A stretch of DNA of 64,000 nucleotides from a virus: positions 1 through 64,000 of the IMG/VR virus record IMGVR_UViG_3300044765_000092. One strand, given 5' to 3'. Numbering within the stretch: the stretch's first letter is position 1; every line of letters starts with the position of its first letter. This document shows positions 1-64,000 of this stretch, piece by piece. Position numbers and translations under genes: made by a program. The notes below the pieces were generated by a model, which made no database searches, had not been told where the DNA came from, and was given only the letters and a program-made list of their open reading frames with translations.

Positions 1-5
1 TCAGC

Positions 6-35
6 GGGGTGCGTGGTGGTCCCACCACGCACCCC
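6..35. terminator. Perfect 13-14 bp inverted repeat, terminator-like hairpin
   Basis: Bases 6-18 (GGGGTGCGTGGTG) are the exact reverse complement of 23-35, leaving a 4-nt GTCC loop. No T-tract follows on the plus strand, so a classic intrinsic terminator is not certain. It could close an upstream gene outside the window or act as a processing or stability hairpin in front of the gene at 54. Confidence 0.5.
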
Positions 36-53
36 TCAAACATAGAGAACCCA

Positions 54-563
54 ATGTCTGAAGTTCATACCATCCTGGCAAACGAAGCGCGCAAGACCGA
101 GATCCGTCAAAAGATCGCGCGATTCCGCGGTGTGCTGGAAACAACCAGCTCTGTGATCAATAAGCTGTCTTCGGTCAACGACGACACCACGATCTCGTTG
201 AATCGTGCAATCGACGAGCTTGCCGCCCTAGAAATGGGTAGTGGTCCAGGCGTTACTGACACTTATGGACCCAAGTCGAAGCTGACGTTGTTGCTCGATC
301 GCGAACGCCTTGCCGCAAAAGAAGCTGTCTACGAACTGGTACAGAAGAACCCTAAGTGTACTGAAGCGGAAGCTGTGATGGCTTGGGATCGTGCGGCGAT
401 CTCTACGCATAAAGACTTGTTCGAGTATCCACTCCAGTCTGGTTCGGTGTTCTTGCGTGTGTATCGCACTCTTCTGGTGAAGATGGCACAAATACGAGAG
501 GACAGTTGGGAGGCCCAAAGGCAGTGGTTGGCAAAAACACCGAGAGCTAAGATTTTCAAGTAG
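54..563 (+). CDS. Hypothetical protein, helical
   Basis: A 169-residue soluble protein that I do not recognise. The ATG at 54 is preferred because an upstream in-frame start at 9 would run through the perfect hairpin at 6-35. The sequence is rich in charged and helical stretches in the first half (Lys, Arg, Glu and Leu around residues 10-60) and has no obvious membrane segment, Cys cluster or nucleotide-binding motif. It lies upstream of a small conserved phage protein and a tail protein, so a virion or lysis-region role is possible but not shown. Confidence 0.65.
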   Translation: MSEVHTILANEARKTEIRQKIARFRGVLETTSSVINKLSSVNDDTTISLNRAIDELAALEMGSGPGVTDTYGPKSKLTLLLDRERLAAKEAVYELVQKNPKCTEAEAVMAWDRAAISTHKDLFEYPLQSGSVFLRVYRTLLVKMAQIREDSWEAQRQWLAKTPRAKIFK

Positions 564-609
564 TGATAATACCCACCGCCGTTTAGGACGTGCCTGCGAG
601 GAGACAACT

Positions 610-861
610 GTGTCAGGCTATCTACTCCGTGTCCTTATCGCAATTGATCAATTAGGAAACGCTGTGTTGGGTGGACGCCCAGACCAGACTATAAGTGCAA
701 GGTGTTGGGAACATCGATCGCGAAGTCGAGCACACGGGTTAGCCTGTATGTCAATCGATCTACTGTTCTCGAGCCTCGGTTCTATGCCACAACATTGTAG
801 ACGCGCGTATTTGGCTGAACGTATGCGCATCCACAACAACTACCATACTGATTATGACTGA
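610..861 (+). CDS. Small conserved phage protein (lysis/tail-region type)
   Basis: An 83-residue protein starting at a GTG. Its N-terminus, LLRVLIAIDQLGNAVLGG, followed by a Pro-Asp-Gln-Thr-Ile-Ser-Ala-Arg stretch, resembles a small protein family widespread in phages and prophages and often near endolysin and holin genes; I recognise the pattern but know no biochemical function for it. The short hydrophobic segment at residues 4-20 is amphipathic rather than a clear membrane span. The end overlaps the next gene by 8 bases, suggesting co-translation. Confidence 0.7.
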   Translation: MSGYLLRVLIAIDQLGNAVLGGRPDQTISARCWEHRSRSRAHGLACMSIDLLFSSLGSMPQHCRRAYLAERMRIHNNYHTDYD

Positions 862-1948
862 TCCAACTGTTCACAACAGTCTAACTGGCCTTCAAGGTGG
901 TTATTCAGGCTCCCGAGGTCAGGAGTTTTACCACTTGTCGATGTCTCAATGGAACACCATTGCGGCACTGGCACAGACTGGATACCAGACCCCAATCACC
1001 ATCCCTCAAGTTTCTGATCCACAGAACTGGTGCTTGAGTCTGGGCCGAAATCAAGCTAATCAGATCGTGTTCCAGTGGCGTACTACGCTGCCAACGATCG
1101 ATGCGACTATGGCCGGATACGTGCCGACTGTTGATGTGACTAACGGTCAGGCTCAGATCACATGGAAGCTCCCAGGAACCGAGTTGTCGCATCAATCGCT
1201 GACCAATCTGTGCGGTGGCACTGACGGTCAGTTCTACCACGTCAATTCGGCACAGGCCGCGTGGGTATCGGATGCAGCAGCCACTGGCGTCAAGATCAGT
1301 GACCTGAATCAACGCCTGACCGCGGTTGAAAACGTCATCACGTCGTTTCAAAATCTTCCGATTCTTGGTCCCGGTGTGTTAGTCAGTACCGGGAGTTCGT
1401 GGAACGATCTGCATTTTGTTCAGGGGACGACCGCTGGTCAAGTACTGACATGCACGCCCGCAGCGCAATCAGGTTGGTCGGTTGCGACACCCACTGATCC
1501 TGATTCAGCGGGTGTGTCTGAGACTCTCGTGCTCGACGATCCTAGACTGCCGAGCACAGCCACCGATGGTGACCATCTTGCGTGGTCACAACAAGGGCAG
1601 CGCTGGGAGACTGTCCCCTCACGGGTAGTGCCGGTCTTGAACACGAGTGTGAGTCTCACACTACCAGCCACATCAACCGTCAAGGTCTATCGGGCTACTC
1701 ACCCGACTGATCCTGTACGGATTACTCTCCCCAATCAAACAAACACTCCTCTCGATGTCGGTACTTTCGTCACTTTGGTCCGGGCTGGAGCAGGTTCTGC
1801 GCTCTTTACAGCCGAGCCGGGCGTCCAACTTGTCTACCGAACAGGCTATTCCACCTACGTCGACTTTGTTGCCGGCCGAGCCTACGCCCATAAGGTCGAC
1901 ACCAATGTTTGGGACATCTGGGGTGATCTTGCCACTAGCGCAGTCTAA
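854..1948 (+). CDS. Tail fibre / virion appendage protein with HxSLTxLxGG repeats
   Basis: A 364-residue Gly/Thr/Ser-rich protein with the look of a tail-fibre or baseplate appendage subunit. It carries two copies of a phage fibre motif, one near the N-terminus (HNSLTGLQGG then FYHLS) and one near residue 113 (HQSLTNLCGG then FYHV). This motif is common in phage tail proteins, where it precedes a predicted trimeric stalk. A short heptad-like helix occurs around residues 145-165. The C-terminal ~100 residues look like a beta-rich tip. It is the first of a run of appendage genes and sits just before the endolysin. Attachment role is inferred from these motifs and context. Confidence 0.7.
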   Translation: MTDPTVHNSLTGLQGGYSGSRGQEFYHLSMSQWNTIAALAQTGYQTPITIPQVSDPQNWCLSLGRNQANQIVFQWRTTLPTIDATMAGYVPTVDVTNGQAQITWKLPGTELSHQSLTNLCGGTDGQFYHVNSAQAAWVSDAAATGVKISDLNQRLTAVENVITSFQNLPILGPGVLVSTGSSWNDLHFVQGTTAGQVLTCTPAAQSGWSVATPTDPDSAGVSETLVLDDPRLPSTATDGDHLAWSQQGQRWETVPSRVVPVLNTSVSLTLPATSTVKVYRATHPTDPVRITLPNQTNTPLDVGTFVTLVRAGAGSALFTAEPGVQLVYRTGYSTYVDFVAGRAYAHKVDTNVWDIWGDLATSAV

Positions 1949-1967
1949 TTTTAGCAGCAGCAACATC

Positions 1968-2549
1968 ATGAGCACAATCAACGCGACACTAACTGACCAG
2001 GACTTCCAGTCGGCAGCCAACATCTTGAACTGTGAGGTCGCAGCCATAAAGTCAGTGGCCGATGTCGAAACCGCTGGGGCTCCGTTCTTTCCCAACGGTT
2101 GGCCGAAGCTCCTGTTCGAAGCTCTGACCTTCCACCGATACACAGGTGGTAAGTACGATGCGACGGCACCGAACATCAGCTCACCTACCTGGAATCGTGC
2201 TCTATACGGCAAGACTTGGGACGCCGAGTTCCAGCGCTTCCAGACTGCGTGTACGCTCGACCGACGAGCCGCAGTCATGTCGTGTTCGTGGGGCATGTTT
2301 CAGATCATGGGCTTCAACTTTGCTCTGTGTGGCTACACTGACGTTGATGCATTTGTCAACGACATGAAGACCGATGTGGCGCATCATCTGAGTACCTTTG
2401 TTCAGTACGTCAAGCACATGCGTTTGGACGTGTGTTTGCAGAATCACGATTGGGTAGCGTTTGCTCAACGCTACAACGGTCCGTCTGAGGCTGAGAATCA
2501 CTATCACGACAAGCTGGCAGCCGCTTACGCGAAGTTCAAAACCACTTAA
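1968..2549 (+). CDS. Endolysin, N-acetylmuramidase (DUF3380 family)
   Basis: Peptidoglycan hydrolase expected to cut the glycan backbone at the end of infection. The 193-residue protein matches the N-acetylmuramidase family (PF11860) almost end to end: an N-terminal VADVETAGAPFF segment with the probable catalytic Glu, then WPKLLFEALTFHR, then SWGMFQIMGFN, then a C-terminal FAQRYNGP. There is no signal peptide or separate cell-wall-binding domain. The ATG at 1968 is chosen because the family domain begins right after it; an in-frame start at 1755 would add an unrelated extension lying inside the preceding gene. Release to the periplasm would need a holin, for which 6326-6838 is the best candidate. 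Confidence 0.9.
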   Translation: MSTINATLTDQDFQSAANILNCEVAAIKSVADVETAGAPFFPNGWPKLLFEALTFHRYTGGKYDATAPNISSPTWNRALYGKTWDAEFQRFQTACTLDRRAAVMSCSWGMFQIMGFNFALCGYTDVDAFVNDMKTDVAHHLSTFVQYVKHMRLDVCLQNHDWVAFAQRYNGPSEAENHYHDKLAAAYAKFKTT

Positions 2550-2572
2550 CTGAAAGTGGAGTGAGGTGGGCT

Positions 2573-3598
2573 ATGCCTATCAATTCAGATAATACCCCGG
2601 TCAGCAACATTCTCTACAGTGTGACCAATGTTTCCGAGTCAGTTCTAGTGTTCGGCAACACTCGAATCGACCCTGACCAAACGGCTCTAATATCGGTTGA
2701 CTACTTTGACAAGATTCAAGCTCTGTCCATCTCGGGCCAACTGACTTACAAGTTAACCGATTATCTATCTAGTCAGATCGATCAGGAACTTGGGACCAAT
2801 GCTTGGCGATTTGGCGGAACTGCCGCACCTGCTCCGCCGCCATCTTGGGGTGGAATCGGTGGCACGATCACCAATCAAACTGACCTCATCAATCTGGTGA
2901 ACAACAGTGTGTCGGGTAAGCTTGACACTTCGTTATTGGCTGACGCTACTAACGGTGGGGCTGGTCTTGTCGGTTACGACGACAACGCTACATATCCGGA
3001 TGCTTCGATCGGTCGAAAGGCGCAGGCACTAACAGCTTATGCTCGTAACTTGACAGGCACTCCGAATCAGGTAATTCTGACCCCGGATGTCTCAGGTAAC
3101 CTGACGTTCAGTCTACCGCAAGATATCGGCACGTTGTCAAGCCCATCATTCGCTTCGCTATCGACCACCGCCGCGTGTCAGTTTCCTGGCATGGTCTCTG
3201 GCTCGACTCCTGCGTCTGGGGTTGTTGGTGAATATCTGTCTAATCAATTGACGAGCGATGTGATCGCGTTGTCTAACACTCCGCAGGGTGTGATTGGATT
3301 GACGTTACCGGCTGGCAACTTTATTGTTCAGGGGCTTGCGGTCTTTAATGTTGGATCGGGGACTCTCACTTATAGTGGTGTAGGCATCGGGGTATCGACT
3401 ACCGTACTACCTCCCGATCCATATGTGTCGGTCAACGTTCGGAACGCTACTACACCGCAGGTGAATCCTCGCCTGCTATCGCCACCCCGATTTGTTCATT
3501 CGACTTCCTCTTCAGTCACTTATTACCTGATAGTTCAAGCTGCGTTTAGTGCTTCGTGTACTGTCGACGGCTATATCTGGGCTTATCGCTGGTGCTAA
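2573..3598 (+). CDS. Tail fibre protein with shared N-terminal anchor module
   Basis: A 341-residue fibre. The first ~60 residues (VTNVSESVLVFG, then an Ile/Pro-rich strand, then SVDYFDKIQAL and GQLTY) share a pattern with the N-termini of the fibres at 6877 and 9950, so the three probably dock on the same tail site. The middle is linker-like. The C-terminal ~130 residues (GEYLSNQL to IWAYRW) are a beta-rich tip of a type often seen in phage fibres. The ATG at 2573 follows a GAGGTGG ribosome-binding site; a GTG 12 bases upstream is less likely. The fibre role is inferred from composition, modularity and neighbours. Confidence 0.75.
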   Translation: MPINSDNTPVSNILYSVTNVSESVLVFGNTRIDPDQTALISVDYFDKIQALSISGQLTYKLTDYLSSQIDQELGTNAWRFGGTAAPAPPPSWGGIGGTITNQTDLINLVNNSVSGKLDTSLLADATNGGAGLVGYDDNATYPDASIGRKAQALTAYARNLTGTPNQVILTPDVSGNLTFSLPQDIGTLSSPSFASLSTTAACQFPGMVSGSTPASGVVGEYLSNQLTSDVIALSNTPQGVIGLTLPAGNFIVQGLAVFNVGSGTLTYSGVGIGVSTTVLPPDPYVSVNVRNATTPQVNPRLLSPPRFVHSTSSSVTYYLIVQAAFSASCTVDGYIWAYRWC

Positions 3599-3601
3599 AT
3601 C

Positions 3602-4588
3602 ATGGTCATGCCAAGTTACCCCACTTTGTGTACGACCAGTCGAGGGACTGTTGAGTTCAATCGACAAATCACGGACGGGAACGGGAACTTATTCCCACAC
3701 AAGTGCGACATATACATTCCGAATTCCAAGATCACAAATGTCTGCGTGTTCTTGCACGGTGGTGGTGGAACTAAGGGTCAGTTCGCAGCTCAACTCCACG
3801 TCGGATACTACCCGTACCCACTTGTGAATTGGACAATGCTGTCGTTCTGGCAGACGATCGCCATCTTCCCACAAGGCCAAGCGTGCAACGGCGTGTACGA
3901 TCCGACTCTGAATCCTCTGGGAGTCACTACACCAACTGCTTTTACGTGGTTCAATTGGTTCATGTATTCGGGTGTAGACGATATGGCGTTCTTGACGGCC
4001 ATGAGTTCGTACATCACCGGTCGTTGGGGTTCAGTTGGAAAGAACTTGTGTGGGCACTCCAGCGGTGGAATCATGTGTGCACGGGTCTGGCGTGAAAAGC
4101 CAACGCTGTTCAGTCACTACTGTTCTTCGTCTGGGCCAGCAGCGACTCACTATTTGTCGCAGCCAGTAGTGCCGAAGATTCGCAGGCCATTGCTGCTCGA
4201 CATCGGAGCGTTGGACGATAAGTTGATGATCAAGGATGGACCAGCTGGTCCAGGCGATCACTTTTACGACCAGATTCTACAGCAGAACCCTGACGACTGG
4301 TCAAAAGCGGATTGCGAATTCCCGGCTCACGGTACACACATGGGACCGTGGTACGACCTACAGCAAATGGCGGCGGCCGACAACCAGCCTCCAGTTCAAC
4401 AATCATCCGGTGTGTTCTCGACCGATGCATTCGGTAATCCACAGGGAATTACCACGTGGAAAACTGGGTCACAAAATCAGATCTGGTTGAGACGACTTGA
4501 AGCAGCAAATCACGATGTTCCGTCGCACGAAGCTGCGTTAGGTGGCCGTCTAGTTAATCAATGGATGGGCTTTATCGCTACCAATTGA
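3602..4588 (+). CDS. Alpha/beta-hydrolase esterase, probable virion-associated
   Basis: A 328-residue serine esterase of the PHB-depolymerase/LpqC-like alpha/beta-hydrolase type. An oxyanion-hole strand, VFLHGGGGTKGQF, lies near residue 50. The nucleophile elbow GHSSGG (G-x-S-x-G) is near residue 153, an Asp-rich IGALDDKL near residue 204 may hold the acid, and a late His-Asp (AANHDVPSH) near residue 300 supplies the histidine. It lies in the fibre array, 3 bases after a fibre gene, so it may de-acylate host surface polysaccharide during adsorption; that role is an inference. No signal peptide or fibre-anchoring N-terminus is present, so attachment to the virion would need another subunit. 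Confidence 0.75.
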   Translation: MVMPSYPTLCTTSRGTVEFNRQITDGNGNLFPHKCDIYIPNSKITNVCVFLHGGGGTKGQFAAQLHVGYYPYPLVNWTMLSFWQTIAIFPQGQACNGVYDPTLNPLGVTTPTAFTWFNWFMYSGVDDMAFLTAMSSYITGRWGSVGKNLCGHSSGGIMCARVWREKPTLFSHYCSSSGPAATHYLSQPVVPKIRRPLLLDIGALDDKLMIKDGPAGPGDHFYDQILQQNPDDWSKADCEFPAHGTHMGPWYDLQQMAAADNQPPVQQSSGVFSTDAFGNPQGITTWKTGSQNQIWLRRLEAANHDVPSHEAALGGRLVNQWMGFIATN

Positions 4589-4624
4589 TTCACATTCATT
4601 TTGATCCCGACACACGGAGGTTCT

Positions 4625-5086
4625 GTGTTTATCGACTATCGATCCTTGACAAGCGACCAGGTCGCTTGCTTGAACGAACTAAGAACCTCAGCGTCGAACG
4701 AGGCAGTGCTGCACAAAACCATGGACATGGTTAACGAGTTGGTGAACGTATTGAGCGGTGCTCGATCAACTCACGTACAGTGGCAGTTCAAGTCTTCGTT
4801 TGATACGCATGCTCAGCTGCCACCCGCTATAGTGACTACCAAACCACGGTTGATCGTCTTCGTTGAGAGTGAATTGAACTCACAATCAACTCGCTTCCGC
4901 GTGGTCCACAAATTAACGTCGGTTGTACACGCGTTGAACAATCCGATCACTGCGTTCTACACAGAAGATCGGCAAGTTGGGTTGCTAGACTGCGATCCAC
5001 TTGTGTCTCGTTTGCTGATGTGGTTTGAATTTGACCAATCTGTTGATCTGCCATCGGTCACACGATTCGTGACCCGCAAGCACTAA
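4625..5086 (+). CDS. Hypothetical protein
   Basis: A 153-residue protein without recognisable motifs. The GTG at 4625 is preferred because an ACGGAGG ribosome-binding site sits 4 bases upstream, whereas the in-frame TTG at 4601 has none. The sequence is mixed alpha/beta with a hydrophobic strand (PRLIVFVES) near residue 80. It lies between the esterase and the prohead protease. The last bases of the gene abut a TAATTTGAT promoter-like motif serving the next gene. Confidence 0.65.
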   Translation: MFIDYRSLTSDQVACLNELRTSASNEAVLHKTMDMVNELVNVLSGARSTHVQWQFKSSFDTHAQLPPAIVTTKPRLIVFVESELNSQSTRFRVVHKLTSVVHALNNPITAFYTEDRQVGLLDCDPLVSRLLMWFEFDQSVDLPSVTRFVTRKH

Positions 5087-5094
5087 TTTGATGG
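5084..5094 (+). promoter_or_regulatory. Candidate phage promoter element TAATTTGATGG
   Basis: TAATTTGATGG occurs here and at 50664-50674, and TAATTTGAT recurs on the minus strand at 63661-63669. In all three cases the 9-mer ends 32-35 nt before a likely start codon on the same strand. This element precedes the prohead protease ATG at 5126 by 33 nt. No sigma-70 -35 box is evident. Promoter function is inferred from position and recurrence. Confidence 0.45.
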
Positions 5095-5125
5095 CATCAG
5101 TGAACCTGAGAGTGTGCCAAACATC

Positions 5126-5899
5126 ATGACAACCCAATGGTTGAACAAAGGCCGGATTGCTGTATACGCTCGAACAGAGCAGGCATTTCCGGCCCTCGAC
5201 TTTTTCAAAGAGTCGAAGAAGAGCGGCCGCCTAAATGTCGGGTCCAACACGATGGACCTGACGGTGCCCGAATTCGGTGGTCAACCAATACCGCTTGACT
5301 TCAACACCTGGCTGCCATTCGCAAGTCCGTACTACAAGATCAGCGCCGATCCGCGTGATTACGTGATTGTGCCCGTGATCGTAATGCCAAGTGATCTGCC
5401 GAATCGTAACGGAGTTGCCTTTCCGCTGCGCGAACTCGTGCGTTTCCACCCGCACCTAGGCCAGCAAGCGTACAAGACGTGGAAGGGCAAGCCTACATTT
5501 CGCGAGCACGATAACAAGGAAATCGAGAAAGCGCACGGCGTAATCATTGATTCGTTCTTGCGCCCGCTCCGCGGATGGGCAAACAACAAGGTGTGGAAGG
5601 TTAATCTCCTACTCGGATTTGACCGAAGCAAACACCCAGAGATCGCAAACAACATTCTGCAGGGTGAAGACAACGCGTACTCTATGGGTGCGTGGGTCAA
5701 CTCGTATGAGTGTTCCCATTGCGGTCAAGAAGTCGGCAAGGGTTGTAATCACTTGCGTGAGAACTTGAATGACTTCTACGAGCTGGGTGGAAACCTAGTG
5801 TTCAAGAATTGTGTGGGCATTGAAGGTTTCGAGTGCAGTTCGGTGGCAACACCGGCTTACATCTCGGCCATCAGTGACGAAGTCAAACAGCTGAGTTGA
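5126..5899 (+). CDS. Putative prohead (head maturation) protease
   Basis: A 257-residue protein resembling capsid maturation proteases of large phages. It has a central block with a His in a REHDNKEIEKAHGVI context and a downstream SMGAWV (Ser-Met-Gly) followed by CSHCG, an arrangement common in phage prohead protease-like proteins where His and Ser are catalytic. The pair CSHCG and a later Cys-His (GKGCNHL) could bind zinc. The protein would cleave scaffold and capsid during head assembly. ATG 5126 is chosen over GTG 5114 because it keeps the 33-nt spacing from the upstream promoter-like motif; no strong ribosome-binding site decides it. The portal gene is 45 kb away and no major capsid gene is recognised in the window. 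Confidence 0.6.
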   Translation: MTTQWLNKGRIAVYARTEQAFPALDFFKESKKSGRLNVGSNTMDLTVPEFGGQPIPLDFNTWLPFASPYYKISADPRDYVIVPVIVMPSDLPNRNGVAFPLRELVRFHPHLGQQAYKTWKGKPTFREHDNKEIEKAHGVIIDSFLRPLRGWANNKVWKVNLLLGFDRSKHPEIANNILQGEDNAYSMGAWVNSYECSHCGQEVGKGCNHLRENLNDFYELGGNLVFKNCVGIEGFECSSVATPAYISAISDEVKQLS

Positions 5900-5909
5900 G
5901 TGTCGGGCG

Positions 5910-6329
5910 ATGAAAGCAACTCCAATCGTGTCAGTTTCTGACACTCACATGCGTCAACTGAAGATGGCAGCACTTATTGCCATCAATGTTCCTGTCTTGT
6001 GTGCAGGGCTCTTCCAGTCTTCAAGTCTGGTACGCGCCCTGATCGACAGTGGTGGCTATCTTGGTTATTCGAGCCTTGCTCTTCTGTTTGGCTTGACGGT
6101 GGCAGCCGCGCTCACGACTGCTGCTCGATTCAAATCCAGTTTGATCAACTGGCTCTGTGGTCATCAGGGAATGATATGGTGGGGAATCGGAGTTACCTAC
6201 TCCGGTTTTGCATTTGTGCTTACCCGAGCACGATTCGACCTCCTATCGACTCTGGTATTTGGTGCATGCGCCATCATCACGATTGGCATTGCCTTTCTGG
6301 AGGTGAGCGCAAAGAAGGGAGGCAGATGA
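5910..6329 (+). CDS. Four-helix integral membrane protein, possible lysis accessory
   Basis: A 139-residue membrane protein with four predicted transmembrane segments, near residues 17-38, 48-73, 87-106 and 112-133, and a basic C-terminal tail (AKKGGR). Its stop overlaps the ATG of the holin-like gene that follows (ATGA), so the two are probably co-translated. Co-translation with a holin candidate suggests a lysis or lysis-control function such as a second holin or antiholin, but I recognise no specific family. Confidence 0.6.
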   Translation: MKATPIVSVSDTHMRQLKMAALIAINVPVLCAGLFQSSSLVRALIDSGGYLGYSSLALLFGLTVAAALTTAARFKSSLINWLCGHQGMIWWGIGVTYSGFAFVLTRARFDLLSTLVFGACAIITIGIAFLEVSAKKGGR

Positions 6330-6838
6330 ATTCCGCGACGTACAAAACCTTGCACATCATTGCAATGAGCATGGCAACCACTTCAGTAGCCGCTGCTCAA
6401 GTGACAATGGGGCTTGGTGACACGCTGTGGAGCATTGAGCTCGGAGACTGGGTCGCCATTGCGTTCTTGAGTACGACATTTGGTTTGGTGGCATTGTTGC
6501 AGCGCCTGAATCGCAACGAAGCCCCGACTCATTGGTTGCGCTTTGCGTTGGCTCACATGCTTGGCAGTTTGGTGAGCGGGTTCACTATCTTTCTTGCGTT
6601 GGAAGCACAAGGTACTCCTAATAGATTCTTCCAAGCACTTGCTATCGGATGCGCTGCGTTTATCGGCGCGTCGGTAATCGACCGAATCGCGGCCCGTGTC
6701 CTCGCTTCGGTTAATGCTGTTTTGGGTGGAAGTGTAGAACAGCAGCTCAGCCAGTTGGACGAGCAGCATTCGACATCAATGCCTGACAACACATCCAATC
6801 CAGTTTCGGGTTCTGAAACTGATGCCAACAAACCCTGA
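6326..6838 (+). CDS. Putative holin
   Basis: A 170-residue membrane protein with an N-terminal hydrophobic stretch and three further predicted membrane helices (about residues 40-60, 72-96 and 103-125), ending in a hydrophilic Ser/Asp/Glu-rich tail. The ATG at 6326 has a strong AGGGAGG ribosome-binding site and overlaps the previous stop. A longer in-frame start at 5999 would read through the preceding membrane gene and is rejected. Holins permeabilise the inner membrane so that a cytosolic endolysin can escape; the endolysin lies 4 kb upstream on the same strand. Assignment rests on topology, size and context, not on a diagnostic motif. Confidence 0.55.
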   Translation: MNSATYKTLHIIAMSMATTSVAAAQVTMGLGDTLWSIELGDWVAIAFLSTTFGLVALLQRLNRNEAPTHWLRFALAHMLGSLVSGFTIFLALEAQGTPNRFFQALAIGCAAFIGASVIDRIAARVLASVNAVLGGSVEQQLSQLDEQHSTSMPDNTSNPVSGSETDANKP

Positions 6839-6862
6839 CCGCGGTCAGGGTGTTTGCTTTCT
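6832..6862 (+). terminator. Rho-independent terminator
   Basis: A perfect 20-bp palindrome, ACCCTGACC-GC-GGTCAGGGT at 6832-6851, is followed by GTTTGCTTTCTT. The hairpin overlaps the stop codon of the holin-like gene and separates it from the downstream fibre gene. Confidence 0.7.
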
Positions 6863-6876
6863 TCTGGAGATCTCAC

Positions 6877-8217
6877 ATGCCGTATTCCGTGCAGAATCTG
6901 ACCCGAAACGTTTTGACATTCGGGACTGCTGTTGTTCAAGCTCAAAGTTCGGCCATAGTTGACGACTCGTTCCTGCCGGAACTGACTCAACTCAGTGCCT
7001 CGGGCCTTATCTCTTACTCTGCCGTCAATGGTGGCGGTGGCACCAGTTCTGTTACTGTGGTTGACGATCTGGTGACCGGTGGTTCGACCAGTGCTCTGAG
7101 TGCTCAACAAGGTGTTGTACTCAACAACTCGATTAGCACGCTAAGCACTCAGGTCAATACGCTGGTACCCAAGTCGTCGATCGTTAACGATCTGGTGACG
7201 GGTGGCACTCAAGTGCCACTCAGTGCGCAACAAGGCGTGGTCCTCAATTCGGCTGTCGCAGGCAAGCTCAATACCAGCTCCGTTGTCAACGATCTTGTGA
7301 CCGGCGGTACTGCGGTTCCACTGAGCGCCCAACAAGGTGTTGTACTCAACGCCGCGCTGGCAAACAAGGCTCCGTTGGCGAGTCCGGCGCTGACAGGTGT
7401 GCCAACGGCCCCGACAGCAACTCTGGGTACGAACACGACTCAGCTGGCAACAATGGCGGCTCTCCAAGCCGCGCTCGCCGCCTCCGGTCGCCTGTTCCAA
7501 GGGTCTGGTGTTCCGTCCAACACGCTTGGTATCGATGGTGACGGTTATGTCCGTATGGACAGCCCTTATGTCGGTTCGTTGTACCTCAAGTCGTCCGGTG
7601 CGTGGAACGTTGCTCAGACCACAACCACTTGGGCTGGTCGTCCATCGGCATCGTCCAACACGGGCGCTGTAATCACCGTTAGTGACTGGAACATCGACTT
7701 CTATTCCGACGGTACGAACTGGATTCCAGTGAACAAGCGTCTGCCGTTTGTCACTTATGCGACAGGTACCTCGTCCCTCACTACTGGTACGAACAGTGGT
7801 ACTCTGGCGTCGACTGCGATCATCTTCACTGATACGATCCCGGCTGGTCTGGTGATTCCTGGGTGCAAGATCGAATTCGAAGGTCTGGCGCAGTACGCTG
7901 GTACTTCTGCGTCGGCTGCGGGTAAGGCGTTTATTGTCACTGACAGTAACGCCACTTGGTTCATTTCGCCTGCCCCAAGCAACACGACCAAGTCGACTGC
8001 TGTGCGGATGACTATGCGGGTCGACAGCACAAACGTAGCAAAGCAGGTTATGATCTTTGCATCGAACTCGTCGGATACCAATGGCGCGACAACGAATGCG
8101 CCTCAATTCCTGACGAATAACTTTGTCAACGCCTGTGCCTTCCAGTGGCGCCTCAACGCCAACACTGACGACAGCTATCAGTTGCTGAGCCGTAGCATCA
8201 CCATCTACTATCCGTAA
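6877..8217 (+). CDS. Tail fibre with three LSAQQGVVLN stalk repeats
   Basis: A 446-residue fibre. Residues 1-50 (VQNLTRNVLTFG to VDDSFLPEL, then GLISY) are the N-terminal module shared with the fibres at 2573 and 9950. Residues ~60-160 hold three repeats of V-x-DLVTGG...LSAQQGVVLN, a well-known trimeric stalk motif in phage fibres, followed by an ALTGVPTAPTA linker and a beta-rich C-terminal tip. The ATG at 6877 follows a TGGAGA ribosome-binding site; the in-frame ATG at 6850 lies in the terminator tail. It is expected to form a trimer that binds the host surface. Confidence 0.85.
   Translation: MPYSVQNLTRNVLTFGTAVVQAQSSAIVDDSFLPELTQLSASGLISYSAVNGGGGTSSVTVVDDLVTGGSTSALSAQQGVVLNNSISTLSTQVNTLVPKSSIVNDLVTGGTQVPLSAQQGVVLNSAVAGKLNTSSVVNDLVTGGTAVPLSAQQGVVLNAALANKAPLASPALTGVPTAPTATLGTNTTQLATMAALQAALAASGRLFQGSGVPSNTLGIDGDGYVRMDSPYVGSLYLKSSGAWNVAQTTTTWAGRPSASSNTGAVITVSDWNIDFYSDGTNWIPVNKRLPFVTYATGTSSLTTGTNSGTLASTAIIFTDTIPAGLVIPGCKIEFEGLAQYAGTSASAAGKAFIVTDSNATWFISPAPSNTTKSTAVRMTMRVDSTNVAKQVMIFASNSSDTNGATTNAPQFLTNNFVNACAFQWRLNANTDDSYQLLSRSITIYYP
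7058..7353 (+). repeat. Three tandem-like stalk repeats within a fibre gene
   Basis: Three coding repeats begin near 7058, 7183 and 7282. The first and third share nearly identical DNA (CAACAAGGTGTTGTACTCAA), suggesting recent duplication or recombination within the stalk. Confidence 0.75.
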
Positions 8218-8257
8218 TCAGTAGCCTCGTGGCGCGTGTTAATGGAGTTTGACTCTT

Positions 8258-9880
8258 ATGCCTCTTACTAATCGCTTTCGACAGCGTCAGGTCGAACGCC
8301 TCACGCCAGTAGCTACGAAATACGCCCGAAAGCTGACTGGAGCGTGGGCCGTCAACTACACGGAGGACCCCAACGTCCTCCAGTGGTACGACTTTCTGCA
8401 ATGCAACCCCAGTCAGCTCTATATGTGGGCGGGCACGACTCGCTACAATCAGTTCGCGAGCCTCATCAGTTCCCAAAAGGCACTGAATTCACGAGCTAAA
8501 TGGGGCGCCTATACCATCGCCTACGAGAACGGTGGTCAGTGCAGTTTCATCGATTCGATCTCGCGCTCTGGTTCGAGCGTCACGTTCAACATCGTTGACA
8601 TGACTGCCCAAACGGCCAAGGCCCCGGATTCGAACATCACGAGCACGAGCCAGATCATTGTGATCGGTTTGTCGGGTAGCGCCGCAGTCTACAACGGAAC
8701 GTGGACAGCTACTGCGGTTGGCGCCTCGTCAGTGACTGCCACCGTCACTGGTGCGGCTACCTCAGGTCCGACTGGTGTGTCATCTGCCAATGGTATGGTG
8801 GCAAGCACTGCTACAGTCGCTGGTCATTGGTTCACCACTCTTAAAAACAACGAGTCGTTCTATCTGCACAAGCAGGGGAACAGTGGCCGTCGCACAGCGT
8901 GGAGCACGAGCTACAACGCGATCAACATGAACCTGAGTCGAAACACGACTCCGGATTCGTCGACTGGTTATCGTTGGCCTCAGACGTGTGCGAGCATCTA
9001 CCGGGAAATCTTCGACAACATCGATCTGGACTGGGCGTTTCTCGACAACTACATCGACCCACGTAACGACGTGATCAACGATGTCCAGTTTGGTACTGGT
9101 GCTCGTGGTACTGAAGACTTCTTGATCGATGGCGTTGGTCAGTCAATCACCTCGACTCTGGGCCTTAGCGCCCACCGTCAAGGCTGTGCTGACTACGCTC
9201 AAGCCATTCGCTCGTTTGCCGCCTCGACTGGCAGTGGCAAGTCCAAGTCGCTGGTCTGCATGGGTAACCATGACAGTGCAAACGGTGTGACGCTCACAAA
9301 CGAGATGGCAAATAGCCTGGAGTACGCGTTCATCGAGAACGTGTTTGCCGGCTATGGTGATTCGAACCGTGCATCGATCCTGAGCAGTGCCGCTTACGGT
9401 TTTAGCCACTTCTTCAATCCAGCTGGTGGCAACGGTTCGATCCAGGCATTCGTGCCGCAGCTGATGGCTCCTCGATACGTGTTCTTGGATATCGAACCTA
9501 CCTCGTCTACTCAATACGAGCTGATTCGCTTTGGCATGGGTATGTGCTGGTTGCATGACAATGCAATCCCCATCATCTATCCACAGAGCGGTACTCGGGT
9601 CGCTTATGACGAACAAAAAGTGGGCGTGGGCAACGCGATTGACCCGATCCCAACTGTTCCGTATTCGGGCACTTTGTGGAAGCGCCAATACCAGAACATG
9701 CTGGTGTTGGTCAACGCTGGATCGTCTTCGCAGTCGATCGATCTGACTGGTACTCAATGGAAACGAATCAACGGTACTGGTGATCCTACAACCAATAGTG
9801 GCGGGTCTGCCATCAACGGCTCGTTTGTTGTTCCGGGCTGGTCGGCACGGATGTTGGTCATCAACGATCCGGGCACATAA
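8258..9880 (+). CDS. Tail spike-like protein with putative glycoside-hydrolase (GHL15-like) barrel
   Basis: A 540-residue protein. An N-terminal domain (residues ~1-75) is followed by a Thr/Ser/Gly/Val-rich beta insert (~95-185) and then a region resembling putative glycoside hydrolases of the GHL15 type. Segments such as DLDWAFLDNYIDPRN, a later VCMGNHDS, a YAFIENVF stretch and FLDIEPTSS, each following a hydrophobic strand, fit the acidic active-site loops of a TIM barrel. It probably cleaves host capsular or exopolysaccharide. The ATG at 8258 with a GGAG upstream is preferred over TTG 8249. It lacks the N-terminal module of the fibres, so it is attached differently. Family assignment is by pattern only. 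Confidence 0.6.
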   Translation: MPLTNRFRQRQVERLTPVATKYARKLTGAWAVNYTEDPNVLQWYDFLQCNPSQLYMWAGTTRYNQFASLISSQKALNSRAKWGAYTIAYENGGQCSFIDSISRSGSSVTFNIVDMTAQTAKAPDSNITSTSQIIVIGLSGSAAVYNGTWTATAVGASSVTATVTGAATSGPTGVSSANGMVASTATVAGHWFTTLKNNESFYLHKQGNSGRRTAWSTSYNAINMNLSRNTTPDSSTGYRWPQTCASIYREIFDNIDLDWAFLDNYIDPRNDVINDVQFGTGARGTEDFLIDGVGQSITSTLGLSAHRQGCADYAQAIRSFAASTGSGKSKSLVCMGNHDSANGVTLTNEMANSLEYAFIENVFAGYGDSNRASILSSAAYGFSHFFNPAGGNGSIQAFVPQLMAPRYVFLDIEPTSSTQYELIRFGMGMCWLHDNAIPIIYPQSGTRVAYDEQKVGVGNAIDPIPTVPYSGTLWKRQYQNMLVLVNAGSSSQSIDLTGTQWKRINGTGDPTTNSGGSAINGSFVVPGWSARMLVINDPGT

Positions 9881-9896
9881 AGTCAAGTCAGGTTTC

Positions 9897-9935
9897 GGGA
9901 GTGTAAGTCCGTTGGGCCTACACTCCCATTTGCTA
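9897..9935 (+). terminator. Terminator-like hairpin
   Basis: GGGAGTGTA (9897-9905) pairs exactly with TACACTCCC (9919-9927) across a 13-nt loop and is followed by ATTTGCT. It lies between the spike gene and the large fibre gene. The T-tract is short. Confidence 0.5.
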
Positions 9936-9949
9936 TGGGGTAGCAACTC

Positions 9950-12900
9950 ATGTTTCTCGTGACCAACCAGACGTCCAGCGTACTCGCTTTTGGACGGGTC
10001 AACATTCCGCCACAGACAGCTGAGTACGTTGACGATTCGTACTATACCAAACTGGTGACGATGCAGGCCCAGGGCCTCATCACGTTCACGCAGACTAGCA
10101 GTGATAGCCCGCCTCCTCTCCCGGGTTCCGGTGGAGCTGGTACTGGCGACACCGTGACCAATGTATCGTCTGCGGTTGACGGCCAGATTGCTGTCTTCAG
10201 CGGCACGACGGGTAAGGTACTGACTACTGCGTCGGGCACCGGCCCCGTCAAAGTGAGCTCTGGTGTTCTGAGTGTCACTCAGATCAACCTGGCTTCGTCT
10301 TCTGAAGTGACTGGCAATCTTCCAGTCACGAATCTGAATAGTGGCACCAATGCCCTGAACACAACTGTGTGGGCAGGTGACGGCACCTGGAAACAGGTAG
10401 TTCAGAACAATCTGAACACCTCGTCTACCATTGCTCCGTCGGCTGACGCAGTCAATAACGCTATCTCCACGATTAATACATCGTTGGGAACCAAGGCCGT
10501 TGACACTGCGGTAGTCCACAACACAGGCAATGAGTCGATCAGTGGCACAAAGACTTTCACGTCGAGCCCTGTGGTTCCGACCCCGAGCGCCAACGACAAC
10601 AGTACCAAGAGTGCGTCTACTGCGTATGTAGATTCGGCGATTTCTGCCCTGAACTCTGGCCTGTTGAAGATCAAGGGCAACATCGATTGCAGCGCCAGCC
10701 CCAACTATCCGTCGGCTACTCAGGGCGACGCATACGCCGTCTCGGTCACAGGTAAGATCGGTGGCGCTTCTGGTACTGCGGTCGAAGCTGGTAATCTGCT
10801 GCTCTGTACAGCGGCTACAAGCGCGGCCGGTAATCAAGCGACAGTCGGTTCCAACTGGATTATCCTGGAACACAATCTACAGGCTCCGTTGCTGGCAGCC
10901 AATAACCTGAGCGAAGTCAATCCAGCAACCGCTCGTACGAATCTCGGCGCCGGTGACACGAGCTCCAACACCTCGACGTCGGTTGACAGCGAAATTGCGC
11001 TCTTCAGCGGTGCCTCTGGCAAGACGATCAAGCGTGCCACTGGTACCGGCTTTGTCAAAGTCGCGTCCGGTGTGATGAGTACGAGCGCGTCAGTCAATCT
11101 GGCTACGGATGTTACTGGCAATCTACCAGTCGGCAATCTGGCGAGCGGTACTGGTGCGAGCGCCACTACTTTTTGGCGTGGCGACGGAACGTGGGCAACA
11201 CCTGCCGGTTCTGGTGACGTCAGTTCTAATACTTCCACGGCTGTTGACGGTGAAATTGCCCTGTTCAATGGTACGACTGGTAAGTCGATCAAGCGCGCTA
11301 CTGGCTCGGGTCCTGCTCGTCTGACGTCCGGTGTTCTGTCTACTGCGTCAATCAATCTTGCGTCAGCTGACGTGACGGGCAATCTGCCCGTCACCAACTT
11401 GAATAGCGGAACGAGCGCCAGCGCCACTACTTTCTGGCGCGGTGATGGTACATGGGCCACTCCTGCTGGTGGCACTGGAACGGTCACTAACACTGGCGGT
11501 AGTCTGGCTTCGAACTCTCTGGTTCTTGGCGCTGGCACTAACGACACAAAGACGGTTGCTGGTATTACGACTGATGGTGCTTCGAAGATCAATCTTGGTC
11601 AACCAGGAGTGATCACTGGTTCTGTGTCGTTCGCTAACACGACAAGTGGTTCAGTCACCATTGCTCCGCCCAACACCGGAGCGCTGGGCGCCGCGGCCCT
11701 CACACTGCCTATCGCAACCGATACGCTGGTGGGTCGTGCTACGACTGATGTGTTGACCAACAAAACGATCACTGGTGCGTCGAACTCGTTGACTGTTCGT
11801 CTTGCGAATGATGTGACTGGCAACCTCCCGGTCGCCAATCTTAACAACGGCACTGGTGCCTCGAGTTCCACTTTCTGGCGTGGTGATGGTACATGGGCCA
11901 CTCCGCCGACGACAAGCGGCACAGTCACTAACACAGGTGGCAGTCTGACGGCCAATGCTCTGGTCCTCGGCGCTGGCGGTGCTGACACTAAGGTTGCGGC
12001 TGGTATCACAACTGACGGGACGAGCGCGCTTACTCTTGGTGTGCCAAGCACATCGACTGGTAGCGTGGTTATGAACCAGGCGAACAATGCGTTTGCCGTC
12101 ACTCTCCAGCCGAACGTCGGAGCCACAGTCAGCACTACGCTGCTCCTTCCAGTCAACGCGGCTACTGTTCTGGTGGGTCGCACGACGACTGACACCCTGA
12201 CCAACAAGACGATCAACGGTGCGTCTAACACACTGACTGTTCGTCTGGCTAACGACGTGACCGGTAATCTGCCCGTCACTAACCTCAATAGTGGTACCGG
12301 AGCTAGTTCTACCACTTTCTGGCGAGGGGACGGTACTTGGGCGACTCCGGCTGGTGGCGGCAATGTATCAAACGCTGGAACACCTACTAATGGTCAGGCT
12401 GCTGAATGGACATCGGCGACTACGGTTCAAGGTGTTTCGGTCACAGGTACTGGTAACTACGTCAAGGCTACGAGTCCGTCGATTGCGACACCTACACTGA
12501 CCGGCATTTGGACTGCGTCTGGTGCTCAGGTCACGGCTGCGGCCGCGATGGCGGGCACTGTGATCGACGTGACGCAGATGCTGAACAGCAAGAGTGTCGC
12601 TGTAGACACAACGTTCACTTTCAGTGGCACTCCGGCTACCGCCGATACTTGGTTTGGTCTCACATTGACAAACTCGGACACTGTTGATCATACGATCACA
12701 ATCCCGAGTTCGTATTCGATGAGTCGTCAGGCGACGATTACGACCTTTGTGCAGCCGGCTGGCACAACTTATCGCCTTCTGTGGCGATACACTGGCTCTG
12801 TGTACCGTCTGTTCGGCGAACCGGCTCCGGTATTCGACGCACAGGCAACGATTGCTAGTGCTGCGACTACCAATATCGGCTCGACCACGAGTGTCAACAT

Positions 12901-13510
12901 CAGCATTACGGGCACGACTACGATCACTAGCTTTGGCACTGCTACGGCTGGCACTTATCGTCAAGGTTCGTTTGCTGGTTCCCTGACACTGACATACAAC
13001 GCAACGTCGTTGATTCTGCCGGGAGGCGTGACCATCACTACCAAGGCTGGTGACACGTTCGGTGCCATCTCGTTGGGTGCTGGGAACTGGTTAGTTCTGT
13101 GGTATGTTCGTGCTGCTATTGCTGATACTCGTGCGGACCTCCAAGGCACTGGTCTCAACAACGGCGAAGTCGGGTTCCGTGGTATTCCGATCAATAGCCA
13201 GAGTGGCAGCTACTCACTGGTCGCTTCTGACGCTGGTGGTTGCATCTATCATCCGTCCGGAGCAGCGGCTGCTACCTACACGATTCCGGCCAACTCGTCT
13301 GTGGCGTATGCTGTTGGCACAACCATCATGATCGATAACGATCATGGCGCGAGCGGCGCCGTCACAATCGCGATCACGACAGATACGCTTGAACTCGTCG
13401 GATCCGCCGGTTCGACTGGCACTCGTACGTTGGCAATCGGTGGTCGGGCTACGATCCTCAAGGTTACGGCCACGAAGTGGCGTATTAGCGGAAGCGCGGA
13501 GCTTACATGA
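9950..13510 (+). CDS. Large repeat-rich long tail fibre protein
   Basis: At 1186 residues this is the largest protein in the window. Residues 1-45 ([27 protein letters not shown]) are the shared anchor module. The shaft holds five copies of a VTGNLP-V-x-NL-x-SGT...[11 protein letters not shown] unit, spread over residues ~120-800, interleaved with AVDGEIALF-type and TLTNKTI-type segments; these are typical fibre shaft repeats. The C-terminal ~85 residues ([24 protein letters not shown], ending [11 protein letters not shown]) match a widespread C-terminal fibre domain of phages and prophages. It should form a long trimeric fibre. Its stop overlaps the start of the next spike gene (ATGA). Confidence 0.88.
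10307..12358 (+). repeat. Five dispersed shaft repeats in the large fibre gene
   Basis: Repeat units begin near 10307, 11110, 11372, 11813 and 12257, each ~90-100 bases and encoding TGNLPV...GDGTW. The last four are more alike than the first. Such repeats allow length variation by homologous recombination. Confidence 0.75.
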
Positions 13511-15387
13511 GTGGTGCTATTCTTGCTGCAATTTCCTCGTTGCTTGGTGTCGTAAGCAATACGAAGAACATTGTCTCCAAGACATGGTCGCTGCAAGCTA
13601 GTTTTGATGGAGTCAAGTACGGTCTGTACCCAAATGGCGACAAGCCTGCTGGGTACCAGACTGCTCCGACTCTGTTGGCAAACGACGTAGCAGACGGCCA
13701 GATTACTGGAGGCATCAACGGCAACGGGGTACCAATCCGATTGTTCGGCTATTCATTTGGTACCCGATCCAATCTTGGTCTCACGACAGGGGCCAAGGTT
13801 TATTTTCGTGACCCGTTGGGTGACAATCTATGGCATGAATGCGCATACTACTGGTATCTGTCAACGAGCAAAGTCTATTCAAAACTACAGATCCAAGAGC
13901 TTTGCATCGAGCCCGGGGCACTCGGCGGCTCGATGGTTAACGGTCGGTCTTTGGATATCAAAGTCACCGTCAATGGTACTGACACCAATATCCTGACTGC
14001 TGCGTTTAAGATTCAGCCCGGGAACTTTTTCTACGTAGACCACCAGAACGGTAGTGACACTACCGGAGCTGTCAACGATAAGACTAAACCATTTCAACAT
14101 CTACAAGTCTACAACACCGGAACAAGCTCTTACACAGGGTTGTGGGCGTCCCTGACTTCGACAGGAGGTGACACAATCCTGGTCAAGGGCACGACCTCCG
14201 ATAACCTCGGTGTAGAAGGCAAGTATTGCCGTTTCTACTCAAAGACTGGAAGCGTTGCCGACGGAACTACTGGAAAGGGATCAATCAAGATCCTCAACTG
14301 GCCTACGACTTCAGGTGCAAGCACTTGGTCGTTTACGGGGCCGGCGGCAGACAATGGCGGGATTCACGGCTCGATTAGCGGTCATTACGGGACTGACGGC
14401 AAATACGTCACCCTCTCTGGCTTTACTGGAGCAGGGAACGCGACCGGGAATAGTGATGCAGCTCCAATCAACGGTCAGTACGGGGCGATTGGTTGGCGAG
14501 TCTTCAACTGCGAGTCCCAATGGCAATCAACTGTCACTGGAACTAATCACGCCCGCGCTGGCGCCATCGCAGGGGAGTGGGAAAGCTCGCTCATCTTTGG
14601 TTGCCATCTTCACGATGTGTGGGGCGACTCCAACCAGGAAAACCACGGCATCTACATCGGCGATGGCGCAAATGTATGCTCGAAGAACGTTGAGATCGCC
14701 TACTGCTACATACACGACATCACTGCTGGCTCCGGCATTCAGTGCAACAACAGTGCGGCATCCGACACCTTCCAAGGCATCAAGACGCACCATTGCTGGA
14801 TCGAGAACGTCGCCAAGTACAGCATCAACGCCAACAACACAGTGCTGAGTTGGGATGTGTGGAATAACATCCTTGTCAACCCAAGTAAGAACATCTTCCG
14901 GGTCGGCACGCCTCAAGCAAGCGCAGTGTTGAATTTCGTACACAACACTTGTGTCCAGTCTAGCACGAACAACTCCTACACTGGTATGACGGCACAAGAA
15001 TCGGCAGGTATCACCAGTGGTACTACCAGTATCAAGCACAACATCTTCTATAAGGCAAACAATACTGGTGGCCTGACCTTCACTTCGTTTGGCTCCGGCG
15101 ACACCGGTGTTGCGATGGCGGAGAATCTGTACTTCGATGTCACTGGTACTGAAACTACAGCCCCGAGTAAGGACACAACTGGGATTTACGGTGATCCTAA
15201 GTTTACTGACTTCGTCAACAAACTGCTGACTTTGCAGACTGGTAGTCCGGCTATAGATGCTTGTGCCTCGGCTGAGGTGATCGCAGTAGCAAGTGATTTC
15301 TATGGTATGGCTCGTCCAGTCACTGGAACAAGCGCGCCTGGAGCTAGTAAGAACGATATCGGTGCTACAGAAGGGGTGGGTGTATAA
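13507..15387 (+). CDS. Beta-helix tail spike, putative polysaccharide depolymerase
   Basis: A 626-residue protein. The N-terminal ~170 residues are a beta-sandwich-like head ([13 protein letters not shown]). The middle (~175-560) is a right-handed parallel beta-helix of the pectate-lyase/PbH1 type, with strings such as [36 protein letters not shown] and LNFVHNTCV. It ends in a GSPAIDACA motif typical of secreted and phage beta-helix enzymes. Phage proteins of this type are usually trimeric depolymerases or lyases. Start overlaps the preceding fibre stop (ATGA), consistent with joint assembly; it may be carried by that fibre. The exact substrate cannot be read from sequence. Confidence 0.75.
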
Positions 15388-16881
15388 ATGGCACACGCTT
15401 ATGTAGGAGGTGCGTCAAACGCTACGTCGTCGAGCGTAACCTCCGTATCAGCAACCTACGCACCGACCGCCGGTAATGGACTGTTAGTCACAGTCTATTA
15501 CCAGCAGAGCTCGAGCCGCGCATTCTCCGATATTCAGAATCAGAGTGGTACTTCGCTTAATCCTGTACTGCTGTACACCGGTGGTCTAGAGGACGCGTCG
15601 AACTACTCGGGTTTCTACGTGGCTTTCTGTCCCAATGTTCCATCAGGCATCACTGCCGTTAAGGGTGTGTTGGGATCTGCTAGCTCAGCAGGTATCGGTA
15701 TCGATGTGCGTGAATACTCGGGCCTAACGACTATTGGTAGTCAGGCAGTCGGTAACGCAGTCCAGAACACGTTCACAACAACAGCCAACGCGATCACCGC
15801 GTCTGCTACGCCAAACGCGCAGCCCGGTCTGATTTTCGCAGTTGCGACCAACGTGTCAGCCGGTGCATCACCACCCTCGGTGGGCACCGGCTTTACGTCG
15901 CGTGGCACTCCGTCTTTTGCTCTTGCATTCGGTACTGTTCAGTTCCGTATCGAAGATGGATCATATTCGTCGCTGTCATCGACTGCGGCGACCATGACCA
16001 ATGCTGGAGCAAGTGGCAACGAGATCCAAATGATCATGGGCTTGATCCCGGACGCAGCTCCGCCTGCGACTCTGTCAAGTCCAGCTCTGGCCTCGTATGC
16101 TGACGTTTCTGCCACTGGTACGGTCACAAGTGACACGGCCGGTGGTACTCTGTACGGTGCTATCACCAACACGAGTGCAACCCCGACGGCTGCCCAAATC
16201 AAGGCTGGTGGTGGCAATGTGGTGTCTCATACGAGCATCACAGCCGCGTCAGGTTCTAACAGCGTCACGATCACCGGGCTGACGGCAAGCACGACCTACT
16301 ATGGTCCGTGGTTTGTTGAGAACAACGGTTCTGACTCCAATATAGTCGGTCTTGCTACTTCGTTCACGACCAATCCACCCTCGCCAGCAATCAGCAGTTT
16401 GAGCAGTAGTTCCCCAACCGAGGGATCGACGCTGACCATAACGCTGACCAACGGTGGTGCGTCTCAGGGTACCGTTACTATTGGTGGAGTGAATCAAACG
16501 GTGACCTCATGGTCGGCAACGAGCATCCAAGTCACAGTTGTGTTGGGGTCCAACAAATATGGATCAGCGCTGAACCTGATCGTGACCTCGTCGTTGGGCT
16601 ATTCGAGCACTCCTTACAGCGTGTCTGGCGGCATACTTCCAGCCTCGGGTTGGTCATACATTAACATGACTACACCAAATGCTACAACAACTGCTCGTCT
16701 TACATCGGTGAGTGTTGACCTCGCGTCAGCTGACCAGATTCATTACGAGAACAAGAGCAATTTGGTGACGGTCGCAGCCGACGGAACAATTGCAGTTGAT
16801 TCGTCAGTCACATCCTGGCAGGCTCGTGCCTGGACCGCAACTTATGGTTGGGGTGCATACTCGACGCAGACTATGTTGTGA
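15388..16881 (+). CDS. Virion protein with Ig-like / IPT-TIG domains
   Basis: A 497-residue Ser/Thr/Gly-rich protein directly after the spike gene. Residues ~1-225 form a beta-rich domain. Residues ~228-325 look like a fibronectin-III or Ig-like domain (TSDTAGGTLYGAITN, ITGLTASTTYY). Residues ~330-410 carry an IPT/TIG-like domain (ISSLSSSSPTEGSTLTITL, then VTIGG). Such domains decorate phage tails, capsids and fibres and bind carbohydrate weakly. A role as an accessory appendage in adsorption is inferred. Stop is close to a terminator at 16937. Confidence 0.7.
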   Translation: MAHAYVGGASNATSSSVTSVSATYAPTAGNGLLVTVYYQQSSSRAFSDIQNQSGTSLNPVLLYTGGLEDASNYSGFYVAFCPNVPSGITAVKGVLGSASSAGIGIDVREYSGLTTIGSQAVGNAVQNTFTTTANAITASATPNAQPGLIFAVATNVSAGASPPSVGTGFTSRGTPSFALAFGTVQFRIEDGSYSSLSSTAATMTNAGASGNEIQMIMGLIPDAAPPATLSSPALASYADVSATGTVTSDTAGGTLYGAITNTSATPTAAQIKAGGGNVVSHTSITAASGSNSVTITGLTASTTYYGPWFVENNGSDSNIVGLATSFTTNPPSPAISSLSSSSPTEGSTLTITLTNGGASQGTVTIGGVNQTVTSWSATSIQVTVVLGSNKYGSALNLIVTSSLGYSSTPYSVSGGILPASGWSYINMTTPNATTTARLTSVSVDLASADQIHYENKSNLVTVAADGTIAVDSSVTSWQARAWTATYGWGAYSTQTML

Positions 16882-16936
16882 TCAACGCGCGCGCGACTAA
16901 CGTCAGCATCCATAGAGTGTTACAGCTCTGTTACAG

Positions 16937-16973
16937 AATAGGCGGTGACCGAAAGGCATCGCCTATTTTTATT
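16937..16973 (+). terminator. Rho-independent terminator
   Basis: AATAGGCG (16937-16944) pairs with CGCCTATT (16960-16967), extended by GTG/CAT around a loop, and is followed by TTTTTATTT. It ends the appendage operon before the glycosyltransferase gene. A direct repeat TGTTACAG lies just upstream at 16918-16925 and 16929-16936. Confidence 0.8.
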
Positions 16974-17009
16974 TGGGCGCACAACCTCATAGCTGCTCAA
17001 GGACAAACA

Positions 17010-18176
17010 ATGGAACATCCAATTCTGCGCGTACTCTTTATTCTCAAACGACGTCATCCAGGACCTTATGGCCACTGGAACTACAGCCCTGATGGGCAAT
17101 CACTGCCAAGCGGTCTTAGCGTGTCAGCCAATCAGGTGGCAATCGCACTGAGCGAGCTCGGCATCGATAACAAGACGGTCCAAGTGGTTGACAACAACTG
17201 CATCGACCGCGAAGTCACGGCCTACAAGCCCACCCACGTCGTGATCGAGGCGTATTGGGTGGTTCCAGAGAAATTTGATGTGCTGAAGCGGCTGCATCCA
17301 GGTGTGACCTGGATCGTACGCAATCACTCGAAGACTGAGTTCTTGGCCAACGAAGGTATGGCCTACGGGTGGACAATCGAGTATCTGAAGCGCGATCTGT
17401 ATGTAGCGTGTAATTCCGGGACCGCCACTTGCGTCTTCAAAGAACTTGCGCAATCGATGGATCTCCCTCAATCGAGGGTGATCGAGCTATCCAACTACTA
17501 CGATCTAACTGGCGCTGAAGATCCACATGTCAGCCAGTTCAGTGTCTGGTGGCATAAGCTGCACCGGGAACTTGGTACCGAGCGGTCCAGTTTTCCGGCC
17601 GACCTCGAGACTGATGGCCTCCACATTGGTTGCTTTGGCGCCATACGTCCGTTGAAGAACCACATGAACCAGGCGCTGGCTGCCATTCGTGTAGCCGATC
17701 GTCTTGGAGTGGAACTCGCGTTCCACATCAACGGCAATCGTGTGGAGGGTAATGCCGACCCCTTTGTCAAGAACCTGCGCCAGTTGTTTGCCAAACACCC
17801 ACGCCATCACCTGATCGAACACGAATGGGCAGATCACGACAAGTTCCTACAGATCGTTCGGAACATGCATCTTGTGTCGCAGGTATCAGTGTCCGAGACC
17901 TTCAATATTGTGGCCGCTGACGCTGTATATTGTGGAGTCCCAGTCGTTGGTTCGGCCGAGATTCCGTGGTTAGACGATGAGTACGTGGCAGAACCTAACT
18001 GTGTCGCTAACATTGCTGACACAATGGAGTATGTGCTCCAGTATTCGGGCGAGCATGTTATTAACGGCACGATCAAGAGCCGCAAGCCCTACATTCATGC
18101 AGATCAACTCCAGGGTCTGCGCGAGTATGTGGGTGCAGCCAAACGTGAGTGGGCACGCTTTCTACTCGGTCGCTAA
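17010..18176 (+). CDS. GT-B glycosyltransferase (GT4-like)
   Basis: A 388-residue predicted glycosyltransferase. The N-terminal half (ILRVLFILKRRHPGPYGHW) resembles the acceptor domain of GT-B enzymes. The C-terminal half contains IGCFGAIRPLKNHMNQALAA, a typical start of the nucleotide-sugar domain, and SVSETFNIVAADAVYCGVPV with ETF-x7-GVPVV, matching the GT4 donor-binding E-x7-E region in which the first Glu is kept. The ATG at 17010 has an AAGGA 6 bases upstream; an in-frame start at 16848 lies inside the previous gene. It stands between two terminators, so it may be expressed on its own. It points across the terminator at the base-modification cassette. Substrate unknown. Confidence 0.75.
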   Translation: MEHPILRVLFILKRRHPGPYGHWNYSPDGQSLPSGLSVSANQVAIALSELGIDNKTVQVVDNNCIDREVTAYKPTHVVIEAYWVVPEKFDVLKRLHPGVTWIVRNHSKTEFLANEGMAYGWTIEYLKRDLYVACNSGTATCVFKELAQSMDLPQSRVIELSNYYDLTGAEDPHVSQFSVWWHKLHRELGTERSSFPADLETDGLHIGCFGAIRPLKNHMNQALAAIRVADRLGVELAFHINGNRVEGNADPFVKNLRQLFAKHPRHHLIEHEWADHDKFLQIVRNMHLVSQVSVSETFNIVAADAVYCGVPVVGSAEIPWLDDEYVAEPNCVANIADTMEYVLQYSGEHVINGTIKSRKPYIHADQLQGLREYVGAAKREWARFLLGR

Positions 18177-18181
18177 AACAC

Positions 18182-18207
18182 AAACGGGAACCCTAGGGTT
18201 CCCGTTT
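18182..18207. terminator. Bidirectional terminator at a convergent junction
   Basis: AAACGGGAACCC-TA-GGGTTCCCGTTT is a perfect 12-bp stem, with T-rich sequence following on both strands (TTTTCATTT on plus, TTTGTGTTTTA on minus). It sits between the convergent gene ends at 18176 and 18216 and closely resembles the hairpin at 61761-61788. Confidence 0.9.
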
Positions 18208-18215
18208 TCATTTGG

Positions 18216-19031
18216 CTATCGCTTGTACGAGCCCGGTACTGTTTCACCGGAGTAGGTTGTTGTTCCTCCGTCGCCGCCTGTGCCGCCGCCGCCACTGCCG
18301 GTCGACTGATCTGGTGTATATCCAGTCGGGCCGACCATCACCGTTACAGACGGAGAGGCTACCATCGGCGGTTCAGCATAAGGGGCTGGATTCACCCACG
18401 TAACGCCGCGGCCTTGCGTAAACTCACCGTATTCCAAGTGTCGAGCAATTGGATCTTTTCTGGTATTTGTCGTCTGCTCGTTGGTTTGATAGACAATCGT
18501 GCCGCCGACATGGTCTGGCGCGATGACGTTCGGCACCACTTGTTGCTGATACGTGTACATTGGAGTAAACGGGGTCGCCGGTGTCTCTTGGTGTTTGTGT
18601 TTGGCGATCAGGTCGTTTAGGGTCTCACCGTCACGAGGCGTTGGACCTTTCGGTGCATCCCTCTCGGCCCTGGCCTTGCGGATAGCTTCCCGCTTCTCCA
18701 ACACTAGGCCGAGATACGCGATGTAATCCTTGATGGTCTCGTCCAGCGATTCGGTTGACATCGGATCGTCCGATACGTCCAGGATATTCCATCCCAGCTT
18801 TTTCAACTGAGCATCCAGGCGGTCACCTTTGCGGATGATCGTGAAGTAGGCGCCGGTCCCACCACGCTTACACCAGCTGGATCCGTACTCAGCGTCTTTC
18901 TTCTTGCAGGTGGTCACGCACTCGGTCATGAGCTGTGCCATACGCTCGAAGTTCGTATACGGCACATACGACTGCATTTCAGTCGCGTTCTCCGTGTCTG
19001 TACGCTTATCCATCGTTCGCCGATCCGTCAC
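18216..19031 (-). CDS. Nucleotide-modification-associated domain 1 (Nmad1/DUF1599) protein
   Basis: A 271-residue protein. Residues ~25-120 match DUF1599, now called nucleotide modification associated domain 1: KKKDAEYGSSWCKRGG, then IIRKGDRLDAQL and DETIKDYIAYLGLV. This domain is predicted to act with modified-base pathways in phages; its activity is not established. The remaining ~150 residues are a Pro/Thr/Gly-rich, probably disordered tail ending in GGGG and GGDGG runs. It begins with GTG overlapping the TGA of the thymidylate-synthase-like gene, after an AAGGAAGG ribosome-binding site, so the two are translationally coupled. This supports a joint role in nucleotide metabolism. Confidence 0.75.
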   Translation of the reverse strand: MTDRRTMDKRTDTENATEMQSYVPYTNFERMAQLMTECVTTCKKKDAEYGSSWCKRGGTGAYFTIIRKGDRLDAQLKKLGWNILDVSDDPMSTESLDETIKDYIAYLGLVLEKREAIRKARAERDAPKGPTPRDGETLNDLIAKHKHQETPATPFTPMYTYQQQVVPNVIAPDHVGGTIVYQTNEQTTNTRKDPIARHLEYGEFTQGRGVTWVNPAPYAEPPMVASPSVTVMVGPTGYTPDQSTGSGGGGTGGDGGTTTYSGETVPGSYKR

Positions 19032-20149
19032 TGCTTCTGTCCTTCCTTAGCTTTACGAGCTGCCACCCGACGCAGCAGCCACTGATAGCCATTTACCGTC
19101 CAGTCGGTTGCCGGCCCGAAGTTCGTGTCCAGGAAGTGCGCAGCTTCCTCTGGTCCCTTGTTCTTGTACAGCCAATAGGCCGAGCCCATAGGCCAGACCA
19201 CCTTTTGATAGAACTCAGTACCGAAGTCTTCGGCTTTCAGCCGGTCAAACGATTTGTACGCTTCAAGCAGCAGGATTGTGTCGGCATCGAATGCACCACG
19301 TTGATCTGCTCCGTCAAACAGATACGGTGTAGGATCGTAGTTGAACTTCGGCAAGCCTCTGGCCCATTCATCAGCATATTCCAGAGTAAACGCGTCGCTT
19401 ACGCGGTCCGTCCCATGGGCATAGTCCGACCGAATGAATCGCTTGGTGATGTCAAACTCCAGATACAGATGAAGATTCGAACTCACTTGATTGTAGACTC
19501 CTACGTCTACAGTCTTCCCATTGATCTGGCCGAGAGCACACGCCACGTACTCTTGTAGCATCGAGAAGTGCACGACATTGGCGCCCAACGCACCAAAGAT
19601 GCTATCGTTGCTACGGTTGAACACCGTCATGTCCAGTTCGTAGCTATGCCTCAGCTCTGTCAAGTAGAACGTGCATGCCAGATTGCAAGGCACGTCATAG
19701 GTACCGTTCTGAACAGACTTGGGATCGTGAAGACCATCCCACATTTGGAGCACCACGCGACGGCTTGCAGGGTCACGTGCAAGCTCAGGAATCACCCACT
19801 GGCTCAACTGATCGTGATTGAAATGATTGCGCCACCGATAGCCATACGCTCCGTTGAGTACCTTGCCATCGTCGCTGTAGTTCTTCATGTTGGACGCGTA
19901 GTAGGCAGGCAACTCTACGTCGTTGCGGCCACCGAGCATCCACAGGCTTTCCATCAGGTGGAAGAACGGATTGGCATCCCGTACCGGGCTCACAACCACC
20001 CGATTGCGTGGATTAGTCCACCGCAAAATCACTGGATTGCGGAACCGGAGTACCGGTCCGTTGCGGCTCTCGGATTTGAGGCCGCGGACCAAAATCTCCG
20101 GCAGTAGCAGTTGCTGCATCTTGTCGATGCTATGTGATTCGTATTCCAT
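19028..20149 (-). CDS. Thymidylate synthase superfamily enzyme, probable dUMP hydroxymethylase
   Basis: A 373-residue protein of the thymidylate synthase / deoxynucleotide hydroxymethylase superfamily. The active-site Cys is in DVPCNLACTFYL (Cys155; Asn replaces the His of the usual PCH). The phosphate-binding Arg pair is at SRRVV (~130-132), and the folate/substrate region ESLWMLGGRND lies near residue 70. The NRSND...GANVVHFSMLQEY block (178-201) keeps the Asn (191) that selects uracil over cytosine, in place of the Asp found in dCMP hydroxymethylases. Members in phages make dTMP or 5-hydroxymethyl-dUMP. The neighbouring hmdU-DNA-kinase-like genes favour 5-hmdUMP, but sequence alone does not exclude a plain thymidylate synthase. 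Between UGM (10 bases upstream) and Nmad1 (overlap). Confidence 0.82.
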   Translation of the reverse strand: MEYESHSIDKMQQLLLPEILVRGLKSESRNGPVLRFRNPVILRWTNPRNRVVVSPVRDANPFFHLMESLWMLGGRNDVELPAYYASNMKNYSDDGKVLNGAYGYRWRNHFNHDQLSQWVIPELARDPASRRVVLQMWDGLHDPKSVQNGTYDVPCNLACTFYLTELRHSYELDMTVFNRSNDSIFGALGANVVHFSMLQEYVACALGQINGKTVDVGVYNQVSSNLHLYLEFDITKRFIRSDYAHGTDRVSDAFTLEYADEWARGLPKFNYDPTPYLFDGADQRGAFDADTILLLEAYKSFDRLKAEDFGTEFYQKVVWPMGSAYWLYKNKGPEEAAHFLDTNFGPATDWTVNGYQWLLRRVAARKAKEGQKQ

Positions 20150-20158
20150 GGCTTGTGA

Positions 20159-21391
20159 TTACGACTGGAGTTTATGGAATCTGGTCGCTTCGTGCAACCC
20201 TAGGGCGATTGCCTGATGCATGTCCAAGTATTGGTACGAACCTAGGCGCCCGGAGAACCTGATGTGGGGTACTTCCTGGAGTGCAAGCGTTGTGTACTCT
20301 GAGTACAGTCGTTTGTTATCCAGGTTTGGGACAGGGTACATCGGCACGTCCTTTGGACCGGCCTCTCTTGGCAGTTCTGTTACCACGGCTGTGTGGTATT
20401 TGTTGATCGGTAGCTGACTCCTTGGCAGTGGTTGGAGTTTGGACATCAGCGTGTATCGAGTGGCTCCTGTAAACTCCTTTACATTGCTCAGTATGTTGTA
20501 GGTGGTAGCCACCGCAGTACCTGCCGTCGCTTCACCCCAGATGGTTCGTACCTCGGTCCTGAAGTCGATCGTGCGATAGCCAAGATGCCCAAGTTTGTAA
20601 CCAAAGAACTGATCGATCGGACCTGTGTAGAACGTGGGCAAGCCCCTGGTTTTGCTATCTAGGTCTTCGTACTTGGTTGACGTGCGTACCTCAAGGCGAT
20701 CACCGCATCGATCAATGATTCGCTGCACAAAATCCGTGTATCCCTTGGCCGGAAGAGCCTGATACTTGTCAGTGAAGTAGCGGTCGTCGAACGAATTTCG
20801 GAACGGCACCCGGTTGATCACCTCCGGCATTCCGGTTTCGATCTTGTCGAACGGTAGGCCCCACATCAGCTCAGAATACCTGCGACACACGACTTCCCTG
20901 AGCACTTCAGCCAAAGTCTCGAACGCCACGCATTGAGGATAGTCCAATTGCTTGGCTCTATTGGCTAGGTCACCGAGTCTGATCACGCTATCGGCGTTAA
21001 ACTCAGAATCTAGTGCATGAATCACCGAGTAGTAGAGCTCAGCGTTGAGCAGGGACGTTAGACTCCCTCGGTTCAGCGGCAAGCTAAACGCTTTACCGCT
21101 GTACTCGCCCATCACCCGGTGGTAGTACGGAACCCATTCACAGAATTCGTTGACAAACTTCCACACCATATCACTGTTCGTGTGGAAGATGTGCGGCCCG
21201 TACTTTTGCATCCACACGGATACCGACGTCGCTCCGTCTGTATCGAAATGCTCGACCCCGTCATACACGTTGCCTCCAACGTGATCGCGCTGATCGATCA
21301 TCAACACATTATACCCGTGTTGAATAGCTCTGTGGGCAAAGCACACACCGGTCAAACCGGCCCCCACAACGAGAATTGTCTTATCTACCAA
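20159..21391 (-). CDS. glf: UDP-galactopyranose mutase
   Basis: FAD-dependent enzyme that converts UDP-galactopyranose to UDP-galactofuranose in the cytosol. The 410-residue protein has the N-terminal dinucleotide motif GAGLTG (residues 10-15), the FAD signature DQRDHVGGNVYD, and the family hallmark YGPHIFHT. Later blocks include RRYSELMWGLPFDK, RVPFRNSFDDRYFTDKYQ, GYTDFVQRI, YTGPIDQFF and a C-terminal GRLGSYQYLDMHQA, all typical of Glf. The TTG start at 21391 follows GGAGACC with a 6-base gap; an ATG at 21433 would overlap the previous gene by over 50 bases. UGM is rare in phages; here it lies inside the base-modification cluster. UDP-Galf would be a donor for the nearby glycosyltransferases. 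Confidence 0.92.
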   Translation of the reverse strand: MVDKTILVVGAGLTGVCFAHRAIQHGYNVLMIDQRDHVGGNVYDGVEHFDTDGATSVSVWMQKYGPHIFHTNSDMVWKFVNEFCEWVPYYHRVMGEYSGKAFSLPLNRGSLTSLLNAELYYSVIHALDSEFNADSVIRLGDLANRAKQLDYPQCVAFETLAEVLREVVCRRYSELMWGLPFDKIETGMPEVINRVPFRNSFDDRYFTDKYQALPAKGYTDFVQRIIDRCGDRLEVRTSTKYEDLDSKTRGLPTFYTGPIDQFFGYKLGHLGYRTIDFRTEVRTIWGEATAGTAVATTYNILSNVKEFTGATRYTLMSKLQPLPRSQLPINKYHTAVVTELPREAGPKDVPMYPVPNLDNKRLYSEYTTLALQEVPHIRFSGRLGSYQYLDMHQAIALGLHEATRFHKLQS

Positions 21392-22004
21392 AGTGGTCTC
21401 CAAAGTATAGGTAGTCCTTGGCATAAAAGGCATTGATCAAGCCTTTCTCCTCGGTGGTCAGATCCTCAGCCCGAAGGGATCCGGCCTTACTACTCTCATT
21501 GTCGTGACCCATTACGATGGCCATCCCCATGTGATTGGCCACCATAGTGACCAGGGCATTAGGATTAGAGGTCACAAAGTCAGCAACCATCTTTCCGTTG
21601 GGCAACACTAGGAAGTTCTTCTGCGGACAGAAGTGGACAAACCGCATGTCTGCCACCGTCAGTGCTGGATACTCAGTAATCAGTTTGAGCAAATCACCAA
21701 CACTCATGTCGTGGATTCTGCGGCTCCTCGTGTAGTTGTAGGCGCTGATAAAGCGGTCCATCGGATTACGCACCACAGCAAACACTAGATGCGTGCGAAT
21801 CCGAGTCTCCAACTCAGGAAACGCATAGAGTTCGTGGGCCTGAATGTGAGCCTTGTCGACCGTCCGTTGGAGCTGCGGCACGAACTTAGGCCCCCAATAC
21901 TGATTGTTCGAGTCGTCGTGCTTCATCAGTGCATTTCGCACGCTTGTTCCGGCAGCCTTGGGTATGTGGATAAACACCCATGACCCTCGATCACTGTACA
22001 TCAT
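21381..22004 (-). CDS. Sulfotransferase (Sulfotransfer_2 type)
   Basis: A 207-residue predicted PAPS-dependent sulfotransferase. The 5'-phosphosulfate-binding loop is FIHIPKAAGTS (residues 11-21) and the 3'-phosphate-binding motif is VVRNPMDRFISAY (77-89). These are the two signatures of the carbohydrate sulfotransferase family. A downstream CPQKNFL segment also fits. No transmembrane anchor is present, unlike Golgi relatives, as expected for a bacterial cytosolic enzyme. It overlaps the UGM start by 11 bases and follows the kinase gene by 4 bases, so it is part of the same operon. The acceptor could be a sugar, a surface glycan or the modified base; sequence does not decide. Confidence 0.85.
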   Translation of the reverse strand: MMYSDRGSWVFIHIPKAAGTSVRNALMKHDDSNNQYWGPKFVPQLQRTVDKAHIQAHELYAFPELETRIRTHLVFAVVRNPMDRFISAYNYTRSRRIHDMSVGDLLKLITEYPALTVADMRFVHFCPQKNFLVLPNGKMVADFVTSNPNALVTMVANHMGMAIVMGHDNESSKAGSLRAEDLTTEEKGLINAFYAKDYLYFGDHFGR

Positions 22005-22008
22005 GATG

Positions 22009-22605
22009 TCAGAGTACCTCGCGTGTGACTGGTGTGTCAGGCCCTAGATCAAGCAGCCGCTTAGACAAAGTCTCTGCAATGGTCTGAAACTGCTCTTCGT
22101 TCTTGTAGTTCTTGACTTCAATGTCGACGTGCGACGCTGGCGCCGTGTACATCTTGGACGTGTCGGCAAATCGAGACTCTTTGGGCGTAATCGTGTTCAT
22201 CCACACCTTGTAGATGATGACCGCGCGTGTCGAGCCAAAGAACGAACCGGCACCAAGACGGAACGCATTGTCCGTCTGTTCAGTGGGGTTGACAAAGTCA
22301 ACGAGTGCAAACCTATTGAGCCCCTCGCCGTTCGTTGGGTGACCAGCTAGATTGAGGTAACCGTACGGAGGACTGACAGCCAAACTTGAGATGGCGCCCA
22401 TGCGGTACGCCTGGACAATCCGGTCTCTGACTGAGAACCCCAGGTCCTTAGAAATCCATCCACGGATCATGTCAGCATTGATACGCACTGAGTAGGGCAG
22501 TATGTCCGCTAGCTTGTCAGCCAGCGTGGTCTTTCCCGACCCCGGCAGCCCTTGGAACAGGACGATCACCCGCTGATCAGGCACCTTGATCTTGATGGCG
22601 CTCAT
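22009..22605 (-). CDS. P-loop kinase, candidate 5-hydroxymethyluracil DNA kinase
   Basis: A 198-residue P-loop kinase. Walker A is GLPGSGKTT (19-27); downstream are VDFVNPT (102-108) and SRFADTSKMYTAP (144-155). This VDFV-x-PT and DT-N/S-x-M-F/Y arrangement is shared by APS-kinase-like enzymes and by the 5-hmdU DNA kinases that phosphorylate hydroxymethyluracil in phage DNA in thymidine hypermodification pathways. The start overlaps the stop of the HMUDK-helical-domain gene (ATGA), and the two proteins together would correspond to the kinase and helical parts of that system. An APS kinase feeding the adjacent sulfotransferase with PAPS is the main alternative, since APS kinases share the fold. 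Confidence 0.72.
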   Translation of the reverse strand: MSAIKIKVPDQRVIVLFQGLPGSGKTTLADKLADILPYSVRINADMIRGWISKDLGFSVRDRIVQAYRMGAISSLAVSPPYGYLNLAGHPTNGEGLNRFALVDFVNPTEQTDNAFRLGAGSFFGSTRAVIIYKVWMNTITPKESRFADTSKMYTAPASHVDIEVKNYKNEEQFQTIAETLSKRLLDLGPDTPVTREVL

Positions 22606-23615
22606 TTTGCCCCGCTGTACTTGTTCTTCATGTTAGCACCGCCGTCCTTTTGGCTACGCACCATCTTTGACAGCTCGCACATACAGTTGCTGTAGTTCGA
22701 CATCGAGATCTCTTCGAATCCGGTTCGCATATCGTTGGTCCACCATTTATTTGGTACCTTGGCCTTGACTGCTTCATTTACCAGTTGGCGGAACCTCAGC
22801 ATTTCCTCGTGAATCTGCTTTGGTGATAGCTTGCCGTTCATGCGGCCCGTGCTCATCCAGTTCGTGCCCTTGCGCGTACCTGGACCTGGACTAGTGAACG
22901 TGTTGTAGTCCTTGGCCCGCTTTAGCCACTGATTCATATACGACAGGTCGACCACAACTTGATAGGCTAGGAACGGACCCCATCCGTGGTTCTTGGTCAG
23001 TTCGGCGACCGCGCCACCCATCGTGCCTCCGTTCCTAGCCCTGCACGCTGCTTGAAACGGTTGTCGATTGTGCCATAGCTTATCGAAGTTGAAGAACGTG
23101 ATGGCATACGGCTTTTTGAACTCAGTGGGCGGCAGTTCACCCTTTGGAGTGACCGAGTTGACGATATACGCCCCGGTCACCACCTTTTCTTTCCGCTGCG
23201 CGCGGCCCCTAAGCACACCGAAGAACTTCTTGGCGTCCCACTTCTTGGTGGGCCACGCACCCTCGTCCATCAGCTCCTGAAGCGTATCCGGCCAGTTGAT
23301 CACGCGGGTAATTGCCAGCATGAACGGCAGGTCCGGATGGTCTTGATATCTGTCCATCACATTGGACCGTACCCACTTGCTGACCCGATCTAGTTCGCGG
23401 TACACGTTGGTGAACGAGAAATTCTGCAGGATTGGGTCGTCGGTCCAAGGCTTGGGCTGCTTGAGCACTTCCTTCTTCAAGTAGATCTTATGGCGCTCGA
23501 CCACAAATTTAGCGCACGCGTCGACGCGTTCAGCCTCGTCCGGAATGAAGTAAGGGAACATGCCCTGGTTTTGGAACAGTTCCCCTTGATTCTTGTCGCT
23601 CTTTGTCTTTGTCAC
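22602..23615 (-). CDS. HMUDK-helical / aGPT-pyrophosphorylase-like protein (candidate thymidine hypermodification enzyme)
   Basis: A 337-residue protein resembling the helical domain of 5-hmdU DNA kinases and the alpha-glutamyl/putrescinyl-thymine pyrophosphorylases, since reinterpreted in part as amino acid:DNA transferases. The signature FSFTNVYRELDRVSKWV (66-82) is followed by a VINWPDTLQEL block and GAYIVN; the central region has a Gly-rich RNGGTMGGAVAEL and a conserved-looking HGWGPFLAYQVVVDL. In known phages such enzymes act on 5-hydroxymethyl- or pyrophosphorylmethyl-uracil in DNA and attach an amine or amino acid. The GTG start has a CGGAG 6 bases upstream. It overlaps the P-loop kinase gene by 4 bases. 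Which of the two activities it has cannot be told by eye. Confidence 0.7.
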   Translation of the reverse strand: MTKTKSDKNQGELFQNQGMFPYFIPDEAERVDACAKFVVERHKIYLKKEVLKQPKPWTDDPILQNFSFTNVYRELDRVSKWVRSNVMDRYQDHPDLPFMLAITRVINWPDTLQELMDEGAWPTKKWDAKKFFGVLRGRAQRKEKVVTGAYIVNSVTPKGELPPTEFKKPYAITFFNFDKLWHNRQPFQAACRARNGGTMGGAVAELTKNHGWGPFLAYQVVVDLSYMNQWLKRAKDYNTFTSPGPGTRKGTNWMSTGRMNGKLSPKQIHEEMLRFRQLVNEAVKAKVPNKWWTNDMRTGFEEISMSNYSNCMCELSKMVRSQKDGGANMKNKYSGAK

Positions 23616-23627
23616 CTGAACTCCGTA

Positions 23628-24038
23628 TCAGAATTGGACCCCGTGGTTACACCGTTCAATGCCCAATATGGACTTGATCTTTTCTTGCTGTTCCCGGGCC
23701 CCAACTGTTCGACCTTTGTCGAAGAATTGCTTGCACACAGCCGCAATGTCAACGATGTGATCGGAGTTGAGGTCTATCTGGCTTAGGCGCATGACCGAGC
23801 GCTTTTCGTTCCATGCACCTCGACCAGCCGTCACATGCATCAAGTGTAGCTCCAACTTACCTAGCTGCTTTACCACATCGTTGAGCTCGACTCGAAACTC
23901 CTGATGGCCGACGGTCACCAACTTGTTGTTGGTCTCGTTGATCCAGCGCAACAAGTATTCTTCTGGCGTTGCTGGTTCCAGTTTTGGAAGCGGGCACGCG
24001 CCTTTGAATGGGTCATAGCCTTCACTCGTCGTCGCCAT
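23628..24038 (-). CDS. Hypothetical protein
   Basis: A 136-residue helical, charged protein that I do not recognise. It begins with ATG after an AAGGGG ribosome-binding site and overlaps the end of the acidic protein gene. Residues 20-60 look like an amphipathic helical hairpin (EEYLLRWINETNNKL, ELNDVVKQLGKLELHL). It immediately precedes the HMUDK-helical-domain gene in the same operon, 12 bases apart, so it may be an accessory to the modification pathway. Confidence 0.6.
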   Translation of the reverse strand: MATTSEGYDPFKGACPLPKLEPATPEEYLLRWINETNNKLVTVGHQEFRVELNDVVKQLGKLELHLMHVTAGRGAWNEKRSVMRLSQIDLNSDHIVDIAAVCKQFFDKGRTVGAREQQEKIKSILGIERCNHGVQF

Positions 24039-24240
24039 CATCGTCCCCTTCGTCTTCCGTGTAATCTGACTCCTCAAAGTCAGAGTCAGTCATTACTGAG
24101 AATACCGACACGTCTACAGCTGAAGACACGGCCACCACACTAGCAGCTGCCGACTCGTTAGCAATAGCTTCTTCTACGGCCTTGCGTGCAATTTCACGTT
24201 CCGTGATGCTGTCACACCTGACAATTACGATGGTCTTCAT
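24022..24240 (-). CDS. Small acidic protein
   Basis: A 72-residue protein with a short N-terminal beta-strand/helix unit (KTIVIVRCDSITEREIARKA) and a strongly acidic C-terminus (ESDYTEDEGDDDGDDE). Its ATG overlaps the TAA of the glycosyltransferase gene (TAATG) after an AGGAG site. Highly acidic tails in phage proteins can mimic DNA or bind basic partners; nothing here proves that. Confidence 0.55.
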   Translation of the reverse strand: MKTIVIVRCDSITEREIARKAVEEAIANESAAASVVAVSSAVDVSVFSVMTDSDFEESDYTEDEGDDDGDDE

Positions 24241-25202
24241 TACGGCTCCTGTTTCGCGCGTTTCCAGTTGCGCTTGAACGTTGCGATGATCTCGTCCCGT
24301 GGCATCTCGTCCGGGTACTGAAAGATCTTAGGTGGTTTGATCAACCCGTGCTCTTCACAGACTGACCTCACGTAGTCTTTGCTGGCTTGAACGTGCTGTG
24401 GCTTTACACCCTTGACCGCACGCTGGAACCACTTCTGAATCGTCATTCCACCGCCGCGGTTGCCGTTCTCTTTTGCACCAGTCACGATGCCTGGGAACAT
24501 GCGCGCCATCTTGAGCGCGCTGTCTAGCTTCACAAAATCATCACGATAGGTGGCTGTCCCTGTGACCGACAATTCCTTGACCGTTGAATGGTTGTACACC
24601 AGACCGTAGTAACAGACAGACGACCGTGTTGCCTGTAGCACTTGCAAAGGTATTGCGAGGTCAGTGAACATAAATGTTTTGTTGAACCACAGTTGGTCAC
24701 GCTTAACGAGCTTCTGTATCGTGCCCCTGCAAAAACCCGTGACAACAAAACCTACCGTGTTGTGCTTGATCAACGACTTGCGCGCGTGTTGCTCGGCCAT
24801 GAACTTCGATGCCAGGCTGACGCACTTGTGATCGTCGTACAGTGTAGGAAGCACGTCCAGAAATTCGTGGGCAAATGCTTTAGGGTCAGCCTTTGCGGTG
24901 TTGTATCGCCCGGCCCTTCGATCCCACACATACATGCCAACATCGTCGTCGAGAACAAAGTAGTTGGACTCCATGTTCTGTGCCAACCACTGCCGCTTCT
25001 TCGGCACACAATCTATGTGGGTGGGCCACACCTCGATCGACTTTACGGTCGAGGCCCACTCACGCTTGTACTCTTTGTACTGCGATGGCACTACCCACAA
25101 CTCCACCTGCTGCTGAACCTTTGGAGGCAGGTTCTGCAACGTGATTTGTAGCCGTGGTCTGCCGTACGACATGATTATGAATCGACAGCCGCTACTGGTC
25201 AT
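24240..25202 (-). CDS. GT-A-like glycosyltransferase with DDD motif (possibly TET-associated type)
   Basis: A 320-residue protein of apparent GT-A fold. It opens with CRFIIMSYGRPRLQITLQNL, the form taken by nucleotide-sugar-binding strands, and has VLDDDVGMYVWD near residue 100, which supplies the DxD metal/donor site. The overall shape is close to the TET/JBP-associated glycosyltransferases (TAGT) predicted to modify hydroxymethylated bases in phages. That link is a pattern judgement. The ATG at 25202 overlaps the end of the upstream glycosyltransferase by 11 bases; a TTG at 25253 is possible. Its place directly upstream of the base-modification genes makes modified DNA a plausible acceptor. 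Confidence 0.6.
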   Translation of the reverse strand: MTSSGCRFIIMSYGRPRLQITLQNLPPKVQQQVELWVVPSQYKEYKREWASTVKSIEVWPTHIDCVPKKRQWLAQNMESNYFVLDDDVGMYVWDRRAGRYNTAKADPKAFAHEFLDVLPTLYDDHKCVSLASKFMAEQHARKSLIKHNTVGFVVTGFCRGTIQKLVKRDQLWFNKTFMFTDLAIPLQVLQATRSSVCYYGLVYNHSTVKELSVTGTATYRDDFVKLDSALKMARMFPGIVTGAKENGNRGGGMTIQKWFQRAVKGVKPQHVQASKDYVRSVCEEHGLIKPPKIFQYPDEMPRDEIIATFKRNWKRAKQEP

Positions 25203-26514
25203 CCTTGCTTCGCCTTTTCTGTCGGTCTTCTTGTTTCTTGAGTTGACGATCAATCTTTGTCAAGAAACGTTCGGCGTTGGCTTGGATCTTCTTGTTGAGC
25301 TTCCCCGTCTCGAGCTTCGGATACACACCGGCAGGCTTACCCTGAGCCAACTTGATGTAGTCAAGGCTGCTCTTACGATAGTCGAAGAACTTGAGCAGAA
25401 TCTTCCGGCCACGATCGATGATGGCTTGCGCATCGTCCTCGTGCAGATGCGATACGTGGTCGATCAGCTCGGCCAGTTCACGTGGCTTGCAGTCGTGCGC
25501 GATCTCGAAGTGAGTCTTCCCTGCCTTGAACATCTGCAGTTGGAACCCTTCTTCGATCATGTTCTCACGCACACATATAGGAACGCAACCGTTGTTATAG
25601 CCTTCGATGATGCTGCGGTTGAAGTGACAGCCCAAGGACATGAACTTCTTTGACCAGGACGTGTCGACCATCACACGTGACCTGCGATACAACTTCTGCA
25701 GATCAGCACTCGTCAGCAGACCCCTGTAGTCCATGCCCGCCTTCTCTGCCTTGGCCCAGATGCCTTTATACTTGTCCTTGCACTTGTCAGGACTCGTCAT
25801 GTAGCGACGTTCGATTCCGTCACCCGCCATGATCATGTGCGTGTTCTTGATATACGGCACGGCTCGCACTGTCATGTCCATGTGCTTCCATGCTTTCCAC
25901 ACGTGAGCGCTCACAGCCTGAGGCTTGCGTTCTGACCACGACCTCATCTTTGTCCAGTCGTACACCGGATGCGGAGCACCGACAAACGCCCTAGGGGCTG
26001 GGAACCACGACAAGGCAGCGTAGCCTGCTTGATTCGTGCAACTGATTCCCTTGACCTTGTCAGCCACGTGGATCAGATGAGGATACAGATCACGGAAGTT
26101 GGCATCGTGCGCACTAATGATCTGTGGAACATCGACGTCGTACAGGCGTTTCCACCATCCGTGCGTGTCGACAGCTCCAGGCTTTGCCGGGTTTGGTCCC
26201 GGGATCTCGTGAATGATCAGATCGTACTTGGACGCTCGCTTTTGCCACTTGAGGATGCGTCGCTTCGACCCATAGCTTACGATCGGTATGCCAAAGTATC
26301 CGGCAAGAGTGTGACATTGTGCGCCTGGGAACACGGAATCGTAAGCGCCATCCCTCTTGGTCTTGCCTCGCATCTTCGGATCGAAGTCAGCATTGACCAG
26401 ATAGCAGATGTCTACTTCGTGGCCAGCTTCTGTTAGCCCACGGGCCTTGAATTCGAGGTCCGCGACTATACCTCCCCAGTCTTGGATGTCGAATACGGTG
26501 AACAGAATTTTCAT
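25192..26514 (-). CDS. GT-B glycosyltransferase
   Basis: A 440-residue predicted glycosyltransferase of the GT-B fold. N-terminal MKILFTVFDIQDWGGI and GHEVDICYLV fit the first Rossmann domain. The C-terminal domain shows HMIMAGDGIERRY, then DYRGLLTSADLQKLYRRSRVMVDTSW and RSIIEGYNNGCVPIC, the last matching the donor-binding E-x7 region (IIEGYNNGCVP). The final ~60 residues are highly basic (KKIQANAERFL, KKQEDRQKRRSKDD), which could contact nucleic acid or be a disordered tail. It heads a sub-operon with a TGTAAATG element 28 nt upstream. Acceptor unknown: host glycan or phage DNA. Confidence 0.75.
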   Translation of the reverse strand: MKILFTVFDIQDWGGIVADLEFKARGLTEAGHEVDICYLVNADFDPKMRGKTKRDGAYDSVFPGAQCHTLAGYFGIPIVSYGSKRRILKWQKRASKYDLIIHEIPGPNPAKPGAVDTHGWWKRLYDVDVPQIISAHDANFRDLYPHLIHVADKVKGISCTNQAGYAALSWFPAPRAFVGAPHPVYDWTKMRSWSERKPQAVSAHVWKAWKHMDMTVRAVPYIKNTHMIMAGDGIERRYMTSPDKCKDKYKGIWAKAEKAGMDYRGLLTSADLQKLYRRSRVMVDTSWSKKFMSLGCHFNRSIIEGYNNGCVPICVRENMIEEGFQLQMFKAGKTHFEIAHDCKPRELAELIDHVSHLHEDDAQAIIDRGRKILLKFFDYRKSSLDYIKLAQGKPAGVYPKLETGKLNKKIQANAERFLTKIDRQLKKQEDRQKRRSKDDQ

Positions 26515-26542
26515 GTTTGAGCTAGGAGAGTCTCTACTCCAG

Positions 26543-26550
26543 CATTTACA
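26543..26550 (-). promoter_or_regulatory. Candidate promoter element TGTAAATG
   Basis: Reads TGTAAATG on the minus strand, 28 nt before the ATG of the glycosyltransferase at 26514. The same octamer precedes the primase, the divergent operon, the sliding clamp and the AAA+ gene on their coding strands. Function inferred from recurrence. Confidence 0.45.
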
Positions 26551-26974
26551 CGCCTATTGATTGGCGACTGTGGTGATCAACAAACTTGTAGTCACCTGCT
26601 ACTGTAGTAATGACCCCCGATCGATTCCATACCGGCCTGATGTACGCAATAGTACCTAAGCCACAAAAAGTATCCGCAAACGCAAGCGAGCGAAGACTCG
26701 GGGTATTAATTGCGTCATCGCACATCACTGAGAATTCGCTGATCTTTCGATTGGCTTGTAGGCTCTGCAAGAAGTGCGAAAGATAGTCGTGAATTAAAGC
26801 TTGACGGCCGCTGATGTCTGTACGCATACGCAGGCTGTCGTCCAGAACTGACTTGTACGCCTGCTCAATCGCCATTGTTACGAGGCCGAGGGTCTCGTAC
26901 TCATAGCCAGTCATGACCATAGAAGCTTGCGGGTTGACCACCGAAATCGCTAGTCCTGGGACAATAGATGTCAT
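26546..26974 (-). CDS. Hypothetical protein
   Basis: A 142-residue protein with no motif I can name. The N-terminal third is beta-rich (SIVPGLAISVVNPQASM), then a helical stretch (ALIHDYLSHFLQSLQANRK), then a beta-rich end with isolated Cys residues. Its ATG overlaps the stop of the DUF2591-like gene (ATGA). A TGTAAATG promoter-like element for the next gene overlaps its stop codon region. Confidence 0.6.
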   Translation of the reverse strand: MTSIVPGLAISVVNPQASMVMTGYEYETLGLVTMAIEQAYKSVLDDSLRMRTDISGRQALIHDYLSHFLQSLQANRKISEFSVMCDDAINTPSLRSLAFADTFCGLGTIAYIRPVWNRSGVITTVAGDYKFVDHHSRQSIGV

Positions 26975-27531
26975 TTCTGATTCTCCATTTTCGCCACTTC
27001 AGTGGCTGGCAGTAACACGTAGTCGCCGACGGTGTTAAGACGCACGTACAGCTGACACAGCATTTCCGGCAGTGTGATCGTGCGCACGAGTTTTCCCTGC
27101 TTGTCGGTCACCACTGAGTAATAGCTGATGAGCACGCGTTCAGCCCTACCGTCTTCTGGATCAGTCTCCTTTTCGATAGGGTGCCACGCACACGCACTCC
27201 AGAATCCAGGATCGGCATGTTCTTGATCCTCGCTTGCCCGTGGGCAATACGTGATATCCGGTGCCATATTGAGCATCGCCTGGTCTTTGAGAAACAGATC
27301 CATCGCCCCGCCAATGTCCGACGACGGATTGACTGGTACACGCAGACACCCGTCTCTTATGACTATGCACTCTTTTAGAGTGTAGTCCGTCACGATAAAT
27401 GGATCCAACGTCTTGTACTCTGGGTGAGCACGAGCAACTGCCAGATCAAGCAGCGGACCAGTCAGGTCCCTGATCTTTATGGCTACTGTCGCTGTTGTAG
27501 GTGTAGACTCTTCCTGGCTCGTATTCGACAT
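26971..27531 (-). CDS. DUF2591-like (NinX-type) phage protein
   Basis: A 186-residue protein. Residues ~17-40, IKIRDLTGPLLDLAVARA, match the start of DUF2591 proteins, a family that includes lambdoid NinX. The later VNPSSDIGGAMDLF, GFWSACAW and C-terminal MLCQLYVRLNTVGDYVLLP correspond to its further conserved blocks (pattern S-x-D-x-GG, W-x-A, and a terminal -x-Y-V-x3-x-GD-x-V-x-P). Function is unknown; these are small accessory genes in early or middle phage operons. The first ~15 residues are Thr/Ser-rich and may be disordered. Confidence 0.6.
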   Translation of the reverse strand: MSNTSQEESTPTTATVAIKIRDLTGPLLDLAVARAHPEYKTLDPFIVTDYTLKECIVIRDGCLRVPVNPSSDIGGAMDLFLKDQAMLNMAPDITYCPRASEDQEHADPGFWSACAWHPIEKETDPEDGRAERVLISYYSVVTDKQGKLVRTITLPEMLCQLYVRLNTVGDYVLLPATEVAKMENQK

Positions 27532-27619
27532 TCGTTGCTCCGTTCAGTTTGTGCTTGACATAGCAGCGCATGGCCGCTGTCAGTGGATCAGGTCCGTATT
27601 ACCCAGTCAATCGTGCAGT

Positions 27620-28033
27620 TCATTCGATGATTCCCTGTAGTTCCCAACGCTCTCGGCTGAACTTATAGAGTAGTGCCCAATTCTCGAACCCACGCTCCCT
27701 TGCGATCTGGTCTAAGACCTCCGTATGCAGCCGTCCAGGTATGGTCTTCCTGATTTGCTTGGCTTGTCTACGCAGTCTTTCTATTTCGTTCGGAGTGAAC
27801 AGCCGCTTTTGTAGCTCGTATTTTCCGCTATACGATGGACGCAGTTCGATTAGGTGCAACTCCTTGGCCCTCTGTTCCGCCACCTTTGCAGACATGCTGT
27901 CCTCACTAGGCACGCAGATACATTCGTCTAATCCAACTCCGTACAGACTCGCTAAATCATTCGCGCTCACAAAGTGCATTTGGCCATCGGTCTTTGACAC
28001 AACAGGTCCTGGAAACAGCGCGTACTTGATCAT
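27620..28033 (-). CDS. Hypothetical protein with C-terminal HTEVLDQIARERGFENW motif
   Basis: A 137-residue protein. The N-terminal part (FVSANDLASLYGVGLDECICVP) resembles small phage proteins with a SADELARLYGV-type strand-helix element. The C-terminal HTEVLDQIARERGFENWALL resembles a helical motif found in glyoxalase-related and other small phage and plasmid proteins. The function is unknown. The ATG at 28033 overlaps the TGA of the preceding gene (ATGA), which rules out the longer in-frame start at 28126. Confidence 0.6.
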   Translation of the reverse strand: MIKYALFPGPVVSKTDGQMHFVSANDLASLYGVGLDECICVPSEDSMSAKVAEQRAKELHLIELRPSYSGKYELQKRLFTPNEIERLRRQAKQIRKTIPGRLHTEVLDQIARERGFENWALLYKFSRERWELQGIIE

Positions 28034-28416
28034 GGCATGCCCAGCACTCGACGATACAGGCGAGCAGCGTGATCGTCCGGCACGCTCAGTAACGACAGCC
28101 ATTGCCCACGTTCCCGCTTGGTACACTCCTGGTCGCTCACGACCATCATGTTCAGCGCGTAGAGGTACACACCAGCTTCTCTGTGCAAAGTGTCCACTTG
28201 CTTGAGTACCGATGCCGGCCAGTAGTAACGGATGTCGTTCAAGCTCAACGCCGATGCGTAGAGCATCAGGTTCATGATCTGCGGATTGGTACCAAGAACC
28301 TGATTCGACTTGTCTGCGAATTCCTTGATGTTCGGTCGTGCTGCCTGTGTAGCTACCAAAGTAGTTGAGTTGCTCAACAGTTTGAGCAACTGCGATTCGT
28401 TGAACGGAGTCAGCAT
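28030..28416 (-). CDS. Hypothetical helical protein
   Basis: A 128-residue, mainly helical protein, not recognised. ATG 28416 follows TAGGAAGTGAAG, a good ribosome-binding site; the GTG two codons upstream is less likely. It overlaps the next gene by 4 bases. No Cys cluster, membrane segment or catalytic motif is visible. Confidence 0.6.
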   Translation of the reverse strand: MLTPFNESQLLKLLSNSTTLVATQAARPNIKEFADKSNQVLGTNPQIMNLMLYASALSLNDIRYYWPASVLKQVDTLHREAGVYLYALNMMVVSDQECTKRERGQWLSLLSVPDDHAARLYRRVLGMP

Positions 28417-28418
28417 CT

Positions 28419-28667
28419 TCACTTCCTACCAGCTTGATGTTCGACTAAAACAACTTCGAGGTCTGACCGCACCAGATTCGACACAGCTATTTCGAGTTCG
28501 TGGTCCGAGCGCTCATCGGTCTGCGGATCAAAGCCCTGCACGTCAGCAATATCAATACCACGGTTCTCAAGCATATCACGGATCAGCTGGAGAACCGCAC
28601 TCTTTCCAGTACCGGTCTTGCCCGACACTGTGATCGTCACTTGCTTGTCTTTCACTTGTAGTCTCAC
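28419..28667 (-). CDS. Small P-loop NTPase
   Basis: An 82-residue protein with a clear Walker A, VSGKTGTGKSAVL (residues ~14-26), followed by a helix and LEVVLVEHQ near the C-terminus in the position of a Walker-B-like strand. It is much shorter than typical kinases or AAA+ proteins, so it is a minimal or regulatory nucleotide-binding protein. GTG 28667 overlaps the TGA of the upstream gene (GTGA). I cannot name a family. Neighbours give no functional clue. Confidence 0.6.
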   Translation of the reverse strand: MRLQVKDKQVTITVSGKTGTGKSAVLQLIRDMLENRGIDIADVQGFDPQTDERSDHELEIAVSNLVRSDLEVVLVEHQAGRK

Positions 28668-29356
28668 CCCAACAAGTTCCACACGTCCTTGGTACGACTG
28701 TCGAGCACCGTGTCTTCGATCTTGTAGCGCCAGACCTTAAATCCGTGGTCCTTGAGTTCATTAACCAGACGCATCGTCCTGTTCTCGATGTCGTGCAGAC
28801 TTTGCCCATGACCAGTCATGAACGTGTCCTTGGCCGATCGTTCTTCGGTGTCGGCCTCACGCTTCTTCATCAGCAGATCGGCTACACGGAACTTGTATTC
28901 GGCAGCTAGGATCTTGGCTTGTTCCAACCGCGCGTCGAACACTGGTTCGATTGTCACGTGAGATTCAAAGTAGAGCTCAGATCCATCGGACCTCGGGGTT
29001 CGGCGGTCTGTGTAGTCAATTGGTTTGCCCGGATTCCGATAGATAACAGATGGGCCGACTTCGTCAGCATCCAAACACGTACACTCGATAGTTGCCCATT
29101 GGTCTTTCGGCCAACATTCGACACCATCAGGTTCCAGTGACGCAAACGACACGGTTTTGCCCGGACGCCTGCACGTGATCAGATATGCCTCAGGACCTAA
29201 CGTCTGTAGCGGCCTACGCTTTGTCACCTCGCGATCAAACGCAAGTACCATCCCAGGTGGTGTGTTAGCCTCGGCCGCCGATCCTACGTCTTTCGTGCCA
29301 TCACCGCCGGCGCCGGCCAGCACGATCTCGAGACTTCGTTGCAGTTTGTCTTTCAT
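28664..29356 (-). CDS. Conserved phage protein (HVTIEPV / VWRYKIED type)
   Basis: A 230-residue protein. The C-terminal ~110 residues, with ESHVTIEPVFDARLE, FRVADLLMKKR, DTFMTGHGQS and FKVWRYKIEDTVLDSR, match a protein type I recall in several large phage genomes but that has no assigned function. The N-terminal half is a separate region with CRRPGKTVSF and a Cys pair (ECTC). The paired His-x-Thr (HVT) and His-x-Gln (GHGQ) are reminiscent of, but not the same as, 2H-phosphoesterase motifs. Its TGA overlaps the small P-loop gene. Confidence 0.6.
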   Translation of the reverse strand: MKDKLQRSLEIVLAGAGGDGTKDVGSAAEANTPPGMVLAFDREVTKRRPLQTLGPEAYLITCRRPGKTVSFASLEPDGVECWPKDQWATIECTCLDADEVGPSVIYRNPGKPIDYTDRRTPRSDGSELYFESHVTIEPVFDARLEQAKILAAEYKFRVADLLMKKREADTEERSAKDTFMTGHGQSLHDIENRTMRLVNELKDHGFKVWRYKIEDTVLDSRTKDVWNLLG

Positions 29357-29358
29357 GT

Positions 29359-29667
29359 TCAGTCCTTGATGTTGAACGCTTTGCGAACTTCCTGGTTCTC
29401 CAGGTGCTTGGCCCTAGCACATTCAGCGTAGGCTTGAGTGAACTGCCCGTAGTTGTTGACCACCGTCGTGTCCTGTGCGTCAGGCAGCTTTGGCAGTTGC
29501 TTGCATTCGGTCAGCAGTCTACGATCAAAATTTACCGTGTCGTTGCCCGACCCGACCGGAGCAGTCACCACGCCCTTGTCGGTTGCACACCCCGTCAGCG
29601 TTAAGATCAGCACGGCGGCCATGATGGCCAAGATAGCTACCAGCAGCGTAGTAAAGTTCCGGTTCAT
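29359..29667 (-). CDS. o-spanin (Rz1-like outer-membrane lipoprotein)
   Basis: A 102-residue lipoprotein. A hydrophobic signal (LLVAILAIMAAVLILTL) ends in the lipobox LTGC (Cys27), which would be lipidated and sent to the outer membrane. The mature part has PVGSGNDTVNFDRRLL and a Cys-containing TECKQLPKLPD segment. Its ATG overlaps the stop of the upstream coiled-coil membrane protein (ATGA), giving the adjacent i-spanin/o-spanin arrangement of Gram-negative phages. Together they fuse or disrupt the outer membrane at lysis. Confidence 0.85.
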   Translation of the reverse strand: MNRNFTTLLVAILAIMAAVLILTLTGCATDKGVVTAPVGSGNDTVNFDRRLLTECKQLPKLPDAQDTTVVNNYGQFTQAYAECARAKHLENQEVRKAFNIKD

Positions 29668-30215
29668 TTCGGTGGTTCTCCAATCTGAGTGTTTGCGGTA
29701 TCGATCAAGTTGTTGACCGTGGTTGTGAACCCGGCGCTAAAGCGGTTGCACACCAGATTGCCGTCCTCGAACGTGATCGGTAGTTCTGCCTGCGTGTTAG
29801 GGTCCTTGACCTTGACGATCTGGACCTTGACTTGCGACTGCGCGATCTTCAGCGCCTGTGTGTAGTTGCTGATGATGCTGTCTACACGTTTTGCTGTGTC
29901 GGTCTTGAACTGATCCAGTTGATCCGCTGCTTGCTTAGAGCTTGTTTCCAGCGCTGCGATCTTATCTTGACGCTGTTTGTCTAGTGCTTGGTACTGCTGG
30001 ACCACTGATTGAAGCTGAGCGATCTTCGCGTCGTATTTGTGGGCCGCCCATCGATACCCACCGTAGAGACACACGACAACTACCACGACCTCGACTAATA
30101 TGTCGGCCGCCAGTCTCGGATTGGCTTTGGCCCAACTCGCTATATCACCAAAGACTGTGAGAAATATCGAGGTCACCCAACTGAACAGCGAGCGGAAGAG
30201 TAAAAAGATTCCCAT
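29664..30215 (-). CDS. i-spanin (Rz-like inner-membrane coiled-coil protein)
   Basis: A 183-residue protein. One strong membrane helix, ILVEVVVVVVCLYGGYRWAA, lies near residues 39-58, after an N-terminal hydrophobic region. It is followed by a long heptad-rich coiled coil (KIAQLQSVVQQYQALDKQ to QFKTDTAKR, ~65-115) and a periplasmic C-terminal domain with one Cys (LVCNRFS). This is the topology of Rz-type i-spanins. It is overlapped by the o-spanin gene. Unusually it sits 28 kb from the endolysin and in the opposite block. Confidence 0.8.
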   Translation of the reverse strand: MGIFLLFRSLFSWVTSIFLTVFGDIASWAKANPRLAADILVEVVVVVVCLYGGYRWAAHKYDAKIAQLQSVVQQYQALDKQRQDKIAALETSSKQAADQLDQFKTDTAKRVDSIISNYTQALKIAQSQVKVQIVKVKDPNTQAELPITFEDGNLVCNRFSAGFTTTVNNLIDTANTQIGEPPK

Positions 30216-30219
30216 GTGA

Positions 30220-31179
30220 CTAGACCAACATTGCGCGAACGCGCTCTACCATAGCCGGGCTACAGTTGAATGGATCGGAACCCGGCTCCCGCTTCCATAG
30301 TGCGACGTACTTGGTATCGAAGTGGTGTCGCACGTCCTTTAGGATGTGACGTGTGGCCTCGCGACCCGCCTTGTCACCATCCATCATCAAGATCAAGCGC
30401 TCAGGTTTAGCTCGTTCGAGCTGAAAGCGTTTGCCCTCGTACCAGTTCTTGGCACCTAGTACCGACATGGCCGGAATCCCGGCCTGGAGCAAACGCAGAC
30501 TGTCACGCGGTCCCTCACACAAAACCAACGACCGTAGATTCTGTCGCTTCATCAGCTTTACCGAGTAATCGAAGTAGAGCAGACCGTAATCCCGCGACCA
30601 CAGACCCGGAGCGTTCCAATACGATGGTTTGCTCTTGTCCTTAGGCTTTTCGATTTCGGCCTTGACGTATCCCTTGAGCTCACCACCAATGAACACAGGC
30701 AGCCACACGAATGTGACAGTAAACGTCGGACTCAACGCCAACTGCCCTAGCCGCGCTCCGATCTTCGCCAAGAACTTTGTAGGGACACCACGCCATGTCC
30801 TGAAGTCAAAGTCCTTGAACTCGATGTCCTCATACTCGTCGGTCCATGTGGTTTCTTGGTCCTCGGGTTCTTCGTCCAAAAGACGGTCTCGGAACTTGGA
30901 CGGGTCAAGGTACGAGTCACTGTTCTCGCGGTGCTCGTCACCGATAGGCTGAAGTCCAGCTTGCAACGCCAAGTCGTTGAACTTGACACTCTTGTTGCAG
31001 GCAAAACACCGGAACCAGCCGAGTGGTATGCTCTTTAGTGGATCTAAGTTGACCGATCCACTTGGATTCTTGTCTGGGTGGAAAGGGCAAACGATCATTG
31101 CGGATCGTTCGTTGATACGCTTGGCCGTAGGCATCAAGCTCAATTGTTGAATGATGTGCTGGCGGAGGACTTCGCTCAT
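30220..31179 (-). CDS. DnaG-type DNA primase
   Basis: Bacterial-type primase that makes RNA primers for lagging-strand synthesis. The 319-residue protein opens with a zinc-ribbon: CPFH (Cys31, His34) and CFAC (Cys58, Cys61). The TOPRIM domain follows, with VLCEGPRDSLRLL (conserved Glu) and LILMMDGDKAGREA (DxD metal ligands). It lacks a fused helicase domain; a separate DnaB-like helicase is at 46038. ATG 31179 is chosen because it puts the zinc-finger ~30 residues in, as in DnaG, and because the next in-frame ATG (31281) coincides with the start of the divergent gene. A TGTAAATG element lies 26 nt upstream. Confidence 0.88.
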   Translation of the reverse strand: MSEVLRQHIIQQLSLMPTAKRINERSAMIVCPFHPDKNPSGSVNLDPLKSIPLGWFRCFACNKSVKFNDLALQAGLQPIGDEHRENSDSYLDPSKFRDRLLDEEPEDQETTWTDEYEDIEFKDFDFRTWRGVPTKFLAKIGARLGQLALSPTFTVTFVWLPVFIGGELKGYVKAEIEKPKDKSKPSYWNAPGLWSRDYGLLYFDYSVKLMKRQNLRSLVLCEGPRDSLRLLQAGIPAMSVLGAKNWYEGKRFQLERAKPERLILMMDGDKAGREATRHILKDVRHHFDTKYVALWKREPGSDPFNCSPAMVERVRAMLV

Positions 31180-31205
31180 GATGGCACGTACTCTGGGTGC
31201 AGCTA

Positions 31206-31213
31206 CATTTACA
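31206..31213 (-). promoter_or_regulatory. Candidate promoter element TGTAAATG (primase side)
   Basis: TGTAAATG on the minus strand, 26 nt before the primase ATG. Together with the copy on the plus strand at 31254 it forms a divergent pair between the two operons. Confidence 0.55.
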
Positions 31214-31253
31214 GGCCGACGGTCAAGGTCTGGGCCTAATTTTAGGCTGGCGT

Positions 31254-31261
31254 TGTAAATG
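31254..31261 (+). promoter_or_regulatory. Candidate promoter element TGTAAATG (divergent operon)
   Basis: TGTAAATG on the plus strand, 18 nt before the ATG at 31280. It mirrors the minus-strand copy at 31206-31213. No convincing -35 box is seen. Confidence 0.55.
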
Positions 31262-31279
31262 CGTGTCAAGAGGTTAGAC

Positions 31280-31609
31280 ATGATTACCAGCATTCACATG
31301 GCTACCCAGGTTCAAGCGTATCTGAACGGCGACGTACAAACGATTATGAGCCTGATCGCCGAATCCGTTGCCCAATACTGCAAGACAGTTGTTGAGGCTG
31401 AGAAGCCTGTTCAGACAGAGGAGTTCGATCGTACAGTCTCACGTGTCGCGTGCAAGGCTATTGCTACATTTCACCCTGATCTGGAAGACCGACTTGACAT
31501 CAAGGTGGCACGAGCCCCGGATTCTTTGAATGGTCGTCTGGAGATCAAATTGCACCGGGAGTTCCGATCGCTGTTGGTCGCCAACCCTGGAGCGTGCTAT
31601 TTGCAATGA
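31280..31609 (+). CDS. Hypothetical protein, first gene of the plus-strand replication block
   Basis: A 109-residue protein I do not recognise. ATG 31280 is favoured by an AAGAGG ribosome-binding site; the ATG at 31259 overlaps the promoter-like motif. It has a helical N-terminal half (TQVQAYLNGDVQTIMSLIAES) and a basic, beta-like C-terminal half. Being promoter-proximal in the operon it may be expressed early. Confidence 0.6.
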   Translation: MITSIHMATQVQAYLNGDVQTIMSLIAESVAQYCKTVVEAEKPVQTEEFDRTVSRVACKAIATFHPDLEDRLDIKVARAPDSLNGRLEIKLHREFRSLLVANPGACYLQ

Positions 31610-31625
31610 ACCATAAGGAACGATA

Positions 31626-31970
31626 ATGGCCTTTATCAAGAAGCTTGGGAATATCATAGCAGGTTTCGTAAGAGCGGTACCAATTCTGGTGCTTATGTCC
31701 GTACCACTTTCTATAATTGGTGGTCTGTTGTTTGGGCCGCACGGCCATCCACCGCCGATGGTGCCTGCTACCACTGAAGAAGTTTCTGGGTACACGCTTT
31801 CAAACGGTCTGGCAGACTGCAAAGTCTATAGAGTGTCAGAGCCGCATCGCGCAGACGAGGATTATAGAACCTACCTCGCGGTCAGGTGTCCGCACTCGAC
31901 AGTCACCACGACATACCACGTCTCAGGTAAATACGCGCACGACGAGGTCTCGATCACTAGTACACCATGA
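31626..31970 (+). CDS. Small membrane-anchored protein
   Basis: A 114-residue protein with one hydrophobic segment near residues 10-36 (IIAGFVRAVPILVLMSVPLSIIGG by composition) and a C-terminal soluble domain carrying DCKVYRV and YLAVRCPHS, with two Cys that could form a disulfide in the periplasm. A good AAGGAA ribosome-binding site lies upstream. This layout is common among small phage envelope proteins; the function is unknown. It overlaps the nuclease gene by 4 bases (ATGA). Confidence 0.65.
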   Translation: MAFIKKLGNIIAGFVRAVPILVLMSVPLSIIGGLLFGPHGHPPPMVPATTEEVSGYTLSNGLADCKVYRVSEPHRADEDYRTYLAVRCPHSTVTTTYHVSGKYAHDEVSITSTP

Positions 31971-32947
31971 AAGAACACCAGATCACGGCGCTGCTCAAGC
32001 GTGTACTCGACAAAGCAACCGAAGAGACAGTGACCGATGGTCGTGTTGACCCCAGGCGTGTGTTCTTTGTTCGCCCTTCGGCCTTTCCCTATTGCGGATT
32101 GAGGACCCTGCTGTCGTTCCAAGATCGACTGCACGAAGTTCCGGCCGTCGACTTCGGAGGCTCTTACTTTACTGGCGTCGGTACCACTGTCCACTCTGTG
32201 ATCCAGAACTACATGGGGTTCAGCCCTCACGTAATTGGTGATTGGAAGTGTCGGCGTTGTGGGACTGTCCGCCGCTTCAGCGAGCGCAAGCCCTGTTCCA
32301 AGTGCAAGGGTCACGACCTTCAGTACGAAGAGCTGGAAATCGTCTACAAGAACACGGCGCTTGGCCATATAGACGGGTTGATTCGCCTTGAGCCCAAGCT
32401 CGGCAAGAACAGCCCCCATGTTGTGATCGACTATAAGACGAGCAGCACGTTCAAGATCGACAAGGCGAACAAGTACCCTGGGACCTTGCCGCTGCGCGAG
32501 AACGTGTTTCAGATACGTGCCTACGTGCCGTTGATCGAACAACTGTACCAAGTTCCAGTCGTTGGCTGGTCGCTTATCTACATCAGTCGTGATCGCCCGT
32601 TCAGCAGTGGCCGTCATGTGGTCAGTCGACTGATGGACGAACCTGAGCGGGCCAAGGTGTTGAGGCGTGTCGATCATATCGTGCGTGTGCATCGGAAGGT
32701 GTTGAAGGCCAAGACTCTTGAAGACTTTGCGATTGTGCGTAAGCACAAGATCTGCAAGGATGCTGAGCACTACAAGGCAGACTACATGCTGGACAACAAT
32801 AAGTGCCCGTTTGCACCTATCTGCTTCAACGATAAGAAGCTAGACCAAAAGCTGGAGTCGTTGCACAAGCAACATCGCAAGGTGTGGCCGCTCATCAGTC
32901 AGGCCAGTATCGATATTCAATCCGAGCTAGGGATGCTGCCAAAGTGA
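31967..32947 (+). CDS. PD-(D/E)XK nuclease, Cas4/RecB-like
   Basis: A 326-residue nuclease of the RecB/Cas4-like branch. The active site is ALGHIDGLIRL (motif I/II Asp) followed by VVIDYKTSS (D-x-K). An internal zinc-ribbon, CRRCG and CSKCKG near residues 90-115, is inserted before it. Outer Cys residues, PYCGLR near the N-terminus and CPFAPIC plus KICKDA near the C-terminus, fit the Fe-S-type Cys cage of Cas4/AddB-like exonucleases. It would process DNA ends in recombination or replication. It is followed, with a GTGA overlap, by a FEN-type exonuclease, so the two probably work together. Confidence 0.8.
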   Translation: MKEHQITALLKRVLDKATEETVTDGRVDPRRVFFVRPSAFPYCGLRTLLSFQDRLHEVPAVDFGGSYFTGVGTTVHSVIQNYMGFSPHVIGDWKCRRCGTVRRFSERKPCSKCKGHDLQYEELEIVYKNTALGHIDGLIRLEPKLGKNSPHVVIDYKTSSTFKIDKANKYPGTLPLRENVFQIRAYVPLIEQLYQVPVVGWSLIYISRDRPFSSGRHVVSRLMDEPERAKVLRRVDHIVRVHRKVLKAKTLEDFAIVRKHKICKDAEHYKADYMLDNNKCPFAPICFNDKKLDQKLESLHKQHRKVWPLISQASIDIQSELGMLPK

Positions 32948-33840
32948 GAGTCTTCGTCGTCGACGCTGGCTACTACGTTCACAAGACGTTCGACGTGGTG
33001 GCCGCCAATCGGAATCCAGAGTTCATCGAAAAGAACTGCATGTCCACCCTGTTGTCCAGTGTCTGCAAAGACGCGTTGGTCAACAATGCGACACACGTAT
33101 TGGTCTGCTTCGACGGCGGGAACCAATATCGCAGGTCTATCTACAAGGACTACAAGGCAAACCGCCGAAAATCCAATGAAACACAGATCACCAAGAAAGA
33201 CGGATCTGTTGTCACTGTGGCAGCATCTCCTCACACTATGGCTCGACCAGCATTCGAAATGCTGCAATTGGCTGGCTTTGCCTGCTCACGAGTCAAAGGA
33301 TACGAAGCCGACGACTTGCTCGGAAGCGCAGCCACCTCGTTAGTTCCGCAAGGCGCTCACGTAGTGTTGGGCACGCGTGACAAAGATATGGCGTCGTGCG
33401 TTGGACCAAAATGCTCGTTGTTCTGGCCTACGGAGAAGCGGGTGCTCGGCCCGGACGATGTGTTTGCCCATTGGGGTGTGTACCCGAACCAGATGCGCGA
33501 CTTCTTGTGTTTGACCGGCGACGGTGTTGACAACATTCCTGGGTCAGGTTTCTCACCCAAGACGGCTGCCGCACTGTTGCAGAAGCACGGGTCGATCGCC
33601 AACTGCCTGGAGTCCGATAATGTTGATGCACGAAAGCTGAGACAGAAATCCAAATCGCTGCAGATAGCCCGGAAGCTAGTGACGCTGCGACGAGACATCA
33701 ATTATAAGCTGGACGATCTGGTGCCCAATGCACCTGATGTTGAGACACTATCGGAACTCGTCTGGAAGGTGCCAGACTCACTCAAGGAACTAGGTGATGC
33801 CCGAAAAGCTGCAAGATTTAAGGGGCTGTTCAGACGCTGA
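32944..33840 (+). CDS. 5'-3' exonuclease / FEN-like nuclease (T4 RNase H type)
   Basis: A 298-residue flap/5'-3' exonuclease that should remove RNA primers and flaps on the lagging strand. Conserved metal-binding and FEN blocks are present: VFVVDAGYYVHK at the N-terminus, VCFDGG, the Arg/Lys-rich YRRSIYKDYKANR arch, GYEADDLLGS, LGTRDKDM and the helix-3-turn-helix LTGDGVDNIPGSGFSPKTA. GTG 32944 overlaps the nuclease stop (GTGA); the longer start at 32884 lies inside the nuclease gene. No polymerase domain is fused. Confidence 0.9.
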   Translation: MRVFVVDAGYYVHKTFDVVAANRNPEFIEKNCMSTLLSSVCKDALVNNATHVLVCFDGGNQYRRSIYKDYKANRRKSNETQITKKDGSVVTVAASPHTMARPAFEMLQLAGFACSRVKGYEADDLLGSAATSLVPQGAHVVLGTRDKDMASCVGPKCSLFWPTEKRVLGPDDVFAHWGVYPNQMRDFLCLTGDGVDNIPGSGFSPKTAAALLQKHGSIANCLESDNVDARKLRQKSKSLQIARKLVTLRRDINYKLDDLVPNAPDVETLSELVWKVPDSLKELGDARKAARFKGLFRR

Positions 33841-33952
33841 TCTAGTAGACGAGCATCACTGGGCCGCTCTCGAAGAGGCTCTGCGCGACGAAGACGAAGA
33901 TCATCAGTTCCAGGCCGAAATCGCCTGGTCGATGCGTAACGAAGGACGATAG
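33797..33952 (+). CDS. Short acidic ORF overlapping the exonuclease end
   Basis: A 51-codon reading frame starting ATG at 33797 and ending TAG at 33950-33952. It overlaps the exonuclease 3' end by 44 bases and fills the gap to the gene at 33955. The product is highly acidic and helical (WAALEEALRDEDEDHQFQ). A plausible site, AAGGAACTAGGTG, precedes the ATG. No function assigned. Confidence 0.5.
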   Translation: MPEKLQDLRGCSDADLVDEHHWAALEEALRDEDEDHQFQAEIAWSMRNEGR

Positions 33953-33954
33953 TC

Positions 33955-34326
33955 ATGAAAGACAAACAACCACTGTGGAAACGATGCTGGAACAAGCTCC
34001 AGTGGTGTTACTGGTCGATCTTCGGCTGGAACAGCGAGTGTGGTAAATACCGAGTGGTACCCGTGTGGATCGACTGCAGATTCTGCGGCTACGAGCCCCA
34101 GATGAAATACACAATGGGTCTGCGTCCTGGGGAGTTTTGGACACCACTCAACCGAATGGGTTTCTGGGCAGTGCCAGACTCGTTCATGTTTGGCTACACT
34201 GGTGATGATCGGTATCCACAAGCTACGTTCAAAGAAGCGCTGGACGCGGTGGCACGGTCCGTGATCATCAACACAAACAACGTTGTTCGTCCCTTAACAG
34301 TCGTGAGCAAAGATGGAAACTATTAA
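33955..34326 (+). CDS. Hypothetical Cys/Trp-rich protein
   Basis: A 123-residue protein rich in Trp and Cys at the N-terminus (CWNKLQWCYWSIFGWNSECG) and with DCRFCG near residue 40, so it may bind a metal ion. I do not recognise the family. AAGGA lies 10 bases upstream of the start. Confidence 0.6.
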   Translation: MKDKQPLWKRCWNKLQWCYWSIFGWNSECGKYRVVPVWIDCRFCGYEPQMKYTMGLRPGEFWTPLNRMGFWAVPDSFMFGYTGDDRYPQATFKEALDAVARSVIINTNNVVRPLTVVSKDGNY

Positions 34327-34417
34327 GCGGCTCTTTCACGTTTTGATCGGTGGAGTGCTCATTGTGCTGAGCACCCATCTACTCGTGACCTACATCATCT
34401 ACCTCAAGCACCTATAA
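34313..34417 (+). CDS. Very small single-pass membrane peptide
   Basis: A 34-codon frame from ATG 34313 to TAA 34415-34417. After a short basic N-terminus (METIKR) nearly all of the peptide is hydrophobic (HVLIGGVLIVLSTHLLVTYI), giving one membrane helix. It overlaps the previous gene by 14 bases. The ribosome-binding site is weak. Real expression is uncertain, but small membrane peptides at this kind of junction are common in phages. Confidence 0.4.
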   Translation: METIKRLFHVLIGGVLIVLSTHLLVTYIIYLKHL

Positions 34418-34428
34418 GGCAGTAGACA

Positions 34429-35493
34429 ATGCGCGTAAAAGAAGGCGACTACGCCATCTGTAAAGAACGACAAGAGGGACGAAAAGACCGCACGTTCCTT
34501 ATCCGAGTGGATCGCGTTAAGGAACATGCTGTGCTCGGTACGCTCGAACGCGATCCGCACATCAAGCGGGTGCAACTCGACGTCGAGACCAAGAATATCG
34601 TCTGCAATCTGGGACCGGATCCACATCCGGGTCGTGTTCATGGGATTGACACCGGGTTCCTTTACCGTAAAAGTTTCGACCACCCGTTCTGGGGTGAGAT
34701 CCATTTCTTCACTAAGCTTGACAAACTTACGATCAAGGCGTTCCGCTCAGCTTTGGACACCAGTGCGAAGATCGTGCAGAAAGCCAAGCTCCAGGAATTC
34801 ACTACCTGCGTGCTGACCGAGATCAGTGCCAAGAACGGTAAGTGGGCTGGCAAGTACATTCACGGCGGTCGAGAAAAGCCGAATCGTGTGCGCTATGCTC
34901 CGGAATTCGCAGCCGGCAACCGGGCAGCAATGGAGTATGTAATCTTGCACGAGTTCGGCCACGTTGTTCGGTTCAACGGGCTGACTACTCCCAAGTGGAA
35001 AGCTCGCTGGGTCAACGCCTATCGTCGTAGTGTCGAGCCCACGGTGGTCACCAAAGACCAGCTTCGTGCGTTCCACAAGGCAGTGTTTGCCAATCCGGAA
35101 GGCAGTGCCTCGTTCACCACTGCGCTCAACGACGCTGTCGAAGACAAGGAAGACAACAAGATCGCAATGAAGGCTATCCTTCGTTGGATCAAGGATACGC
35201 ACCGACTGACTGTCAAGGATCTGTCGATCCTGTATCAGTCGAAGAACATAGACGATCTGGAAAGCGTGTGGCCTACCGGGATCGTCGACACAAGCAAGCT
35301 CAAGCCTCTCATCACCGAATACGCAACGAAGAACCCCGAAGAAACGTTTGCTGAGGCGTTTGCATTTCATCTCACGGGCAAGAAGCTGCCCAAGTCAATC
35401 ACCGGTCTGATGGAAGAGTCTATCAGGTACGCATCCGTCAAGGGGGTTCAGCATGAAACAGATACGAGTCCAGGAGACAGCGGACAAACCTAG
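34429..35493 (+). CDS. Zinc metallopeptidase (HEFGH) of unknown role
   Basis: A 354-residue protein with the zincin motif VILHEFGHVVRF near residue 170 and a distal ETFAEAFAFHLTG near residue 305 that would supply the third zinc ligand (Glu), the typical gluzincin layout. The N-terminal ~95 residues form a separate beta-rich region. The long spacing, ~130 residues, between HExxH and the Glu region is large. Targets are unknown; similar phage proteins may act in virion maturation or on host proteins. It overlaps the GNAT-like gene by 41 bases. Confidence 0.7.
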   Translation: MRVKEGDYAICKERQEGRKDRTFLIRVDRVKEHAVLGTLERDPHIKRVQLDVETKNIVCNLGPDPHPGRVHGIDTGFLYRKSFDHPFWGEIHFFTKLDKLTIKAFRSALDTSAKIVQKAKLQEFTTCVLTEISAKNGKWAGKYIHGGREKPNRVRYAPEFAAGNRAAMEYVILHEFGHVVRFNGLTTPKWKARWVNAYRRSVEPTVVTKDQLRAFHKAVFANPEGSASFTTALNDAVEDKEDNKIAMKAILRWIKDTHRLTVKDLSILYQSKNIDDLESVWPTGIVDTSKLKPLITEYATKNPEETFAEAFAFHLTGKKLPKSITGLMEESIRYASVKGVQHETDTSPGDSGQT

Positions 35494-36187
35494 AACAAAG
35501 ATGGTCGGTCTGAGCGACATTAAGGCACGGCGTCAATACTGGGATATGTCGAATCCACGGTGGTCACCGAAGCACACTTGTCTGAAAGTCACAAAGGGTA
35601 ATGCGCTCGTCTACACGGAACTCTCGCGCGGTCTAACGGACAACTTTAAGAATTACGTGCTCACTTGGATAGCCGATCCTAGGATTGTCGACAAGCGGAC
35701 AGCATTGTCTGTAGCAAAGGAGTACACCTTCGACAACAAAAATCAACAGAGTCCAGTGCGAGCGGTGTTGTCCGGAGATTTCGAATCCAAAGGATTAACT
35801 CAAGTAGTGTTTGCTTGGGTTGAACAAAAGCTGCGTGGCCGTGGTGTTGGTCGAAAGCTATACACAATTCTGTACCGAAAGTCTAATCGTGGCCTTTTCA
35901 GCACCCCGATCAGCGAGATGAGTCGGAGTGCCTTTCTGCTTTGGTTGTCGTTATACGAAAACAATCCCAAGATGCGGATATCTATGGGTACGCGATTCAA
36001 GGCCTACGATCCGCTCATTAAGAGTCTGAGTAAGCTCGCAACCTGCACACCGTCACCAACATCTAAGCATGACGTTCTTATCCCACGCGAGTCCCTGTCT
36101 ATTTCAGCTGATTCAGCGTGGCTGAGCGACAGCGTTGACTTGTTCAGAAAACAAGGTGTGCGCTTGACTTTCGTTTGGCTGAAGTAG
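35453..36187 (+). CDS. GNAT-like acetyltransferase domain protein
   Basis: A 244-residue protein. Its clearest signal is EQKLRGRGVGRKLYTILYR near residue 125, which fits GNAT motif A (R/Q-x-x-G-x-G/A) with the following helix; AVLSGDFESKGLTQVVF upstream gives the preceding beta-strands. An acetyl-CoA-dependent N-acyltransferase is therefore likely, but with only one motif seen. It could modify host or phage proteins, or an amino group such as that on a hypermodified base; the last is speculation. Starts within the metallopeptidase gene. Confidence 0.5.
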   Translation: MKQIRVQETADKPRTKMVGLSDIKARRQYWDMSNPRWSPKHTCLKVTKGNALVYTELSRGLTDNFKNYVLTWIADPRIVDKRTALSVAKEYTFDNKNQQSPVRAVLSGDFESKGLTQVVFAWVEQKLRGRGVGRKLYTILYRKSNRGLFSTPISEMSRSAFLLWLSLYENNPKMRISMGTRFKAYDPLIKSLSKLATCTPSPTSKHDVLIPRESLSISADSAWLSDSVDLFRKQGVRLTFVWLK

Positions 36188-36197
36188 GAGACAATTT

Positions 36198-36602
36198 ATG
36201 ACGATGACCATTCGCCAGATCCTGGCGAAAACGCCGAATGATCGTAAGATCAGGGCAAACTATGTAAAGATCACTGAGCTCAAACGCAAGGCCAACAGGG
36301 ACGGCAGCACGCTGTTCCTTGCCAAATCGCATTCGTTCAAGGACAACGAAGGCAATACAAAGCGCGTCAAGGGCAACACCTATGTGACCCAGATTCGTGC
36401 TATGGGCAAGAGCGTGATCGTCGGTTGTACGTGTGATGATTTCTGGGCGACGTGGGAGGTCGCGCTCCACAAACAGGGCGCCGCACCTATCAAGTACTCG
36501 AACGGCGAAGAGCCCAACACACGTAACCCACTCAACATTCCAGGAGCATGCAAGCATGTTTGCGCGATGGCAAACATGCTGATTCGAAAGGGATACCTGT
36601 GA
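36198..36602 (+). CDS. SWIM zinc-finger-like protein
   Basis: A 134-residue protein. Cys-x-Cys (CTCDDFWATW, near residue 77) and a later GACKHVCAM (near residue 116) form the C-x-C...C-x-H pattern of SWIM zinc fingers, which bind DNA or protein. The N-terminus is basic. A strong GGAG site lies 7 bases before the ATG. It overlaps the sigma-like gene by 4 bases (GTGA), suggesting joint expression with transcription factors. Confidence 0.65.
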   Translation: MTMTIRQILAKTPNDRKIRANYVKITELKRKANRDGSTLFLAKSHSFKDNEGNTKRVKGNTYVTQIRAMGKSVIVGCTCDDFWATWEVALHKQGAAPIKYSNGEEPNTRNPLNIPGACKHVCAMANMLIRKGYL

Positions 36603-37657
36603 GTACCATCGCCTATCAGCACAGTCAGATGTTCGGTACCCTCAAGGGGATTACCGAACAGATTGACGTCAACCTTACGTCCTTCCAGTATTTGTCGGTG
36701 CTAGATCGACTTGTCTACAACGCTATTGCTCCTCTTATCGAGCATACTCAGTTCTTTGACGTGTACTTGGGTCAAGTATTGTCGTGGCAGACACGCAATC
36801 CAAAACGCAAGGCCACTGGCGTTGGACGGCAACAGTTCAGCGCCAACGTCGTTCTCTACTACCTACAGGACGATCCAGCCAAGAAGCTGAAGATCGTGCA
36901 AAAGACTAAGCTCGACAGAGGTATTCTGTTTGAGGCTCTGCGGCGTTGGCTCGATCTATGTATCGAGTACGACCAGATCAAGGACTTACCAGCAACTCCA
37001 GATCGGATCATCCATCTGACGGAGCTGCACTCCAAACTGGCTATGCGACCCAACGGAAGTCTACACTTTGCGTTTAGTAGCTGTCGGTATTGGAACGAGC
37101 AGGCTCAGCAGTTCAAGTCCAAGATCCTCGAGAAGTATGTTCGCAAGTGCCTGATGACAGCACAACGTGACTACAAGGCGCTGCAACACCGAGTTCCACT
37201 CAACGACATCATTCAGACCTATCTGATGGTGGCGAGCAAGGCGATTGATAAGTGCGACACTGACAAGGGCGTGCTGACAACCCACATCGAGAACTGGTTG
37301 TTGAGCGCTAAGAACGTCGTTGTGTCCACCTATCTGCAGGATGCGGCTGTGGCTGTAGCATCGGCTGCAACATCGTCAACGACGTCAACAACGGCCAGTC
37401 GGTCTAATACTTCGGTGTCGGGTTCTGTCTCGGGCCTGACGTTGATGGAAACAGTGTCGCTCGACGAAGCCGAAGACGTGGCTGCGGAACCTGAAACAGA
37501 CTACCTAGAAGAAGAGCAAGAGTTCGAGCACATGCGCCGTATCGCCAAGATCTTCGATTCTGCTGGTGTGGGTCGTATTCTGTTGGGAGTGCAAGAGTCC
37601 CTGTCAGTGAGCGACAAGCAAGCTCTTCACGCAGTGGCCGTCATTCCACGACAGTAA
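36599..37657 (+). CDS. Sigma-70-like protein, candidate phage RNA polymerase sigma factor
   Basis: A 352-residue protein. Residues ~183-241 read as a divergent sigma-70 region 2: after a helical RKCLMTAQRDYKALQ comes PLNDIIQTYLMVASKAIDKCDTDKGVLTTHIENW, matching the DLIQEG...KAIDKFDPEKG...TYAxxWI pattern that binds core polymerase and the -10 element. The remainder is helical, with a Ser/Thr-rich linker (~280-305) and an acidic stretch. The GTG start overlaps the previous stop (GTGA). The sliding clamp lies 35 bases downstream, an arrangement that invites comparison with T4 gp55 and gp45 in late transcription. Identification is by pattern and not certain. Confidence 0.5.
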   Translation: MSTIAYQHSQMFGTLKGITEQIDVNLTSFQYLSVLDRLVYNAIAPLIEHTQFFDVYLGQVLSWQTRNPKRKATGVGRQQFSANVVLYYLQDDPAKKLKIVQKTKLDRGILFEALRRWLDLCIEYDQIKDLPATPDRIIHLTELHSKLAMRPNGSLHFAFSSCRYWNEQAQQFKSKILEKYVRKCLMTAQRDYKALQHRVPLNDIIQTYLMVASKAIDKCDTDKGVLTTHIENWLLSAKNVVVSTYLQDAAVAVASAATSSTTSTTASRSNTSVSGSVSGLTLMETVSLDEAEDVAAEPETDYLEEEQEFEHMRRIAKIFDSAGVGRILLGVQESLSVSDKQALHAVAVIPRQ

Positions 37658-37661
37658 GGCA

Positions 37662-37669
37662 TGTAAATG
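37662..37669 (+). promoter_or_regulatory. Candidate promoter element TGTAAATG (clamp)
   Basis: Lies in the 35-base gap between the sigma-like gene and the sliding clamp, 23 nt before the clamp ATG. Same octamer as at five other sites in the window. Confidence 0.5.
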
Positions 37670-37692
37670 CAGGTTCAGCGAACAGCAAACCT

Positions 37693-38772
37693 ATGAAAAT
37701 CAAGATCGACACTGACCTGTTGACATCGACTATCAAGTCGATCCAAAAATTGGCTCGCGCACCTCTGCTAATCGGCGAGGTACGCGGTAAGTTTCTACGA
37801 CTCACGGTGACGGGCGGCGGTAACTCGTGTTCGATGACCGTACCGTGTACTGTGATCGACAAAGGTGGTGAGCGCGAGTTCGCGGTCGATGGCAGCAATT
37901 TTGCATCGGCAGTCAACAAGCGCAAGGACCTGGAACTCGAGATCGAAGCGTCGGTCTTGAAAATGCGAGCTAAGGGTGGATACGTGGCTGAGCTCATGGT
38001 CCAACCTACGGAAGAGGTCGTGGTTGTCCCTGAACAAGTCAAAGAGGGTAAGGCCACGATGCTGGGCGATGCATTTCTCAATCGGCTGCGAACCTACTTG
38101 GCCAAGATCGAGCTACGTCCTCTCTTGTCCATCTATTCGCATGTGCCGCTGGCCGTCAGAGCCACGCCCAAGGGTACGTTTGTCGCCTGCTTTGATCACT
38201 ATCAAGCAGCATTCACGTTCGATCGCAAACTCAAATCCAAAGACGGCGAGGCCATCGACTTTGTGATCCCCAGCTCGTTGTTCTCAATGATTGCTGGTGA
38301 GATCAAGGGTCAGGACTACAAGCTGGCGATCACCGACACAGCGGTCTATGCCTACAACGACGCGTTTGAACTGGCGATCGCCACGTCGCAACCCGACGGT
38401 GAGTCGATTACGCTCGACAACGTGATCGAGCTGTACGAGGGGCTAGCCCAACGCAAGCTCGACAAGGTCGTACTCAAGACCGATTCGCTAACCAAGTTCT
38501 TCGACAATGCCAAGGCTGTGTACGACAAGGAAAGCGTGTTTGAACTCGTTGCCAAGGGCGGCAAGGGCAATATCAAACTCACGTCAGCGTTCGGCTCGGT
38601 CAAATCGGCGCTCAAGCTGGGCCACGGCTCCTCAGACATCAGTCTCAAGTGCGACTTCAGCTTCTTTCGGGCAATGATGGCCAAGGCGCCTGACACGTTG
38701 GAACTAGAGGTCGTACCCGAGTTCATCGTCTTCAAGAACAGTCCTGTAACCTACCTCATGAGTTTGGTATGA
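37693..38772 (+). CDS. Sliding clamp (DnaN-like DNA polymerase processivity factor)
   Basis: A 359-residue protein with the length and three-domain beta/alpha layout of bacterial DnaN clamps. N-terminal MKIKIDTDLLTSTIKSIQ and REFAVDGSNFASAVNKRKD correspond to domain 1; later VACFDHYQAAF, DFVIPSSLFSMIAG and a C-terminal KNSPVTYLMSLV fit domains 2 and 3. It would encircle DNA and tether the replicative polymerase, which is outside the window. Its neighbours include a sigma-like gene upstream and SF2 helicase downstream. A TGTAAATG element precedes it. Assignment rests on overall pattern and length, as clamps have few invariant residues. Confidence 0.75.
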   Translation: MKIKIDTDLLTSTIKSIQKLARAPLLIGEVRGKFLRLTVTGGGNSCSMTVPCTVIDKGGEREFAVDGSNFASAVNKRKDLELEIEASVLKMRAKGGYVAELMVQPTEEVVVVPEQVKEGKATMLGDAFLNRLRTYLAKIELRPLLSIYSHVPLAVRATPKGTFVACFDHYQAAFTFDRKLKSKDGEAIDFVIPSSLFSMIAGEIKGQDYKLAITDTAVYAYNDAFELAIATSQPDGESITLDNVIELYEGLAQRKLDKVVLKTDSLTKFFDNAKAVYDKESVFELVAKGGKGNIKLTSAFGSVKSALKLGHGSSDISLKCDFSFFRAMMAKAPDTLELEVVPEFIVFKNSPVTYLMSLV

Positions 38773-39098
38773 GCAACAACAATCGAACCTATACACCTGA
38801 CCGCTGGGAACTGGTCAAGATCACCAAAGGCACTCACTCGTACTACAGAGTTCTAGCTGGATGGGCCGGTGGATTCACCACTGGAGCTAGCTGGAAATTG
38901 AGCAGCGGCGTCAACGAGATCGAGAAGGACGACGAGGCCTACCACTTCCACAACGCGTCAGGTAGCGTTTACTCATGCCGATTCAACTCGCGTGGGCTGA
39001 CTGGCCTCACAGCGTCTGTTCTCAGTAACTTCCAGGCGGAGCTGGCAGCCGACGACACGACTATCGAGGTTGTAGATCCGGATGAGGCAACACTGTGA
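38769..39098 (+). CDS. Small conserved phage protein (WELVKI / YRVLAGW type)
   Basis: A 109-residue protein with DRWELVKI, YYRVLAGWAGG and SGSVYSC. I recognise this as a type of small protein found in many phages, with no known function. It overlaps the clamp stop (ATGA) and the next gene (GTGA), so it belongs to the clamp operon. Confidence 0.65.
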   Translation: MSNNNRTYTPDRWELVKITKGTHSYYRVLAGWAGGFTTGASWKLSSGVNEIEKDDEAYHFHNASGSVYSCRFNSRGLTGLTASVLSNFQAELAADDTTIEVVDPDEATL

Positions 39099-39337
39099 AC
39101 GACAATCTGGTTAGTGCCAAGGAACTGCGAGACCTTGGGCTTAAGATTCCGGACAACATCCCTGACTGTGCCACGACTCCGTGGCACAGTATCACCTGGA
39201 AAGCTGAGGGTGACCCGACTGTGGATCCTTCCACTAATGTCCTGGTCATGAATCTATCGTTCGTATTCAACGAAGCGTTTAAGTGGATCGAGGTTCCGAT
39301 GTTCGTTCAAAAGAAACCGGAGGATCAGTGCTCCTAG
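39095..39337 (+). CDS. Hypothetical small protein
   Basis: An 80-residue protein, GTG start overlapping the previous TGA (GTGA). It has a central beta-rich part (NVLVMNLSFVFNEAFKWIEV). No family recognised. Confidence 0.55.
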   Translation: MNDNLVSAKELRDLGLKIPDNIPDCATTPWHSITWKAEGDPTVDPSTNVLVMNLSFVFNEAFKWIEVPMFVQKKPEDQCS

Positions 39338-39747
39338 ACGTACAGTTCTCGTACAACGCTCGGATCATCACGCCCATCAAAGTTCAAGACCGCCAATACT
39401 ACGTGCTGTTCCGGCGTAGCCAGATCAAGGGCCCGTTCTCGGTTCAGAACTCCGCATTGCAGGTACCAAACACGCTGGTACACATCGCAGACCTAAAGCC
39501 GATTCATCAGGACGAAGTTGTAGGCAACCTGTTCTTCAGCGGAGCCAACACGATGTGCAATGGCGGTATGCTTTTGGCCTACAGCGGCCTGTTCAAGACA
39601 AGCGTGAACTTTAGAACACCGACCGACTTCTCGGTCGATCTAGTGGTAAACACGCCAGATCTACAGGTGTTCAGTCAGCGGAACAAGGCAACGATGGTGG
39701 TGAGCCCGAGCATGAAACGCAAGATCAGAGAAAATCTAGAAGTATGA
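39328..39747 (+). CDS. Hypothetical beta-rich protein
   Basis: A 139-residue protein. GTG 39328 is selected because GGAGG lies 4 bases upstream; the in-frame start at 39283 would overlap more of the previous gene. Mainly beta-strands (FSYNARIITPIKV, YVLFRRSQI) with two Gly-rich turns. Not recognised. Overlaps the next gene by 4 bases. Confidence 0.6.
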   Translation: MLLDVQFSYNARIITPIKVQDRQYYVLFRRSQIKGPFSVQNSALQVPNTLVHIADLKPIHQDEVVGNLFFSGANTMCNGGMLLAYSGLFKTSVNFRTPTDFSVDLVVNTPDLQVFSQRNKATMVVSPSMKRKIRENLEV

Positions 39748-40292
39748 CAGCCAAGACCGCAAAAGCACCAAAGAAGGCGGAGCTGCGCGACGCGCTGCGT
39801 GAAGACAAGACGTTTGCCAAGTACCGACGAATAGTCAAGATGGTGCGCGAAGCACTGGACCTTGAGGCACTTGAACAAGAGGTGATGCGCCTTCACGTGG
39901 GGCGTGAGAGCCGGACTCTTGACGGCACAGTCCCAAGCCCAGACAAAGTGTATGCAGCGAACCAGCAAGACGCTAAGTATCGAAGCCGAATGGCCGAGAT
40001 CCGCGTTCAGTTGTTCAAGCAGTCTGGCGCGTTGGCCAAAGCCACCAAGGAAGTACGTCTCTATCTGGCAGACGAGTACGGTTCGTATGTGAGTGGCCGG
40101 ACCGTGGCTGAGCGCAACACCTACTTCAATCGCTACATGAACACAGCGATTGCACTGACCGAAGACATCGACAACCTGATGGAGCGCATCGACTTTTTGA
40201 TCAAGGACATCGATCAGATGGGGTTTACGCTGCGTCGGTCGATAGATGTGCTCGAACTCATATATGGCAAGAACTCCGATAGGCATGTATGA
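39744..40292 (+). CDS. Hypothetical coiled-coil protein
   Basis: A 182-residue, almost wholly helical protein with basic N-terminus (TAKTAKAPKKAELRD) and long charged heptad-like helices (residues 65-150). No catalytic motif visible. Its place between clamp and helicase genes suggests a replication or recombination accessory role, unproved. Confidence 0.6.
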   Translation: MTAKTAKAPKKAELRDALREDKTFAKYRRIVKMVREALDLEALEQEVMRLHVGRESRTLDGTVPSPDKVYAANQQDAKYRSRMAEIRVQLFKQSGALAKATKEVRLYLADEYGSYVSGRTVAERNTYFNRYMNTAIALTEDIDNLMERIDFLIKDIDQMGFTLRRSIDVLELIYGKNSDRHV

Positions 40293-40555
40293 ACAGTAGC
40301 ACCACCAAACCAGGACCTAGCTTCTGCTGGCATTGCAATGGCGACTTGTCGCGCAACAGTCAGGGTGGGTGCATCTACGCCATAGTCATCGACCGCGACC
40401 TCAACGAGCACCGTGTTCATAAGACGTGCGTCGAGGATGCAACAGCAGAACCAGGTGTGACTGAGATCAAAATCCCCAAGAACATTAGCCAACACACAGT
40501 CGAGGAAGCCGCAGACGCCATTACACGTGAGATTTTGCGCTCAGCTGTAAAGTGA
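40289..40555 (+). CDS. Small zinc-binding protein
   Basis: An 88-residue protein with FCWHCNGDL (C-x2-C) and RVHKTCV (H-x2-C) ~30 residues apart, making a treble-clef or zinc-ribbon-like site. ATGA overlap with the preceding gene. It directly precedes the SF2 helicase. DNA or protein binding is likely; no family named. Confidence 0.6.
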   Translation: MNSSTTKPGPSFCWHCNGDLSRNSQGGCIYAIVIDRDLNEHRVHKTCVEDATAEPGVTEIKIPKNISQHTVEEAADAITREILRSAVK

Positions 40556-40559
40556 GTCC

Positions 40560-42101
40560 ATGCCGGTCACAAAAGCTATTTTGAAGGACGGTCTCTACGT
40601 GCCGATCCGATTCGTATCGCCGACGCAACTAGAAAAGGTGCGTCGGCGATATTCGTTTGACTTCTACGACAAAGAACAGATCTGTGAGAAGTGCGAGTAC
40701 TTTGAACTCCGTCCTTGCGAGACCTGTGCTAACTGCCCGAACTATCACGGTCGGGTCAATACATGGCGCCGTCACGAGACCAAGGAAGGTAAAGAGTTTT
40801 TACGCCTCCCATTCGGTGATATTGCGGGCGCTGAACGCATCTTTGGTCGACTGAAGATAGCGGACAAACGCCCCGAAGTGCCGATGAAGCGGCGCATCAA
40901 GTTCACGGGTGGGTTTGACGATGGTCGTGAATTCCAGATCAAGGCCATTCGAGCGATGATCGATCAGCAGTACGGTGGTGTGCTGAAGTCGGCACCCCGG
41001 ACTGGCAAGACGGTGATGGCCGCTGCCTACGTGTGCGAGCTCGGCCTCAAGACCGTGATCATGGCTGCTCAGCAGGAATGGCTTGATGGGTTCTACGAAA
41101 CGTTTGCTGGGTCTGAGACGCAAGAAGCGCTGACCAACGTGAGCAAGAAACGAATCGGCTTCCCCAAGACAATGGAGCAGGTAGACCAGTACGACATTTG
41201 CCTGTTCACCTACCAGACGTTCCTGAGTCCAAAGGGCCGCAAGTTTTTCGAGCGCATCAAGAACAAGTTTAGTGTGCTGATCGTCGACGAGGTGCAGACT
41301 GCTGGCGCTGAAGAGCTAGGCCGTATAGTCTCCAACCTGAACGTCAAGTACAAGATCGGCTTGTCGGGCACGCCCGAACGCAAGGACTCGAAGGAACGAG
41401 TAATCTACAAGCTCTTTGGGCCGATCTTCCATCAGACTAAGGCCAAACGCCTGCAACCGCAGATCCAGTGTCGGTTCACGAACATCACCAGCAAGGTCAA
41501 GTTGCCGCAAACCTGGCCCTACATCGTTCGCCGCTTTGAAGAAGATCCCGTGCGCCTGAAGCAGATTGCCAAGGAAGCACTCAAGGACGTCAAGGCCGGT
41601 CACTCGATCTTGATACCGTTCCACCGCACGGCCCCGATCAAGGCGCTGGCTGAGGCCATCAACAAGATGGCCGGTCGTAGGATTGCCGTGTCGTTTTACG
41701 GTGGATCGAAGAAAGCGGACCGTAAGACCTACGTTCAGCAGGCTCGCGAGTACAAGATCAAGGTGGTGGTCGGCCAGTTCCGTCTGTTGTCCACCGGCCT
41801 GAACATTCCACGGGCCTCCATGCTCTACGAGGTGACGTTGAGCAGCAACCCACCAAAGGCTGAACAGCGATTTGCTCGGGTGCTTACGCCATACGAGGGA
41901 AAGCCTCAACCGGTGATCAAGTATTTCCTGGATGATCAGCAGGTCCGTCGGTCGTGTATCAGCGCCGAGTACTGGAAGGTCATGCATCCGCAGTTCAGGC
42001 CAATGTTCGACCCTGCGACCAAGGAACTGTTCTTCAAGTATTTGGGAAAGAAACGCGAGCGGTGGTCAAGTGTAAATGACTACACTGGTGGTCGCATATG
42101 A
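40560..42101 (+). CDS. SF2 helicase (UvsW/RapA-like)
   Basis: A 513-residue superfamily 2 DNA helicase/translocase. Motif I is SAPRTGKTVMAAA (near residue 145), motif II is IVDEVQTAG (D-E-V-Q), motif III is LSGTPERKD, and motif VI is EQRFARVLTP. Before the helicase core there is a zinc cluster, CEKCEYFELRPCETC (~40-60), with a further CANC. This matches branch-migration/annealing helicases such as T4 UvsW. It should act in recombination-dependent replication or fork repair. Its position among replication genes fits. Confidence 0.85.
   Translation: MPVTKAILKDGLYVPIRFVSPTQLEKVRRRYSFDFYDKEQICEKCEYFELRPCETCANCPNYHGRVNTWRRHETKEGKEFLRLPFGDIAGAERIFGRLKIADKRPEVPMKRRIKFTGGFDDGREFQIKAIRAMIDQQYGGVLKSAPRTGKTVMAAAYVCELGLKTVIMAAQQEWLDGFYETFAGSETQEALTNVSKKRIGFPKTMEQVDQYDICLFTYQTFLSPKGRKFFERIKNKFSVLIVDEVQTAGAEELGRIVSNLNVKYKIGLSGTPERKDSKERVIYKLFGPIFHQTKAKRLQPQIQCRFTNITSKVKLPQTWPYIVRRFEEDPVRLKQIAKEALKDVKAGHSILIPFHRTAPIKALAEAINKMAGRRIAVSFYGGSKKADRKTYVQQAREYKIKVVVGQFRLLSTGLNIPRASMLYEVTLSSNPPKAEQRFARVLTPYEGKPQPVIKYFLDDQQVRRSCISAEYWKVMHPQFRPMFDPATKELFFKYLGKKRERWSSVNDYTGGRI
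42071..42078 (+). promoter_or_regulatory. Candidate promoter element TGTAAATG (AAA+ gene)
   Basis: Lies inside the 3' end of the helicase gene, 41 nt before the next ATG at 42120. Same octamer as the other five sites. Confidence 0.35.
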
Positions 42102-42119
42102 AGGTAGCGTGAACGAACA

Positions 42120-43415
42120 ATGAGCCAAAAACCTACAACCGATTATACGTGGGAAGAAGACGAACTTGACGAAGCACTGCATCCAGGACCTGACTGGGAC
42201 CTAATGGAAGATGCACATAACGAGTCAAGTGCTGACAACGCTCACGAATCACATCGTGCAAGTCGTAGACCATGGAAACGCGCTGACGATGGTCAAACAC
42301 ATCTTCAATACGAGATGAATCGACAGCGATCGTACGATGGTCATTCGCGCTATAACGTGCGGGTTGAAACTAACGCTGAGTACCTATCTGTAGACGCTTA
42401 CGAAACAACGGACGAACTACGAATGCAAAAACACGAACTGGCCGAAAGTGGCGTGGTCTTTGGTGTCTACGGTGTAGACGAATGGGCGACCAACGCGTTC
42501 CTGCGTAAACAACTTGAGCTGGGCAAGTCATCGCTATGCGTAGCTGAATCATGGATCGTTCCTTCTACGTTCGATCTGCAATCTTGGGTGTTTGCCCTAT
42601 CACCTCAGTTCAACTTTACGAGCCCTCGCCGTGCGCTGGTGTTTGTGCCGTGGGGTCTATTGGAGGTCACGCTGATCCGCACCAAGCTGGTGATCGAGCT
42701 CAACGGTGAGCCTGAACCTGTTCTTGCGTTCCGTGACAAGATGGATGCTCAGTTCGAGCGGGCACGCAACATGATCCAATGGATCTACGACCGTGATGGT
42801 AGCTCGGTGTCGGTGCCGCTCAACTACCGACCGGCAATCAAGTCTGCGTACCCGTGGCTGTCAAAGCCGTTGGACGAGTATATCAATGACTACCTGAACA
42901 ACGACGCTAGTGTTCTGATTCTCATTGGTCCGCCGGGCACGGGCAAGACCACGTTCATCAAGAACGTGATCTACCAGTCTAAGGGTGACGCACGCATCAC
43001 CTACGATACAGCGGTGATGGAATCGGATGGTCTTTTCGCCAAGTTTGTGCAGGACAAGGCACAGTTCTTGATTCTGGAAGATTCTGACAACTTCCTGATC
43101 GCACGCGAGGACGGCAATTCGATGATGCACAAGTTCCTCAACGTGTCGGACGGCCTGATCAGCACCCGTGACAAGAAACTCATCTTCTCAACGAATCTGC
43201 CGTCCGTACGGTCCATTGATTCGGCGCTCATGCGTCCCGGGCGGTGCTTCGACGTAGTGGAATTCAGGTCGTTGACTCGGAACGAGGCACAAGCCGTGTA
43301 CGACGAAACTGGCAACAAGGCGGAACTGCCTGACGGTAACGACTTCACGCTGGCCGAGTTGTTCGGTCACACAGCATCGGGTTCGGTGCCGAATCGCAAG
43401 GCAGGCTTTTACTAA
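42120..43415 (+). CDS. AAA+ ATPase (BCS1/FtsH-like module)
   Basis: A 431-residue AAA+ protein. The ATPase core is C-terminal: Walker A LIGPPGTGKTT (near residue 268), Walker B AQFLILEDSDNF, sensor 1 KKLIFSTNL and an arginine-finger region SALMRPGRC, all of the classical AAA clade. The N-terminal ~240 residues are a separate domain rich in acidic and His residues at the start and with a beta-rich part (NFTSPRRALVFVPWG). It would form a hexamer that remodels proteins or DNA-bound complexes. Phage clamp loaders and maturation ATPases are alternatives; it lacks the SRC motif of clamp loaders. Confidence 0.78.
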   Translation: MSQKPTTDYTWEEDELDEALHPGPDWDLMEDAHNESSADNAHESHRASRRPWKRADDGQTHLQYEMNRQRSYDGHSRYNVRVETNAEYLSVDAYETTDELRMQKHELAESGVVFGVYGVDEWATNAFLRKQLELGKSSLCVAESWIVPSTFDLQSWVFALSPQFNFTSPRRALVFVPWGLLEVTLIRTKLVIELNGEPEPVLAFRDKMDAQFERARNMIQWIYDRDGSSVSVPLNYRPAIKSAYPWLSKPLDEYINDYLNNDASVLILIGPPGTGKTTFIKNVIYQSKGDARITYDTAVMESDGLFAKFVQDKAQFLILEDSDNFLIAREDGNSMMHKFLNVSDGLISTRDKKLIFSTNLPSVRSIDSALMRPGRCFDVVEFRSLTRNEAQAVYDETGNKAELPDGNDFTLAELFGHTASGSVPNRKAGFY

Positions 43416-43438
43416 GTGTGATACACACGCGCGCACAC

Positions 43439-43663
43439 ATGGCAACAGTAACGTTCATGAACGATCACAACGCAGTCGTGGCCGAGTCCAACATGGAGTT
43501 CTTGCCGCGAGTGGGTGACAACATCCAACTCGTCAATCTGGCGACAAAGCGGGCCATTACATACCGAGTGACAAGTATCACACACTCGATGGCTCCTCTC
43601 GTCGAAGGGGCTACGGCCCACGCATCGACAGCTACACTGGTCGGAGTGTCTTATGTCAGCTAA
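43439..43663 (+). CDS. Hypothetical small beta-rich protein
   Basis: A 74-residue protein starting at ATG 43439 (a GTG at 43418 is possible). Its core, LPRVGDNIQLVN followed by YRVTSITH, looks like a small SH3-like or OB-like barrel. Function unknown. Overlaps the next gene by 11 bases. Confidence 0.5.
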   Translation: MATVTFMNDHNAVVAESNMEFLPRVGDNIQLVNLATKRAITYRVTSITHSMAPLVEGATAHASTATLVGVSYVS

Positions 43664-43919
43664 TCAAACAAATGACCTACAGGAGTGGACGCCACCAAAC
43701 GTAGGCAGCATGTGGAAACACGAGAACGGTGTGATCTACACTGTGCTCGACGTACTTAACCTCGACGCAGCACCCGAACGCCGGGCCGAGTTCCCGGTTA
43801 TCATTGCGTACCGCGGACCGGATGGTAAGAGATGGGCATGCACGATTCACAAGTGGAAAGACAGCTACGATCGCAAACGCCTTGTGCAGATCCTAGGTCC
43901 TGTTGACCATGCAACGTGA
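43653..43919 (+). CDS. Small phage protein with GSMWKHENGVIYTV motif
   Basis: An 88-residue protein. The pattern GSMWKHENGVIYTVLD and VIIAYRGPDGKRWAC resembles a widespread small phage protein (W-x-H-x-NG-x-x-Y-x-V and YRGP-x-GK-x-W). It is probably a small beta-barrel of unknown function. It lies just upstream of the degenerate ATPase gene. Confidence 0.6.
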   Translation: MSANQTNDLQEWTPPNVGSMWKHENGVIYTVLDVLNLDAAPERRAEFPVIIAYRGPDGKRWACTIHKWKDSYDRKRLVQILGPVDHAT

Positions 43920-44502
43920 TTACCGTCTGATCAAGCTCGAACCCACGGCTGTTCCGGCGCTGCGTGTACGCGGCATGAACGGATCAGTCCTGGGCCAGCA
44001 GCCATATAGGCTAAAGCCCACGACGTTTACCAGCCAAATCGAGGGACTCAAGCCTAAGCTCTTCAGTCAAGCTCAGCAACTGCTGTCCCTGGACCAGTTC
44101 TTCGACAACCCGTTCGTGGCCCAGAACATCTGCTTGGTGAGTGCTCCAAACGATGGTCAAGCTAAATTGCTTGCTGCCTACATGATGCAGTATGCGCTGT
44201 GCAACACACCTAGCGGCAAGGCCCTTCCGTTGTGGCACGATCTGACCGGAGGGTTCGACAACCCGGTGTTGAAGAACAGTGTGAGCTGCAGTCTGCTTGT
44301 TCTCAACAACGTTGGAGCTGATAGCACGGCACCAAAGATCGAGAAGCTGCGTGATCTGCTGGAGACCTACTCCGACGTTCCGCGTGTGGTAGTAGCAACT
44401 GGAACTGATCCGTTTGCGTTCTTCACCAAGCACCTGTATCTCTCAGTCCACACGGTTGTCTACCTGACTACCGATCTTGTACGAAAGTCTGTTGACCTAT
44501 GA
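43909..44502 (+). CDS. Degenerate ATPase, possible helicase-loader-like protein
   Basis: A 197-residue protein. The order of its segments recalls DnaC/IstB-type loaders: a strand-loop ICLVSAPNDGQAKLLAAYM where Walker A should be (no GKT/S), then SLLVLNNVGADS in the Walker B position with the acidic residues replaced by Asn, then RVVVATGTDPFAFF as the sensor-1 strand. It therefore seems to keep the fold but has lost nucleotide-hydrolysis residues. It lies 1.5 kb upstream of the DnaB-like helicase. Loading of that helicase is a testable guess; it could also be a structural regulator. Confidence 0.5.
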   Translation: MQRDYRLIKLEPTAVPALRVRGMNGSVLGQQPYRLKPTTFTSQIEGLKPKLFSQAQQLLSLDQFFDNPFVAQNICLVSAPNDGQAKLLAAYMMQYALCNTPSGKALPLWHDLTGGFDNPVLKNSVSCSLLVLNNVGADSTAPKIEKLRDLLETYSDVPRVVVATGTDPFAFFTKHLYLSVHTVVYLTTDLVRKSVDL

Positions 44503-44753
44503 CTGCTATCACCATCAACGGAAAGCTGCGACACGTTGGGTCCGACGTGTCGTACACTGAGATCACAAAACTGGCGTACATCATCGACATCCCTAGACTG
44601 GTTGTTGCCTATCGTCATCCGACAGAAAGTACGACCCGCGATTTGACTCGCGCAGACGGTCGAGTCAAAGTGCAAAACGGTACCACGTTCTTTGTCAAGC
44701 AGGCCGAAGAGGCTACTGCTACTGTTCAACCCAAGGAGAATACCAATGTTTGA
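44499..44753 (+). CDS. Ubiquitin-like (multiubiquitin-family) beta-grasp protein
   Basis: An 84-residue protein matching the multi-ubiquitin-type domain: AITINGKLRHV opens the first hairpin, YTEITKLAYI the helix, LVVAYRHP the next strand, and VKVQNGTTFFVK the last. Related single-domain proteins occur in phages and in bacterial operons with ubiquitin-conjugation-like enzymes. The C-terminal tail (TATVQPKENTNV) has no terminal Gly-Gly, so it is unlikely to be conjugated as it stands. Function unknown. Its 3' end overlaps the membrane protein gene. Confidence 0.6.
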   Translation: MTAITINGKLRHVGSDVSYTEITKLAYIIDIPRLVVAYRHPTESTTRDLTRADGRVKVQNGTTFFVKQAEEATATVQPKENTNV

Positions 44754-45315
44754 ACTCCCATTGTTCCTGGACATCGTGCTCTTCGCATGGTTCATGTCCT
44801 TTGCGGTCCTGGCTACACTGCTGGAGTTTGAGCCTGATTCGAGTCTAGGCGGTCAGCTAACCTCGCTGATCATAGGAGGCTTCCTCTACTGGTTGATCGG
44901 TACGCTTGGATACCCTCACGATTGGAAGACTCCGTTCCTGGTCATCCAGTCACAGGCTACATGGACGAATGCCGCGGCTTACGTCGTGGTGGGCGTGTTG
45001 TTTGCCTACTTTGAATGGGCGTGCTTCTGCCGAGCGGGCTATCGGTGGGCGCAAGAAGAACTCAAAAGCATTCGGAACGCCAGCTATTTCTATTACAAAG
45101 ATACTCTGAAGTTCCCGCGCGACAATCAGCCTACAGTAGCGAATTACGGTTCGGCATGTTCGATGTTCACAGCTTGGATCGTGTTCTGGCCGTTCTACAT
45201 CCCAGGGCTGGTCATCGGTGACTTGTTTGGTGCCGTGTGGCGTGCCGTAAAAGTGCCGATGAAAGCCAGCCTACAAGCAGTCCTCAGTCTAGCTATCAAG
45301 GTTCCGCATGAGTGA
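44746..45315 (+). CDS. Integral membrane protein, about four helices
   Basis: A 189-residue membrane protein with hydrophobic spans near residues 5-27, 38-57, 75-96 and 142-165. The start has an AAGGAG ribosome-binding site. A cytoplasmic helical region (RAGYRWAQEELKSIRN) lies between spans three and four. No family recognised. It overlaps the collar-like gene. Confidence 0.65.
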   Translation: MFELPLFLDIVLFAWFMSFAVLATLLEFEPDSSLGGQLTSLIIGGFLYWLIGTLGYPHDWKTPFLVIQSQATWTNAAAYVVVGVLFAYFEWACFCRAGYRWAQEELKSIRNASYFYYKDTLKFPRDNQPTVANYGSACSMFTAWIVFWPFYIPGLVIGDLFGAVWRAVKVPMKASLQAVLSLAIKVPHE

Positions 45316-45694
45316 TAATCTGTCTCAAACCTTTGGCCTGTATTTGCTGATCAAAGCCCGGCTCAAGGACGACGACTCTGACAAGACAGCGCCTATCGGC
45401 ACCGTAGCCTATGGGATTGGCGACCTGGAAGACAGCGTGTGGCTTGAATGTGATGGGTCACTGGTGCGCAAAGCTGAGTTCCCTGAGCTCTATTCGGTGC
45501 TTGGCGATCAGTACAGCCCTCCAAAGGTCATTCAGTCCAGTATCTCGATCGGATGGGTGGACACGGTCGTTCACTCCTGGTTGGGTATCCAACGCAAGTC
45601 CGTCCCAAACCCGGCCTACAACCCGGATTACTTTGGGCTGCCAAACACGCCGACGGATCCGTCCAAACTGGTCAAGACCAAGGTAGGACCATGA
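45308..45694 (+). CDS. Tail-collar-domain-like protein
   Basis: A 128-residue protein with the core of the phage tail collar domain: PIGTVAYGIGD, then VWLECDGSLVRKAEFPELYSVLGDQY, and a C-terminal FGLP stretch like the F-x-LPDL end of collar domains. Collar domains usually form the base of fibre tips. Here it is a free-standing small gene in the replication region, surrounded by non-structural genes, which is unexpected. It may be a minor virion protein or a reused fold. Confidence 0.6.
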   Translation: MSDNLSQTFGLYLLIKARLKDDDSDKTAPIGTVAYGIGDLEDSVWLECDGSLVRKAEFPELYSVLGDQYSPPKVIQSSISIGWVDTVVHSWLGIQRKSVPNPAYNPDYFGLPNTPTDPSKLVKTKVGP

Positions 45695-46038
45695 CCACCG
45701 ACACGTTGCGCAAGCACGTAATCGAGGAATGCGCAGCTCACTTGGAGACAGTAGCTCGTCAGTTTATTGAGCTCGCCAAGGAACTGCGTGACAACGATTA
45801 CTTAGGCGCAATGTCTATGTCAGACATCTTCGGTATGGCTGCACGTGAGGTCCGTTTGTTGGACCCGGACAACAAAGAAACTGAAGAACGAAACCGCCAA
45901 CGTGTAAAGGAATGGCAGCAGGCTATTCAGCGTCAGACCGACGAGATCGAGCGACGTGATCTCGAAGAACCGGATGTTGATGAACAGCCAGCCGTAGGCT
46001 TTCCAGACATTGAACCACTTGGCCCTCAGAAACACTGA
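45691..46038 (+). CDS. Hypothetical helical protein
   Basis: A 115-residue helical protein starting at ATG 45691 after TAGGA and overlapping the previous stop (ATGA). Residues 60-95 form a charged helix (TEERNRQRVKEWQQAIQRQ), followed by an acidic, Pro-rich end. Its TGA overlaps the helicase ATG (TGATG), so it is coupled to the helicase and may be a partner of it. Confidence 0.6.
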   Translation: MTTDTLRKHVIEECAAHLETVARQFIELAKELRDNDYLGAMSMSDIFGMAAREVRLLDPDNKETEERNRQRVKEWQQAIQRQTDEIERRDLEEPDVDEQPAVGFPDIEPLGPQKH

Positions 46039-47432
46039 TGAAACTCGTATCTTCCGAGTCAGAAGTCACCGCCCTAGCCGCTCTCTGTAGTCGCAACGTT
46101 GTCGTCGCCGGTACAGTCCTGGCCGGCGTCGACGATTCCTATTTCTACAACAGCTGGACAAGGGAGACATTCAAACGCATTGAGCAGATCAACAAGCGGA
46201 CTGGCAATCTACCACGTTGGCGCGAGCTGCTAGAAGACCCAAAGATAAAGGACACGACGAGGCAGAAACTTCGCAAGAGCGAAGTGTCGCCCGTCAAGTC
46301 TGTACCTGAAGCGCGTCGCCTTCTGGGCGGACTCAACAAGTACCGGCAACTCCGTGGTATGTTTGAGATGGCTGAGACTACGGTCAGCAAGCTCAATCAA
46401 TCGGCGGTTGATCCGGACGAAATGCTGGACGAGATTGCCAAGACGGTTGTGGCGCTTCGGCGGAACAAGTCTGAGTCCAGCGAGGTCATCACCTTCGGCA
46501 AGGGAAACAATAGCACAGAGATTGTCAAGCGCCTCTTGGACCCGGAGCAGGCTAACTACTTGCCGACCGGGTTTAGTGCTTTTGACGACGAGAACTGTGG
46601 TATAGGATTTGGCAATCTCTTCACCATCGGGGGTACATCTGGTGGTGGCAAGTCGACCGTGGCAATGCAGTTGGCAGTCAACTGGATGAACATGGGCGAG
46701 GACGTGACAATGGTCCCTCTGGAAATGTCAGAGGACGAAATGACCGCACGTCTGATGGCCAATGCCGCTGGACTTGATGTTCGTAAGATCCTGTTCCGAC
46801 GACTGTCTAAGGGCGAACGAGTCAAGTACATCAAGGCGTACAAGAAGTTTGTTCGTCGGGCAAAAACAGCCGGCGGTTCGTTCCGTCTGTTCAAGCCCAA
46901 GCAAGACATGACGATCGAGGAAATCATGGCCTCGATCTACCCGTTTGGCAGCCGAGTCGTAATCATCGACTACATTTCGCTGCTCAAGGGCGTCGACGGT
47001 GATGATGCATGGCAGAAGCTAGGGGCCGTGGCCCGTTACTGCAAGGTCTTTGCCGAGAACAACAACATGATCGTCGTGTTGCTGTGTCAGGTCAACGAAG
47101 AAGGTAAGATCCGATACGCTCAGGCCATCAAAGAACATAGCTCCTACTGCTGGGTGTTTGTTGCCAATCAGGCCACTCGGGAAAACGAGATCCTGAACGT
47201 CGAGCAGCTCAAGGCACGTAACGGGCGATTCTTTGACTTTACGCTCAAGACCGAAATGGCGTTCATGCGTGTGCGTGACATGGATACTGGTGAGCGTGAG
47301 AAATTGCAGTCGAAGATGAATACCAGCAAGAAGGGTAAGTCTTCAGGAGTTCCGTCCGACAAGAGCAAGTCGGAAACTGCTGCGGCTAATCCAACACCGT
47401 CCTATCTAAAGGACTTGGCTGAAGAGGTGTAG
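46038..47432 (+). CDS. DnaB-like replicative helicase
   Basis: A 464-residue replicative helicase of the DnaB/RecA-like superfamily 4. Walker A is IGGTSGGGKSTVA (near residue 197), Walker B is VVIIDYISLLKG, followed by VVLLCQVNEEG (Gln sensor) and later FDFTLKTEMAFMRV. The N-terminal ~150 residues resemble the helical DnaB collar domain (SRNVVVAGTVL). The C-terminal ~50 residues are Lys/Ser-rich and probably disordered. It should unwind the fork together with the primase at 30220. The upstream gene overlaps its start. An NPTPSYLKDL end may be a partner-binding peptide. Confidence 0.88.
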   Translation: MKLVSSESEVTALAALCSRNVVVAGTVLAGVDDSYFYNSWTRETFKRIEQINKRTGNLPRWRELLEDPKIKDTTRQKLRKSEVSPVKSVPEARRLLGGLNKYRQLRGMFEMAETTVSKLNQSAVDPDEMLDEIAKTVVALRRNKSESSEVITFGKGNNSTEIVKRLLDPEQANYLPTGFSAFDDENCGIGFGNLFTIGGTSGGGKSTVAMQLAVNWMNMGEDVTMVPLEMSEDEMTARLMANAAGLDVRKILFRRLSKGERVKYIKAYKKFVRRAKTAGGSFRLFKPKQDMTIEEIMASIYPFGSRVVIIDYISLLKGVDGDDAWQKLGAVARYCKVFAENNNMIVVLLCQVNEEGKIRYAQAIKEHSSYCWVFVANQATRENEILNVEQLKARNGRFFDFTLKTEMAFMRVRDMDTGEREKLQSKMNTSKKGKSSGVPSDKSKSETAAANPTPSYLKDLAEEV

Positions 47433-47436
47433 TGAC

Positions 47437-47742
47437 ATGGGTATCAATCAAGGTGGGTGTAACCGGCAGTTCAGTCTGCCAGTAATACGTTCGAGTCTGC
47501 TGGCGAAGCTGGAATCGACACTGACGCCATTGCCACAATCGGCCAAGAAAAGTAAGGTTGGGCCTAAGAGAACAGACCCAGAGTCAAAACGCGGAAAGCT
47601 GATCGCTCGAGTACGTGGTGACAAGGATCTGCGAAATATGCGCACCTGCGACATCATTCAAAAGTACTCTCGCCAGCTTTCGCACAACCAGGTAATCAGC
47701 ATTGTGAACGGAACAACTGCTGGTCACATCGACCCTGTATGA
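47437..47742 (+). CDS. Small basic DNA-binding-like protein
   Basis: A 101-residue basic protein. After a Lys/Arg-rich stretch (KKSKVGPKRTDPESKRGKL) comes TCDIIQKYSRQLSHNQVISIVNG, which looks like a helix-turn-helix with the recognition helix LSHNQVISIVNG. It lies between the helicase and a gene upstream of terminase. It may be a regulator or a small packaging-related DNA-binding protein. Its stop overlaps the next ATG (ATGA). Confidence 0.55.
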   Translation: MGINQGGCNRQFSLPVIRSSLLAKLESTLTPLPQSAKKSKVGPKRTDPESKRGKLIARVRGDKDLRNMRTCDIIQKYSRQLSHNQVISIVNGTTAGHIDPV

Positions 47743-48404
47743 AATCACGTACAGACAACGAGTCTCGTCGATCAGCGGTCTCGGTGCCTAGACACGGTCC
47801 TGGGCGCCTGCCTGAAGAAAAGTGGATGTCGGTCACGGCTGAAGACGTTGGGTCCGGGTTCAAAGCTGCGACGTTTGACGACCCTTCGGCTGTTGCACGA
47901 CGAAAGAACACGCGGATTATCCTTGACCCCTTGCAGAAACTGCAACTGGTCAAGGTGCGTGAACAGCCGGGTCCACGGGACTCGCAGTTCCTGCACGGTG
48001 ACTCGCGTTTCTTCTGCACGCTGTTCAAGAAACGCAAGCCCCAACAAAAACCAAAGCCCGATCAGCCTCCGGCTAAGAAACCGTTTGGGTCAGAGAAACC
48101 AAATCCGGTTCAGACGCAGAAGTTCAGACAGTCGCTGCGCAACAACATCCACCAAGTATCGAACTTCTTTCTTGACGAACTCAGCCCAAAGACATTGGCG
48201 CTTGCCACATCGTTGGATCGCGTTCGCAACATAACCAGCCAGTGGATCGACGACCCGATCGATCTACCTACTCAGTTTATTCATTCGCGGGCTATGCGTG
48301 CCGTCGAAATCCGTCTCGTTCGTTATCTGTGTCAGTATTTTGATCTTACGAAAGAAGAGTGTGCTCTCATGCTCTCTGAGTTTGATCGAAAGCTGAACTT
48401 ATGA
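47739..48404 (+). CDS. Hypothetical protein upstream of terminase
   Basis: A 221-residue protein. The N-terminal ~125 residues are basic, Pro/Lys-rich and likely disordered; the C-terminal ~95 residues are helical (FFLDELSPKTLALATSLDR to ALMLSEFDRKLNL). Its ATGA overlap with the terminase large subunit and basic nature would suit a small terminase subunit or packaging factor, but no family match is visible. Confidence 0.55.
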   Translation: MKSRTDNESRRSAVSVPRHGPGRLPEEKWMSVTAEDVGSGFKAATFDDPSAVARRKNTRIILDPLQKLQLVKVREQPGPRDSQFLHGDSRFFCTLFKKRKPQQKPKPDQPPAKKPFGSEKPNPVQTQKFRQSLRNNIHQVSNFFLDELSPKTLALATSLDRVRNITSQWIDDPIDLPTQFIHSRAMRAVEIRLVRYLCQYFDLTKEECALMLSEFDRKLNL

Positions 48405-50653
48405 CAAACGGTTTTGACGAACGCACACGAGCTTACGTCGAAGAACTTTTCGGTGTTGCTGACCGGCAGGCAGCAACTGGATCCATCGAAGACCTACCAG
48501 ACGACTACAGTCCGGTAGGTCTTATTGCCTCCGAGTCAGACTTTGACTTGTCGAAGCTGGTGGACAACGCGCTGGACCCCGTGACGGGCGCTCCACGCGA
48601 CATCAAAATCCCCGAGAACGATTTTCCTGAGGCGAAGAACTACTTTGACTTCTGCCTCAATTTTCAAGGACCAGATTTCCGTTTCCCGTTCATCCGGCAA
48701 ATGTGGATCATGCTCATGCTATTCGGCGAAGTGTGTCCGCGTTGCACGCCCACAAAGTGGATGAACATTCACAATGTGCCAGTCGGTAAGGCTGAAGGGA
48801 TCAACCAAGGTATCTCGGTCGGCAACAAGATGCAGTTGCTGGACTACGGAACATGTCCACGCTGCAAGGTCACAAAGCGTGAACTGTTCGCCAATCGTGA
48901 GCTCAAGCAGTACCGTGAACTCGCGTTGTGCGTCGGCCAACGGGGTGGTAAGTCTACGACTGTTGCGTCCGGTGCGCAGTACATGCTGCACAAGTACCTC
49001 AAGTATCCGAGGATGAGCAGTCTATGTGTCGGTATTCAGGCCAGCACTCCGCTGATGGCCACATTCGTTGGCTACCGCTTCGCCGACGCGTTCAACCTGC
49101 TTTGGGATCCGATTATCAAGAACATCGATCAGAGTCCGTGGTTCACTGACTACCACGCAATGCTCGATTTCTACGGTAAGAAGCACGGCATTGAGTTCTA
49201 CCGTAAGAAGGACGTGTATCTGCGGTATGGTCATAAGAACCTGGAACTCTACCCAGCAGGCCCGTCGAAGCGAGCACTGCGCGGTCGTACGCGATGGCTT
49301 ACCGCGATCGACGAACTCGGCTGGTTCCCAGTCAACGAAGGGGCGGTCAAGAAGGGCATGACACCAGAAGACAGTGAACGCGAGCGTGCTGATGCTGACG
49401 AAGTGTGGAAAGCCCTTGACCGTTCGTTGCTGACGATGCGTGGTGAAGTGTCGAAGCTCTACGACAAGGGGTATAACAACTTCCTGCAGGCGTATGCTTT
49501 GAACATCAGTTCGCCGTCTAGTCAATTCGACAAGATCACACGCTTGGTCAACGAAAACGAGAACAGCCGACGGACATTGGCGCTTCGTCTTGCTACGTGG
49601 CAGATCACGCCTATGTTCCCACGCGATCACGAAGAAATCGTGGACGCGTATGAGAAGGACGCTGTAGGCGCTGAGCGTGACTACGGTGCTAATCCTCCGC
49701 AGAACGATGCTGCATTCATCGACATCCAGGTGGCTGAACGTTGCTTTACTGGTCTCAATCGGGCGTCCGTCCAATTCGAGACAAAGATTGTCAAAGACAA
49801 CATGCGTCGAGCTGGCTATGTCAATGCCACGAATCCAGCTCAACCGTGTCCACCGTGCGTGATGAGCATCGATGCGGGCTTGTCGAACAATAGCTTTGCC
49901 ATAACGGTTCTTCATTTGGACCAACTACGAAAGAAACAGTTGGACGGCGAGCATGTGACTACACGGGTCAAAGTCCCCGTCATGCTCGAGATTCAGCCTC
50001 GACCCGGTGCGAAGCTCCATTACACGCGAATCTACGAAGCGGTGCTCAGTCCGTTGATCAAAGCGTTCAACGTGCAGTATCTGTTTGCAGATCGTTGGAA
50101 CTCGGTTGCTCTATTGGATCGCGCGGCTGACGAACATCCGCAACTTCAGAGTCAGCAGTACAGTGTTCGATACGAAGATTTTGTGCTCACGCGCTCGTAC
50201 ATCGAAGAGTCCCGAATCGAGTTTCCGAAACTGGAAATGCCGACCGACAAGATCAAACGAGTTGAGGGAAAGTACCCCGACTACTTCGAAGACAGCCCGG
50301 CTGCGCACTTGTTGTTCCAACTGATGACTGTGCGAGACAAGGGCAAGACTGTCCTCAAAGGCCCCGGCTATACTGACGACATATTTCGTGCACTGGTATT
50401 GGGACTCGGTCGACTGATGTACCCAAAGATCTACGACGATATGGTGGAAAAGGCTGCACGAATGACTCGGGGCTACACCCTCGGTGCATTCTCTGCCGGC
50501 AGATCTGGGTTAGGTGCAGTCTACAGTTCACAACAAGCAAGCGGAGTTGCGGTCGTCAACGGGTACAGTTCGGGGCCAATGAGGACGAATACTGGAGCTA
50601 CAAACGGACAAGGGAACAGTGTTGTAGTCATCGGTACGCGCGGACCTTGTTGA
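48401..50653 (+). CDS. Terminase large subunit
   Basis: DNA-packaging motor: ATPase plus genome-cutting nuclease. The 750-residue protein has Walker A LCVGQRGGKSTTVA (near residue 180), Walker B RTRWLTAIDELGW, and an RNase-H-like nuclease beginning CVMSIDAGLSNNSFAI (first Asp) with YLFADRWNS (second Asp) and GYTDDIFRAL (third) downstream. Between the N-terminus and the ATPase lie two CPRC pairs (VCPRCTPTKW and TCPRCKVTK), ~45 residues apart, forming a zinc-ribbon insertion. A Gly/Ser/Thr-rich tail (~700-750) follows. The portal gene is 287 bases downstream, in normal packaging order. Confidence 0.88.
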   Translation: MTNGFDERTRAYVEELFGVADRQAATGSIEDLPDDYSPVGLIASESDFDLSKLVDNALDPVTGAPRDIKIPENDFPEAKNYFDFCLNFQGPDFRFPFIRQMWIMLMLFGEVCPRCTPTKWMNIHNVPVGKAEGINQGISVGNKMQLLDYGTCPRCKVTKRELFANRELKQYRELALCVGQRGGKSTTVASGAQYMLHKYLKYPRMSSLCVGIQASTPLMATFVGYRFADAFNLLWDPIIKNIDQSPWFTDYHAMLDFYGKKHGIEFYRKKDVYLRYGHKNLELYPAGPSKRALRGRTRWLTAIDELGWFPVNEGAVKKGMTPEDSERERADADEVWKALDRSLLTMRGEVSKLYDKGYNNFLQAYALNISSPSSQFDKITRLVNENENSRRTLALRLATWQITPMFPRDHEEIVDAYEKDAVGAERDYGANPPQNDAAFIDIQVAERCFTGLNRASVQFETKIVKDNMRRAGYVNATNPAQPCPPCVMSIDAGLSNNSFAITVLHLDQLRKKQLDGEHVTTRVKVPVMLEIQPRPGAKLHYTRIYEAVLSPLIKAFNVQYLFADRWNSVALLDRAADEHPQLQSQQYSVRYEDFVLTRSYIEESRIEFPKLEMPTDKIKRVEGKYPDYFEDSPAAHLLFQLMTVRDKGKTVLKGPGYTDDIFRALVLGLGRLMYPKIYDDMVEKAARMTRGYTLGAFSAGRSGLGAVYSSQQASGVAVVNGYSSGPMRTNTGATNGQGNSVVVIGTRGPC

Positions 50654-50663
50654 GATCAGCAAG

Positions 50664-50674
50664 TAATTTGATGG
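50664..50674 (+). promoter_or_regulatory. Candidate phage promoter element TAATTTGATGG
   Basis: Identical 11-mer to 5084-5094, in the short gap after the terminase gene. The 9-mer TAATTTGAT ends 35 nt before the ATG at 50708, matching the 32-35 nt spacing at the two other sites. Confidence 0.5.
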
Positions 50675-50707
50675 TGTGTAAGAGATTCCTAGTGGAGAAG
50701 TCTAATC

Positions 50708-50947
50708 ATGGCCCGCAGCAGCAGCACCACCAATAACACAGAACGCCGGATCCCTCAATCGATGCAGGAACCTGTGCAACCTCAAGGTGAAACCAAGCTG
50801 GTGAGCGCTCGCTTCGAGAACACTGAAGAGGGCGTTTGCCCTGTGTGTCACGAGCCAATGAAACCGACGTCGGCCAACGGCGTTGATTCTCTTGTCTGTT
50901 TGGCTCATCGCATCGTCATGCCTGTTCGGGATAACACCAATGTTTAA
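50708..50947 (+). CDS. Small zinc-finger-like protein
   Basis: A 79-residue protein with CPVCHEPM (C-x2-C) and LVCLAHRIVMP (C-x2-H), which together could bind zinc. The first 30 residues are Ser/Thr/Gln-rich and probably disordered. It is preceded by GGAGAAG and by a promoter-like motif. It overlaps the portal start by 8 bases, so it may be a small head-assembly factor. Confidence 0.6.
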   Translation: MARSSSTTNNTERRIPQSMQEPVQPQGETKLVSARFENTEEGVCPVCHEPMKPTSANGVDSLVCLAHRIVMPVRDNTNV

Positions 50948-52766
50948 GACTGATCGTCGGTTTAACGTCACAAGTTCGGCTCTCCGAACTACACGAGTCG
51001 GAGCCTCGGCCTCGCCAGTAACGGCAAAGGCAGGAGGCGCTGAAGTCGCCAACGTGTTTGGTCTCGGATTCGGCAACACGAGCATGAACTTTGCGTTGGC
51101 TGGGCCGATGAACAATTGGGGTATCCTCAATCAGTTCGTTCCCGAGCAGGAGCAAGGTCTACGCCGACTGTATCGTGATATCTACGATTACGACGCGGTG
51201 TGCGGATCGATTGTCGACATGTTGTCGGTCTTCCCGTTTTCTGACTATAGTCTTACGGGACTCGACGCTGACAAGATCGAGAAGTACGAAGAGAGTTTGC
51301 AGCGACTGAATATTCGGGCTTTGATGCCCGAGATCAGTTTGGCCCGTCTAGTTGATGGTGAGTTTGTTGGCAGTCTGATCTTCAACGAGAAGGAGAAGGT
51401 ATTCATCGATGTGATCCTCTACCCATCAGAGGATTGCCGTATCGAGGAACTGCCTCTCTACTCGATGGACCCAAAGATCGTTGTGCGGAACAACGAAAAG
51501 TTGCGCCGCATCTTGACCAGCAACGACAAGATGGCTGTGGCTATCCGTAGTCGATTGCCTGCCAGTCTGAAGCAAGCACTCCAAGCTCCAGCATTCGAAC
51601 TGGATCCGATCACAACGTTGTACGTCTCTAGGCGCACGTTGCCGGGCCGGCCGCCAACATCGTTCCTCAAGCGTGTGCTTCCTATCTATCTGATCGAGAA
51701 GACGCTGTTCCGAGGCACGTTGACTGAAGCTACTCGTCGTCAGCGCAGTATGCTGCATGTCACAATGGGTGACGATACACACGAGTTCACGCCACAGGAA
51801 ATGGCGGAGACCGTGAATCAGTTCCAGATGGCTGACGCTGACCCGTTGGGTGCTGTGATCGGTACCCGGGCAAACGTACAGGCCACAGAACTCCGCCAAG
51901 GTGGTGACTTCTGGAAGTGGACTGACACGATTGACACGCTGACTCCCTACAAGCTGCGTGCTCTCGGTGTGTCGGAAGCGTTCCTCAGTGCCGATGCGAC
52001 ATACTCGAATGTGGAATCTGGTGTGTCGGTCTTCATGGAGAACATCGACGCGTATCGTCAGCAAATGACGTATGAGGTGTTCACCAACAAGATCTTCCCG
52101 ATCATTGGTATTGCCAATGACTTCTGGAAGAAGGGCAAGGAAGTCAGCTCGGACTCGCGGAACAAGATTCTGTACCAGATGAGCAACGCAAAGGATCTCG
52201 AGATCCCGACCGTGCGCTGGCACAAGCGCCTTGAAGCCAAGTCTGACGACAATCAGATCGACCTACTGAACACGCTGTCGGAGAAGGGATTCCCTGTGCC
52301 GCTCCGTATGTGGGCGGCGGCCGCAAAGGTCGATCTCAACACTCTTTACCACGATCTGGCAGAAGACGAGTCGATCCGCAAGAAGTTGGCGCAACTCACT
52401 GGTAAGAAACCAGAAGACTTCCTACCAAAGGACGCCAACGACGAAGGTGGTGACGAAGGTGGAGGCCAGTTCGCTTCGCTTCGTGCGCCACGTCGTAAGC
52501 CGTTGCTTGCTCGTGACTTTGGCGAGTCTGGTGAGATCAAGGGACAGACCAAGAGTGGTAAAGACAAGTATATCCTGAACCAGAAGAAAGCTCAGCAAGA
52601 GATCAATCAGACAATCGCGCAGGCTACGGCTGCGCTTCAGGACCCGAATGTCAAGCGCGCGGCGCTCCGTCGGGTGGTTGGACAGTTGGGGCGTATCCCT
52701 GACATCATTGGAGGCTTGAACCGTGACCAGCAGCAAGCAATGCGAAACGGGTACCGGAGTATTTAA
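50940..52766 (+). CDS. Portal protein
   Basis: Forms the dodecameric ring at the head-tail vertex through which DNA enters. The 608-residue protein has portal-like features: GILNQFVPEQEQGLRRLYRDIYDYDAVCGSIVD as an N-terminal helical/stem part, LPIYLIEKTLFRGTLTEATRRQRSMLHV near the middle, VSEAFLSADATYSNVESGVSVFMENI as the typical clip/crown region, and a helical C-terminus. It follows terminase. ATG 50940 is used because the in-frame start at 50883 lies inside the zinc-finger gene. The assignment rests on length, the LSADATYSN-type loop and gene order. Confidence 0.8.
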   Translation: MFKTDRRFNVTSSALRTTRVGASASPVTAKAGGAEVANVFGLGFGNTSMNFALAGPMNNWGILNQFVPEQEQGLRRLYRDIYDYDAVCGSIVDMLSVFPFSDYSLTGLDADKIEKYEESLQRLNIRALMPEISLARLVDGEFVGSLIFNEKEKVFIDVILYPSEDCRIEELPLYSMDPKIVVRNNEKLRRILTSNDKMAVAIRSRLPASLKQALQAPAFELDPITTLYVSRRTLPGRPPTSFLKRVLPIYLIEKTLFRGTLTEATRRQRSMLHVTMGDDTHEFTPQEMAETVNQFQMADADPLGAVIGTRANVQATELRQGGDFWKWTDTIDTLTPYKLRALGVSEAFLSADATYSNVESGVSVFMENIDAYRQQMTYEVFTNKIFPIIGIANDFWKKGKEVSSDSRNKILYQMSNAKDLEIPTVRWHKRLEAKSDDNQIDLLNTLSEKGFPVPLRMWAAAAKVDLNTLYHDLAEDESIRKKLAQLTGKKPEDFLPKDANDEGGDEGGGQFASLRAPRRKPLLARDFGESGEIKGQTKSGKDKYILNQKKAQQEINQTIAQATAALQDPNVKRAALRRVVGQLGRIPDIIGGLNRDQQQAMRNGYRSI

Positions 52767-53208
52767 GCTGGCTGTCCTGTGGTGCCAGTGGACCCCACAG
52801 ATAAAGACACGCATCGTTCGTGATGTATTGTCTCTTCAGCGGCTGGCTACCGTCAATCAAACTCAACTGGTCGTCGCGTGCGACGCGGAGTTGCATCCTC
52901 AGCTTGAGGCTCTCCGCGTCGGGGTGTCGTCTGATTTCAACGGGTCTGATATGTGGCGTGTATACGCCGTATCGCAGGAACTGTTGACTGACGAAACAAT
53001 GTCACGCATTCCAGACGACGTGACTGATGTAGAAAACATCTTCTTGATTGGTGGTCGGCCACCGCTGCCAACTATCAAAGATCAGCATCCGTACGACGCG
53101 ATGGATCTCAAGAAGGATTGGTACTCGATCCCCGATACGATGCCGTTGGACCAGCCTGCGCCTCTCAACCAAGAGCCAGACTACTACAGCATCAACCCTT
53201 TCCTGTAA
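52723..53208 (+). CDS. Hypothetical protein
   Basis: A 161-residue alpha/beta protein. The GTG at 52723 has GGAGG 8 bases upstream and overlaps the portal end by 44 bases. Residues ~15-110 alternate strands and helices (LAVLWCQWTPQIKTRIVRD, TQLVVACDAEL, VENIFLIGGRPPL), a Rossmann-like pattern. The C-terminal ~40 residues are Pro/Asp-rich. Function unknown. Confidence 0.65.
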   Translation: MTSSKQCETGTGVFKLAVLWCQWTPQIKTRIVRDVLSLQRLATVNQTQLVVACDAELHPQLEALRVGVSSDFNGSDMWRVYAVSQELLTDETMSRIPDDVTDVENIFLIGGRPPLPTIKDQHPYDAMDLKKDWYSIPDTMPLDQPAPLNQEPDYYSINPFL

Positions 53209-53221
53209 GGAGCAGTTCAAC

Positions 53222-53563
53222 ATGGGACACACTTTTGGCGGCCTGATCTTCAATCTTGGTGCAGGCCCTTGGACGATGGTGATGATGGGTATTGCGTCGG
53301 CACTAGCCGGCATGATCAGTCATTGGGCCAAGGTCTATTTCAAGGACGGCGTCAAGCACTCGATCACCGACTGGTATATCTTCAAGAACCCAAAGGGCAC
53401 TCTGTTGGCCGTGGTCTCTATGCTGGGTGCTCTGTTTGCGGCGTTTGCTCCGCTCGACTATACGACGCTCAGCCTGTACCAAGTGATCACGCAAGCGTTT
53501 GCCATTGGCTACGCGGCTGACACTCTGAACGGTTTGACGTCAGGTGGTACTTCCACACAGTGA
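53222..53563 (+). CDS. Small membrane protein near portal gene
   Basis: A 113-residue protein with two to three membrane helices (about residues 14-38, 60-79 and 85-102) and an AAGGAG ribosome-binding site. An in-frame upstream extension to 53048 belongs to another reading frame's gene and is rejected. Its layout would fit a holin or a head-vertex membrane factor, but no motif decides. Confidence 0.6.
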   Translation: MGHTFGGLIFNLGAGPWTMVMMGIASALAGMISHWAKVYFKDGVKHSITDWYIFKNPKGTLLAVVSMLGALFAAFAPLDYTTLSLYQVITQAFAIGYAADTLNGLTSGGTSTQ

Positions 53564-53571
53564 GCTCAAAC

Positions 53572-53579
53572 TGTAAATG
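53572..53579 (+). promoter_or_regulatory. TGTAAATG motif followed by a hairpin
   Basis: The octamer lies 8 nt after the stop of the membrane gene and 10 nt before a hairpin at 53590-53625; the next ATG is 70 nt downstream. If it is a promoter, the hairpin would be in the 5' leader. Confidence 0.35.
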
Positions 53580-53589
53580 AACTACACGT

Positions 53590-53625
53590 AACCCGGCAGT
53601 GCTTTAGACAGCGCGAGCCGGGTTT
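53590..53625 (+). terminator. Hairpin between membrane-protein genes
   Basis: AACCCGGC (53590-53597) pairs with GCCGGGTT (53617-53624). The following sequence TCGTGCTATG is not a true T-tract, so it may be a weak terminator or a leader hairpin. Confidence 0.5.
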
Positions 53626-53649
53626 CGTGCTATGTGGGCCTGACCTAAC

Positions 53650-54375
53650 ATGAAACGCATTGAGTTAGCTACACCAGAGATTTCGTACGAGATCTACTGT
53701 ACGGTGCTCGACAATCTGGGGACTGGAGCTGAGCTCGCGTTTGGCCTGCCAACCGAGCTCATCAAGTTCGGGCATGAGATCAAAGAGATTCTGGAGCGCA
53801 TCGGCGAGCGAGTGGCTGTTGGGTTTACGGACCTCATAACTGCGTTCAAGCAACGCGACGTGTTTTCCTTGCTCAAGGCCGTTCACTTCAATCTGAAGAC
53901 CGTGCTGCACGCGATGCTTGAAGTATCGTCCATAATCAGCAAGGGATTGATTCATGTCTTTGAGATTCTGGCCAAGAGCAATGTGGTGCGCGCTCTTCGC
54001 GATGGTGCCACTACAGTCGACAAAGTGCTGGACGAACACCCGCTGCTGCGTAAACTCACCGGACCGGTGCTCGCGGGTTTGTTGCTGTGGATTTGGTTGT
54101 CGATGACCTTCGTTGGTGATCCACGGTTCGATATGGATCTGACAACGGCGATCGATGCGTTCAAGGGCAACTTCAGTGTTGCTGACTTGTTCACCAGCCC
54201 GTCGGGCTTGGCGATGATCGCACTGCTAGGCACTGGATTCATGGGTCTGAGCGTACCGTGGCTTGGGAGCTCGGTCTACAATTTGATCGTAGCTCTGATC
54301 TACACCGGGTACAAAAAGCTACGTGATCGCAGAGCCAAGATCATTCAACAACAGCTTGAACTAAAGAGGTACTGA
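53650..54375 (+). CDS. Membrane protein conserved near portal genes
   Basis: A 241-residue protein with an N-terminal helical domain (EIKEILERIGERVAVGF) and two hydrophobic segments (about residues 137-158 and 186-222). The run LTGPVLAGLLLWIWLSMTFVG, then FDMDLTTAIDAFKGNFSVADLF and PSGLAMIALL, resembles a type of protein I recall in the structural region of several large phages. It may be an inner-head or injected membrane protein. Function unknown. Confidence 0.6.
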   Translation: MKRIELATPEISYEIYCTVLDNLGTGAELAFGLPTELIKFGHEIKEILERIGERVAVGFTDLITAFKQRDVFSLLKAVHFNLKTVLHAMLEVSSIISKGLIHVFEILAKSNVVRALRDGATTVDKVLDEHPLLRKLTGPVLAGLLLWIWLSMTFVGDPRFDMDLTTAIDAFKGNFSVADLFTSPSGLAMIALLGTGFMGLSVPWLGSSVYNLIVALIYTGYKKLRDRRAKIIQQQLELKRY

Positions 54376-54376
54376 C

Positions 54377-54580
54377 ATGATCGAAGACTTTCAAGACTAC
54401 CTGACAGCCGCTGAGTGCTTGCCCGCTGACGCAGTGGTCAAACGTGCGTTAGAGATTGCAGTCGAAGATCCGTGGTTGTCCGGTATGTTGTGGATGATCG
54501 CGTCGCGTAAGTGCGTGGTTATGGCTGCGTCGTGTGCCGAGCGCTATGTCGATGACCTCAAGGCCCGAAACAAGCTCTGA
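54377..54580 (+). CDS. Hypothetical small helical protein
   Basis: A 67-residue protein of two or three helices (AECLPADAVVKRALEIAV, LWMIASRKCVVMAASCAERY). One base separates it from the preceding stop, and two bases from the ligase start. No family recognised. Confidence 0.55.
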   Translation: MIEDFQDYLTAAECLPADAVVKRALEIAVEDPWLSGMLWMIASRKCVVMAASCAERYVDDLKARNKL

Positions 54581-54582
54581 CA

Positions 54583-56478
54583 ATGATGCAGATCGAACAC
54601 GCCGCAGTCAACTTCAAGAACAAGTCGCTTGATCAACTCAAGCAGTTGTACATCAAGTCGAAAGACCTCTACTACAATTCCCCAAACGGCAAGACGCTGA
54701 TGTCGGACAAGGACTTCGATACGCTCGAAGACTTGATTCGTGAACAGGATCCGCGGTGGAAGGGGTTTGGTGCAGGCATCAAGGTCAAGAAGTTCAAGGC
54801 ACCACTGCCAGTGCCGATCTTTTCCCTTGATAAGATCAAGACCCAGGAAGGCCTGACTCGTTGGTTCGACAGTCTGGAGTCCGATTCCCTGGTCCTGTCT
54901 GATAAGCTGGACGGGGCTGCACTCGAGATCGTGTACACCAAGGGCGTGCCGTCCAAGGCATTTACTCGCGGCAATGGCAAGATCGGTGGCGACGTTTCGT
55001 ACATCCTGCCGTATCTGCGCATTCCCCAAAAGGTGGGGACCACGAGCTTCATCATCCGGTGTGAGGGACTGTTCAGCAAGCAAGCGTTCCAGCGACACGC
55101 TCATGAATTTGATGCTGCACGCAACGCTGCATCAGGTGTGCTGAATCGTACGGACATCCACAAGGCGGTACGCGATCTGACAGTCGCGGTGATCGAAGTG
55201 TTGCAGCCACGGATCCAACCGTCCAAGGGTCTCAAGTGGGCGGCAACCAAGGGGTTCTTTGTCGTTCCGTACAAGGTGGTGCCGAAGTCCAAGCTCGACG
55301 TTGACGTGTTGTCCAAGTTGCTGGCCCGGCGTAAGGCCAACAGCAAGTTTGAGATGGATGGTCTGGTCCTGGTCGAAGACCGAGTTCATCCAGTACCGAC
55401 TGGCAACCCAGATTGGGGAATCGCCTTCAAGGAGGATCTGGCTACAGCCGACGCACCGGTCACTACTGTCGAAGAAGTGGTGTGGGCCATCAGTCCTAAA
55501 GGCAAGATCGTTCCGCGTGTTCGTGTATCGCCCGTCAAGTTCGGCGGAGCGACTGTCAAGTACGCGGCGGCATTCAACGCCCAATTCGTGGTCAAGCACA
55601 AGCTAGGTCCCGGGGCCAAGATCGCGTTGCAGCGCAGTGGCGACATTATCCCCGACATCCTCCAGGTGGTCAAGTCAGCGAACAAGCCTCAGTTGCCGCC
55701 ATCGGACATAGGCGAGTACAGCTGGGACAAGACCAAGGTCAACTTTGTACTTGTCAATCCGACGCAGAACGATACGTTCCGCCGTAAGGTAATGGCACGA
55801 TTCTTCGCCCACATCGGAGTCGACTTTGTCAAGGGCGGAGCCATCTCCAAGCTATACGACGCCGGGTTTACGAACATTCGCACCATTGTCCGTGCTACAC
55901 CCAAGGACTTTCTGAAAATACCTGGGGTGAAGGAAACGACAGCTAACAAGTGGTACGAGGCAATCCACAAGGTACTTGATCAGGGAGTAGAGTTGCCACT
56001 GTTGATGGACGCGAGCGGTGTGTTTCCGCTCGGTATGGGTGAAACCCGATTCCGTGCAGTGGCCGCTCAATACGACTTGATGAAGCTGATGCAGTTGGAC
56101 AAAGTGGGCATGCTGCGTAAGCTCCTTCAAGTGCCTGGCTTCCAAGCCAAGAACGCTGAAGCGTTTGTGATAGGGGCACCAAAGTTCCTCAAGTGGCTGT
56201 CAATCACGCAGATCAAGATTGGAAAGCCAAAGACCGAGAAGACCAAACAGTCCAGCTCCAAACTATCGGGTCAAGCCGTAACATGGACTGGGTATCGGGA
56301 TGCGACCCAAGAACAAACTGTCAAAGAAAATGGTGGTCAGATAGTGCCATTTGGCGGCAAGACGACAGTGCTGCTCTACAAGGCGAGCGGCAAATCAAGC
56401 ACCAAGATTCAAAAGGCACAGGACAAAGGACTCGTGGTCCTGACCTGGGATCAGTTTGTCAAGAGGTTCAAGCTATGA
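54583..56478 (+). CDS. ligA: NAD-dependent DNA ligase (LigA-like), zinc finger absent
   Basis: Seals nicks using NAD+. The 631-residue protein carries the adenylation motif SDKLDGAALEIVY (Lys108 nucleophile), SLDKIKT upstream as in bacterial LigA, FEMDGLVLVED, WGIAFKED, and an OB-fold region. A helix-hairpin-helix region (LKIPGVKETTANKWYEAI) and a C-terminal BRCT-like domain (VTWTGYRDATQEQTV to VLTWDQFV) follow. The four-Cys zinc finger normally between OB and HhH is missing: that region has no Cys. The very N-terminal Ia domain is present in shortened form. Expected to join Okazaki fragments with the FEN nuclease. Confidence 0.88.
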   Translation: MMQIEHAAVNFKNKSLDQLKQLYIKSKDLYYNSPNGKTLMSDKDFDTLEDLIREQDPRWKGFGAGIKVKKFKAPLPVPIFSLDKIKTQEGLTRWFDSLESDSLVLSDKLDGAALEIVYTKGVPSKAFTRGNGKIGGDVSYILPYLRIPQKVGTTSFIIRCEGLFSKQAFQRHAHEFDAARNAASGVLNRTDIHKAVRDLTVAVIEVLQPRIQPSKGLKWAATKGFFVVPYKVVPKSKLDVDVLSKLLARRKANSKFEMDGLVLVEDRVHPVPTGNPDWGIAFKEDLATADAPVTTVEEVVWAISPKGKIVPRVRVSPVKFGGATVKYAAAFNAQFVVKHKLGPGAKIALQRSGDIIPDILQVVKSANKPQLPPSDIGEYSWDKTKVNFVLVNPTQNDTFRRKVMARFFAHIGVDFVKGGAISKLYDAGFTNIRTIVRATPKDFLKIPGVKETTANKWYEAIHKVLDQGVELPLLMDASGVFPLGMGETRFRAVAAQYDLMKLMQLDKVGMLRKLLQVPGFQAKNAEAFVIGAPKFLKWLSITQIKIGKPKTEKTKQSSSKLSGQAVTWTGYRDATQEQTVKENGGQIVPFGGKTTVLLYKASGKSSTKIQKAQDKGLVVLTWDQFVKRFKL

Positions 56479-57587
56479 AACGCATTGCAATTACATCGGA
56501 TTGGTGGGCAGAACTGAGCCCCGAAGGCCAGAAGGAATATCTGGCCGAACACCCAGATAGCAAGAAGGCACAGGAAGTTCGTCAGGCACAGGCTCAACAA
56601 CAGCATAAGCCATCGGAGAATAAGCCGGGGACCGGTATTGGACCCGAGTCGCATTCGGAAAAGCCCACGACCGAGAAGCCAGAGCACAAGGAAGCGCCAG
56701 CTCAAAAGCCTGCGGCCGAGAAAAAGGAAGGGCCGGAAAAGCCCGAGAAGCCAGAAGGTGAAAAGAAGGCTTCTCCACCGACGGTCGAGCGCAAGGTTCC
56801 GAGCGAGATGAAAAAGCCGGAGACCGAAAAGCCAGCTGAACCTGAGACTAAGACTCCGGCTCCCGCTCCGGCCCCTGCTCCAAAGGCCGAACACAAAGAT
56901 GAGGGTGAGGACAAGGGTGGTGAAGAAGCACCGTCAACCGAATCGGCACCCGACGCCCCCGCGGCTACTCCGTCTGGTCCTGTAGATCCTAAGTCGCTGC
57001 CAAAATCGGCGATGATCCACAAGCTCAAAGCCAAGATCAAGCGTTTGCACGGTCGCGACAAGGAATTCTTCGAGCAAGGTGGAGATGTTCCCAATAGTCC
57101 GCAACGCAAGAGCATTGCACAGCATGTCCGCGGCAAACACGGACTGATCATCAGCCATTTGAAGCAGCAGGCCCACGAATGGAAGTCTGGTGTAAACGCC
57201 CTGCACAAGCTGGGTCGAGGTAAACCACTGGATGATCATGACAAGCACGCTCTCAAGTCACTGACCAAGGACTTGATTGTCACAACGGGCATGGTTGCAT
57301 TTGGTGGTGGTCTGAGTCACGGTGTGATTCTGGCAGTCAAGCACATGGGTTTGGACATGATCCGTGACTCAGTGCTCAAGGCCGCGGCTCACGCAGTTGT
57401 GACCAAAGCTGCGCTCATGCATCATGTGCTTGCCACTGGTGGTGACCCAGACAAGGGTGACGCTGATTCGATCGACGATCGTCTGATGGAAGCGCTGCTC
57501 GAAGAAGTCACCAAGTTCATTGAGAGTGGTGATATTCCAGAGGAAGCATGGTCCAAAGCCATGTCAGAGATGGATATGAAGGACTGA
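56475..57587 (+). CDS. Hypothetical protein with LSPEGQKEYLAEHPDSK start and Pro/Glu/Lys-rich linker
   Basis: A 370-residue protein in three parts. Residues 1-40 (DWWAELSPEGQKEYLAEHP) are a short motif common at the N-termini of certain phage proteins. Residues ~45-175 are a low-complexity Pro/Glu/Lys/Ala linker, expected to be disordered. The C-terminal ~180 residues are helical with a Lys-rich part (AMIHKLKAKIKRLHG) and a hydrophobic helical pair (TTGMVAFGGGLSHGVILAV). ATGA overlap with the ligase. It may be virion-associated; the function is unknown. Confidence 0.6.
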   Translation: MKRIAITSDWWAELSPEGQKEYLAEHPDSKKAQEVRQAQAQQQHKPSENKPGTGIGPESHSEKPTTEKPEHKEAPAQKPAAEKKEGPEKPEKPEGEKKASPPTVERKVPSEMKKPETEKPAEPETKTPAPAPAPAPKAEHKDEGEDKGGEEAPSTESAPDAPAATPSGPVDPKSLPKSAMIHKLKAKIKRLHGRDKEFFEQGGDVPNSPQRKSIAQHVRGKHGLIISHLKQQAHEWKSGVNALHKLGRGKPLDDHDKHALKSLTKDLIVTTGMVAFGGGLSHGVILAVKHMGLDMIRDSVLKAAAHAVVTKAALMHHVLATGGDPDKGDADSIDDRLMEALLEEVTKFIESGDIPEEAWSKAMSEMDMKD

Positions 57588-57589
57588 TT

Positions 57590-57976
57590 GTGAAGCGCAT
57601 CTTGGTCACCGCCAGTATGCCACATCGAGTACTGGAAAAGATGGCCAAGGACTTGCGGACCGACTTTGCAGACCGTAAGGGACGTAAAGACTGCAAGACC
57701 AAGGTCGTCGAGGGTATTCAACATCGACACAATCTGCACGACAAGATCTGGCTGTTCGGCTCACAGAACGAGGTGACGCACGCTGTACTTACCGATGCGA
57801 ATAACAACGTGGTGGTCGACAGCCTAGCCAAATCAGGCGGTGAGTTCAAGGCCGACAAGGGATACACATGGTCAAAAGACGCCGATGACACGGTGACCGA
57901 CGAGTGTGTATCGACCATCAGTGTCGGTCATTGGTTCAAGCAGTATCTCGAACCGGAGGGCTTTCAATGGACCTGA
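57590..57976 (+). CDS. Hypothetical protein following the LSPE-motif gene
   Basis: A 128-residue alpha/beta protein beginning GTG at 57590 with AAGGA 6 bases upstream. Features include KIWLFGSQNEVTHAVLTD, SLAKSGGEF and a C-terminal VSTISVGHWFKQYLE. I recognise no family. Overlaps the SprT-like gene by 10 bases. Confidence 0.55.
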   Translation: MKRILVTASMPHRVLEKMAKDLRTDFADRKGRKDCKTKVVEGIQHRHNLHDKIWLFGSQNEVTHAVLTDANNNVVVDSLAKSGGEFKADKGYTWSKDADDTVTDECVSTISVGHWFKQYLEPEGFQWT

Positions 57977-58872
57977 ACGAACTCCCGTCCATGGTGGCCG
58001 ATGCCTATTCGAAGCTCAAGCACACAGTAGGACATCCTGCGCCCGATGGGCGGGTCGAGCTGGTCAATCCCCCGAAGTTCCGCACTGACTTCCGTGTGTG
58101 CCGTATCGAAACTGGCAGCATGTTCAAGCTCCGCGTCATGAACGAACGGTACGACTACTTCAATGAACATGCGTTTGGCAACCAGCTGACCAAGCCCAAG
58201 TTTGAAGTGTCGAAGAACATGCCGCATGCCATCAAGTACGGGTTCTACCAGAATGGTGGTCTACACGGTCAATCACGCATAGTAATCACCGCCAAACTGC
58301 TTCTGCTACCGGACGATACATTGTTCAACTACGTGATGTTGCACGAAATGGCTCACCAGTTCGTGCGTGAAGTGTTGAACGTACTGAGCGGTGATCCTCA
58401 CGGCGAATGGTGGCAAGAAACAATGCGCCGGCTCGGTCTGCCAGACACTGCCAAGTACCACGGTGATGTCGAAACCGTGATGACCAAACAAGAGAAGCTG
58501 GAAAAGCAGAAGACAGTAGAACGTATTGTCGTACACAACATCACTGTCGCAGACATCAAACAGTTTCCGCCTCAAGGCACAATCTTGATCTGTCTGTCGA
58601 ACCACAAGCCAGTGTTGCAGCGCATACTGCCAGTGTTCTTCACGCAGAAAATGGACAAGGTCCTGGGTGCAGACCCGAAGATCATGAAGCGCGGTAAGCT
58701 CAATCTGTTCCAGGCTGACCAGCTATCGTACCCAGATCTCAAGCATCGGCGTAGTAAAGCCTACGCTGCCCTCGAAGACCCCGTTGTTGTTCAATACGCA
58801 AAGCGTGCGACGGAGCTAGCTACCAGACTCACAGATGGTACTCTTGTCCACCATATCGATGACAAAGCCTGA
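57967..58872 (+). CDS. SprT-like zinc metalloprotease domain protein
   Basis: A 301-residue protein. Residues ~50-165 match the SprT/Spartan-like zincin: FKLRVMNERYDYF leads in, YVMLHEMAHQFVRE carries HExxH, and SGDPHGEWWQETMRRLG supplies the third His ligand with a Trp following. Such domains cut DNA-bound or DNA-crosslinked proteins in other organisms. The C-terminal ~130 residues (QQRILPVFFTQKMDKVLGA region) are a separate domain with basic helices. GGAGGG precedes the ATG. It may clear protein from phage DNA; this is inference from family. Confidence 0.72.
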   Translation: MDLNELPSMVADAYSKLKHTVGHPAPDGRVELVNPPKFRTDFRVCRIETGSMFKLRVMNERYDYFNEHAFGNQLTKPKFEVSKNMPHAIKYGFYQNGGLHGQSRIVITAKLLLLPDDTLFNYVMLHEMAHQFVREVLNVLSGDPHGEWWQETMRRLGLPDTAKYHGDVETVMTKQEKLEKQKTVERIVVHNITVADIKQFPPQGTILICLSNHKPVLQRILPVFFTQKMDKVLGADPKIMKRGKLNLFQADQLSYPDLKHRRSKAYAALEDPVVVQYAKRATELATRLTDGTLVHHIDDKA

Positions 58873-59224
58873 CTCAATGTCTATTCAACAAGCTCACGAT
58901 CAAGTCCTAACCACAGTCAAGGCCCACGGGTTCAAGACCGAGAATCTATACCCGGCAAGCTGTCGGTTCTTGCGCCAACTCCCGTGTGGTTTGCGCCAAG
59001 AACTGACGGTCCGTAGCCGAGGACGTGAGAATCCGAACGAATTCAGTATCGAACTCAATCTGTTGAAGAAGAAGCGGTTGCTGCGCAACAAGCTCTTGGT
59101 CGGGACTATCGACGAGTGCTGCGCCTTTGTTATGGAGCACATCAATGAAACGAATTCAGACAACAGTTCCCACCGAGCCGAGGCAGCTGGGGCTACCACC
59201 ACTGGTTCAGCCCAAGGTGGGTGA
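58859..59224 (+). CDS. Hypothetical basic protein
   Basis: A 121-residue protein, start uncertain among ATG 58835, 58859 and 58877 since none has a good ribosome-binding site. The middle is basic (QELTVRSRGREN, LLKKKRLLRNKLL); the end is Ala/Gly/Thr-rich. No family recognised. Overlaps both neighbours. Confidence 0.45.
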   Translation: MTKPDSMSIQQAHDQVLTTVKAHGFKTENLYPASCRFLRQLPCGLRQELTVRSRGRENPNEFSIELNLLKKKRLLRNKLLVGTIDECCAFVMEHINETNSDNSSHRAEAAGATTTGSAQGG

Positions 59225-59648
59225 TACGTTGTTGCTCGATGGTGAGACGTGGCCTTTAGCCATGTGCGAAGGTAAGTGGGGTCACTGGCTGTACGATGAG
59301 TGTGGACATCGATATAGTGGCGAGTTCATCGCCATTCCAGAACACCATATCCTAGTGCAGGATCCACAGCGATCGAGGCCCGGTCATCCAGTGTGGATCA
59401 CGGGAATGCCGGCTGCCAAGGAGCGTCGATCACCATTGCGCGTTACAACCGTACAGACGTACAAGGTTAAGATCGGTCTGGGTGCCGAGCAACTGGAATA
59501 CGATATCGAGGCTGAGAACGTTGATCAAGCTCGACGTCTGGCTATAGGTCGTCTGTCACGTAATTTGAATGTAGTGATCCCGGTGCTCATCACTAGGTTG
59601 AAGACACCACCAAACTACATCCGCGTCGAACTACTACATCCACACTGA
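59145..59648 (+). CDS. Hypothetical protein
   Basis: A 167-residue protein starting ATG 59145 with GGAG 7 bases upstream and overlapping the previous gene by 80 bases. The first half is beta-rich (VGDTLLLDGETWPLAMCEG, WLYDECGHRYSG); the second half (TYKVKIGLGAEQLEYDIEAENVD) is alpha/beta. Not recognised. It precedes the topoisomerase. Confidence 0.55.
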   Translation: MKRIQTTVPTEPRQLGLPPLVQPKVGDTLLLDGETWPLAMCEGKWGHWLYDECGHRYSGEFIAIPEHHILVQDPQRSRPGHPVWITGMPAAKERRSPLRVTTVQTYKVKIGLGAEQLEYDIEAENVDQARRLAIGRLSRNLNVVIPVLITRLKTPPNYIRVELLHPH

Positions 59649-59650
59649 TT

Positions 59651-61348
59651 ATGAAGACACTCACGACCGCTGCACCGAATCAGAAGCAGTTTGACGACCT
59701 CATTCGCCTCATGTACGCGGCCGTGATCTCTGTGTCAGATGGTCAGGCGGCAACAGGCGAGCTCAAGGCACAAACCATCGCGTGGTCAGCCAATGCCGCA
59801 AAGTTCGAGAAGCAGTACGATCTACCAGAACTCACCAATTCGTTGCGCGAAGTGGTAGCCGATCCGGCAGCTCTCGACGATGTGATCGACACGTTTCGGT
59901 CTTCCCGTCAGATTCTAAAGCAAATGCAGCTGGACCGTGAGTTCAGCCACGAGGATATTGACATCCTCAAGGCATCGTTTGCCTATCTGCTTACCAAGAG
60001 CGATCGTGCATTGCAGGCCCTGGTGAAGATGGCACCACGGCTACACACACCTCTGTTGTCTGCGCAGCTCAAGTTCGATGCGGGCTCCCAAAACACATAC
60101 AACAAGCCACTGCAGAAGATCGTATGGGCTGTGGCAAAGCGTAAGAACTCCAACAAGCTGACTAAGGACGAAGCAGAAGCGCTCAGGGAAAAGAACCCGG
60201 AGGTATACAAGGAGTACCTCCGTCTGCGTCGTGGAGTCAACGACGTGTGGAAGACCGAGCTGCGTAACTTTGTCTTCGACTCGGGCAAACCCATAGTCGA
60301 CTATCAGGCGGCGCTCAAGTTCCTGCAGAGCCAGGGTCTCGAACACACGCTGCCACCTCAGTATCGCGGCAAGATCGACGCTAACGGTGCTCTCTACACG
60401 ACGACGGGCAAACCCTTGGCCGGCGGTCTACCGAGTCCTGGGTTTACCATCAAAATGAACCCGGATTACGATCCGAAGACCGATGATGGCGCTGTGTTCA
60501 TGACCATCAACGACGAAACGGATGCAGTCAGCAAATATGTCTATACGCAAGACTTCGTCAAGCGTGCGACCAAGAGCAAACTTGAGAAGGTCAAGAAGCT
60601 AGACACAATGATCGACAACGTCCGCAAGAAGTGGATGATGTATGTCAAGCAGGGTGGCAAGTCGCCTCAGGCGGTGTGTTCGACGGTCCTTGAACTGCTC
60701 TACTTGTTCGGTGCTCGAATCGGTGATAAGGGTAACACAGCCAAGGGTAAGACCACGTATGGGCTATCGACCATTCTGGTCAAGCATGTCAAGGTCTCGG
60801 GCGCCAACGTCGTCATCGGTTACAATGGCAAAGACGGTGTGCGTCAGGTTCATAAGCTGGATGGTAGCACACCAGAAGGCAAGATCCTGGTGAGGAACAT
60901 CAAGATCCTATTGCACGGCAAACAGCCAAACGATCAGGTGTTCACTTTTGACTACGGCGATCGTACTGACATCCCAGCCAATCCGAAGATGATCAATGAT
61001 TGGTTCCACAAGCTAGGTATCCCACAGGGAGTGACGGTTCACAAACTGCGCCACGTTCAGGGTAGCCGTTTGTTCCGCGAGCTGATGGACCAGAATGCTA
61101 AGACCTTGTTTGAGCGTAAGGTCCCGCTGACCCAGACGCAGGGCAACCAAGCATTTGTCAAGTTGGCTGAGAAAGTTGGTCAGCTGCTAGGTCACATAAA
61201 GACCGCAGGTGGTCAAGCTAAAGTCACAGGGATGACCGCTCTTAAAAGCTACATTGACCCAGAGGCCCAGCTCGAGTTCTGGTCGCGGGCTAATCTACGA
61301 CCGCCCAAGTACCTCGAAAAGATGGGCAAGAACCAGGGACTGCTGTGA
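59651..61348 (+). CDS. DNA topoisomerase IB
   Basis: A 565-residue type IB (poxvirus/eukaryote-like) topoisomerase that relaxes supercoils through a 3'-phosphotyrosine intermediate. The catalytic domain shows ELLYLFGARIGDKGNT (first Arg), VVIGYNGKDGVRQVHK (Lys loop), VTVHKLRHVQGSRLF (Arg/His) and MTALKSYIDPEAQ with the nucleophilic Tyr. The N-terminal ~200 residues are helical and unlike the core family. Many large phages use type II enzymes; IB is less usual. It is overlapped by the small gene that follows (TGATG). Confidence 0.88.
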   Translation: MKTLTTAAPNQKQFDDLIRLMYAAVISVSDGQAATGELKAQTIAWSANAAKFEKQYDLPELTNSLREVVADPAALDDVIDTFRSSRQILKQMQLDREFSHEDIDILKASFAYLLTKSDRALQALVKMAPRLHTPLLSAQLKFDAGSQNTYNKPLQKIVWAVAKRKNSNKLTKDEAEALREKNPEVYKEYLRLRRGVNDVWKTELRNFVFDSGKPIVDYQAALKFLQSQGLEHTLPPQYRGKIDANGALYTTTGKPLAGGLPSPGFTIKMNPDYDPKTDDGAVFMTINDETDAVSKYVYTQDFVKRATKSKLEKVKKLDTMIDNVRKKWMMYVKQGGKSPQAVCSTVLELLYLFGARIGDKGNTAKGKTTYGLSTILVKHVKVSGANVVIGYNGKDGVRQVHKLDGSTPEGKILVRNIKILLHGKQPNDQVFTFDYGDRTDIPANPKMINDWFHKLGIPQGVTVHKLRHVQGSRLFRELMDQNAKTLFERKVPLTQTQGNQAFVKLAEKVGQLLGHIKTAGGQAKVTGMTALKSYIDPEAQLEFWSRANLRPPKYLEKMGKNQGLL

Positions 61349-61761
61349 TGCAACAGATCATTGTACTGAGTGCAGGAACCAAGGCCAGTCCTTGGTTCAA
61401 GTGTGAGGTAATAGCGCCGATAGGCCCGTTTGAAGCGGGCGACAAAGTGTACGTGAAGAAGAACACTGAGTATCCGCTACGCGGGGCTGGTGAAACCTAC
61501 TGGATCTTCGGATACAACACGGGTCGCGTTGCTCACGTCGGTCGTGATGTAGGTGCCTCGTTCATCCGCAGTGCCCTCAAGCGTGGCGGTAACGCCGCGA
61601 TCGCCACACCAGCACAGGCAGAGGCACTGACCCAACGATTCGCACCAATCGTTCAGCAGCTGATCAAGAAGTGGCAAACCGACCGCAAGAAGTTTCCGAT
61701 ACAGCCACGCATCCGCGAGATCAAGATTGAAGAACCACAACGCGATTGGTCGCACAAGTAA
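61348..61761 (+). CDS. Hypothetical protein, last gene of plus block
   Basis: A 137-residue protein. The N-terminal half is beta-rich (WFKCEVIAPIGPFEAGDKVYVKK, YWIFGYNTGRVAHVG), the C-terminal half is helical (EALTQRFAPIVQQLIKKW). ATG 61348 overlaps the topoisomerase TGA. Its stop codon runs into the bidirectional terminator at 61761. Function unknown. Confidence 0.6.
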   Translation: MQQIIVLSAGTKASPWFKCEVIAPIGPFEAGDKVYVKKNTEYPLRGAGETYWIFGYNTGRVAHVGRDVGASFIRSALKRGGNAAIATPAQAEALTQRFAPIVQQLIKKWQTDRKKFPIQPRIREIKIEEPQRDWSHK

Positions 61762-61788
61762 AAACGGGACCCCTAGGGGTCCCGTTTT
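61761..61788. terminator. Bidirectional terminator at a convergent junction
   Basis: AAAACGGGACCCC-TA-GGGGTCCCGTTTT is a perfect 13-bp stem with T/A-runs at both sides. It ends the plus block and the minus gene at 61808. Its core is nearly the same as the hairpin at 18182-18207. Confidence 0.92.
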
Positions 61789-61807
61789 CATTGGCGCGGT
61801 CAGATGA

Positions 61808-62647
61808 TCACTTCACTTGTGCATACGTTGTAGACAGCCACTCACGCACTTCAGCTTGAGTTGGATAACGCCCATTCAGAACAGACGGTGCGCTGTCGAT
61901 GTACTGAGCAAGGAAGTAGTTGTCTTCCTGCGGATCTTCACCTGCTTCAAACGCCCACATCTTCTTGTAGCGCCGCGGCTTTTCCGAGTAGCCGTTCTCG
62001 ACACGAAAGGCATTGAGTGTTGCCTTGCCCATGTATCTGGCATACAGGTGATCGAACGACACACCCATCGAGTCAGCAAGACACAACACTTCGTAGACTG
62101 AACCTTGACCAGAAGCCACTGCGATCATGGTATACCGCAGTTGTTCACGAACAGATCGCTGGTCTTCGTTAGACCGATCTTCGTGGGTTAGGACAATGTC
62201 CTCGGCCACGGAATCCATCATACATTCCGTGGTTTCTTCGGAGAGCTCTCCAATAGGCTCATCGCCGATGCTACTTTCCACCACATCGGTGTACGACAGA
62301 ACCATGCCGACGCGGCTCGGAGGAAGATCCATCTCGTTCGAAACCCACAGCACCATTTCCTGACTCAGAACAAAGTGCAGTGTGTCCACCAGCTCGGTAA
62401 TGCAATTACTGCGATCGGTTTCCTTAGCGGTCCACCATTCGTAGCCCAGGCTGCCCATGAATTCGCCGAGTTCACCAAGAGCAGCCGCCGTGTAGTCGAT
62501 TGGCTTTTTGCCATCGATCAACTCATCGCTGAGGATCTCTCCGGCCACGCCTCGAAGGATCCATTCGTTTGAGTACGAACCCTTGTTCAACGCAGCCTGC
62601 ACACGTAGCAGGTCAGCAACTCGTTCTTTCGTCAGATTTTGGATCAT
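61808..62647 (-). CDS. Dimeric (all-alpha) dUTPase
   Basis: Hydrolyses dUTP (and often dUDP) to dUMP, keeping uracil out of DNA and supplying dUMP. The 279-residue protein matches the all-alpha dUTPase/MazG-like fold: NEWILRGVAGEILSDEL, ALGELGEFMGSLGYEWW, ITELVDTLHFVLSQEM (metal-binding Glu/Asp), and a C-terminal YMGKATLNAFRVENGY followed by an EDNYFLAQYI. It is not the trimeric beta-type enzyme. ATG 62647 is preferred to TTG 62662 on start codon and spacing. dUMP is the likely substrate of the TS-like enzyme at 19028. Confidence 0.88.
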   Translation of the reverse strand: MIQNLTKERVADLLRVQAALNKGSYSNEWILRGVAGEILSDELIDGKKPIDYTAAALGELGEFMGSLGYEWWTAKETDRSNCITELVDTLHFVLSQEMVLWVSNEMDLPPSRVGMVLSYTDVVESSIGDEPIGELSEETTECMMDSVAEDIVLTHEDRSNEDQRSVREQLRYTMIAVASGQGSVYEVLCLADSMGVSFDHLYARYMGKATLNAFRVENGYSEKPRRYKKMWAFEAGEDPQEDNYFLAQYIDSAPSVLNGRYPTQAEVREWLSTTYAQVK

Positions 62648-62658
62648 GTTGGTTTGGT

Positions 62659-63261
62659 TCAATCGTTGATGAAAATGCGCTTTCTAGCGCGTATTGTTCG
62701 ACGGGAGAAATCCCCGGCCCGCCACCCGAGTCTAGCTAGGATGGCAATGCGGTTAGCATCGGTCATCCGTGTGTTCTTCGACGGTCGCACGATTCGTGCG
62801 TAGCCAGTGCTGCGCTGTACTATGATGATCCCAACTTGTGGACCTAGTCGGTTCATCAACTCAGCCGTTTGTTTGATCTTCGACCACGTCTTCTCCGTAA
62901 AACAGAAATAGAAGCGGTCGCACAGGTTAAGATACGAATTCCACTTATCGTCGGTACGGAAGTCAGCCACACAGCTCTTCACTTCGACGATCACCACATC
63001 ACCGTTTATACGGTTGCCTATCAGATCGGCTCGCCTATTACCCCAGGTCAATACTCCGAGCTCTTCTGTGCAGCTATACCCACCCTTTACAAACAGATGA
63101 GTGGCAGCCTCTTTGAGAGCAGCCGCCACTTCCTTGCGTGTAAACTTTGGACCTGACAACGCTTGTTCGGATCGCGCAGCGATCTTAGCTCGTTGTTCTG
63201 CCTCGCGTTTCAGTCTGGTGGCCGAACTACGTGCCTTTGGTCTACGTTTACGGCGTGACAT
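62659..63261 (-). CDS. MmcB-like PD-(D/E)XK nuclease-fold protein
   Basis: A 200-residue protein. The N-terminus is a very basic, Arg/Lys-rich stretch (~30 residues). The core fits the MmcB family of DNA-repair-associated endonuclease-fold proteins: WGNRRADLIG (Asp), VVIVEVKSCVADFRTDDKW (E-x-K), then CDRFYFCF. Members are induced in DNA repair; nuclease activity is predicted from the E-x-K. Basic N-terminus suggests DNA binding. 11 bases upstream of the dUTPase, and overlapping the following gene by 14 bases. Confidence 0.75.
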   Translation of the reverse strand: MSRRKRRPKARSSATRLKREAEQRAKIAARSEQALSGPKFTRKEVAAALKEAATHLFVKGGYSCTEELGVLTWGNRRADLIGNRINGDVVIVEVKSCVADFRTDDKWNSYLNLCDRFYFCFTEKTWSKIKQTAELMNRLGPQVGIIIVQRSTGYARIVRPSKNTRMTDANRIAILARLGWRAGDFSRRTIRARKRIFIND

Positions 63262-63628
63262 TCCACCCAGACTCGAGACCCTGAACGATCACACCGTTTG
63301 TGTACTGCAGATAGTTGCCTGGGGCGCCAGACGCCGAGCTCCATTGGACACCAGGAATTGCTTGGTTCACGTCCATGTACTCGGCTTGCCCCTTGTAGTC
63401 GCCAGACACCGCTTGAGCGTGGCTCAGCAAGCACGCCATCATCGCCGGATTCTGCTTGCCTGTGATAATCTTGTCGGGCGTCCACAGCTGAACTGGCACA
63501 GTGCCGGCTGTCAGCGTGATGGCCGTTTCAGAACCGTTGAACGTGGTCTCGACCGCCAGCGTGTAGTAGCCGAGAACCTTTTTCGTTTCCACCTCGATGA
63601 TGGGAACGAACTTTTGCTTGTACGACAT
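63248..63628 (-). CDS. Hypothetical protein, possibly virion-related
   Basis: A 126-residue beta-rich protein, not recognised. Strands such as KVLGYYTLAVETTFNGSETAITL and a Gly/Ser-rich end (SSASGAPGNYLQYTNG) look like a small decoration or assembly protein. A TAATTTGAT element 32 nt upstream matches those before the prohead protease and the pre-portal gene. That is the only hint at late expression. Confidence 0.5.
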   Translation of the reverse strand: MSYKQKFVPIIEVETKKVLGYYTLAVETTFNGSETAITLTAGTVPVQLWTPDKIITGKQNPAMMACLLSHAQAVSGDYKGQAEYMDVNQAIPGVQWSSASGAPGNYLQYTNGVIVQGLESGWNVTP

Positions 63629-63660
63629 TTGGGTCTCCGTATTTGACCACCAAAGATGGT

Positions 63661-63669
63661 ATCAAATTA
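63661..63669 (-). promoter_or_regulatory. Candidate phage promoter element TAATTTGAT (minus strand)
   Basis: TAATTTGAT on the minus strand, 32 nt before the ATG at 63628. Shares the 9-mer and the spacing with 5084 and 50664. Confidence 0.4.
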
Positions 63670-63688
63670 ACCGGAGATGCACCTGATG

Positions 63689-63979
63689 TCACTTAGGAGC
63701 GCCATACTTGTCAAACAAGCGCTTCAGCTCAGCACGTTCTTTTGCCTCGATGCTAGCCGACTTTTCTACATGCTCGTAGTACGGGATCCACGTTGACGGA
63801 ATCTTTCCTTGGCGTCCTGCGTTCCACGCCCTGACCTGATTTTCGAGATCAGTTGCACCACCGTCTCCAAACGACCCGTTGTGGGCTGCTGTCTCTCGAC
63901 GATTGGCTGCTTCCTGCAACACCATGTTGGCTGTTGCTTCGAGCAAGGCAGGATCAAAAAACATTCTCGTCTTGTTCAT
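63689..63979 (-). CDS. Hypothetical small protein
   Basis: A 96-residue helical protein with Gly/Asp-rich middle. ATG 63979 is favoured because GGAGGG lies 6 bases upstream; the ATG at 63985 adjoins that site too closely. Not recognised. Confidence 0.55.
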   Translation of the reverse strand: MNKTRMFFDPALLEATANMVLQEAANRRETAAHNGSFGDGGATDLENQVRAWNAGRQGKIPSTWIPYYEHVEKSASIEAKERAELKRLFDKYGAPK

Positions 63980-64000
63980 GTTCATCCCTCCAAGAATCTG

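Follow-up and report, generated by a model that had tools for sequence, protein, structure and literature searches.

The operon and its genes

The stretch of viral DNA analysed here (the window, 64,000 nucleotides) comes from a 238-kb jumbo-phage record (G000), and within it positions 18216–26514 form a contiguous minus-strand operon. The reading frames between 18216 and 24077, all on the minus strand, are separated by −53 to +12 nt. The operon comprises the following features, named by predicted function:

18216..19031, minus strand: conserved protein, 271 aa, with the core 'YGSSWCKRGG..RKxDRL' (weak match to PHROG 1485, 1e-4; no Pfam match in its family)
19028..20149, minus strand: dUMP 5-hydroxymethylase (HMase) of the TS superfamily, 373 aa, with Cys155 and Asn191 (PF00303, 2.9e-15; YuA gp17, 2.3e-66)
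20159..21433, minus strand: UDP-galactopyranose mutase (GLF; PF03275, 2e-41)
21381..22004, minus strand: PAPS-dependent sulfotransferase (ST; Sulfotransfer_2; PF03567, 2.2e-12; PHROG 3347)
22009..22605, minus strand: APS-kinase-like P-loop kinase (PF01583, 1.2e-7; best PDB matches are APS kinases)
22602..23615, minus strand: HMUDK_hel protein (HEL), all-helical (PF18723, 4.5e-44)
23628..24077, minus strand: 149-aa ORF within the operon, without a Pfam match
24022..24240, minus strand: acidic 72-aa ORF within the operon, which may not be a gene (from the ORF list only)
24240..25253, minus strand: TAGT (TET-associated) DNA glycosyltransferase with a DDD motif (PF20691, 7.8e-10; PHROG 842, 3.3e-18)
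25192..26514, minus strand: GT-B glycosyltransferase (weak match to Glyco_trans_1_2, 2e-4; Foldseek)

An earlier note on this DNA had singled out the ORFs at 18216, 19028, 22009 and 22602 as part of one overlapping minus-strand operon. All four are indeed present at those positions in a tightly packed operon, but the note had missed the mutase, the sulfotransferase and both glycosyltransferases. At 40 nt from the end of the operon lies a convergent plus-strand glycosyltransferase gene (16848–18176), and upstream of that gene are long plus-strand ORFs that are repetitive and look fibre-like. There are no tRNA or Rfam matches in the window.

Predicted hydroxymethylation of dUMP

The 19028 protein belongs to the TS superfamily and carries the uracil-type Asn, as the earlier note had it: besides Pfam it matches PHROG 5131 (1.2e-95), and both Cys155 and Asn191 are kept in all five aligned homologues. 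Its closest relative is the deoxyuridylate hydroxymethylase YuA gp17, and its best PDB match is a CMP 5-hydroxymethylase (1.3e-18). The case that this enzyme would turn dUMP into 5-hydroxymethyl-dUMP, to be incorporated into DNA as 5-hmdU, is a strong one on the grounds of homology. The 18216 protein next to it had been taken for an Nmad1/DUF1599 protein, a reading that fails, as none of 13 members (the protein and 12 homologues) has a Pfam match to it at E ≤ 1. Its homologues adjoin HEL and HMase in many phages.

HEL and its alternative partners

The helical signature seen at 22602 is borne out by the HMUDK_hel profile (151 bits against a cut-off of 25). The predicted structure of HEL (AlphaFold, pLDDT 90) has weak fold matches to a phage 5-PmdU glycinyltransferase, DUF2419 and 8-oxoG glycosylases, and a DNA-glycosylase-like fold is suggested by the model. 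A homologue in the Ralstonia phage RSL1 is 50% identical (TM 0.88), and a HEL-like protein is found by fold match in phiW-14. IMG/VR scans with the single HEL or the single kinase protein returned no relatives; the IMG/VR relatives described here were obtained by alignment-based scans.

Among 80 HEL loci a TAGT lies alongside in 48 and a PF18748-type 5-hmdU kinase in 24, while not one holds both (Fisher p = 6e-14 over the full set, 5e-10 with near-copies removed), and at least five changes between the two partners are needed on the HEL tree. The commonest arrangement, with 41 of the 80 loci, is HEL with a TAGT and an HMase, where neither a kinase nor a sulfotransferase was found in the vicinity. 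Since HEL occurs with a TAGT or with a 5-hmdU kinase and never with both, it is best read as a shared, general module for hmdU in DNA, able to pair with either enzyme. It follows that in phages called '5-hmdU DNA kinase' carriers on the strength of PF18723 the thymine may be glycosylated instead. In the operon described here HEL would recognise, and perhaps flip, 5-hmdU in DNA, a role supported by association, and the TAGT, with or followed by the GT-B enzyme, would add sugar to the 5-hydroxymethyl group in place of a phosphate.

Glycosyltransferases and the sugar donor

The TAGT scores 39.5 bits with PF20691 (cut-off 27.5) and shows the DDD motif in the alignment, and its PHROG family, 842, is that of the beta-glucosyl-HMC-alpha-glucosyltransferase. 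In T6-like phages, members of the TAGT family glycosylate DNA (PMC13390438). The second enzyme (25192) has a predicted GT-B fold and includes T4 AGT (also in AGT–DNA complexes) and GT4 enzymes among its top Foldseek matches, from a model with a pLDDT of only 59; its profile found no useful match, and no AGT, among PDB sequences. Neither glycosyltransferase has a tblastn match among INPHARED phages. The mutase scores 142.4 bits with PF03275 (cut-off 26.3) and 255.8 bits with TIGR00031 (6.3e-76), below the equivalog cut-off of 303.75. GLF would supply UDP-galactofuranose, and one sugar is therefore probably galactofuranose (Galf), while the presence of two glycosyltransferases in one operon suggests a disaccharide. 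The predicted glycosylation of hmdU in the phage DNA is well supported.

The sulfotransferase and the APS-kinase-like enzyme

The sulfotransferase scores 48.1 bits with PF03567 (cut-off 22) and has both PAPS-binding motifs, the 5'-PSB 'HIPKAAGTS' and the 3'-PB 'VRNPMDRFISAY' (VRNPMDR), the cores of which are kept among its homologues. At 207 aa it is shorter than its relatives (259–297 aa), and a PDB sequence search with its profile gave nothing useful. Its best IMG/VR matches lie almost all within cassettes of the present kind.

The kinase (22009) scores 32.3 bits with PF01583 (gathering threshold 21.1; the L023 kinase reaches 58.2 bits) and 33 bits with the NCBIfam apsK model, far below the equivalog cut-off of 138.7. 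Compared with CysC the lid DPKGLYKKARAGE is missing and NAD replaces DGD; Arg48, Phe57 and Arg62 fall on positions that are conserved in CysC. The wider phage family of this kinase consists mostly of fusions to NMNAT-like domains with no sulfotransferase nearby. Given the subthreshold score, the missing lid and this family, PAPS synthesis by the kinase is only putative. The earlier note was right about the ORF and mistaken in placing it with the 5-hmdU DNA kinases, a family assignment rejected on PF18748: neither the whole of G000 nor eight relatives match this model, which does detect YuA gp13 (7.8e-18) and Bhz59 (5.9e-17).

PAPS would serve the sulfotransferase as donor for sulfating the glycan, and the kinase would raise the PAPS supply or make a related donor. 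From the gene content we infer that the sulfate would be attached to DNA.

Related cassettes

HEL, HMase, TAGT, APS-kinase-like kinase and sulfotransferase occur together, in reshuffled order, on at least ten distinct contigs including RSL1, a phage that is in culture; the contigs bearing a sulfotransferase belong partly to related phages and are not fully independent. All five closest HEL relatives, as well as four lineages found through the sulfotransferase, hold the five genes within about 15 kb in differing orders, and none of the ten cassettes lacks HEL or the hydroxymethylase-type TS. HEL and the kinase are adjacent in some relatives only. The sugar-nucleotide enzymes that accompany the cassettes are GLF or an APH-type kinase, the latter usually with a nucleotidyltransferase, and in one case a GalE-like epimerase. 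RSL1 (L185, 231,255 bp) encodes HMase, HEL, three TAGTs, the sulfotransferase and the kinase, and its sulfotransferase has no match among INPHARED phages, a set that does not list RSL1 under its accession. In a 230-kb relative (L184/G004), GLF and an intact sulfotransferase are still present, but HMase, HEL, TAGT, GT and kinase are not; GLF and the sulfotransferase can therefore persist without the base-modifying genes.

A proposed sulfated, glycosylated thymine and its alternatives

That some thymine is replaced by a 5-hmdU-derived base, as had been proposed earlier, is well supported by the homology of HMase and HEL and by their conserved linkage. That the operon serves to build, in the phage DNA, an hmdU-derived thymine carrying sugar and probably sulfate we consider, on sequence evidence, to be slightly more probable than its contrary. 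The fuller version has about an even chance: a sulfated glycosyl-5-hydroxymethyluracil would stand in for thymine, its glycan probably being a sulfated galactofuranosyl disaccharide, and would be made by a HEL–TAGT module together with the sulfotransferase and the APS-kinase-like enzyme, with a sister cassette in RSL1. The modification would presumably protect against restriction and other DNA-targeting defences.

The alternative with the best claim, tentative as it is, accepts glycosylated 5-hmdU, made by HMase, HEL, TAGT and GT, but assigns the sulfotransferase, and perhaps GLF and the kinase too, to a different glycan, carried for example by a virion protein or by a polymer of the host surface. 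Both the predominance of HEL, TAGT and HMase without sulfotransferase or kinase, and the relative that keeps GLF and the sulfotransferase after the base-modifying genes are gone, speak for it; the location of sulfotransferase and kinase inside the base-modification cluster on ten contigs with reshuffled gene order, and the near restriction of the top sulfotransferase matches to this cassette, speak against it.

It is improbable that the APS-kinase-like enzyme has taken the place of the PF18748 kinase and phosphorylates 5-hmdU together with HEL, leaving other enzymes to complete a hypermodification. The kinase and HEL ORFs do overlap by 4 nt, and the L184/G004 relative lost the kinase along with HEL, HMase and TAGT while the sulfotransferase was not lost, but HEL and TAGT elsewhere manage without a nearby kinase, kinase–HEL adjacency is limited to some relatives, and the enzyme carries the motifs of APS-type nucleotide kinases.

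An amine or amino-acid hypermodification of hmdU of the M6, ViI or phiW-14 type shares HMase and HEL with M6-like YuA and can point to the HEL-like fold in phiW-14. The earlier note had proposed this route, 5-hmdU phosphorylation followed by amine transfer, with the missing enzymes possibly outside the window; besides PF18748, radical-SAM proteins (PF04055) are absent across the whole 238 kb, phmmer with YuA gp10, gp11 and gp12 found no homologue among 319 ORFs, and no PLP enzyme, AADT/PUGT or other homologue of the amino-acid:DNA transferases was found, which makes the route very unlikely. The thymidine-modification reading is thus right in kind and wrong in chemistry. A surface-glycan operon (LPS or receptor-binding protein) that happens to hold a thymidylate synthase is the least credible of all: GLF is typically an enzyme of surface polysaccharides and the operon abuts a glycosyltransferase gene that follows fibre-like ORFs, but HEL and a hydroxymethylase-type TS, present in every one of the ten cassettes, are DNA-modification proteins.

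Comparison with known DNA modifications

No DNA base with a sulfate ester is known to us, nor was one found among open-licence PMC papers. Confirmation would make the sulfated base a new form of DNA chemistry, placing more negative charge in the major groove, with a bearing on restriction, CRISPR and glycosylase defences. RSL1 differs from the present phage in lacking the GT-B enzyme, and no GLF was found at its locus, which has the APH-type kinase instead.

The thymidine hypermodification systems of M6/YuA and ViI (5-NedU, 5-NeOmdU) likewise combine a dUMP hydroxymethylase and HMUDK_hel in one cluster; unlike them, the present operon has no PF18748 kinase, AADT, PLP or radical-SAM enzyme and holds glycosyltransferases and a sulfotransferase instead. 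With the hmC glucosylation of T4 and T6 (AGT, BGT, TAGT) it has the TAGT family in common, and its GT-B enzyme may resemble T4 AGT in fold, whereas here the base would be dU rather than dC (Asn191), HEL is present, the donor sugar is probably Galf and a sulfotransferase is added. Base J of kinetoplastids is beta-glucosyl-hmU in DNA, formed by JBP oxidation of T within DNA; it shares the sugar on hmU, whereas the hmdU of this phage would stem from a dUMP hydroxymethylase before polymerisation. Bacillus phage SP-15 has glucosyl- and phosphoglucuronolactone-dihydroxypentyluracil, a thymine-derived base with sugars and extra negative charge (PMC5977210). In SP-15 the base is dihydroxypentyluracil with a phosphodiester, whereas in the phage described here a sulfate on the glycan of hmdU would account for the added charge.

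A probable cassette for hydroxymethylation and glycosylation

ORFs were called on the entire 238,018 bp jumbo-phage record, the other 174 kb included. The four genes singled out in the earlier note are all present within a single minus-strand operon, which further encodes a mutase, a sulfotransferase and two glycosyltransferases:

19028-20149, minus strand, TS-superfamily protein (Pfam, PHROGs)
20159, minus strand, UDP-galactopyranose mutase, GLF (Pfam, PHROGs)
21381, minus strand, Sulfotransfer_2 protein with both PAPS motifs (Pfam, PHROGs, alignment)
22009-22605, minus strand, APS-kinase-like kinase (Pfam, PDB and NCBIfam comparisons)
22602-23615, minus strand, HMUDK_hel protein, HEL (Pfam, PHROGs; 4.5e-44)
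24240, minus strand, TAGT glycosyltransferase (Pfam, PHROGs, alignment)
25192, minus strand, GT-B protein (same operon)

The fourth of those genes, 18216, encodes a protein kept beside HEL and the hydroxymethylase in many phages; its Nmad1/DUF1599 label finds no HMM support across the 13 family members searched. Convergent with the cassette, after long repetitive plus-strand ORFs that look fibre-like, lies a GT4-type glycosyltransferase gene (16848-18176, plus strand), which may act separately in glycosylating the virion or a surface. The window also encodes a type IB (eukaryote-like) topoisomerase (59651-61348, plus strand; PF01028, 5.9e-19) near an NAD-dependent DNA ligase (54583-56478).

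The TS-superfamily protein matches gp17 of the M6-like phage YuA, annotated as deoxyuridylate hydroxymethyltransferase (2.3e-66), and its top solved-structure relatives are CMP 5-hydroxymethylases (1.3e-18), far ahead of thymidylate synthases. Its catalytic Cys155 and the uracil-type Asn191, already recognised from the sequence, are invariant in five homologues. The corresponding dUMP hydroxymethylase of one relative harbours an intein (L026:10973-13033; Intein_splicing PF14890, HNH_3). The HMUDK_hel signature is borne out by profile search, and HEL matches YuA gp14 (2.6e-44). Its structure model is good (pLDDT 90); the PDB fold matches are weak (E 0.08 or worse) and agree in theme, comprising the DUF2419 queuine salvage enzyme, the phage 5-PmdU glycinyltransferase PUGT and 8-oxoguanine DNA glycosylases. 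A DNA-glycosylase-like fold with base flipping is plausible.

Kinase and amine chemistry

The earlier note took 22009-22605 for a P-loop kinase of the type that phosphorylates 5-hmdU in DNA. The protein gives no match to PF18748, the 5-hmdU DNA kinase family, which does detect the partner kinases of YuA and Bhz59; PF18748 was found neither in the whole record nor in eight related records. Arg48, Phe57 and Arg62 align with APS kinase residues, the lid is missing, and the score falls well under the NCBIfam APS-kinase equivalog cut-off. A part in providing PAPS is possible. The family of APS-kinase-like P-loop domains to which this kinase belongs is widespread in phages (L013:11995-12726, L014:9989-10729, L103-L182), and most members are fusions with an NMNAT-like nucleotidyltransferase (GRxQPxHxGH); one member, in an annotated siphophage, has a MazG gene nearby and an adjoining NADAR gene. 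Unlike the window copy, the cassette kinases of several relatives have an additional C-terminal domain of ~80 aa (YIRYNT.SDG...WRVI):

L023:3189-3908, kinase with extra domain
L025:2842-3546, kinase with extra domain
L185:4591-5286, kinase with extra domain
L190:8186-8875, kinase with extra domain
L192:3564-4442, kinase with extra domain

Amine transfer of the M6/ViI type finds no support either: the absence of radical SAM enzymes noticed in the window extends to the whole record, and no homologues of YuA gp10, gp11 or gp12 were found among its ORFs.

Partners of HEL and conservation of the cassette

An alignment-based IMG/VR scan with HEL yielded 80 loci. TAGT lies near HEL in 48 and a PF18748-type kinase in 24, never both (Fisher's exact p = 6e-14 for all loci, 5e-10 without near-copies), so PF18723 alone does not signal phosphorylation. 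The HEL tree requires a minimum of five partner changes; its starred branches force fewer. HEL, TAGT and hydroxymethylase occur with neither kinase nor sulfotransferase found nearby at 41 of the 80 loci, and the PF20691 identity of two TAGTs from these was confirmed directly. TAGT enzymes of T6-like phages are DNA glycosyltransferases (PMC13390438). The model of the GT-B protein is poor (pLDDT 59), yet all its matches are GT-B enzymes, the best including T4 DNA alpha-glucosyltransferase chains. Just beyond the window, a 170-aa protein (L002:789-1301, minus strand; 64789-65301 of the record) has homologues (E down to 1e-30) that immediately precede HEL in many phages with the HEL-TAGT pairing. 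Its sole other similarity, to pyrimidine-dimer glycosylase, is weak; it is a candidate accessory factor.

The five loci closest to the window HEL (L023-L027, contigs of 37-249 kb) all encode hydroxymethylase, HEL, TAGT, APS-kinase-like kinase and sulfotransferase. A separate IMG/VR scan with the sulfotransferase recovered this gene set in four more lineages (L185, L188, of which L189 is a near-copy, L190 and L192), giving ten distinct contigs with the full cassette, window included. Two flavours exist: GLF with the GT-B protein (window, L023, L026, L188, L190), and two or three TAGTs together with an APH-type kinase and, in most cases, a nucleotidyltransferase (L024, L025, L027, L185, L192); L192 adds a GalE-type NAD-dependent epimerase. 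Because gene order is shuffled in all relatives, co-retention of the cassette genes argues for selection. L185, an isolate-type record, is taken to be Ralstonia phage RSL1 (231,255 bp; PMC8504454; PMC5348500), an identification based in part on the RSL1 HEL protein in BFVD, 50% identical to that of the window.

Proposed pathway

These data support a module for hmdUMP synthesis and DNA-directed glycosylation. GLF would provide Galf as one sugar, two glycosyl transfers would follow in succession, and the resulting glycan would be sulfated using PAPS. Against the last step stands G004 (L184; 230 kb, syntenic with L190), where a natural partial cassette loss (L184:8698-12030) has removed hydroxymethylase, HEL, TAGT, GT and kinase from the same genomic position. 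What remains there is the 18216 homologue together with GLF and a sulfotransferase that is still intact. GLF and the sulfotransferase may have another role, or be remnants, and our confidence in sulfate on DNA is lowered accordingly. An hmdU-derived base is very probably present in the phage DNA and is likely to be glycosylated; the chances of its being sulfated are about even. Of the original thymidine-modification reading, the hmdU-derived base stands, on the hydroxymethylase and HEL homology, while kinase and amine chemistry give way to glycosyltransferases and a sulfotransferase. The operon is a thymidine-modification cassette, based on glycosylation and equipped with a sulfotransferase arm, and in this it differs from the M6/YuA and ViI clusters.
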